DNA of 29,215 nucleotides. It comes from a virus. The notes under the pieces are model-generated. The model ran no database searches. It had not been told where the DNA came from and saw only the letters and a list, made by a program, of their open reading frames with translations. The DNA lies in the IMG/VR virus record IMGVR_UViG_3300031539_000223, positions 1-29,215 of that record, one strand, 5' to 3'. A program made the position numbers and the translations under genes. Position 1 is the first letter of the stretch; the number at the start of each line of letters is the position of its first letter. Below are positions 1-29,215 of the stretch, piece after piece.

Positions 1-300
1 CTCTGAGAGTATATATATAGTATATATACTTATATATATATACTACATGAGTATAAGTATAATATAATAAATAAATATATATAAGGGTAGGGTAGGAAAA
101 AGAGTAAGTAAGTTGGAACGAGGGTAGGTCATAGCCTTCCGACTAGCCTTGCTTGGACTTTTTGATGTGACCTATACTTATGTTTTAACCCTATTTTGAG
201 GTTTTACTTTCAATTTAAGCCTTACCCGCGCGTTTTTATATATGAAAATCACGAAATTAACGCTGGTGCAAAACTCAAACCCAAATATCCTAGTCTAACA
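1..300. other. AT-rich non-coding start of window with TA-repeat palindrome
   Basis: No credible gene is visible here. The first 45 bases are alternating TA tracts around a perfect palindrome, AGTATATATACT at 19-30, with TA runs on both sides, so the segment could extrude as a cruciform. It is followed by A/T-rich sequence and a purine-rich stretch (about 85-125, GGGTAGGGTAGG and similar). The ribosome binding site AAGGAGGTGA of the first gene lies at the right end. I could not pick out a convincing promoter for that gene. Confidence 0.5.
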
Positions 301-313
301 AGGAGGTGACATA

Positions 314-829
314 ATGCGGTATAGAAATGATAGACGGAATTGGAAGGTACTGCTTCCAGCACGAAGCACGTCAGACGCCAGGATACCAACGGACGCTCCG
401 ATCAATCTTGGAGTGACAGACACTAAGTTGAGAAAGCTACTTGGTGACGAGACAACTGAGAGATTGACCCGATTTGAGATGATTCCCATCTTGAGACCTT
501 TCTTCCACAAAGGTTACCTCGACGATGAGTACTTACGAAGTGAGCTACATCCCTTAATCCACTTAACGGAGCCCATCACCCTCCCAGCATGGCTACAAAC
601 CGAAAACAAGCTCGTATCAATCCAACTTGTACAGCCATTGCTTCTGATCTGTGTCGGTGACAACGGAGCACTGATAATGGTGACTCGACGGCCTTTAGGA
701 TTAGACCTCTTGGAAAATAAGGCTAGCCTAATGAATGTACACAAGGCGGCCCAGTATTACTATGAGCACTATTTAGAACAACGTGATTTTAATGGGGGAC
801 TTTTAGAGACGATTCAAGCTTATTTATGA
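314..829 (+). CDS. Hypothetical protein, 171 aa
   Basis: An open frame of 171 codons starts with ATG preceded by a near-perfect ribosome binding site (AAGGAGGTGAC, about 6 bases upstream). I do not recognise the family. The protein is mixed alpha/beta in appearance, with a basic N-terminus (MRYRNDRRNWK) and no signal peptide, clear membrane segment or cysteine motif. A central hydrophobic stretch (LVQPLLLICVG, about residues 105-115) looks like a buried strand or helix rather than a membrane span. It is the only plus-strand gene left of the structural operon and is convergent with the minus-strand cluster that ends at 940. Its function is unknown; an accessory or late-gene role is only a guess. 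Confidence 0.75.
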   Translation: MRYRNDRRNWKVLLPARSTSDARIPTDAPINLGVTDTKLRKLLGDETTERLTRFEMIPILRPFFHKGYLDDEYLRSELHPLIHLTEPITLPAWLQTENKLVSIQLVQPLLLICVGDNGALIMVTRRPLGLDLLENKASLMNVHKAAQYYYEHYLEQRDFNGGLLETIQAYL

Positions 830-893
830 CACTAAACGCGGAATAACGTAGAATAAACGCGTGAAGTGCCTTTTTTATACCTAATTAACACCG

Positions 894-921
894 AAACCAC
901 CCACCAGGGTGACCCTTTTTT
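894..921. repeat. GGTGACC motif, copy 1 (AGGGTGACCCT palindrome)
   Basis: The odd palindrome AGGGTGACCCT (906-916) is preceded by CACCCACC and followed by a T-run. An identical 11-mer occurs at 2798-2808, and a close relative with the same CACCCACC prefix and T-run suffix at 2881-2904. Copies 1 and 3 both lie just past a minus-strand terminator. It may be a protein-binding site or part of a duplicated 3' module; no function is known. Confidence 0.45.
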
Positions 922-928
922 AGGGCAA

Positions 929-952
929 AAAAGAAGCCCTCATTTGAGGACT
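929..952 (-). terminator. Intrinsic terminator of the minus-strand cluster
   Basis: Read on the minus strand, AGTCCTC and GAGGGCT form a 7-bp stem (952-946 with 941-935, one G-U pair) around the loop AAAT and are followed by TCTTTTTT. The TGA stop codon of the 73-aa membrane protein gene (942-940) sits at the loop/stem junction. Confidence 0.7.
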
Positions 953-1161
953 CCTAGTTGGATTAGTATACCAAATACCACTACCGTCGCCATAGAGATT
1001 AATACTAGTACAATTACGATTCCTTTTACCAAGTTGTTTGTACTGTGTAGTTCAGGTTCAACAAACTCTTTTGTTGTATTAATAGTTGTTGACTCGCTCT
1101 TCTTGAGCTTTTTGACAAATTTGTTTGTTGTAGTAATTACTTTATGTCCATGTTTGTACAT
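940..1161 (-). CDS. Small single-span membrane protein, 73 aa
   Basis: A minus-strand ORF. The N-terminal half is basic and polar (MYKHGHKV, KKLKKSE) and the C-terminal half is one strongly hydrophobic segment (GIVIVLVLISMATVVVFGIL, about residues 48-67) with only a few residues after it, as in a tail-anchored protein. I chose ATG at 1161 because GGAGGTGAT lies about 8 bases upstream; a TTG at 1170 is in frame but too close to that site. It is the last gene of the minus-strand cluster and its stop codon is part of the terminator hairpin. The family is not recognised. A holin is unlikely because there is a single span and no lysis context; a superinfection-exclusion-type membrane protein is possible but unproven. 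Confidence 0.6.
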   Translation of the reverse strand: MYKHGHKVITTTNKFVKKLKKSESTTINTTKEFVEPELHSTNNLVKGIVIVLVLISMATVVVFGILIQLGVLK

Positions 1162-1193
1162 CGAACACAATCACCTCCATAATCTTGGGTTGC

Positions 1194-1325
1194 TTAATCA
1201 AGTAGAGATAATATAACATGTCCACAACAATCACATATGGTATCATATGTGCAATACTCTCCATTATGTGTGTTGTACTTTACATGCCGTTTAGCTCCAC
1301 CACATTTGTAACATACTACTTTAGT
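1194..1325 (-). CDS. Zinc-ribbon reading frame without a start codon; possible -1 frameshift extension
   Basis: On the minus strand a 43-codon open frame (from after a TAA at 1328-1326 to TAA at 1196-1194) reads as a two-knuckle zinc ribbon: CYKCGG, then about 20 residues, then CDCCGH. It contains no ATG, GTG or TTG before the first cysteine. It overlaps the end of the 86-aa gene, whose TAG is at 1318-1316, and lies in that gene's -1 frame. A -1 shift near the AAACTAAAG just before the stop would append the ribbon to the 86-aa protein. Either programmed shifting, a natural frameshift mutation, or a sequence error could explain this. The cysteine spacing makes chance unlikely. Confidence 0.4.
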   Translation of the reverse strand, partial: TKVVCYKCGGAKRHVKYNTHNGEYCTYDTICDCCGHVILSLLD

Positions 1326-1576
1326 TTATCTTCCTTATACATCTGGCAAACCTTGATTATCTCGTCAACTATTTCGTCAAAGTTGTACTCGTACTTATCA
1401 TAGTCGATTATCAAGCTCACAATAACATCCCTCAAATCAATTGCGACTTTGCTTTTTGCGGAGGTCATCTTCCACGAAAGCAATTTTACAAGGGCTGCAT
1501 AGGCTGCCTCAGGTTCAGCTTTGTGATTATACACTTGGTGTAATAAAATACTGATCTCGTTCTTCATTCTACTCAT
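1316..1576 (-). CDS. Hypothetical alpha-helical protein, 86 aa
   Basis: A minus-strand gene with a good ribosome binding site (AAAGGAGTAAGGAACA then ATG). The protein appears helical, with hydrophobic residues at helical spacing (EISILLHQVY, AAYAALVKLL, DLRDVIVSLI, FDEIVDEIIKVC). The C-terminus is acidic then basic, and no enzyme motif is visible. It lies between the double-repeat DNA-binding-like protein and the small membrane protein, probably in one transcript from the promoter near 2607-2634. A zinc-ribbon frame follows in the -1 frame. The family is not recognised; a small regulatory or binding protein is possible. Confidence 0.65.
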   Translation of the reverse strand: MSRMKNEISILLHQVYNHKAEPEAAYAALVKLLSWKMTSAKSKVAIDLRDVIVSLIIDYDKYEYNFDEIVDEIIKVCQMYKEDKLK

Positions 1577-1603
1577 TGTTCCTTACTCCTTTCTAAAAAG
1601 CCT

Positions 1604-1648
1604 TCAGATGTTACAAAGAGTTTGTTGCCAAACATCGAATTCATCCAT
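1604..1648 (-). CDS. Possible 14-codon leader or link peptide
   Basis: A 14-codon frame (MDEFDVWQQTLCNI) starts 7 bases after the stop of the upstream gene and is preceded by AGGTGAATAACA, in which the AGG TGA of that gene's last codons doubles as a ribosome binding site. It ends 27 bases before the next gene. It could be a coupling peptide that carries ribosomes across the intergenic gap, or it could be chance. Too short to judge by content. Confidence 0.3.
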   Translation of the reverse strand: MDEFDVWQQTLCNI

Positions 1649-1671
1649 TGTTATTCACCTACCGTTTGGCA
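1626..1671 (-). other. Inverted repeat with 30-base loop around a stop codon
   Basis: TGCCAAAC (1626-1633) and GTTTGGCA (1664-1671) are perfect complements. The 30-base loop contains the stop codon of the 268-aa gene (1657-1655) and the start of the 14-codon frame. No U-tract follows on the minus strand, so this is not a normal terminator. It could slow RNA decay or couple the genes. Confidence 0.35.
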
Positions 1672-2461
1672 TGTTGTCTTCAGTTGGGATCTCGTGTTCC
1701 ATCTCATCTTCCAGTTTTTTAACTTCTTCCTCGGTAAGAGGCGGAATGCCTTCTGCGGTAAGAACAGCATCTGCCTTGGCGTCGAGTACCTTGATTGAAA
1801 TCAGTTCACTGATACGGATTGAAATCTCGACCAACTGATCTGGTGTACAATTGGTAAGAGTTTCTTTGACTTTGTCAAGGTCCACGATCTTAGTTTGATT
1901 CATTCTGGTTTCAACTCCCATAACCATCGGATATGGAATACCGAGCGACCTAGAAATAACTGCTCTTTCGAAACCTTCCCTGAGTAAGGAACGAATGACT
2001 TCGCTTTTTGAAGCACCATTTTCTAATGTAACCTTGGCTGCGGTTAAGACGGTTTCTGGAATAACCTTAATTTCTTTCTGAGGTTTGTTACCCTGTTCTT
2101 TGGCTCTTTTTTCCACTCCGATAACCATTGGATACTGTACATCGAGTGCTTTACAAATGATTGACTTTTTGGTTCCAAGTGCCAGAAGCTTTCTGATCCA
2201 TGAACTTTTGGTTACTCCTTTGTTCAAGTCATCAGCTATCTGAGTGTACATGTCCTCTGGTATTTTGAAACCTTCCGTTTTGACTTTGTCAATTTCCCCG
2301 CTGACAATTTGACTTGGTGTTTTTGAGTTCACAATTGTGTTCTCAACTACCTTTTGAATTGCCTGCTCTGCTGATTTCGAGGTTTCCTCTACAGTCATGG
2401 TCTTTACCTCAGGATCCAACTTAGCCGTGATTACTTTACCGTTTTTCTTGTTTCTAGACAT
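1655..2461 (-). CDS. Double helix-turn-helix-repeat protein A, 268 aa
   Basis: Probably a sequence-specific DNA-binding protein. Two related segments of about 36 residues (about 85-119 and 152-187) share the pattern KS.. IR.LL, then a short turn with G, then I...L..-YPMV.GVE.R, which reads as a compact three-helix, HTH-like unit. A third conserved block (about 196-220, VKETLTNCTPDQL and following) recurs at the C-terminus of protein B (3091-3531), so the two genes are paralogues. The first 80 residues (charged, Lys/Glu-rich) and the acidic tail (EEEVKKLEDEMEHE) are specific to this copy. I start at ATG 2461 because AAGGAG lies 9 bases upstream; an ATG 9 bases earlier abuts the binding site. 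The role is inferred: a repressor, segregation or nucleoid-type protein are all possible. Confidence 0.7.
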   Translation of the reverse strand: MSRNKKNGKVITAKLDPEVKTMTVEETSKSAEQAIQKVVENTIVNSKTPSQIVSGEIDKVKTEGFKIPEDMYTQIADDLNKGVTKSSWIRKLLALGTKKSIICKALDVQYPMVIGVEKRAKEQGNKPQKEIKVIPETVLTAAKVTLENGASKSEVIRSLLREGFERAVISRSLGIPYPMVMGVETRMNQTKIVDLDKVKETLTNCTPDQLVEISIRISELISIKVLDAKADAVLTAEGIPPLTEEEVKKLEDEMEHEIPTEDNMPNGR

Positions 2462-2486
2462 AATCGACATCTCCTTATAGTTTTAT

Positions 2487-2546
2487 TTGGTGGTGATCCA
2501 CCTAGCTATCCATCAATAGTGTTGATGGACAGTTACTGAACCACCA
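2487..2546 (-). promoter_or_regulatory. Structured 5' leader of the double-HTH gene A
   Basis: The transcript leader contains a perfect 8-bp hairpin, TCCATCAA / TTGATGGA (2509-2516 with 2522-2529, loop 5). It is enclosed by TGGTGG (2489-2494) and CCACCA (2540-2545), and GGTGG/CCACC can also pair locally (2490-2503). The leader lies directly upstream of the ribosome binding site, so it could modulate translation. This is a structural observation only. Confidence 0.4.
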
Positions 2547-2589
2547 TGTAGGTGATGTAGATTATGGAGGTAGTAGTGGTACTATTTAA

Positions 2590-2634
2590 TTGTCAATGTT
2601 CATTCTATTATAATTATATTATACATGACCTCAA
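2590..2634 (-). promoter_or_regulatory. Probable promoter of cassette A with shared TTGTCAATGTTCAT element
   Basis: On the minus strand TTGAGG (2634-2629) and TATAAT (2612-2607) are separated by 16 bases. Just downstream, at the expected transcription start, is ATGAACATTGACAA (2603-2590). The same 14-mer, next to a similar AT-rich block, stands upstream of the paralogous gene B (3613-3626). A conserved block at the start site is a typical operator position. Confidence 0.55.
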
Positions 2635-2730
2635 GCTTGTCTTTCACTATGGTAATTGAAATTCTTTTTTCAGAACCTTTACCAAGCTTTCCAGTGACTT
2701 CAAACCGTGACTCACACTACTAATTCAAAC

Positions 2731-2792
2731 GATCAAACCAATTTTGTGATCAAACCAATTTTGCGATCAAACCAATTTTGTGATCAAACCAA
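2731..2792. repeat. 17-bp tandem repeat array (iteron-like)
   Basis: Three full copies of GATCAAACCAATTTTGY (2731-2747, 2748-2764, 2765-2781) and a fourth partial copy (GATCAAACCAA, 2782-2792) follow each other without gaps; the copies differ only at the last base. The array lies about 100 bp upstream of the cassette A promoter and just after the cassette B terminator. It looks like a set of protein-binding sites or replication iterons. No replication initiator gene is visible in the window. Confidence 0.7.
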
Positions 2793-2797
2793 CCACA

Positions 2798-2904
2798 AGG
2801 GTGACCCTAAACCACAAGTTAACCACCCTCGTGACCACGGTTTTTTTTTCGCCGCCGCAGGTGTGAGGAAGCTAGTTAGACACCCACCTAGGTGACCCCT
2901 TTTG
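2798..2904. repeat. GGTGACC motifs, copies 2 and 3
   Basis: AGGGTGACCCT at 2798-2808 is identical to 906-916. At 2881-2904 CACCCACC is followed by TAGGTGACCCC and a T-run, matching the layout of copy 1. A looser match (TCGTGACCAC) occurs near 2830-2839, followed by a nine-T run. The stretch between 2635 and 2730 and the rest of this interval hold no gene that I can support. Confidence 0.45.
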
Positions 2905-2913
2905 GGTACAAAA

Positions 2914-2944
2914 AAAAAGACTAGGTTATTTACCTAGTCTTTTT
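2914..2944. terminator. Strong bidirectional intrinsic terminator
   Basis: AAAAAGACTAGGT (2914-2926) and ACCTAGTCTTTTT (2932-2944) are perfect 13-bp complements with a 5-base loop, giving A-tract, stem and U-tract in both directions. For the minus-strand gene 2926-3042 the TAA stop codon is at the stem/loop junction. Confidence 0.85.
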
Positions 2945-3042
2945 GATAGTGCTGACTTTGATGATTTTGTTAATGCCTTTCTTAGGGCCAATATTCTGAG
3001 CGTCTTTTTGATTATTCTGTCAATTTCTTTTTGGTCCAACAT
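2926..3042 (-). CDS. Small basic protein, 38 aa
   Basis: A short minus-strand ORF supported by an excellent ribosome binding site (AAGGAGGTACCTATT then ATG). It encodes a 38-residue protein rich in Lys and Arg (about one residue in three) that could form one long amphipathic helix (EIDRIIKKTLRILALRKAL). It lies 48 bases after the double-HTH gene B and ends inside the terminator. The family is not recognised. A nucleic-acid-binding or partner peptide of protein B is possible, because the pair form the whole cassette. Confidence 0.65.
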   Translation of the reverse strand: MLDQKEIDRIIKKTLRILALRKALTKSSKSALSKRLGK

Positions 3043-3082
3043 AATAGGTACCTCCTTTTTGATTTGACTTTTTGGGAAAGAG

Positions 3083-3102
3083 CTGAAGGCTTACGCCTTC
3101 AG
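3083..3102 (-). other. Hairpin at the end of double-HTH gene B
   Basis: CTGAAGGC and GCCTTCAG form a perfect 8-bp stem with a 4-base loop that contains the TAA stop codon of the gene (3093-3091). The minus-strand downstream sequence (CTCTTTCCC) is only weakly U-rich, so it may be a leaky terminator or an RNA-stability element between gene B and the 38-aa gene. Confidence 0.55.
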
Positions 3103-3531
3103 TTCTTTGATATAGGTTCCGAGTTCTTTAAGTTGTTCTTGCGTACAATTGTTGATTGTGTTTTTCAGTAGGTCGACATTGACTTCTTTGCGCTCTTTCA
3201 TTTTTTCTTCGACATTTCTGACGAATTGGTACAAAATGCCAAGTTCTTTGTAAATAGTTGTTTTCAAATAGCCTTGGTTCAATAGGTACCTAATTTGCGC
3301 GGATTTCGAACTGATCACACTGTAAATTTCTTTGTGCTCATCGCTTACGATTTCGACGACTTTCTCTGGCTTATCAATTTGCGCTTTCATTCGTTTTTCA
3401 ACGTTCATGACAAATTGGTACTGAACGCCGAGTTGTTTGACGATTTCTGCGCGCTTGACACCTTGCGTCAAAAGTTCGCGAATTTTAGACGACTTACTTT
3501 CCTGTTTTACGTTAGTTTCATTGAGTAACAT
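3091..3531 (-). CDS. Double helix-turn-helix-repeat protein B, 146 aa
   Basis: A paralogue of protein A without its long N-terminal part and acidic tail. Two repeats (about 13-48 and 76-112) follow the pattern KS..IR.LL.QG, a variable turn, then I...LG..YQFV.NVE..MK, which reads as an HTH-like unit. The C-terminal block (about 121-143, LLKNTINNCTQEQLKEL) matches the block in protein A. The start is ATG 3531 with TGAGGAG about 7 bases upstream. As the minimal form of the family it shows that the two repeats plus the C-terminal block are the conserved core. Tandem DNA-binding units suggest recognition of paired or repeated sites; candidates nearby are the 17-bp array and the ATAAGCC palindromes. 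No enzyme motif is visible. Confidence 0.7.
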   Translation of the reverse strand: MLLNETNVKQESKSSKIRELLTQGVKRAEIVKQLGVQYQFVMNVEKRMKAQIDKPEKVVEIVSDEHKEIYSVISSKSAQIRYLLNQGYLKTTIYKELGILYQFVRNVEEKMKERKEVNVDLLKNTINNCTQEQLKELGTYIKELKA

Positions 3532-3612
3532 GATAGACTCCTCAAGCGATCTGCCAAATGGTCAGAATTTACGCTTTTTAATGTAGCAAAGTTGTCGCTT
3601 AGTAATATTCAG

Positions 3613-3650
3613 TTGTCAATGTTCATCATCTTATAATAATATTATATAAT
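3613..3650 (-). promoter_or_regulatory. Promoter region of cassette B with shared element
   Basis: TTGTCAATGTTCAT (3613-3626) is identical to the block at 2590-2603 and is followed by the similar AT-rich run TTATAATAATATTATATAAT. On the minus strand this offers TATAAT-like hexamers (for example 3646-3641) upstream of the shared block. A -35 element is not clear. Confidence 0.45.
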
Positions 3651-3668
3651 AAAATACGAAGACTTTCC

Positions 3669-3792
3669 ATAAGCCATTTGGCTTATATTATATAAGCCAT
3701 TCGGCTTATATTTTATATAAGATTATATAAGCCATTCGGCTTATATTATATAAGCCATTCGGCTTATATTTTATATAAGCCATTCGGCTTAT
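3669..3792. repeat. Five copies of an 18-bp palindrome ATAAGCCATTCGGCTTAT
   Basis: Copies are at 3669-3686 (TTTG instead of TTCG in the centre), 3692-3709, 3727-3744, 3750-3767 and 3775-3792. Each has 7-bp arms (ATAAGCC / GGCTTAT) around ATTC. Spacing between starts is 23, 35, 23 and 25 bases, and the linkers are pure A/T (ATATTATAT, ATATTTTATAT). The set lies upstream of cassette B and left of the minisatellite. It could be a cluster of operator sites, a hairpin cluster or part of an origin or packaging site. Confidence 0.85.
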
Positions 3793-3832
3793 ATAATATA
3801 AGGCATAAGGGAATAGGGGAATAAGGGAATGA

Positions 3833-4300
3833 GAGAATTTTGGATGGCGATCATAGAGAATTAAAGGCTTAAAGGATCAAAGGCTTAAAAGCTTAAAAGC
3901 TTAAAGGCTTAGAGGATCAGAGGATCAGAGGATCAGAGGCTTAGAGGCTTAAAAGCTTAAAGGCTTAAAGGATTAAAGGATTAAAGGATTAAAGGATTAA
4001 AGGATTAAGAGAATTTTGGGTGGCGACTTTAGAGGCTTAAAGGCTTAAAGGATCAAAGGCTTAAAAGCTTAAAAGCTTAAAGGCTTAAAGGATCAGAGGC
4101 TTAGAGGCTTAGAGGCTTAGAGGCTTAGAGGCTTAAAAGCTTAAAGGCTCAAAGGATTAAAGGATTAAAGGATTAAAAGAATTTTGGATGGCTATCATAG
4201 AGAATTAGAGGCTTAAAGGCTTAAAGGATCAAAGGCTTAAAAGCTTAAAAGCTTAAAGGCTTAAAGGATCAGAGGCTTAGAGGATCAGAGGCTTAGAGTA
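3833..4300. repeat. Hierarchical 9-bp minisatellite (RAAGGMTYA-type) in units of about 170 bp
   Basis: The segment is almost entirely variants of a 9-base word: AAAGGCTTA, AGAGGCTTA, AAAGGATTA, AAAGGATCA, AGAGGATCA and AAAAGCTTA. They are arranged in higher-order units that each start with GAGAATTTTGGRTGGC or a close variant, at 3833, 4009 and 4177 (periods 176 and 168). Within the units the order of word types is similar: AAAGGATCA near the start, two AAAAGCTTA, then blocks of AGAGG words, then a run of AAAGGATTA. There is no open frame. Such arrays expand and contract by slippage or unequal recombination. Confidence 0.85.
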
Positions 4301-4471
4301 ATAAGGGAATAAGAGAGTAAGTGAATAAGGGAGTAAGTGAATAAGGGGGGAGGAGAATAGGTTCCTCAGCTGGGGGTTGCAGACACCATACCGGGCTCAA
4401 AAATGTAAGCATACCCTATCATAGTGCATGAATGAAACTTTCTTCGTTTCATGCCCAATTAATGGCAACAA
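4301..4471. other. Non-coding gap right of the minisatellite
   Basis: The first 50 bases continue as looser purine-rich GTAATAAGGGA / GTAAGTGAATAAGGG repeats. They are followed by a more GC-rich stretch (TTCCTCAGCTGGGGGTTGCA, 4352-4371) with no clear feature, and by a small inverted repeat (ATGAAAC at about 4432-4438 with GTTTCAT). No gene is supported here. Confidence 0.4.
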
Positions 4472-4496
4472 AAAACATATCACGAGAATATGTTTT
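4472..4496 (-). terminator. Intrinsic terminator of the HNH gene
   Basis: AAAACATAT (4472-4480) and ATATGTTTT (4488-4496) form a perfect 9-bp stem around a 7-base loop. Read on the minus strand the hairpin ends in a short U-run (GTTTTTTG). The TGA stop codon of the HNH gene (4482-4480) is at the stem/loop junction. Confidence 0.65.
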
Positions 4497-4923
4497 CTTT
4501 ATAGCTTTTTGGCTTCTTGCGTTTGACCTGAATCTTAACTCCAGTTTCTTTTTCATACTGTTTACGTATATTATTTATATAGCTTCTATTAATACCTGTT
4601 TCTTCCTCAATTTTTTCTACACTATAGTTCTGCTTAAAAAGGCAATAAATTATGCTCCTTAGTGAGTTAAAAATCCTATACCTTTTTCTGTTACATATAA
4701 TATGTGTAATCCTGATGTTTTGTTTGATATGTAAACCTCCATCATTAATTGACAAAATATGGTCAAATTCCACGTCATTTAGTTCAATGTGATTTCCACA
4801 TATTTGACATATTCCTTTGTCCCTGTTGTAAATAGCATCATAATCCACATACTTACATCGTAGACCTGTTTGATTCTGATATCTGTTTACTGCGCTCTTT
4901 GCTACTGCTTTAAACTGTTTCAT
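4480..4923 (-). CDS. HNH endonuclease, 147 aa
   Basis: An HNH-family nuclease, a metal-dependent beta-beta-alpha endonuclease. The core at about residues 31-81 has the zinc pair C39-x2-C42, the catalytic DH (D54-H55), an Asn and the downstream H74..C77-N78, in the order expected for the family. The C-terminal third (about 95-125, YSVEKIEEETGINRSYINNI) looks like an HTH DNA-binding domain, as in phage homing endonucleases. It has its own promoter (4945-4973) and terminator and stands alone on the minus strand beside the packaging genes. It could be a free-standing homing endonuclease or, less likely, a packaging-associated HNH protein, which usually sits next to the terminase on the same strand. 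Confidence 0.88.
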   Translation of the reverse strand: MKQFKAVAKSAVNRYQNQTGLRCKYVDYDAIYNRDKGICQICGNHIELNDVEFDHILSINDGGLHIKQNIRITHIICNRKRYRIFNSLRSIIYCLFKQNYSVEKIEEETGINRSYINNIRKQYEKETGVKIQVKRKKPKSYKENIFS

Positions 4924-4944
4924 AATAATACCTCTCTTTATTAT

Positions 4945-4973
4945 ATTATACTACAAAACAAAAATAAAAGCAA
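4945..4973 (-). promoter_or_regulatory. Promoter of the HNH gene
   Basis: On the minus strand TTGCTT (4973-4968), 17 bases, then TATAAT (4950-4945), ending about 20 bases before the GAGAGG ribosome binding site of the HNH gene. This is a textbook sigma-A-type spacing. Confidence 0.75.
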
Positions 4974-5022
4974 CGTCTACTTAATGATAACCATACCATG
5001 GGGCATGCTCTGTATTTGCCTC

Positions 5023-5051
5023 TTGCTTTCTGATTAAAAATATAGTACAAT
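5023..5051 (+). promoter_or_regulatory. Promoter of the structural operon
   Basis: TTGCTT (5023-5028), 17 bases, TACAAT (5046-5051), followed by AAGGAGG at 5060-5066. The -35 hexamer and the spacing are the same as those of the divergent HNH promoter 50 bp to the left. No other equally good promoter was seen before the terminase genes, so it likely drives the late operon. Confidence 0.7.
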
Positions 5052-5075
5052 ATAAATAGAAGGAGGCATCTATCT

Positions 5076-5276
5076 ATGGAATATTTGGATGTCAATAAAT
5101 GGCTTGCAACTCAATTATATATACCTCAAATATTGACCTCTGTAAGATATGTGCCTCGCAAACTCTCAAATAGCACGTCTAACAAGCACACCTCCACCAC
5201 GGCAAGGAAAGTGAGAAGGCACGAGAAGGGAGCTGATCACCATGGCATTGGAATTCCTAACGCTGACTACCGATGA
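5076..5276 (+). CDS. Possible small leader ORF, 66 aa
   Basis: It is the first frame after the promoter and its ATG follows a perfect AAGGAGG at 9 bases, so translation very likely starts here. The first 30 residues (MEYLDVNKWLATQLYIP) look protein-like; the rest is low in hydrophobic residues and rich in Ser, Thr, Lys and Arg. It overlaps the start of the small terminase gene by 35 bases in another frame. It may be a genuine small protein or a translated leader that couples to the small terminase. A second tiny frame (from an ATG near 5098) lies inside it. Confidence 0.4.
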   Translation: MEYLDVNKWLATQLYIPQILTSVRYVPRKLSNSTSNKHTSTTARKVRRHEKGADHHGIGIPNADYR

Positions 5277-5880
5277 ACAGTTAAAAGAATACTACGTCAA
5301 GATAGTTAAGGCTATAGGTGAAGGTGATTATACTGCCCTAATTGAGCATACTGCCACCTGTGCAGTTTGCAAGAGCGGACACATGGTTGAAATAAACAAT
5401 ATGCTGACTGCTGGTATGACAATAGAGAATGTGCAGACTTGGTGTGAGGATAATGACCTTATTATAGATAAACTGACGATCAAAAGACATAAGACAATGC
5501 TACCATTAATGATAGCCGTTGAGATAAATAAGGCCGAGAAGGCTGGAGAGGTCACAGCATTACAGACTGACCTGAAATGGCTCATTAAAAAGAGTGACCA
5601 TGCAAGAGCTACCCACCTCTTAAAAATGTGGGATAAGCTACTTCCGCCTATGCTGGAAAGAATAGCAGCTATGTTGGAAGACGACACAGTACCCTTTCAG
5701 GCAATTGTTAATGCTTATGAGAAAGTTATTGACCTGTCGCTTAAAGTGCATCAGGCCGTTACACCAGACACTTTTTCGCCCGGTAAAGGTACAGGTGGAG
5801 GTAGTTCTAATGATCCACTTAGTGCCGGCTTAATGGGAGCAATTATCGGAGCTTATGCAGAAAGAACAAAAGTTACGTAA
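5242..5880 (+). CDS. terS: Terminase small subunit (probable), 212 aa
   Basis: Called as the small terminase, which recognises phage DNA and regulates the packaging motor, mainly because it directly precedes the large subunit. The N-terminal half has a CxxC pair (CAVC, about residues 40-43) followed by a helical segment and KRHK (about 81-84). This resembles a phage family in which a CxxC knuckle precedes an HTH that ends in a basic His-containing helix. The middle is helical and charged, and the C-terminus is Gly/Ser-rich then hydrophobic (LMGAIIGAYAERTK). The ATG at 5242 has GAAGGGAG about 10 bases upstream. The gene is in the same reading frame as the large subunit, with only TAA CCT between them. 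Confidence 0.65.
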   Translation: MALEFLTLTTDEQLKEYYVKIVKAIGEGDYTALIEHTATCAVCKSGHMVEINNMLTAGMTIENVQTWCEDNDLIIDKLTIKRHKTMLPLMIAVEINKAEKAGEVTALQTDLKWLIKKSDHARATHLLKMWDKLLPPMLERIAAMLEDDTVPFQAIVNAYEKVIDLSLKVHQAVTPDTFSPGKGTGGGSSNDPLSAGLMGAIIGAYAERTKVT

Positions 5881-5883
5881 CCT

Positions 5884-7371
5884 ATGACCCAGATAGAACA
5901 GGCAATCGCATTTTACTTCGATAGGCCTGTTGAATATGTCGTGGATATAATTGGTGTAACTCCCGACGATGTTCAAGCACAAGTTATTCAAAGTGTAGCT
6001 GATGAGGCAATGACAAGTGTGCGTTCAGGTCACGGTGTTGGTAAATCGGCATTAGAGGCGTGGTGTATAAAGTGGTTCATGTTTACACGACCATTTCCGA
6101 AGATACCGTGTACAGCACCAACTAAGCACCAATTATACGATATCTTGTGGGCTGAAGTAGCAAAATGGAATACAATAAGTAAGGATAGAGAATGGTTCAC
6201 TTGGACCTATGAGAAGTTTTACTTGAAGGAGTGCCCTGAAAATTGGTTCGCTGTTCCGCGTACAGCAACTAAACCGGACGCCCTTCAAGGCTTCCATGCA
6301 ACACACCTCTTGTTCATTATAGATGAAGCTAGTGGTGTTGAAGATATAGTTTTCGAACCTGTACTAGGTGCATTGAGTACAGAAGGAGCAAAGTTATTAA
6401 TGTGTGGTAATCCTACACAGATAGCTGGCTTCTTTTATGACTCACATAACAAAAACCGTGACCAGTATAAGGTTTATAAAATAGATGGTCGTACCTCACA
6501 AAGAGTTAGCAACACGTTCGTTCAAATGATCATTGAGATGTATGGTGAGGATAGCGACGTTTTTCGCGTGAGAGTCGCAGGTGATTTTCCGAAATCGTTA
6601 CCTGATGTCCTTATTCCACTTGATTGGTGCGAACGCAATAGTAAGAGGGAAAAAGAGATACATATGATGGTGGGTAGTACTCAAATTATCCATGTAGACA
6701 TAGGAGTTGACGTAGCACGTTATGGTGATGATGAATCAGTATTGTGCCCTGTACTTAATGATTGTTTGATGGAACCTCTTGAAAAGTACTTTCATAATAA
6801 CACAATGAGAATTACAGGTGTGTTAGTACAAATGATTGACAGGTATGAAAGTCAACATAACCTCGAACAAATATGGGCAGAATCAAAAGCGGCAGAAGAG
6901 ATGTATGGCAATGATGCGATCCCAATAAAAGGGTTAATAGATGTTAAAATCGACTGCGACGGCTTAGGTGTGGGTGTTTACGATAGACTGTGTGAAATCA
7001 TAGAACAGCGACAGGGCAAGGGAGAATGGTTAAATGTCATAGCTTATGAAGTTCACTTTGGCGGTGAAGGAGGAAAGCTGAATGATGAACATCCAGTGCA
7101 GTTTAAAAACAAAGCAAGCCTTATGTGGGGTAATGCACGAGAGAAATTACGTACAGATAGCATAACTTGTTCTTATGACGATAAGTTGATTAGTCAGCTT
7201 AGTACGCGTAAGTACAAGATTGAATCGGAAGGTATGATAGAGATTGAAAAGAAAGACTTAATGAAAAAACGTGGACTTAAATCGCCTGACTGTGCTGATG
7301 CCTTTGTATTATCAATAGCAACGCCAGCAATGGTATTGGGTGAAAGGCCACGTATTCGTGTCATAGATTAG
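5884..7371 (+). CDS. terL: Terminase large subunit (ATPase and nuclease), 495 aa
   Basis: The motor that pumps phage DNA into the prohead and cuts it. The ATPase domain has Walker A RSGHGVGKS (47-55), Walker B LLFIIDE (142-148, with D147/E148) and the coupling motif CGNPTQ (174-179). The RNase H-like nuclease domain starts with GVDVARYGDD (274-283, D276 as first metal ligand), continues with D357/D359 and ends with DCADAF (469-474). Length and motif order match complete terminases. The start ATG lies only 3 bases after the stop of the upstream gene and has no Shine-Dalgarno, unlike almost every other gene here, so its translation probably depends on coupling to the small subunit. Confidence 0.95.
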   Translation: MTQIEQAIAFYFDRPVEYVVDIIGVTPDDVQAQVIQSVADEAMTSVRSGHGVGKSALEAWCIKWFMFTRPFPKIPCTAPTKHQLYDILWAEVAKWNTISKDREWFTWTYEKFYLKECPENWFAVPRTATKPDALQGFHATHLLFIIDEASGVEDIVFEPVLGALSTEGAKLLMCGNPTQIAGFFYDSHNKNRDQYKVYKIDGRTSQRVSNTFVQMIIEMYGEDSDVFRVRVAGDFPKSLPDVLIPLDWCERNSKREKEIHMMVGSTQIIHVDIGVDVARYGDDESVLCPVLNDCLMEPLEKYFHNNTMRITGVLVQMIDRYESQHNLEQIWAESKAAEEMYGNDAIPIKGLIDVKIDCDGLGVGVYDRLCEIIEQRQGKGEWLNVIAYEVHFGGEGGKLNDEHPVQFKNKASLMWGNAREKLRTDSITCSYDDKLISQLSTRKYKIESEGMIEIEKKDLMKKRGLKSPDCADAFVLSIATPAMVLGERPRIRVID

Positions 7372-7390
7372 AGGAAAGGAGCAAAGCCTT

Positions 7391-8761
7391 ATGAGTATAG
7401 CATCCATCGTCAAGGGGAGACTTCCAAAACCTCCTAAGAATAATTTACTTGGCGCCTTGTTAGGCTGGTGGCAGTACGGCAAAGAGCTTGTTACTCCAGG
7501 CAATTATAAAACACAGATAAATGCGTTCCAATCATGGGTTTACATATGTTCCAGTAAGAATGCAACAGCTGTGGCTCAAACACCTTTAAAGGTCTATGTA
7601 GCGAAGAAAAGTAAAGATCAGAAGCTGATAGTGCCTACAAAAGCAATTTTACCAGCTACGTTAAAATATTTGTCTGAGAGTGAGTCAATAGCTCCTTTTG
7701 TACAAAAAGCAGCTCAGATAGTGGAAGTAACCGAGCATCCTTTTATTGACCTAAAGAAAAATGTAAATCCTCATATGACTTGGTTCGAATTACTTGAGTT
7801 GACTGACCTACATCAGGAACTAACAGGTAATGCTTACTGGTATATTGTAAAGAACAAGTTTGATATGCCTGTAGAGCTATGGCCTGTACCACCTCAATTT
7901 ATGAGGGTAGTTCCTGATGAAAAGAAGTTTATCAAAGGGTATATTTACACATATGGTACAGAAGAAGTTCCATTTGACGTAGATGAGATAATACATTTTA
8001 AGTTCCCGAATCCGCAGAGCCTTTATTACGGATGGGCACCTTTGCAGTCAGTGGCACATGCATACAATATAAATGATAATATGAACACCTTCGAAAATGC
8101 ACTCTTTACCAATATGGCAAGGCCGGAAGGAGTACTCAGTACAGAATTCGGACTAACAGACGCAGAGTTTGTAAGGGCTAAAAAAGAATGGAAGAGTATC
8201 TATGGTGGAGCTAAAAATGCAGGTAAGACTGCTATATTAGAGAAAGGACTCGCATACCAGCCAATTACACTTGCTCCACGTGAGTTAAACTTCCTTAATG
8301 GTAGAAAGGTAACAAAGGAAGAAATCGCTAATGCATATGGAGTACCTCAAAGTAAATTAGGTACTACTGATGTTAATAAGGCAAATGCAGAAGCTGGTGA
8401 TTATCAGCATGGTAAAGATACAGTCTTACCTAGATTGCGTAGGTTGGAAGAAAAAATCAATGAGGTACTGATTTCCTTATATGGGAATGAAGATTTACTA
8501 TTTGTAGCTTTTGATAATCCTGTACCTGAAGACAAAGAGTTCATGTTGAAAGAAAGGGAACTTAATCTTAAAACAGGATTCAGTTCAATCAACGAAGAGC
8601 GTAAATTGGCAGGTAGAGAAGAAGTTTCATGGGGTAATGAACCATATGTAAGTAATCAATTTGTTCCACTTGGTAGCATTCGAGATCCTGGACAAGCAGC
8701 CGGTGGTAAACCGGGAGCTTCAGGAGCTAAGCCAGGTAAGAACGATGAAGATAAGAAATAA
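7391..8761 (+). CDS. Portal protein, HK97 family, 456 aa
   Basis: Forms the dodecameric ring at one capsid vertex through which DNA enters and leaves and to which the neck is attached. Family features visible: an N-terminal segment with WVYICSSKNATAVAQTPLKVY (about 52-72), LTGNAYWYI (about 143-151), the 'IIHFKFPNPQSLYYGWAPLQ' region, and the later AYGVPQSKLG (about 315-324). The C-terminus is a Gly/Pro/Lys-rich tail (PGQAAGGKPGASGAKPGKND) that is probably disordered. The ribosome binding site is AAGGAG, 10 bases before ATG. It lies between the terminase and the prohead protease, the usual place in this gene order. Confidence 0.93.
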   Translation: MSIASIVKGRLPKPPKNNLLGALLGWWQYGKELVTPGNYKTQINAFQSWVYICSSKNATAVAQTPLKVYVAKKSKDQKLIVPTKAILPATLKYLSESESIAPFVQKAAQIVEVTEHPFIDLKKNVNPHMTWFELLELTDLHQELTGNAYWYIVKNKFDMPVELWPVPPQFMRVVPDEKKFIKGYIYTYGTEEVPFDVDEIIHFKFPNPQSLYYGWAPLQSVAHAYNINDNMNTFENALFTNMARPEGVLSTEFGLTDAEFVRAKKEWKSIYGGAKNAGKTAILEKGLAYQPITLAPRELNFLNGRKVTKEEIANAYGVPQSKLGTTDVNKANAEAGDYQHGKDTVLPRLRRLEEKINEVLISLYGNEDLLFVAFDNPVPEDKEFMLKERELNLKTGFSSINEERKLAGREEVSWGNEPYVSNQFVPLGSIRDPGQAAGGKPGASGAKPGKNDEDKK

Positions 8762-8779
8762 AAACCGGAGGTGAGAAAT

Positions 8780-10258
8780 ATGCCATTGGAGTTGGTAACA
8801 CAGAGGTTAACGCTAAAGGATATAAATCCAGATTTAGCGTCCAGAATCGGTAAAGAATATGGGATAAAGGAAGCTGATATACCTTTTATTAGAAAGGGCA
8901 TCACCCCGGCTGACGTAAAGTTTGAAGATGGCGAAAGAGCTTCAGTCGACTACATCTCAACATTTACCAAAGATCGTGATGGTGAGATAGTAGATCCTAG
9001 TGGTGCTATTTTAGGGGATTATTTGAAACATCCTGTAGTGTTGTTTGCTCATAACTATAAGATGCTTCCAATAGGCAGAGCAGCATGGGTTAAACAGGAT
9101 GAAAAAGGATTGATAGCAAAAACTATCTATGCTAGTCATACTGAAGCTGACAAAGTCTACCAGTATAGAAAAGAAGGCTTTCCTATGGCAAAGTCTATTG
9201 GATTTATTCCAATGGAGTGGAAAGACTACAATAGCGCCGAAATGATGAAAAATAATGGGGTTTCCAGAAGATATACCAAATGGTTGCTGTTGGAATATTC
9301 CGATGTTCCCGTACCTTCGAATCCTGATGCTCTTGAAATAGCTATGAGCAAAGGAATAGATTTCGGTGACTTTACTAAAACCTATGATGAATACAAGCAG
9401 CAAAAGGATATGCATCCTGTTCCTGTAATCGTAGAAACAGAGACGGTTCCACACACAAAATGGATTTGTCCTCATTGCAAAAAAGAGATAGGAGAGAAAG
9501 AACTTTATCATGATGGAACTTTCTTCTATCATAGACCCTGTAAAGAAGCCGGACCTATTGAGCTCCCCAAAGAAGATTCTGAAAGGCTTATCAAAGAAGC
9601 CGCAGGTGAAATTCACACGCTCGGATGGAAAGAAACTAGTATAAAGTCTTTGGTAGCTGAAGCTCTTCAAGAAATGGGCATTAAAACACCTGAGACTGTA
9701 ATTGAGAAAAAATTTGACCTTAAAGGAAATATGTCAGTATCTGATATAGCAACTAAGTTTTATATGGCTCTTAATGAGCTGGATAAGCTAAACAAAACAT
9801 ACACTTGGGGTTGGATTACAGATATGTATCCTTACAAATATCCTGAAGGTGGTATTGTGTTTGCAATCTATGACAGTGGTGGTCTTAAGTACTATATGTA
9901 TGACTATACCATTGATAAATCGTTAGATATAGCAGTCTTAGGAGATACTGTTGAAGTACAACATGCATATCAGCCTAAAGGTATTGATGCACAGCACAAG
10001 AAGGAAGTAGAAGAGAAATGGCTCAAGGAAAAAGGAGAGCCAATGCTCAAAGAGTTGGACACTAATACAGAGGAAAAAGATGTTCTTGTACTCATTGAAG
10101 AAGAGCCTGAAGAGGATGATTCTTTATTCTTATTGGATGCAGAGGGAACTAAAATTATATCTGAAATTATGGATACTAAATTTGTAGATGCTCTTGAAGC
10201 AAAAGTTAGTGCTAAGTTTGAAGAAACATTCAGAAAGAAATTGGGTAAAGTTGTTTAA
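8780..10258 (+). CDS. Prohead protease fused to long C-terminal (scaffold-like) extension, 492 aa
   Basis: The first 190 residues are an HK97-type prohead serine protease, which cleaves the capsid delta domain during maturation: VDYISTFTKDRDGEIV, then catalytic His in FAHNY (H91), then AKSIGFIP (S139), then LLEYSDVPVPSNPDAL. The remaining 300 residues are unusual. Residues 230-254 have CPHC and HRPC, a zinc-finger-like pair. The C-terminal half is charged, with an acidic run (EEEPEEDDS) and a helical end (FVDALEAKVSAKFEETF), which suggests an internal scaffold that is removed during maturation. The true start is ATG 8780, 8 bases after GGAGG; a GTG at 8771 is inside the ribosome binding site. 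Typical proteases of this family are about 200-250 aa. Confidence 0.9.
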   Translation: MPLELVTQRLTLKDINPDLASRIGKEYGIKEADIPFIRKGITPADVKFEDGERASVDYISTFTKDRDGEIVDPSGAILGDYLKHPVVLFAHNYKMLPIGRAAWVKQDEKGLIAKTIYASHTEADKVYQYRKEGFPMAKSIGFIPMEWKDYNSAEMMKNNGVSRRYTKWLLLEYSDVPVPSNPDALEIAMSKGIDFGDFTKTYDEYKQQKDMHPVPVIVETETVPHTKWICPHCKKEIGEKELYHDGTFFYHRPCKEAGPIELPKEDSERLIKEAAGEIHTLGWKETSIKSLVAEALQEMGIKTPETVIEKKFDLKGNMSVSDIATKFYMALNELDKLNKTYTWGWITDMYPYKYPEGGIVFAIYDSGGLKYYMYDYTIDKSLDIAVLGDTVEVQHAYQPKGIDAQHKKEVEEKWLKEKGEPMLKELDTNTEEKDVLVLIEEEPEEDDSLFLLDAEGTKIISEIMDTKFVDALEAKVSAKFEETFRKKLGKVV

Positions 10259-10305
10259 GGAGTAATCCTTGAATATATACAACCGGGCATTTTCGAGTAG
10301 TCGGA

Positions 10306-10351
10306 GATACCAGACCGGAGATAGATAATGAACTATTAGGTCGGGGGTATT
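10306..10351 (+). promoter_or_regulatory. Foldable leader before the major capsid gene
   Basis: The 146-base gap upstream of the capsid gene holds no ORF but can fold as a long interrupted hairpin: GATACC (10306-10311) with GGTATT (10346-10351), GACC (10313-10316) with GGTC (10339-10342) and ATAG (10321-10324) with CTAT (10333-10336). It is more GC-rich than its surroundings. It may stabilise or regulate the highly expressed capsid message. No promoter hexamers were clear. Confidence 0.35.
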
Positions 10352-10404
10352 AGCTGAAAGGATTGAACGGTAATCACAAATCTAACACAGATGGAGGGAT
10401 TACA

Positions 10405-11610
10405 ATGGCAGAAGCAATTACTAAGGCTCAGTTAGAGCAGGTAGTCACGGACATACTTGACGCTAGAGGCGAAAAGATGACCGATGCTATCATGGAAGGC
10501 ATTATGAAGAAGCTTGAGCCTTATTTTGATAAGGTTGACAAGAAATTCTTCGGACAGAAGGGGGAGGAGAAACCTGGTTTCAAAACCTTCGGTGAACAGT
10601 TGCAGGCAGTAAGAAAAGCATGTATGGGTGGCGGACAAGATGTAAGGCTGAAAGCGGCATCTGGTTTGAACGAGGCGGATCCGTCTTCGGGTGGTTTCCT
10701 TGTTCAGGATGACTTTGCAGCTGAGCTAATCAAGCAGACACATGATGTTGGTATCTTGTCAAGTAGATGCCGTAGGATTCCGATAAGTGCGAAAGCCAAT
10801 GGTCTTATTTTGAATGCTGTTGACGAGTCTTCAAGAGTTAATGGTTCAAGATGGGGTGGTGTTCAGGTTTACTGGACCAATGAGGCTGAAGCTGTAACGG
10901 CATCCAAACCGAAATTCCGTCAGATGAAATTGGAACTCGAGAAATTAACTGGTGTGTACTACGCTACAGAAGAAATTCTGGCTGATACCACAGCATTGGA
11001 ATCTATTGTAATGCAGGCTTTTTCCGAAGAGTTTGCTTACAAAGTTGACGAAGCTATACTCAGTGGAGCCGGCGCAGGACAGCCTCTTGGTATCTTGAAG
11101 TCAAAATCTTTGATCAAACAGGCAATTGAAGCAGGTCAGGATCCCCTTACTGTTATCGCAGAAAATATCATGAATATGTGGAATAGAATGCCCGCAAGGC
11201 AGAGAATGGGATCCGAATGGTTTATCAATCAGGATGTTGAACCCCAGATGTGGACAATGTCTCTTAAGATTGGTACCGGTGGTGTTCCTCTCTATGTACA
11301 GCCCGGTGGATTGTCTCAGTTACCTTATGGTCAGCTCTTTGGGCGTCCGGTAATCCCGATTGAGCAGGCTGAAGCTCTTGGAACTATAGGTGATGTCATG
11401 TTGCTGAACATGAAGGAATACCTGTTGATCGACAAGGGTGGAATCAATGCAGCAGAGTCCTTGCACGTAAGATTCTTGCAGGGTGAAGATACATTCAGAT
11501 TCGTTTATCGTTGCGATGGCGAACCTTTGTGGAATAGCACCTTGACAGCAGCTAAGGGTGGAACTACTAGGTCTCCATTCATAGCATTGGATAGCAGGCC
11601 CGCAGCGTAA
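10405..11610 (+). CDS. Major capsid protein, HK97 fold, 401 aa
   Basis: The main shell protein. The N-terminal 90-100 residues (MAEAITKAQLEQVV and on) are charged and helical like a delta domain that acts as scaffold and is cut off by the protease. The mature part starts before the conserved GGFLVQDDFAAEL (about 110-122) and includes EEILADTTALESIV, AILSGAGAGQPLGIL (about 218-232), and a C-terminal domain with LPYGQLFGRPVIP (about 304-316) and FRFVYRCDGEPLW. These are hallmarks of the HK97 major capsid family, and the length is normal. The start is ATG 10405, 7 bases after GGAGGG; a TTG at 10363 is in frame but has no ribosome binding site. Codons are somewhat more GC-rich than in the tail genes. 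Confidence 0.94.
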   Translation: MAEAITKAQLEQVVTDILDARGEKMTDAIMEGIMKKLEPYFDKVDKKFFGQKGEEKPGFKTFGEQLQAVRKACMGGGQDVRLKAASGLNEADPSSGGFLVQDDFAAELIKQTHDVGILSSRCRRIPISAKANGLILNAVDESSRVNGSRWGGVQVYWTNEAEAVTASKPKFRQMKLELEKLTGVYYATEEILADTTALESIVMQAFSEEFAYKVDEAILSGAGAGQPLGILKSKSLIKQAIEAGQDPLTVIAENIMNMWNRMPARQRMGSEWFINQDVEPQMWTMSLKIGTGGVPLYVQPGGLSQLPYGQLFGRPVIPIEQAEALGTIGDVMLLNMKEYLLIDKGGINAAESLHVRFLQGEDTFRFVYRCDGEPLWNSTLTAAKGGTTRSPFIALDSRPAA

Positions 11611-11640
11611 TTAAACAGTAATCAATAACCACTTTGCCAT

Positions 11641-11662
11641 GAGCTCCTAGCAATAGGGGCTC
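11641..11662 (+). other. Strong intergenic hairpin with GCAA tetraloop
   Basis: GAGCTCCTA and TAGGGGCTC form a 9-bp stem with one G-U pair, capped by GCAA, a GNRA tetraloop. It follows the capsid gene by 30 bases. The downstream sequence is TAAGGCGAC, not a U-run, so it is unlikely to be a terminator; an RNA-processing or stability element is more likely. Confidence 0.6.
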
Positions 11663-11701
11663 TAAGGCGACAAAAAATAAAATGTCAAGGAGGTATGACA
11701 C

Positions 11702-12193
11702 ATGATAGGCAAACTTTTTCAAAGATTTGGTATAGCTGGAATGGCTGCTCCTGATAATTATAGCGGTAAAGCAAATACTGATGAGTTCATTTCGCTTAAA
11801 GGTGGAAAGCATGTAACATTTATAATTAGAACTGGAGCATGGGCTGCAGGCACAGCAGCAGTTACTCTTCAGCAGGCACCAGTAGTAGCAGGTACCGACG
11901 CAAAAGCATTAGCTTTTAGCCAGTTTTTTAGTGATGAAGTTACTGATGGCATTTATGCCGAGATAGCAGCTACTAATCCTGGTTTGGCTAATGCTACTTT
12001 TAATCTCGACACAGCTAATAAGACTTACATCGTAGAAGTGGATGCTTCTGAACTTGATGTAAATGGCAACTTTGACTGTATCAATATTCACGTAGCAACT
12101 CCTGGTGCTAACGCTGATTACTACAGTATAATCGCTATCACGTCTGACATCAGGTATTCCGGTAATCCTAATGAAAACCTTTTGGTTGACTAA
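11702..12193 (+). CDS. Small virion protein (probable capsid decoration), 163 aa
   Basis: Directly follows the major capsid gene, where decoration or stabilisation proteins are often encoded. The start ATG has AAGGAGG at 7 bases. The protein is Ala/Thr/Asn-rich, with alternating hydrophobic residues typical of beta structure (KHVTFIIRTGAWAAGTAAVTL, ANKTYIVEVDASEL, FDCINIHVAT) and little charge. There is no signal peptide; the first helix (LFQRFGIAGMAA) is amphipathic. I do not know a named family for it, but proteins of this type occur in many siphovirus head modules. Function is inferred from position and fold-like composition. Confidence 0.65.
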   Translation: MIGKLFQRFGIAGMAAPDNYSGKANTDEFISLKGGKHVTFIIRTGAWAAGTAAVTLQQAPVVAGTDAKALAFSQFFSDEVTDGIYAEIAATNPGLANATFNLDTANKTYIVEVDASELDVNGNFDCINIHVATPGANADYYSIIAITSDIRYSGNPNENLLVD

Positions 12194-12206
12194 GGAGGAC
12201 TAATAT

Positions 12207-12338
12207 ATGCAAGATAAACAGAAAACCAAAAAGGTAGACAGTTTATCTCGGCAGAAAGCAGTTGATAAGAAAATAGAGGCACCTAATAATAAAATGTTTT
12301 TAGGTGCCTCAAACAAATCGCTTGGTAATAAAAACTAA
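12207..12338 (+). CDS. Small basic protein, 43 aa
   Basis: A short gene between two virion proteins, supported by AAGGAGG 10 bases before the ATG and by a clean stop. It encodes 43 residues, very rich in Lys, Asn and Gln (MQDKQKTKKVDSLSRQK), with no hydrophobic core, so it is probably disordered or an RNA/DNA binder. The coding sequence contains an 11-bp perfect inverted repeat (12276-12310), so the nucleotide structure may matter as much as the peptide. Function unknown. Confidence 0.55.
   Translation: MQDKQKTKKVDSLSRQKAVDKKIEAPNNKMFLGASNKSLGNKN
12276..12310 (+). other. 11-bp inverted repeat inside the 43-aa gene
   Basis: GAGGCACCTAA (12276-12286) and TTAGGTGCCTC (12300-12310) are perfect complements with a 13-base loop. 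No U-run follows. A smaller hairpin, CGCC-AAAAA-GGCG at 12341-12353, sits just upstream of the next ribosome binding site. Confidence 0.6.
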
Positions 12339-12367
12339 GCGCCAAAAAGGCGAAGGGAGGTATTCAT

Positions 12368-13132
12368 ATGGGACTGCATTCTAAATGGGAAAACGGTGAA
12401 CTCGTATACTACGATGGTGCCGTAAAGATTTTGGCGATACCAAAAAATGCTCTTCAGGATTCTTATGTCAAAGTACCCAGTATAATGGGATTGAATCAGA
12501 AATTGGCTTACAGATTTTTTGAGGACTTTTTGCATTCAGATGCCATAGCTGTCGGAACTATGAGTGGTTGGGCAACTACACTTGTTGAGGGCGGCGGTGG
12601 AGAGTCTACTCTTGGATTGTCTGAAACTGAAGTTGGTGGTGCTCTTGTTGTCACTACAGATGCGTTTGAAGATGATGGTATAAATGCAACACTGAATGGT
12701 GAGGCATTTAAACTTGCTACTGGTAAGGCTTTATACTTTGGCTGTAGAGTTAAAGTTAGTGAAGTCATACAAAGCGATTTCATGATCGGTCTTACTGTCG
12801 CTAATACAGCTATTCTTGGAGGCGTAACTGATGGTGTATACTTTAGAAAAGTAGATGCTGCAGCTACTCTTGCATTTGTGACTGAAAAAGGCAGTTCTGA
12901 AACTGAAGATGCTGATGTTGGTAGCATGGTAGCTGGTGCCTGGGTTACACTTGAGTTCTTCTTCGATGGTGCGGGAACTGTTACAGCGTATGTAAATGGA
13001 GTACTTGTTGCTACAAGTACTACAACCATTCCTGATACTGAAAATCTTACAGTAGCTTGGCAGTTCTTAACTGGTGAAGCTGTTATTAAGATAGCATCTA
13101 TTGACTGGATTGAAGTATTGCAGACGAGGTAA
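12368..13132 (+). CDS. Virion protein with lectin-like (ConA/LamG-type) domain, 254 aa
   Basis: The N-terminus (MGLHSKWENGELVYYDGAV) is followed from about residue 50 by a jelly-roll-like domain: YRFFEDFLHSDAI, GWATTLVEGGGGE, GKALYFGCRVKVSEV, DGVYFRK, WVTLEFFFDGAGTVTAYVNG, IKIASIDWIEV. This pattern (FEDF..., strand, 'FFFDG...VTAYVNG', C-terminal IDWIEV) is that of laminin-G/concanavalin-like modules found on phage capsids. It probably decorates the head and may bind glycans. The start ATG has GGGAGG at 6 bases. It lies between the capsid protein and the connector, a place typical of head decoration genes. Confidence 0.65.
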   Translation: MGLHSKWENGELVYYDGAVKILAIPKNALQDSYVKVPSIMGLNQKLAYRFFEDFLHSDAIAVGTMSGWATTLVEGGGGESTLGLSETEVGGALVVTTDAFEDDGINATLNGEAFKLATGKALYFGCRVKVSEVIQSDFMIGLTVANTAILGGVTDGVYFRKVDAAATLAFVTEKGSSETEDADVGSMVAGAWVTLEFFFDGAGTVTAYVNGVLVATSTTTIPDTENLTVAWQFLTGEAVIKIASIDWIEVLQTR

Positions 13133-13141
13133 ACGCCTGAT

Positions 13142-13165
13142 AAAGTACGGAGAGATCCGTACTTT
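13142..13165 (+). other. Perfect intergenic hairpin with GAGA tetraloop
   Basis: AAAGTACGGA and TCCGTACTTT form a perfect 10-bp stem capped by GAGA, a GNRA tetraloop. It lies 10 bases after the stop of the lectin-like gene. The sequence after it (CAGCACG) is not U-rich, so it is more likely an RNA-processing or stability element than a terminator. Confidence 0.6.
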
Positions 13166-13199
13166 CAGCACGTACCTAATTTATAAGGAGGTGTTTAAT

Positions 13200-13559
13200 A
13201 TGACAGTAGTTATTACTGAAGAAACTTTTGGTACTGTAAAGAAGATCAAATTTGCCTGGGAATCTGATGCTCTCGGAGTAGCTACAGGACAGACTGTAAA
13301 GTCTTTTTCGGGTGAGCTATTAAGGCTCATTACAGTTCCCGGTGCTGGCGAAGATAAACCCGATAATTCATATGACATAACTATCACAGATGAAGATAGC
13401 GTCGACGCATTGATAGGTGCAGGTGTTGATAGATCCGATGTTAACACTGAGCAAGTTATAGCTTCTAATTTAGGAGCTGTAGCTAATACCAGGTTAACAA
13501 TTAACGTTGCTGGAGCTGGAGCTGCTAATAAAGGCACCGCTTATTTATATTTAAGATAA
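13200..13559 (+). CDS. Small virion protein, 119 aa
   Basis: Starts at ATG 13200 with AAGGAGG 8 bases upstream; the same frame is open further upstream but without a binding site. It looks like a compact beta-sandwich: VVITEETFGTVKKIKFAW, SGELLRLITVPGAG, YDITITDEDSVDAL, TRLTINVAGAG, GTAYLYLR. Proteins of this shape recur in siphovirus head or neck modules, next to the connector as here, but I cannot assign a proven role. A head-decoration or head-tail-joining structural protein is the likely class. Confidence 0.6.
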   Translation: MTVVITEETFGTVKKIKFAWESDALGVATGQTVKSFSGELLRLITVPGAGEDKPDNSYDITITDEDSVDALIGAGVDRSDVNTEQVIASNLGAVANTRLTINVAGAGAANKGTAYLYLR

Positions 13560-13572
13560 GGAGGTATGAGTG

Positions 13573-14718
13573 ATGGCTATAGTATCAACTACAGAAGCTT
13601 TGAACTTTTTAAACTTGTCAGCTGATATCTTTATTGTAGATGACCTACATAAAATTCTTAAGTTTACAAGCGATTTAGGTGGTCCTGTAGATATCATTCT
13701 TACAAATGGTGAATATACAGGAGAGCTTTTAGCAACACATATTGCTACAGTAATGAATGCAAACAACACACTTACTAATACTCAAGCCATAGTTATAACA
13801 GTTGTTTATACCAATGCTACACGTAAATTTACTTTTGACGCTACAGTAGGACATACATTGGCATATACTCATATAGGCAGTACTGCAGCATCGCTTGTTG
13901 GTTTTAATCAAATTCATGTTGCAATACAAGTAATGACTAGTGATGAAGCTGCATATGATCCTACAGCAATTGTAGCTATAATTAGAAATGGAGTGGAAGC
14001 TTGGGTTCAAAATACTAAATGTCGTCGTGCATTTGAACTTACCATATATCGTGAAACATATGATAGTGATGGTGATGATATACTGAACGTGACAAACTAT
14101 CCAATAACTAAAGTAAGAAGAGTTTGCGATAGTTTTATGGATGTAATTATGGTAACAAATATGCTAAAATATACTACAGCTTCGATTTCATGTGACGGTG
14201 TTAATATTACTTTAGAGAAAGATGGAGTAGAAACGTTAATTAGTTTAGCTGCAGCTACAACATTAGGAGCTGTAATTACTGCAATTAATGCTGTAGGAAA
14301 TGGTTGGGTAGCTACTATTCAAAGTACCGATTATGGTGGTTATCTGTCCACGGAGATAATGGATATAGATGGTTTAAGTTGTATTGACGGATATACGGTA
14401 TATCTTGCAATACCTTATCATAGTTTAAGTAATTACAAAGTCAAAAAAGAATGGGGCCAGATAAGTTATGATGGAGGTTTTCGAGAAGGTTCACAAAGTG
14501 TTTTCATAGAGTATACAGCAGGCTATACAGCAGAAACGATGCCTGAAGATCTTAAATTAGCCATTAACATTGTTGTCGCACATTTGTATCAGCGCAGGCG
14601 AGAAGAAACATTTGGAGTTTTTTCGTATCAAACGAGTGAAATTCGTACGGTACTTGAACGCGAACTTCCGCAACAAGCTGAATCAATATTTAGAGGATAT
14701 AGACGCAATAAGTTTTAA
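13573..14718 (+). CDS. Head-tail connector (gp6-like) with two inserted domains, 381 aa
   Basis: The backbone is a gp6-like connector, the ring below the portal: N-terminal STTEALNFLNLS, then YDPTAIVAIIRNGVEAWVQ, FELTIYRETYDSDGD, YPITKVRRV, and the C-terminal helix LKLAINIVVAHLYQRRREE. Two extra domains split it. Insert 1 (about 20-113) has VDIILTNGEYTGELLATHIATV and FTFDATVGHTLAY, a module with the pattern 'T.G.YTG..LA..I...' seen in phage virion proteins. Insert 2 (about 196-265) has ASISCDGVNITL and LGAVITAINAVGNGWVA. Typical connectors are 90-200 aa, so the inserts account for the extra length. The start is ATG 13573 (8 bases after AAGGAGG) rather than GTG 13570. Confidence 0.75.
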   Translation: MAIVSTTEALNFLNLSADIFIVDDLHKILKFTSDLGGPVDIILTNGEYTGELLATHIATVMNANNTLTNTQAIVITVVYTNATRKFTFDATVGHTLAYTHIGSTAASLVGFNQIHVAIQVMTSDEAAYDPTAIVAIIRNGVEAWVQNTKCRRAFELTIYRETYDSDGDDILNVTNYPITKVRRVCDSFMDVIMVTNMLKYTTASISCDGVNITLEKDGVETLISLAAATTLGAVITAINAVGNGWVATIQSTDYGGYLSTEIMDIDGLSCIDGYTVYLAIPYHSLSNYKVKKEWGQISYDGGFREGSQSVFIEYTAGYTAETMPEDLKLAINIVVAHLYQRRREETFGVFSYQTSEIRTVLERELPQQAESIFRGYRRNKF

Positions 14719-14733
14719 TAGGAGGTGAGCTCA

Positions 14734-15075
14734 ATGAAAGGGCCTAAAAAGATTTTAGAGCTTCAGAGAGCTCAATATTCTAAAGATGGTCAGGGTGGAA
14801 GAGACCCAACATATTACTATGTACGTAAGATTATAGGCATACTAACACCTAGAAATATTAAGGGACTCAGTGCAGGCTTGGAAAAAATGAGTGGCAATAA
14901 AGTTTTATTAAGTACTACATTAAGTTTTTATGTCGACTACCCCAATGAAAAACTTGATATTATAAAAGAAACTGATAGGTTAGTATTAGGAATACGAATT
15001 TTTAACATTATATTCATTGGTGATCCTGATTCACAAGAAAGACAGTTAAGGCTTGATCTTGAAGAACGTAAATAA
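14734..15075 (+). CDS. Head closure / head-tail adaptor protein, 113 aa
   Basis: Position, length and pattern fit the head-tail joining family (SPP1 gp16-type), a small beta-barrel that closes the neck after packaging. Visible elements: an N-terminal strand region (RDPTYYYVRKIIGILTP), LLSTTLSFYVDYPN, then a DRLVLGIRIFNIIFIGDPDSQERQLRLDLEE end in which 'G..+.I..+..' precedes a conserved-looking R-rich strand. The start is ATG 14734, 9 bases after GGAGG; the in-frame GTG at 14725 is inside the binding site. Confidence 0.7.
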   Translation: MKGPKKILELQRAQYSKDGQGGRDPTYYYVRKIIGILTPRNIKGLSAGLEKMSGNKVLLSTTLSFYVDYPNEKLDIIKETDRLVLGIRIFNIIFIGDPDSQERQLRLDLEERK

Positions 15076-15091
15076 TTTGGAGGTGAATATA

Positions 15092-15535
15092 GTGCGCGTA
15101 ATAATATCTATAGTTAGAGACAAAGAAGCTATGGCGGCTATACAAACTTTCAAAACGAGCAAAATATCCAGAATTAAAAGATTAGTAGAATCTGTAGGTA
15201 TGAAAATAAAAGCGGAGGCTAAACGTAATGTAGCTGTTAATACGGGTCTTACGCAAGATAAAATAGAGTATCATTTAATAGATAATAGAATGGGTGTAGA
15301 AGTAGGTGTGTTTGGTGAAAGAGCATTAGTTGCTGAATGGATTGAATTTGGTACTGCACCACATATTATATATCCGAGCAGTAGGCAAGCGCTATATTGG
15401 CCTGGAGCATCACACCCTGTAGATCATGTACATCATCCGGGCACTAAACCACGTCCATTTTTATTTCCCTCATATCTTAAATGGGTATCTTGGTTTGCCT
15501 CAGAGATTACGAACATAATAAGGAGTGTGAAATAA
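15092..15535 (+). CDS. HK97 gp10-like neck/minor tail protein, 147 aa
   Basis: Matches the HK97 gp10 family: an N-terminal helix with MKIKAEAKRNVAVNTGLTQDKIEY (the 'A...P.DTG.L..SI' position), VEVGVFGERALVAEWIEFGTAPH (the typical 'Y..y.EfGT..' motif), and a C-terminal PRPFLFPSYLK. A His-rich loop (HPVDHVHHPG) is unusual and could bind metal. The start is GTG 15092, 8 bases after GGAGG; the longer frame upstream overlaps the previous gene and has no binding site. It sits between head closure and tail terminator, as usual. Confidence 0.8.
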   Translation: MRVIISIVRDKEAMAAIQTFKTSKISRIKRLVESVGMKIKAEAKRNVAVNTGLTQDKIEYHLIDNRMGVEVGVFGERALVAEWIEFGTAPHIIYPSSRQALYWPGASHPVDHVHHPGTKPRPFLFPSYLKWVSWFASEITNIIRSVK

Positions 15536-16213
15536 TTGAGTGCAGTATCGAGTCTGTTACAAAAATTAATATATGAAACACTTAGACAGGAACCTGAGGT
15601 ATATTCTTATTTAAAAGACCCTAAAACAGAGTTTATTGATGCTCCTACAAGTATGGGTGTTATTGCAGATAAAGCATATCAAATAACTGATATAGATATG
15701 CGTTATATCGCTACTGATGCTGTAACAGTTAAAGATGATGGAATAATAACTATTGAACCATATACATTTGATAGAACTACGGGCACTGTAATTTTTGATA
15801 ATATCCTTGCAGGTAGAAACATTACTATTAGTGGTTTTTATTATCCAATAAGAGTATGGGATGAAATACCTCAAGAAAATATTAATTATCCTTATGTAGA
15901 AATAGGAGTAATAGATACTAATCCTGATAAAGTATTTGGTAATAATGGTGAAGAAGTATTTGTAACTATGCATATTTGGATAGATCAGATAGGAGATCAT
16001 CAAGGTAATAAAATATTACAAGACATTGGAAAAGCTATTTATAGATGTTTAGATGCTATGGAGAGACGGAAGTTAAATAAATCACCATTGGCTATTTCAG
16101 AATATACATTAATAATTAATAGTTTTGATTATGGTACAATACTCAAAGATATAGCTTATAGGCAGATGCCAATAAGATATAAATTCTTAGTTAGAGAAGA
16201 CTTAAACACTTAG
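15536..16213 (+). CDS. Tail terminator protein (DUF3168-like) with inserted domain, 225 aa
   Basis: Caps the tail tube and joins it to the head. The family core is split: N-terminal SSLLQKLIYETLRQEPEV, then after an insert VWDEIPQENINYPYVEIGVID, VFVTMHIWIDQIGD, ILQDIGKAIYRCLDA and the C-terminal DIAYRQMPIRYKFLVRE. The insert (about 36-104) contains YQITDIDMRYIATDAVTV, FDRTTGTVIF and NITISGFYYP, a module also found in the 267-aa protein at 16961. The start is TTG at 15536, with GGAG 10 bases upstream and directly after the previous stop; no nearer ATG exists. Typical terminators are 120-140 aa, so the insert explains the length. Confidence 0.75.
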   Translation: MSAVSSLLQKLIYETLRQEPEVYSYLKDPKTEFIDAPTSMGVIADKAYQITDIDMRYIATDAVTVKDDGIITIEPYTFDRTTGTVIFDNILAGRNITISGFYYPIRVWDEIPQENINYPYVEIGVIDTNPDKVFGNNGEEVFVTMHIWIDQIGDHQGNKILQDIGKAIYRCLDAMERRKLNKSPLAISEYTLIINSFDYGTILKDIAYRQMPIRYKFLVREDLNT

Positions 16214-16255
16214 GTGTTAAGTATAAAATTAAAGTCATGGAAGGAGTGATTTCGG

Positions 16256-16945
16256 ATGGCAGAACTCGGTGGACAATTAATGGTAGTGAAGATCGGGCTT
16301 ACGTCATGTGGTTCTTTTACTACTATCAATGGGGTTGATAACGCTACTCTGAGGAGACTTTGTAATATCCTCGATTTCACAAACTTTGGTCACGAATATA
16401 AGACTAGAGGGGCTGGAATTAAAGATACATCAGTGGCTCTTGCAGGAAACTACGATCCTGATGATCCTAATGGTCAGTTGGTTCTCGAACCTGGAGATAC
16501 TGTTTTTGTTCAAGTATTACCTGATGGTTCTATAGGTAAACAAATTGAAATGATAGTCGAGAACTTTGAACAAACTGCAGCGGCTGATGGTAAACAAACT
16601 TTCTCTAGTTCGTTGCAAGGAGTAAATGCCCCAACAGAAGTACCTGGTGCAGCACCAGTAATAGCAACAGTATGTACTATTCCGAATGGAACAGTTACAC
16701 CGGACGTTGCAGTTACAGGGTCGAACTTCAAAGAGGATATTGCCGTAGGAGATTTAACAGTAGGAGTAGATACCACCGGATTAACATTCTCTGATGTTAC
16801 CTATATTGCGCCAAACGTAATTCTCTTAGCATTCACTGGAACTGCAGCTGCTGGAGATGTTACTATTCAGGCAAAAACTTCTGCTTATGATCCAGCTACA
16901 GCACTGCCAAGTAATACTTTGACAATTGTTGTACCAGCAGAATAA
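16256..16945 (+). CDS. Major tail tube protein (probable) with C-terminal Ig-like domain, 229 aa
   Basis: Position between tail terminator and tail chaperones and a beta-rich N-terminal domain fit the tail tube subunit: MAELGGQLMVVKIG, LDFTNFGHEYKTRGAGIKDTSVALAGNYDPDDP, GDTVFVQVLPDG, EMIVENFEQTAAADGKQTFSSSLQG. From about residue 134 a second domain begins (VIATVCTIPNGTVTPDVAVTG and on to NTLTIVVPAE), with the look of an IPT/Ig-like fold that would decorate the tail surface. It begins like the next gene product (MAEL-GQL), so the two may be diverged relatives or share an assembly motif. The ribosome binding site is AAGGAG, 9 bases before ATG. Confidence 0.7.
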   Translation: MAELGGQLMVVKIGLTSCGSFTTINGVDNATLRRLCNILDFTNFGHEYKTRGAGIKDTSVALAGNYDPDDPNGQLVLEPGDTVFVQVLPDGSIGKQIEMIVENFEQTAAADGKQTFSSSLQGVNAPTEVPGAAPVIATVCTIPNGTVTPDVAVTGSNFKEDIAVGDLTVGVDTTGLTFSDVTYIAPNVILLAFTGTAAAGDVTIQAKTSAYDPATALPSNTLTIVVPAE

Positions 16946-16960
16946 GAGAGGTGATTAAAA

Positions 16961-17764
16961 ATGGCTGAACTGAGTGGTCAACTAGCAGCGGTGAGGGTTA
17001 GTGGAGCCTTATTGCTAGAAGTAGGTCTTTCTACCACAGATATCGGCGATGCTCATATTGTGTATCAAATCACTAATGCTACCAAGCAAGTGCTCGATAG
17101 AATTGGAATAATTCGAGTTCATAAAAAAGGTGAGGACGCTGCAGCTGAAACAGGTACCAATACTACGAATATTAAAATTTCAACTCATGGATTAGCAATT
17201 AATGATTTAATTGTTAATACTACTCGTGGCAATGCTGCTCGTTTAGTTACAGCTGTTGTAGATGTTGATAACGTAACAGTAGCAGCAATACCAGCACAAA
17301 CAACCGATGATAATATTGAAAGATGGCCTACTGAACTTGTTACAGCTTATACACTTTCAAGACTTGATGGTAAAGTGACTTATGCAGCACCTGATGCTGC
17401 GAGATTTATAAAAATATCAGGAAGTTATTATCCTATGACAACTGTGGCTTCTGCGCATGAATATAAGTTTGGTAAAGCTGTAACTATTTACGAAACTCCT
17501 AAATTTGGTATGGAGTACAAAAACAAACTTGGAGGTACAAAGTTTGCTTATGGTACTCTAAATCGATGGGATTTCGGTAATGATTATATGGTGATTGCTC
17601 TTACCAGCGGAGTACCTATTGTAATCGAGTTTAAACCAGATCCTAGTTTGAGTAAAATCTTTAGGGTTTGGGCTCTATTCGAAAACGGGGAAATAAAAGC
17701 AGCAGTAGATAGTGCTCAGGACGAAATAGTTTCGTTTATAAGCACAGATGAGTATTTGCAATAA
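16961..17764 (+). CDS. Second tail (tube-like) protein with nested inserted domains, 267 aa
   Basis: Starts MAELSGQLAAVRVSG, similar to the previous protein (MAELGGQLMVVKIG), and ends with a beta-rich region (GMEYKNKLGGTKFAYGTLNRW, VPIVIEFKP). Residues about 31-158 match the insert of the tail terminator: AHIVYQITN near its start and IKISGSYYP at its end. This module is itself interrupted (about 58-124) by a second one with STHGLAINDLIVNTTRG, LVTAVVDVDNVTVAAI and PAQTTDDNI. It is probably a tail tube or tail-tube-decorating subunit; two tail proteins in tandem are less common than one. The ribosome binding site is GAGGTGA, 7 bases before ATG. Confidence 0.6.
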   Translation: MAELSGQLAAVRVSGALLLEVGLSTTDIGDAHIVYQITNATKQVLDRIGIIRVHKKGEDAAAETGTNTTNIKISTHGLAINDLIVNTTRGNAARLVTAVVDVDNVTVAAIPAQTTDDNIERWPTELVTAYTLSRLDGKVTYAAPDAARFIKISGSYYPMTTVASAHEYKFGKAVTIYETPKFGMEYKNKLGGTKFAYGTLNRWDFGNDYMVIALTSGVPIVIEFKPDPSLSKIFRVWALFENGEIKAAVDSAQDEIVSFISTDEYLQ

Positions 17765-17790
17765 AATAAAATAAATGGAGGCAGACTATT

Positions 17791-18213
17791 ATGAGTAAGA
17801 TTTCAAAGTATTTAACTAGACAAGCAATCTTAACAGCGAAGGACATTAAGACAGAGTCGATACATGTTCCTGAATGGATGGATGAAGAAGGTAATGATTT
17901 GGTACTTGTTAAAGGTTTAAATGGTAAAGAAAGAGATGCTTATGAGGCTTCCCAGGTACAAATAGAAGGAGGACAAGTTAAATTTAACAAAGAGAATATC
18001 AGAGCTAAGTTAATTGCTTTGACAGTTGTTAATGAAGAACTGAACTCTATATTTTCTATTGGAGATGTGGAAGCTTTGGGGCAAAAATCGGGAGCAGCTC
18101 TTGCTAGGGTTTTTGAAGTAGCTCAAAAGTTATCGGGTCTTACACAGGAATCTTTGGAGAAAACTGAAAAAAACTCGACCACAACCACTTCAGATATTTC
18201 CTCTACGAATTAG
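17791..18213 (+). CDS. Tail assembly chaperone gpG-like (short form), 140 aa
   Basis: The unshifted product of the tail chaperone gene. It starts at ATG with GGAGG 9 bases upstream. The N-terminal region contains DIKTESIHVPEWMDEEGNDLVLVKGLNGKERDAYE, typical of tail assembly chaperones of Gram-positive siphoviruses, followed by NIRAKLIALTVVNEELNSIFS, ALARVFEVAQKLSGL. Residues 129-140 (after the slippery site) are a Ser/Thr-rich tail specific to the short form. It binds the tape measure during tail assembly and is absent from the virion in known systems. Confidence 0.85.
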   Translation: MSKISKYLTRQAILTAKDIKTESIHVPEWMDEEGNDLVLVKGLNGKERDAYEASQVQIEGGQVKFNKENIRAKLIALTVVNEELNSIFSIGDVEALGQKSGAALARVFEVAQKLSGLTQESLEKTEKNSTTTTSDISSTN

Positions 18214-18392
18214 CAGAACATCTAGGTTATGCTAGTGTTTCAATGATGCTGGCAGAAATGTCTAGTGAGGAAATAACGGAGTGGCAGTGTTATTTTCACT
18301 TAAAGAAAAAACGTGATGATGACGAGTCTGAGAGTAAAGAAAAGTTTAGTAAAGCCAAAGAAGCCGCGAGAAAAGGAGGGTTCGATAAATAA
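17791..18392 (+). CDS. Tail assembly chaperone gpGT-like -1 frameshift product, about 200 aa
   Basis: A -1 shift on AAAAAAC at 18168-18174 lets the ribosome leave the short frame after residue 128 and read on from 18174 to TAA at 18390-18392, adding about 72 residues. The added part reads FRYFLYELAEHLGYASVSMM, then LAEMSSEEITEWQCYF, then a Lys/Glu-rich end. The 'EHLG......MLAEMSSEE..EW..Y' pattern is that of the T domain in lambda-type gpGT, which recruits the tail tube protein to the tape measure. No independent start with a ribosome binding site fits this frame. Confidence 0.88.
18168..18174 (+). promoter_or_regulatory. Programmed -1 ribosomal frameshift site AAAAAAC
   Basis: In the zero frame the codons read GAA AAA AAC, so the heptamer is A AAA AAC, a canonical X XXY YYZ site. 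It is 42 bases upstream of the zero-frame stop and joins two frames with matching tail-chaperone features. Confidence 0.88.
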
Positions 18393-18408
18393 ATATTGAA
18401 CCCTTTTT
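18378..18408 (+). terminator. Terminator-like hairpin between gpGT and tape measure
   Basis: GGGTTCGATA (18378-18387) pairs with TATTGAACCC (18394-18403), a 10-bp stem with one G-U pair, loop AATAAA, followed by TTTTT and a second T-run. The TAA stop of the shifted frame (18390-18392) is in the loop. Being inside the operon, it probably acts as a partial terminator or attenuator that lowers tape measure expression, and translating ribosomes in the -1 frame would melt it. Confidence 0.65.
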
Positions 18409-18436
18409 CTCGTTTTTAAAAGAGGTGAATTCTACA

Positions 18437-20962
18437 GTGAGTTTAGCATCTTTTCTTGTTAAAATTGGAGCTGATACTGCTGACTTTGATAGGGGTATGA
18501 ATCACGCGTCTTCGCGTTTAGGTACTTTTACTCAGGGATTAAGACAGGCTGCCTCTTTTGCAATGGGTTTAGTTTTAGCCGGAGGTATAACTCAAAGTTT
18601 AAGAAGTGCTATAACAGAGGGTATTAAGTTTAATGGTATTATAGAACAAGCCACAATAGCCTTTACTACATTAACAGGCAGCGCAGCACAAGCTAATTCG
18701 ATGGTTCAACAATTATATAATTTCGCTGCATATACTCCCTTTCAGTTTCCTGATTTGTTAGCCAATTCAAAGAAATTAATGGCTTTTGGTTTTAATATAA
18801 AGCAGATTATTCCAATGCTAACTGGCATTGGTAATGCTGCTGCTGGCTTAGGTCTAACGGGACAAGAAGGAATTGGTCGAATAATTATAGCTATAGGCCA
18901 AATGCATACTAAAGCACGTGTTATGACTCAAGAAATGAATCAGTTAACTGAGTCTGGAATTCCTGCTTGGGAAATTTTAGCTAAATCGATGGGTAATTCA
19001 ACACAAGAAGTTATGGATTTGGTATACAAAGGAATAGTCCCTGCCGATCTTGCTATAGAAGCTTTAATTAATGGTATGAATGAACGGTTCCCGGGAATGA
19101 TGGAAAAGCAACAGAAATCAATGTGGGGATTATTTAGTACTTTTAAAGACTATGCAAGATCAGCATTAGGTACTGCTACGAAACCATTATATGACTGGTT
19201 CAAAGAGCTATTACCAGTAGCTACTGATTTTGCCAAAAGATTTAGCGAAGGTTTTAAACTCAAAGGATTAGAAGGTGGTCTTATGGCAGGTTTTAATTTT
19301 GATCCTGCCATAGCTACTACTTTTATAAACACAATTAATATGGTTAAGTCTATATTTATGGAACTAAAAATGGTTATTACTACTATTGGAGGTCCTATAG
19401 TTAAAGTAGCATTATTTATTATAAATCATTGGAAACAAATAGGTCCTGTTGTTTATGCTGTAGTAGGTGCTTTTATTGCAGTTAAAACTACAATAGCCGC
19501 TGTTACTATAGCAATATCGATTTTAAATGGAGTTTCTAAGACTAATCCATGGATATTACTTGCATCAGCTTTTGCAGGAGCCGCAGTTGCATTATGGGGA
19601 TTGAGACAAGCTGAAGCTGAGGCTACTGAATCAATAATAAATAATGCAATAGCAGTAGCTCAAGATGTTCAACAAACACAACAACTTATAGGTGAATATG
19701 CTTTTTTAACAAGCTCAGCTGAAAATGCGGCTGGAGCACAAGCCCAATTAAATAGTATAACTCAAGAATTAATAGACAAATTACCCGGAGCAGCGAATCT
19801 AATAGACCAGCAAACTTCTAGTTTAATTACTCAAGAAGCTGCTGTCAGAGGTTTAACTCAAGCTTTAATTGAGAAAAACAAATACGAGCTTGAAGCAGGT
19901 ATGATGGAAGCTCAAAGAATACTTCCTGACCTACAAGATCAAAATGCCAAAAATCAGTTAGTTTTAGATCAGTCTAAAGCATGGAAAGATAAAGTCATCT
20001 TACAAAAAGAACTTTTAGCTGTATACGAAGGTGATTATAAAAAGTTAAAGACTTTATTGTCAGCTGAAGAGTGGAAGATATTTAAAGATACAGCGGGAAT
20101 GTTACCAGAAACGATGCTTGGAGATTCTACTGCAACTATGGCAGCGTATAAAAAATTGCTCGATTGGAGAAATTTACAAACTGAAAGTGCTTTGAAAAAT
20201 GCTAGTGCTACGCAAAAAGAGATGGATAAATATCAAAAGATGCTGGATGATTATAACAAAATCAAACAGTTAGAAAAGGATATGTCTGATCCAGATTACG
20301 TTAAAAAGCTTAAAGAGCAATACAAGAAAGACTATGGAGCTGGTTATGAAGCTAAAACTGAAGCAGAGATAAAGGCAGAACTTGAAAGACAAAAGAAAGA
20401 ATGGGAGGAGGCTTTTAAAGCACAGGAAGGAGATAAAGATGCTAATAAATATTATGACCAACTAAAGAGTGGCGTAAAAGGGTTCACTAATGAATTAAGG
20501 AAACAGAATCAGGAGTTTGCAAACTTTATTGGTTTGTTTGACAAGTTAGAGGGTAAAGGTTCTACTTCAGGCTCTACACTGTTGAGAAGATTAAAGAAAC
20601 AACTTGAAGCTATTATGAACTGGAAGCAGTATATGGCTATTATTGAAAGCAGAGTAGATAATCCAGCTATGATAGATGCTTTAAGACAAATGGGACCAGA
20701 ATCTTGGAAACAGATAAGAGGACTTTCTAGATTGTCTAATGAGCAGTTGCAAGAATATTCTAAGGTGTATACACAAAAAGGAACTGAAACTTATGGTGAG
20801 GCGTATAAAGCTATTGAATACAAACATTCAGGTGAGATAACAGTAAAAGGTGTTAATAGCTATGATGAATTGGTGGGAGTAACGGAAATTGTAGCTAAGG
20901 AAATACAAGCAGATAGTGCTAGGTATACAAATATACCTGGAGCTAGTAAATCAACAAAGTAA
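18437..20962 (+). CDS. Tail tape measure protein, 841 aa
   Basis: Sets tail length and is ejected with the DNA. The N-terminal region matches the tape measure family: FLVKIGADTADFDRGMNHAS, then ATIAFTTLTGSAAQANSMVQ, LYNFAAYTPFQFPDL, IGNAAAGLGLTGQEGIGRI, MTQEMNQLTESGIPAWEILA, and WGLFSTFKDYARSALG. The middle has hydrophobic segments (about 320-395, PVVYAVVGAFIAVKTTIAAV and WILLASAFAGAAVALWGL) that could insert into the host membrane. The second half is charged and largely coiled-coil-like, with Lys/Glu/Gln-rich helices. The start is GTG 18437, 9 bases after GAGGTGA; the GTG at 18425 is part of that binding site. By its length it predicts a tail of roughly 120 nm at 1.5 A per residue. Confidence 0.92.
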   Translation: MSLASFLVKIGADTADFDRGMNHASSRLGTFTQGLRQAASFAMGLVLAGGITQSLRSAITEGIKFNGIIEQATIAFTTLTGSAAQANSMVQQLYNFAAYTPFQFPDLLANSKKLMAFGFNIKQIIPMLTGIGNAAAGLGLTGQEGIGRIIIAIGQMHTKARVMTQEMNQLTESGIPAWEILAKSMGNSTQEVMDLVYKGIVPADLAIEALINGMNERFPGMMEKQQKSMWGLFSTFKDYARSALGTATKPLYDWFKELLPVATDFAKRFSEGFKLKGLEGGLMAGFNFDPAIATTFINTINMVKSIFMELKMVITTIGGPIVKVALFIINHWKQIGPVVYAVVGAFIAVKTTIAAVTIAISILNGVSKTNPWILLASAFAGAAVALWGLRQAEAEATESIINNAIAVAQDVQQTQQLIGEYAFLTSSAENAAGAQAQLNSITQELIDKLPGAANLIDQQTSSLITQEAAVRGLTQALIEKNKYELEAGMMEAQRILPDLQDQNAKNQLVLDQSKAWKDKVILQKELLAVYEGDYKKLKTLLSAEEWKIFKDTAGMLPETMLGDSTATMAAYKKLLDWRNLQTESALKNASATQKEMDKYQKMLDDYNKIKQLEKDMSDPDYVKKLKEQYKKDYGAGYEAKTEAEIKAELERQKKEWEEAFKAQEGDKDANKYYDQLKSGVKGFTNELRKQNQEFANFIGLFDKLEGKGSTSGSTLLRRLKKQLEAIMNWKQYMAIIESRVDNPAMIDALRQMGPESWKQIRGLSRLSNEQLQEYSKVYTQKGTETYGEAYKAIEYKHSGEITVKGVNSYDELVGVTEIVAKEIQADSARYTNIPGASKSTK

Positions 20963-20974
20963 GGAGGTAGTGGT

Positions 20975-21328
20975 ATGGCAGATACTTGGGGAACTGTAAC
21001 AATAAATGTAATGAGCGTTGAACGCCCACCTGCGGAGATGTATTTCACGGAGCATAAAATAGTACCTGACCCTACATTACCTTCAACTACAAGACAATCA
21101 GTGTATCAAGGTTCTGGTAGGATGGGTAAAAGAGTAAGAATAACAGGACATGGTATTAAGACTGTAGTAGACGCACTTGAAGTAGATATGTATGCTATGA
21201 CATCTAGAATATTAACCATGGATGATGGTTTTACGATGACTGCTTATATTCAACCAAATTCGCTTAATCGACATAGAGAACTAGGTACAACTGAAGTCTT
21301 TTATGATTGCATATTTATGGAGGCGTAG
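20975..21328 (+). CDS. Tail protein, 117 aa
   Basis: Encoded between the tape measure and the tail hub with AAGGAGG 9 bases before its ATG. The sequence is beta-rich: WGTVTINVMSVERPPAEMYF, RVRITGHGIKTVVDALEVDM, ILTMDDGFTMTAYIQP, ELGTTEVFYDCIFMEA. Its place after the tape measure is that of distal tail or baseplate-hub proteins, but it is much shorter than typical distal tail (Dit) proteins of about 200-250 aa. I do not recognise the family, so a distal tail role is inferred only from position. Confidence 0.6.
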   Translation: MADTWGTVTINVMSVERPPAEMYFTEHKIVPDPTLPSTTRQSVYQGSGRMGKRVRITGHGIKTVVDALEVDMYAMTSRILTMDDGFTMTAYIQPNSLNRHRELGTTEVFYDCIFMEA

Positions 21329-21341
21329 GGGAGGTGACATT

Positions 21342-23843
21342 ATGAGAACTATTCCGGGTAGTATAGCTACATTATTGAAAAGTAGAAGTATGATGGGAGT
21401 CAATGCTCCTCGGTGTTGTGTTACTCTTCCTGATAAACCTTTAAGTGGAGGTAGTTTTACCGAGCCTACTACTAGACAAACTGTGTATACTGACCCAAGC
21501 GCAGGTATTATTTACGGCACACAGTTTAACAAAGAACATAAAATCGTGAAAGCTGGAGAGACCTATTATGTTGCTTTTACACATAATTATACTACTTACG
21601 ACGAAGTTTTAGTGTATAAATCTACTGACTGTATTAACTGGACAGATACAGGCTTTTCAGGAGATTCGTTTCTTCCTTCTTTAGCTGTGGATAGTTTAAA
21701 TAATCTACATATGGTCACGCAAGCGTATGCAGGAGGTTCTTTTGGTCTTAAGTACGCAGTTTATAATGGAGTGTCTTGGAGTACAGAGTCTTTTTCATGG
21801 CCGACTTATCAAGAAAGAAGCGACGCAATATTATTGTTAGATAGTAACGATAAGCCACATATAATTACTGGGGGCTACGAAGTAGATAATTACCGTAAAG
21901 TTAAATATAAAAACAAGGTGTCTGGCGTTTGGAACGCTTGGGAGACTTTACCATGGGCTTCTGGACAACATTATAAATTTCCAAGTGCTATTATAGATGC
22001 AAGTAATGTTATACATGTTGTGGCGACTGATCTAGCTACTCCTGAAAAAGCGAAGTATACTTCAGGAACATACGGTAGTTGGGCGGCTTGGGAAGATATA
22101 TATTCCTCAGGTACAGTACATCAAGCCTCTACCTGTATACGTGTTGATAGTAGTGATAAGCCACATGTTACGTTTAGTACTACCATAGACAGTATTGCGG
22201 GAGTTTATTACACGAATAAAGTTTCGGGTTCTTGGCTAGTTACTCCAGAAAGAGCGTCAGGAGATTTAACGAGTACGATTTCGTCTCCTTCTTTAGATAT
22301 AGACGATACCGATGTAATTCATGTAGCATGGTCTAGTCCTATAGCTGCAGTTTATCAAGTAAAATATAATAGTCGCATAGAAGGTGTTTGGGGCACTCCT
22401 CTTATTCTCACAGACGACGCCGTATATCATAGCGCTCACCCTTCTATTTGGAGTAAGGATGGAGTTTTATGTATTGCTTATTGGTCTTACGATTATACTC
22501 ATATTTATGTTCTGTTCGTAGTTGGAGAAGCGTCTCCTATCAGTTTAAGTAGAATGACTGTTTCGCGCGAAGAAGCCGCAGATGCTCAGAGATGTACTAT
22601 GCAATGGCCTAATGTAAATCCAACAGATCCTAAGGACTTAGGTTATTATTCTCCTTATAGATCTGCTGCGGAGTTTGGATTCACTGAAAACGAATGGCAT
22701 TTTCAAATAGTTCCTAGTAAGAGAGTTAAAGTAGAAGCAGGATATGGCACAGAGTTATCTGCTATATTTACTGGAGCTATTGATGAAGCTAATTTTTCTC
22801 ATAATCCGGGAGATGCCGTAGTTAGCTTAGATTGTAGAGATAATGCATGGATGCTTTTGGATAATCAAATAACTAGCATACAAGATTCTGAATTGCAATA
22901 CTACATTGAATATCCTATACCTATAGGTATGACTGTTGTATGGTTAGCACAAAGTGATGAAGCAGCTAATATTGAGGACATAGTAAAAGATATATGTGTA
23001 AGAGCAGGTTTTGCTGCCGCTGATGTTATAGTAGAAGCTACTAGTCAGACAACAGATATTGATTTTGAACGTATGGTATGGATGGATGCTATTGCTGAAT
23101 TATGTGACATATCTGGCTTTGAATTTATAGTGGATGAAGATGGTAAAGCATACTTCTATTATCCATATGATAGATCACCTGCAGTAACAGATGAAGTAAT
23201 TATATTAAATGGTACCACTGCAGTAGCCTTTAGCAAGAGCCCCACTGTTGTTGATTCACACATTGTTAGATCCGCCGCAGGTGGGGGCGGAACTCTTTAT
23301 AGCGCTACTACGGATTATATAGTAGATGTGGAAGCTAATACAATTGCAAGAAGAGTCGGAAGTACTATTCCTGATGGTGGCACAGTTTATGTAAGCTATG
23401 TATATCCTGCATGGACATTTAAAGAAGGAGAGGATATATTTAGTTTAAATATAACTTTAAGCCGTCGAAATGTTTATGGCAAAATAAGGGTTTCTTGTGA
23501 GGATGAAGATGGTATATATAATACAGCATCACCAAGATTTGATGGTAGTATTGTTTCTCCGAATAAGGTACTTTTTGTAGATGCCCCTTATGCTGAGACA
23601 CAAGTAGCGGCTCAAAAAATAGCAGATAGGATGGGTTTAAATATGATGCGTAAATATGTCTGTTGTGATTTTGCCGCTGTAGCTGTTCCTTGGTTACAAA
23701 TAGGTGATTGTATACAGATTATTGAAAGATCTACTACAATATCAGAAATTTATCGTATATTGTCGATGAATTTTGATTTCGATCCTAATGGTTTTATAAT
23801 GAGTTTAAAAACATACCATTATGGATATGTTCCTATTTCATAA
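21342..23843 (+). CDS. Tail hub/tail-associated protein with inserted beta-propeller, 833 aa
   Basis: Residues 1-33 (MRTIPGSIATLLKSRSMMGV, APRCCVTLP) and 398-833 look like a tail hub protein (gp27-like / Tal N-terminal type): ISLSRMTVSREEAADAQRC, VEAGYGTELSAIFTGAIDEA, the region ending ICVRAGFAAADV, FERMVWMDAIAELCDISGFE, IADRMGLNMMRKYVCCDF. Between them, about 50-395, is a repeat domain with motifs such as VDSLNNLHMV, DSNDKPHII, DASNVIHVV, VDSSDKPHV and IDDTDVIHVAW about 50-60 residues apart, as in BNR/sialidase-type propellers with six or seven blades. No catalytic sialidase residues are evident, so it probably binds host surface glycans. The start is ATG 21342, 7 bases after GGAGG. It overlaps no neighbour. 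Confidence 0.72.
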   Translation: MRTIPGSIATLLKSRSMMGVNAPRCCVTLPDKPLSGGSFTEPTTRQTVYTDPSAGIIYGTQFNKEHKIVKAGETYYVAFTHNYTTYDEVLVYKSTDCINWTDTGFSGDSFLPSLAVDSLNNLHMVTQAYAGGSFGLKYAVYNGVSWSTESFSWPTYQERSDAILLLDSNDKPHIITGGYEVDNYRKVKYKNKVSGVWNAWETLPWASGQHYKFPSAIIDASNVIHVVATDLATPEKAKYTSGTYGSWAAWEDIYSSGTVHQASTCIRVDSSDKPHVTFSTTIDSIAGVYYTNKVSGSWLVTPERASGDLTSTISSPSLDIDDTDVIHVAWSSPIAAVYQVKYNSRIEGVWGTPLILTDDAVYHSAHPSIWSKDGVLCIAYWSYDYTHIYVLFVVGEASPISLSRMTVSREEAADAQRCTMQWPNVNPTDPKDLGYYSPYRSAAEFGFTENEWHFQIVPSKRVKVEAGYGTELSAIFTGAIDEANFSHNPGDAVVSLDCRDNAWMLLDNQITSIQDSELQYYIEYPIPIGMTVVWLAQSDEAANIEDIVKDICVRAGFAAADVIVEATSQTTDIDFERMVWMDAIAELCDISGFEFIVDEDGKAYFYYPYDRSPAVTDEVIILNGTTAVAFSKSPTVVDSHIVRSAAGGGGTLYSATTDYIVDVEANTIARRVGSTIPDGGTVYVSYVYPAWTFKEGEDIFSLNITLSRRNVYGKIRVSCEDEDGIYNTASPRFDGSIVSPNKVLFVDAPYAETQVAAQKIADRMGLNMMRKYVCCDFAAVAVPWLQIGDCIQIIERSTTISEIYRILSMNFDFDPNGFIMSLKTYHYGYVPIS

Positions 23844-23855
23844 GGTGGTGATGTA

Positions 23856-24923
23856 GTGTCTAACAATAGAACTATAGCGGGTGAAATTAATAGAATATTA
23901 GGGGCTCGTGATCAAAGAAGATCTATAGCTTCAAAAACAAGAACTGAAAAGGTTTCTGCAATTATACTTGGTGATCCAAAATATACTGATATTAATAACA
24001 TCACTGTGAATCAAACAAAAGTGCCTACATCAGACGTAGGTGCTATTAGTGCTATAGTTAGCTTTATGGGATATATGATTAAAGCTATAACAGGTAAGGC
24101 TAATTGGAAAACATTACCTGCGATTAATTTGGAAAATATAGCAGCGTGGGATGCAAATAGTGATGGCATAGTTGATGAAGCAGTTAATGCTAATGATTCA
24201 GATATGTTAGGAGGTATGGACCCTACATATTATGCTTTGGCTGAAGACTTAGAAGGTTTAGGTGGTACTCCTATTATTTGGAAGGGAACTTGGAGTGATG
24301 CCACAACATATGCAGCTAACGAAGGAGCAGACTACAATGGATCTTCTTATGTAAGTTTGCAAAATGCTAATCTTAATCAACAACCACCTAATGCAACTTG
24401 GTGGCAATTAGTTGCCAATAAAGGCGATCAAGGCGATCCTGGAATTCAAGGTGATCAAGGTATACAAGGTGATCCTGGAATTCAAGGTGATCAAGGAGTT
24501 CAAGGTGATCAAGGTGTTCAAGGTGATCCTGGAATTCAAGGTGATCAAGGTATACAAGGTGATCCTGGAATAAATGTAGTATGGACTGGTGCTTGGAATA
24601 GTGTCACTTCTTATGTAGTAAACGATGGCGTAGAATCTGGAGGATCTTCATATATTTGCAAATCTGAGCATTCGAATCAGCAACCACCTAATTTAACTTA
24701 TTGGGATCTATTTATCAGTAAAGGTGATCAAGGTGACCAAGGAGTTCAAGGTGATCAAGGTGATCAAGGAGTTCAAGGTGATCAAGGTATACAAGGTGTT
24801 CCTGGTGAAGGAGTAGTGGCTGAAGGTACGGCTGGACAAGTGTTAGCTAAAATTGATGATACAGATTATAATACACACTGGATAACAGTAAGCATAGAAG
24901 AATCAGTTTGGGGAGGAATGTAA
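23856..24923 (+). CDS. Tail fibre protein with chitin-binding-like and collagen-like modules, 355 aa
   Basis: The N-terminal 110 residues (SNNRTIAGEINRILGARDQR and on) are likely the attachment part. Two similar modules follow: about 147-188 (IIWKGTWSDATTYAANEG, GSSYVSLQ, NQQPPNATWWQL) and about 239-288 (VVWTGAWNSVTSYVVNDG, GSSYICKS, NQQPPNLTYWDL). Their 'W.G.W....Y...D.V...G.SY....N..QPP....W' layout resembles carbohydrate-binding family 5/12 (ChtBD3). Each is followed by a collagen-like Gly-X-Y run (GDQ, GDP, GIQ, GVQ), about 190-238 and 290-318. The product probably trimerises through these runs and binds glycans. The start is GTG, with AAGGTGGTGA upstream. Confidence 0.78.
   Translation: MSNNRTIAGEINRILGARDQRRSIASKTRTEKVSAIILGDPKYTDINNITVNQTKVPTSDVGAISAIVSFMGYMIKAITGKANWKTLPAINLENIAAWDANSDGIVDEAVNANDSDMLGGMDPTYYALAEDLEGLGGTPIIWKGTWSDATTYAANEGADYNGSSYVSLQNANLNQQPPNATWWQLVANKGDQGDPGIQGDQGIQGDPGIQGDQGVQGDQGVQGDPGIQGDQGIQGDPGINVVWTGAWNSVTSYVVNDGVESGGSSYICKSEHSNQQPPNLTYWDLFISKGDQGDQGVQGDQGDQGVQGDQGIQGVPGEGVVAEGTAGQVLAKIDDTDYNTHWITVSIEESVWGGM
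24423..24809 (+). repeat. Coding collagen-like repeats (two blocks)
   Basis: Nine-base words such as GGTGATCAA, GGTGATCCT and GGTATACAA or GGAATTCAA repeat in 24423-24569 and 24723-24809. Near-identical 36-base units recur within the first block, so the region can change length by recombination without shifting frame. Confidence 0.8.
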
Positions 24924-24924
24924 T

Positions 24925-25239
24925 ATGGCTATTACAAATAAAAGACTTTGTGCAAATACCTTAACTGCTGCAAACGCGACCTTGTACACTGCTCCAGTAA
25001 CTGCTGGAAATTACACAGTGATAAAGTCTATAACTTTGTGCAATAAAACCTCAGCAAATCATACGGTAAATCTGAAATTTAACGGTATAGATGTTATTTT
25101 TGGGCATACGATTTTGGCAAATGATACGATAACAGTACCTTTTATTGACCAGATAATCGAAGCTAGTGAGTTAATTGAAGGATCCGCAGATGCAGTAGAC
25201 TCTATTACTTACTATATATCTGGAAAGGAAGTTACTTGA
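24925..25239 (+). CDS. Small virion/tail protein, 104 aa
   Basis: ATG follows GGAGGAATGTAAT closely and starts one base after the previous stop. The protein has the pattern of a small beta-barrel common in phage tail-fibre regions: ANATLYTAPVTAGNYTVIKS, ITLCNKTSANHTVNLKFNG, ILANDTITVPFIDQIIEASELIEGSADA. Related proteins are described only as phage structural or tail proteins. It lies between the collagen-like fibre and the laminin-G-like protein and is likely a virion component; its exact role is unknown. Confidence 0.65.
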   Translation: MAITNKRLCANTLTAANATLYTAPVTAGNYTVIKSITLCNKTSANHTVNLKFNGIDVIFGHTILANDTITVPFIDQIIEASELIEGSADAVDSITYYISGKEVT

Positions 25240-25240
25240 T

Positions 25241-25924
25241 ATGAAGGAACTTGATAAATATAGACTCAATGAGAGTCGATTAAGTTCATATGGCAAAGAT
25301 CCAACTAGTTCATTAATGCACTTTAATGGTGCGGATGCTTCAACTGTATTTATTGACGAGACTGGTAGGAATTGGGGAATGTATGGTAATCCCCAATTAG
25401 ACACAGCTCAACAAGTGTTTGGTACTGCATCTTTACTTCTAACAGTAAATGATTATATTCATACAGAAGCACATGAGGATTTGAACTTTGGAACAGGAAA
25501 TTTTACTATAGATATGAGAATAAGATTTGCAAGTTTTCCTACCCTGTCTTTTATAGCTGCTCAGAGAATTATTTCGGGTGTTGACCGTGCTTGGCAGATA
25601 TACACCTATTCTGCTACTCCCAAAATACATTTTGCAGGGCCATCAGTAGGCACTGCCTTTAACACATCTTTGAGTATAAATACTTGGTATCACATAGCTA
25701 TTGTCAGATACGGTAATACTGTAAAATGTTACATAAATGGTACTGCTGAGGCTACTACATTAGATGTTACTGGACAGGACTTTCATTCAAAAGCAGCTTT
25801 AATGATAGGGAATACTCCTGTAAATTTTGCAACAGAAGGTTTAAATGGATGGATTGATGAGTTTAGAATTAGTAAGGTTGCTCGATGGACAAGTAATTTT
25901 ACTCCCCCGAGCGAACCTTATTAA
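25241..25924 (+). CDS. Laminin-G/ConA-like virion protein, 227 aa
   Basis: A single lectin-like jelly-roll domain of the LamG type 3 pattern: LLTVNDYIHTEAHEDLNFGT, GNFTIDMRIRFASFP, WYHIAIVRYGNTVKCYING, GWIDEFRISKVARWTSNFTP. The motif 'G.IDEFRISK.ARW...F.PP' near the C-terminus is diagnostic of these domains in phage and bacterial surface proteins. It probably binds sugars on the host surface. ATG is preceded by AAAGGAAG about 11 bases upstream, which overlaps the end of the previous gene. Confidence 0.82.
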   Translation: MKELDKYRLNESRLSSYGKDPTSSLMHFNGADASTVFIDETGRNWGMYGNPQLDTAQQVFGTASLLLTVNDYIHTEAHEDLNFGTGNFTIDMRIRFASFPTLSFIAAQRIISGVDRAWQIYTYSATPKIHFAGPSVGTAFNTSLSINTWYHIAIVRYGNTVKCYINGTAEATTLDVTGQDFHSKAALMIGNTPVNFATEGLNGWIDEFRISKVARWTSNFTPPSEPY

Positions 25925-25954
25925 ATATTAATTAAATTGAAAGGGGAGATTAAA

Positions 25955-26395
25955 ATGGCAGTAACTGCAAAATGGTATGGTAACGCGTTACTAAAAGCGT
26001 TGAACAAGGAAATTGATTGGGATTCAGATACAATAAAAGTAATGCTTTGTACGAATTTGTACGAACCCGATCAGGACACACATATCTACAAAAGTAGTGT
26101 AGACAACGAAGTAGCGAATGGGAGCGGGTATACAACTGGAGGCGAAACTTTAGCTAATAAAGCAATAGATTATGATGGGCCTACGAACGTCATTAAACTC
26201 GATGGTGGGGATGTAACGTGGTCAGCGGCTTCAATTACTGCTCGATACGCAATCATCTATGATGATACTCCTGCAACTGATGCTATCAAACCTTTATTAG
26301 CGTACGTAGATTTTGGTGCAGATGTAACGAGCACAAATGGTGATTTCAAGATTACTTGGGATGAAGACGGAATATTAACGATAACTGCCGCATAG
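25955..26395 (+). CDS. Phage tail fibre-associated structural protein, 146 aa
   Basis: Belongs to a recognisable phage family that begins with 'MAVTA.WYG.ALLKALNKEIDWDSDTIKVMLCT' and continues 'QDTH.Y......EV..GSGYT.GG..L.NK', 'DVTWSAASITARYAIIYDD', 'PLLAYVDFG', as this protein does. Members are annotated as tail fibre or virion structural proteins. The start is ATG 25955, 7 bases after AGGGGAG; a TTG at 25937 is also in frame but unsupported. The protein is full length for the family (about 140-150 aa). Confidence 0.78.
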   Translation: MAVTAKWYGNALLKALNKEIDWDSDTIKVMLCTNLYEPDQDTHIYKSSVDNEVANGSGYTTGGETLANKAIDYDGPTNVIKLDGGDVTWSAASITARYAIIYDDTPATDAIKPLLAYVDFGADVTSTNGDFKITWDEDGILTITAA

Positions 26396-26406
26396 GAGGT
26401 ATTGAA

Positions 26407-26829
26407 ATGACTTACGTGTACCCCAAACTTATTGGCTATGAGTGGAATGCTTTACAGAAGATATCGATAGCTCTTAAGATACCTGAAAATAAGATATCTA
26501 TATTTAATACTGTTGATAAGACCATTATTGGGTTTAATAGAGAATTGAGTGAAGAGGAGAAAGAGATTTTGGATGAGATTATCTCTAATGATCCTTGTTC
26601 TCCTCCTTCTCCAGTTGGACAAACTGTGTTCAAGATTGTCGATATTTGGGGTATGCGTCAGTGGTTTAAGTCAGAACTTGGGTTAGACGCAACTTTGTGG
26701 TTTGAGCGTGAAAATCCTGATGGTTCAGGAGAATGTCATATGTATCTTTATTTTCCAAGAACTTTAACTGATTCAGAGAAAGATAAAGTATTTACCACGT
26801 TTAAAAGCTTTATATCGGAGTTGATATAG
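26407..26829 (+). CDS. Hypothetical protein, 140 aa
   Basis: ATG has AGGAGG 7 bases upstream. The protein is alpha/beta with no recognised motif: an N-terminal half with IGYEWNALQKISIALKIPEN and ELSEEEKEILDEII, and a C-terminal half with WGMRQWFKSELGLD, HMYLYFPRTLTDSEK and FKSFISEL. The two halves each end in a 'LSEEEK / LTDSEK' helix, suggesting a duplicated fold. Its stop codon abuts the ATG of the giant fibre gene, so the two are probably translationally coupled. It might be an assembly chaperone of that fibre, judged by position only. Confidence 0.6.
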   Translation: MTYVYPKLIGYEWNALQKISIALKIPENKISIFNTVDKTIIGFNRELSEEEKEILDEIISNDPCSPPSPVGQTVFKIVDIWGMRQWFKSELGLDATLWFERENPDGSGECHMYLYFPRTLTDSEKDKVFTTFKSFISELI

Positions 26830-29215
26830 ATGGCTATAATAAGGCAAGAAGTAAATATAATAGATGTTGTGTTAACAACTGCCGCAGATTCAAATGCCGT
26901 CGTTTATTTAAACCCAGGTGTATTTAATGGTTCTCTCACTTGGTTTTTTGAGATAGTTGGAAAGGTTACTAGTGGTACTGCTACTGTAACTTTGCATGAT
27001 TCAACAGATAACGTTCATGCAACCATATCTGTTACAGAAACTGATTATAGTTTAAAAAGAGCAGAGTTTAGTACATCTCCTACTGCGGATACTTATCATG
27101 TTAATTTATCAGGAGGTACCACTCCAAGTATACTACTTGCAAGAATAGTAATTATTCAAAATACCGAAGCGAATTCACTATCTTTAACTGAAACACAAAT
27201 AGAGATTGGGAATGATGAAGGTACTTTATCTATAACTTACGTAGCTTTAGCAAATCCTAAGTATTGGCTCTATACCTCAGCTAATTGGGACAGTATTTCT
27301 AATGTTTATTTTGAAGCTAATCTTGTAAGTAATAATAAGTCGTATACCGCATTTGCAGAATTGGAAGTTGATGACGGTTCTTGGGCAAACTGGGTTGCCG
27401 TAACTGGAAGTATTTTATCAGTTTATGGTTTAACAAAAGCTAGAGTAAGATCAGATGCTATTAAACTTATTGCAGGGAGGCATTATAGAGTTGGAATTGA
27501 ATCAGACAACTCAAAGGGTATAGCTTCTATTTACAACGCAAAAATAATTATACAATCAGGAAGTTTCGGTGCTGAGAGTTTTCTGGAAATTAATATGAGT
27601 GGTCAAAGATCTATAATCTCGGATGATACATATATTTATGTAGGTCAGTGGTTTACGGCTGCAATGATAAAGAGAATTCTCAAGTCAGATTTTTCTACTA
27701 TAACTACGAAAACATTAGATGCTGGAGAAAACGATATACAAAACATAACACAAGACGATAATTATATTTATGGTAATTTAGATGTTACACCAGAGTCAAC
27801 TCCAGCTGGTGCATTTAGACTTAGTAAAGCAGATTTTTCGACAAAAGATAGTCTATTCTTCGGTGCAGGACAATTCGGAGCTAACGGAATAGCAAATGAT
27901 GAGAATTACGTGTATGTGGGTTTAAGTTATACAAATCCTGCACAAATAGTTCGAATCAATAAATCAGATTTCACGACTTATATTACGAAAACTCTTGATG
28001 CGGGTCAAAGTTATTGTCGTGGCCTTGATATTGATGACACTTACCTTTACGTAGGTTTATACAGTGGTCAAATTGTAAGAATTCTTCTATCAGATTTCTC
28101 TACAACTTCTGTTAAAACTATCGATACACAAGTTGTGAAAACTATCGTTAGCGACGATTCTTATTTATATATTCTAAAAAAGAGTGCCGCTCCACAGACA
28201 ATATCGAAATTAAGTAAGTCAGATTTTGATACCGTAACTACTTTAACTTTGCCGTCAACGATTTTGGATTATACAAACTTACTTGCGGTTGATGACTCTT
28301 ATATTTATATATCTACGCGTGATACTCCAATACAAGTTGCACGAATTGATAAAGACTTTTCCACAATAATAATTAAAACTTTTACTGAACATAACGATGC
28401 TTATGGATTACATTCTGACGGTACATATATTTATACAGCAGTACATACTAGTGGTAATCGTGGTATTGTAAAGATAGTAAGAGATGATCCTCCAAATAAT
28501 TTTGAACTACAGTATCTGTTACTTAACACGGGAGACGCTGATACGGGTTTGCAAAATAAGAAAACACAATATAACTCTGCAGAATGGTCAGGAGTAACAA
28601 ACATTTATAAGTATGCTCATGATGCTACAAATGCTGCGGATTCTTCTAAATTAGTCGATTTACCAAGTACAGATATAGCTGATGCTACTGTTACCGGAGC
28701 TAATCAGCAAGTTAGTGGCGAATTTACTATGGTTGCAGACGGGCATCAGATAGACGTTAACGTTACGAATTCTACAGGAGTAGTCGGCGCGGCAAGAATA
28801 ATAGCTGAAGTTACGGTTGGAAGTTCAGGAACAAACGCGAACGTTGATGCAGTTATAGCTACTATTTCTACTTTTGGAGTGTCTCCAGCTATTACAGGTA
28901 AAGCTTTAATATCTGGGATTATTGGAGAAGAAACTAGCTTAGCTGTTAATCCAGTTTTAAATGTCAACAGTAATGTAGTATCTTTAACCACTGAAAGTAG
29001 TGTATCTAGTATTATTCCAGCTATTACAGGTAAGGCTGTTATTGTTTCTGTTATAACAAATATAACAGCAGAAAGTATAGATCCTTCATTAAATGTCAAC
29101 AGTAATGTAGTATCTTTAACCACTGAAAGTAGTGTATCTAGTATTATTCCAGCTATTACAGGTAAGGCTGTTATTGTTTCTGTTATAACAAATATAACAG
29201 CAGAAAGTATAGATC
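26830..29215 (+). CDS. Large tail fibre / receptor-binding protein, 5' part (at least 795 aa, runs off the window)
   Basis: ATG directly follows the TAG of the upstream gene, with GGAG 9 bases before it, and the frame stays open to the last base. Residues 1-260 are a beta-rich N-terminal region (LTWFFEIVGKVTSGTATVTL and on). About 260-552 is a propeller with seven repeats of the pattern 'D(D/E/G).Y(I/V/L)Y..........(I/V)....SDF.T...KT': DDTYIYVG, DDNYIYG, DENYVYVG, DDTYLYVG, DDSYLYI, DDSYIYIS, DGTYIYTA. From about 690 the protein is a tandem repeat of 44 residues (PAITGKAVIVSVITNITAES...). It is likely a host-binding fibre whose propeller head recognises the receptor. Family not named. Confidence 0.8.
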   Translation, partial: MAIIRQEVNIIDVVLTTAADSNAVVYLNPGVFNGSLTWFFEIVGKVTSGTATVTLHDSTDNVHATISVTETDYSLKRAEFSTSPTADTYHVNLSGGTTPSILLARIVIIQNTEANSLSLTETQIEIGNDEGTLSITYVALANPKYWLYTSANWDSISNVYFEANLVSNNKSYTAFAELEVDDGSWANWVAVTGSILSVYGLTKARVRSDAIKLIAGRHYRVGIESDNSKGIASIYNAKIIIQSGSFGAESFLEINMSGQRSIISDDTYIYVGQWFTAAMIKRILKSDFSTITTKTLDAGENDIQNITQDDNYIYGNLDVTPESTPAGAFRLSKADFSTKDSLFFGAGQFGANGIANDENYVYVGLSYTNPAQIVRINKSDFTTYITKTLDAGQSYCRGLDIDDTYLYVGLYSGQIVRILLSDFSTTSVKTIDTQVVKTIVSDDSYLYILKKSAAPQTISKLSKSDFDTVTTLTLPSTILDYTNLLAVDDSYIYISTRDTPIQVARIDKDFSTIIIKTFTEHNDAYGLHSDGTYIYTAVHTSGNRGIVKIVRDDPPNNFELQYLLLNTGDADTGLQNKKTQYNSAEWSGVTNIYKYAHDATNAADSSKLVDLPSTDIADATVTGANQQVSGEFTMVADGHQIDVNVTNSTGVVGAARIIAEVTVGSSGTNANVDAVIATISTFGVSPAITGKALISGIIGEETSLAVNPVLNVNSNVVSLTTESSVSSIIPAITGKAVIVSVITNITAESIDPSLNVNSNVVSLTTESSVSSIIPAITGKAVIVSVITNITAESID
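28957..29215 (+). repeat. Perfect 132-bp coding tandem repeat at the window end
   Basis: Bases 28957-29083 and 29089-29215 are identical at a period of 132 bp (44 codons), and the second copy is cut by the window edge. A diverged earlier copy begins near 28887 (CCAGCTATTACAGGTAAAGC). The repeat encodes IPAITGKAVIVSVITNITAE followed by SIDPSLNVNSNVVSL. Confidence 0.9.

Follow-up and report, generated by a model that had tools for sequence, protein, structure and literature searches.

Two neighbouring tail genes of a virus appear to encode the same domain, interrupted in one of them by a second domain, and this raises the question whether the two proteins do share a module and what such a module would do on the tail. 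The DNA analysed, a 29.2-kb IMG/VR virus record (referred to as the window), has a siphophage-type layout, with its genes in the order terminase, portal, protease, capsid, adaptor, stopper, neck, tail terminator (TT), first tail-tube protein (MTP1), second tail-tube protein (MTP2), chaperone and tape measure. Identification of the tail assembly chaperone (TAC) fixes the order TT-MTP1-MTP2-TAC-TMP. The shared domain is called module A here, and the domain interrupting it the nested cassette. The coordinates of all features are collected in Table 1. The head-tail adaptor of the window is unusually long and matches phrog_442 at residues 285-380 only; additional domains have probably been inserted into the N-terminal part.

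Table 1. Positions of the features discussed, in the window and in related or compared contigs.
Feature	Sequence	Position	Strand	Evidence
Head-tail adaptor, 382 aa	window	13570-14718		phrog_442
TT gene, 225 aa	window	15536..16213	+	phrog_176, 4e-13
Module A within TT, residues 29-106, helix 1/strand 1 junction	window	15620..15853	+	TT and module profiles
TT core downstream of the insertion, RVWDEIPQ..., beta1-beta2-alpha2-beta3-beta4	window	15854..16210	+	Profile, model, Foldseek
MTP1, first tail-tube protein	window	16256..16945	+	phrog_1407, 2.2e-7
Extra C-terminal part of MTP1	window	16646-16945		
MTP2, second tail-tube protein, 267 aa, module A and nested cassette	window	16961..17764	+	
MTP2 module A, half 1, residues ~18-63, YQIT motif	window	17012..17149	+	
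Nested cassette of MTP2, residues ~64-122, THGL..ND..VNTTR, five predicted strands	window	17150..17326	+	
MTP2 module A, half 2, residues ~123-160, LDGKVTY...IKISGSYYPM	window	17327..17440	+	
Rest of MTP2 tube fold, residues 161-267	window	17441..17761	+	AF2 strands; MTP1 profile; 8qhs
TAC	window	17791..18213	+	phrog_344, 4.5e-26
Stopper-like protein with nested cassette	L017	2-454		Nest profile
Stopper-like protein with nested cassette	L111	558-1109		Nest profile
MTP2-in-MTP1 protein	L002	5728-6783		
MTP2-in-MTP1 protein	L005	3809-4855		
MTP2-in-MTP1 protein	L040	850-1872		
MTP2-in-MTP1 protein	L068	4818-5861		
CxxCH bacterial protein	L083	781-2058		
CxxCH bacterial protein	L087	784-2064		
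CxxCH bacterial protein	L088	772-2064		

A module profile built from the tail proteins of other phages, without any window rows, detected MTP2 at 3.3e-20 and TT at 1.5e-14 (residues 32-105), while the next best of the remaining window ORFs scored only 0.36. An earlier profile of MTP2-family modules without TT matched TT at 9.9e-10. As TT and MTP2 were the only proteins matched by the no-window profile, the initial annotation was right in assigning one domain to both, and chance is excluded. After removal of the nested part, none of 2000 shuffles of the module pair reached the observed score (Gumbel p ~1e-4), so that the aligned motifs are statistically significant; with the nested insert kept, p was 2e-5. 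Pairwise BLASTP of TT against MTP2 gave 3e-5, but the first half of the module was misaligned because the nested insert interrupts the MTP2 copy. The strands predicted for the TT module (E40-44, E47-50, E64-67, E76-79, E84-87, E96-99) and for the MTP2 module (E18-27, E34-37, E52-55, then the nest, E130-133, E138-141, E150-156) follow the same order, an agreement that is not fully independent because the alignment behind the TT model contained MTP2 module rows. Over distant phages the positions YQIT, E, K, G and Y-P of module A are near-invariant.

MTP1 and MTP2 are paralogs (hhalign 1.2e-17, probability 98.9%). The MTP1 profile aligns, weakly, to MTP2 residues 1-20 and then from ~93 onward; since it skips residues ~20-93, profile alignment places module A as an insertion relative to MTP1, after the first tube strand. 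In the AlphaFold2 (AF2) model of MTP2, computed from 36 sequences (pLDDT 85, pTM 0.79; pLDDT at least 90 for the nested cassette), the tube fold is broken by the module at the insertion point and the remainder of the protein forms strands at 159-179, 188-205, 220-224, 234-246 and 254-261. Foldseek returned the T1 tail tube as top PDB match of the model (E 8e-6, in an alignment of low TM-score and rmsd 15), with monocin tubes (8qhs) among the next. A tube beta-sandwich is recognised in MTP2 from the AF2 model, from Foldseek matches to monocin, GTA and lambda tubes and from the paralogy with MTP1.

Alignment scans identified relatives of MTP2 in ~60 viral contigs and in a single MAG from Bacillota. 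When TT or MTP2 was used as a single query protein, scans of viral contigs found no relatives, and an MTP2 match was absent among the phages and among the plasmids searched. In a set of 41 non-redundant rows (window TT, window MTP2 and 39 relatives), module A was present at the same site in 39/39 relatives, mostly at residues ~20-98 of a roughly 200-aa protein, a universality that holds only for the relatives findable, because they were collected via module A motifs and tube paralogs without module A are invisible to such a search. Within that scope the alignments identify module A on MTP2 as a regular constituent of a widespread family of tube proteins and not as a local insertion.

The assignment of TT is backed, beyond its phrog match, by a TT-family profile without the window row, which matched residues 99-175 at 1.6e-11; PF11367 reached 22.8 bits, slightly below its cut-off of 24.5. 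The structure model of TT is of medium confidence (pLDDT 75, pTM 0.54; its input alignment included MTP2 modules) and displays the terminator fold alpha1-beta1-beta2-alpha2-beta3-beta4, which the gene order fits too. Foldseek matched it to the Listeria antigen B/monocin cap and to the GTA, SaPI1 and lambda gpU terminators. Consecutive positions 29 and 30 of the TT profile (which included the window core) align to TT residues 28 and 107, and the insertion is thus a clean stretch of 78 residues dividing helix 1 from strand 1. Module A was not found in the TT-slot genes of 30 relatives (115-164 aa; best E 0.58), nor in the 10 TTs (123-142 aa) of 398 Bacillota genomes. A module scan directed at TTs yielded nothing beyond MTP2s and ordinary TTs, and a DNA-pattern search for the module-terminator junction gave one match, which lacked an open frame. 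The TT-module fusion was found once, in one contig; the TT copy is the oddity and is seen in no other phage examined. The suggestion that such insertions are unusual at the head-proximal tail is therefore apt for the TT copy, but not for the MTP2 module, which is family-wide and sits on a protein that presumably lines the whole tube. Among the structural genes listed, TT also has the highest AT content (GC 0.295, GC3 0.14; window GC 0.378).

Two explanations of this single fusion other than transfer of a tube-family domain were weighed. An assembly chimera or chance similarity is very improbable: although no second TT with the module was found, the gene is a single ORF of uniform composition across both junctions, the profile boundaries are clean and the module is matched at E 1.5e-14. 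It is also unlikely, if less remotely so, that the TT copy is a duplicate of this phage's own MTP2 module. The two genes are neighbouring, and a clade of the TT copy with the window's MTP2 module was not rejected in the topology test (p-AU 0.10). In the module tree, however, the TT copy groups with the nest-free module of another contig, L009 (100/91), on a long branch (1.93), and it lacks the nest. Moreover, the entire TT gene including its core is AT-rich, so that either the insertion must date back some time or the gene arrived whole.

The second domain is nested in the MTP2 copy exactly as initially described. Relatives without it mostly have a turn of ~4 residues at this site, bounded by 'V..dGg' and 'YTLNRL', and nine MTP2s (window, L010, L011, L013, L014, L015, L017, L111, L114) have a cassette of ~60 residues there. 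A scan with a nest profile also detected the cassette in two stopper-like proteins, so labelled from gene position and by eye from sequence rather than from a profile match, and in many large tail proteins, of ~800 aa (near residue 487), ~510 aa and 560-570 aa; L130 carries nest cassettes in tandem. In L017 and L111 both the stopper-like protein and MTP2 of the same contig contain it, and the copies are 74% and 72% identical, respectively. Searched directly against phages, the nest gave no match. That it occurs in tube proteins, stopper-like proteins and large tail proteins, and in two genomes in a pair of proteins each, bears out the proposed domain shuffling and is good evidence that the nest is an independent mobile beta-barrel cassette. 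Its HGL..GD motif and strand pattern resemble the endosialidase beta-barrel PF12195. The match is weak (6/7 members, best E 0.0013, under the Pfam cut-off), the window copy reaches ~14 bits against a gathering cut-off of 35, and, unlike in endosialidases, no propeller or enzyme is present here.

The architecture of MTP2 is already known from T1, whose tube protein gp41 carries an Ig-like domain at residues 16-94 on the outer surface (cryo-EM; PMC11945409). As in MTP2, the first strand of the tube beta-sandwich is followed by an inserted domain, of ~79 residues (PDB 9l0f), but the domain itself appears to be a different one: it is without sequence similarity to module A (hhalign 0.31) and was dropped as a homolog on that value. 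By eye the T1 insert is nearer to the nest (GDLAKGDYVIV...SITLAGI), yet hhalign gave only 0.08. In T1 the terminator is ordinary, with 132 aa, unlike the TT of the window.

PDB sequence searches with module A yielded chance-level matches except for a weak one to the R4C distal tail protein (DUF2460, PDB 8gtc_G), in which a barrel-like insertion domain juts out from a tail ring. In the published structure this domain points outward and makes inter-subunit contacts, and the authors proposed saccharide capture (PMC10276861). Foldseek aligned the TT model with it over 80 columns, fitting the length of module A (rmsd 3.9, 20% identity, prob 1.00, E 0.032); hhalign of module A gave a weak 1.9e-4 (probability 48%), an HMM search 0.0078, and PF09343 (DUF2460) at best 20.5 bits, not reaching its cut-off of 30.4. 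In contrast to the proteins studied here, the R4C ring lies at the distal end, and the sequence alignment is limited to the second half of module A. In lactococcal 936 phages, one kind of carbohydrate-binding module (CBM) occurs in the distal tail protein, the tube extension and the neck, and two of these bound cells (PMC6669499). These BppA-type CBMs likewise are a single surface module reused on several siphophage tail rings; they differ in belonging to another module family, in that the terminator is not reported as a site and in that cell binding was measured. The Ig-like domains of lambda gpV, YSD1 and T5 pb6 are, like module A, exchangeable tube surface domains (PMC8718954), but mostly C-terminal additions, and domain2 of YSD1 is inserted at a different loop.

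No free-standing version of module A, of the kind that the initial annotation had suggested looking for, was found; what resemblance there was is partial and confined to a beta-hairpin. A hairpin like the second half of module A occurs in multihaem cytochrome-like host proteins (426-431 aa, with CxxCH motifs; Table 1). They were rejected as relatives, as only this hairpin half is in common, and the likeness is probably convergent.

The two tube paralogs are themselves found nested. In four relatives (Brevundimonas phage MaInes, Nitrincola phage 1M3-16 and the viral contigs L040 and L068) a whole MTP2 including module A lies inside MTP1, in a single protein of ~350 aa. The MTP1 profile matched C-terminally in 4/4 of these proteins; its N-terminal match is clear for two (L040, MaInes), and the intervening part matches MTP2 in full. 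This nesting suggests that MTP1 and MTP2 may share rings or co-assemble, by analogy with T5 pb6, in which a tube domain is duplicated within the rings (PMC11784142). MTP1 of the window has an extra C-terminal part (residues ~130-229), as other MTP1s stop near residue 135; these ~100 residues possibly form an Ig-like/TIG domain and have no Pfam match.

We consider it most probable (roughly 60%) that module A is an outward-facing surface decoration domain of the tube family which, in this phage, has been extended to TT. In MTP2, module A would emerge from the loop that follows tube strand 1 and project off the tube surface, and MTP2 modules would presumably be repeated along the whole tail. With a copy of the domain placed at the helix 1/strand 1 junction of TT, the cap ring would bear the same domain. 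In one phage subgroup the nest would have entered module A at a turn, and elsewhere it would have gone into stoppers and other tail proteins. Homology, sites of insertion, distribution and predicted folds are shown by the present analysis, whereas the role and the outward orientation are inferred, the latter from the structures of the T1 tube and of the R4C distal tail; the outward loop in T1 and the likeness to R4C together imply a surface layer, and the likeliest role would be that of an accessory one.

What this layer might chiefly do, stabilise rings or weakly bind the host envelope, we regard as close to even. A mainly structural module A, which clamps subunits or rings and whose TT copy continues the lattice to the tail top, fitting the cap to the decorated tube, is a tentative alternative. 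The near-invariant positions over distant phages suggest a fixed contact or core, and there are precedents in the inter-subunit contacts of the R4C insertion domain (PMC10276861) and in the inserted domain of the YSD1 tube, which folds onto its neighbour (PMC8718954). On the other hand, the 30 relatives with the MTP2 module do without a TT module, and the turn that accepts the nest leaves at least that face of module A free. About equally tentative is the proposal of the initial annotation that the modules act as glycan-binding adhesins along the tail, a reading by analogy with the 936 CBMs and with the saccharide capture proposed for R4C, to which the weak endosialidase barrel match of the nest would fit. 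Neither module matched any known CBM family, the Pfam match is under its cut-off, and module A is conserved and not variable across distant phages, YQIT being more in keeping with a structural contact than with a receptor-binding face. The evidence leans both ways: the conserved YQIT core favours a structural role and the mobile nest a surface function. Quite unlikely, in our estimate, is an elaborated form in which the tube is an MTP1/MTP2 heteromer, module A interlocks the lattice and the captured TT module lets the cap recognise the tube like-with-like.

Surface domains on siphophage tubes are already known, and we did not find a literature report of the same domain on the tube protein and the terminator of one phage. 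The nested cassette adds modules inserted into modules. Taken together, the nest shared by stopper and tube protein of one genome, the module copy in TT and the MTP2-in-MTP1 proteins make it possible to trace the exchange of surface domains among tail and neck proteins and to see which of their loops tolerate such insertions.
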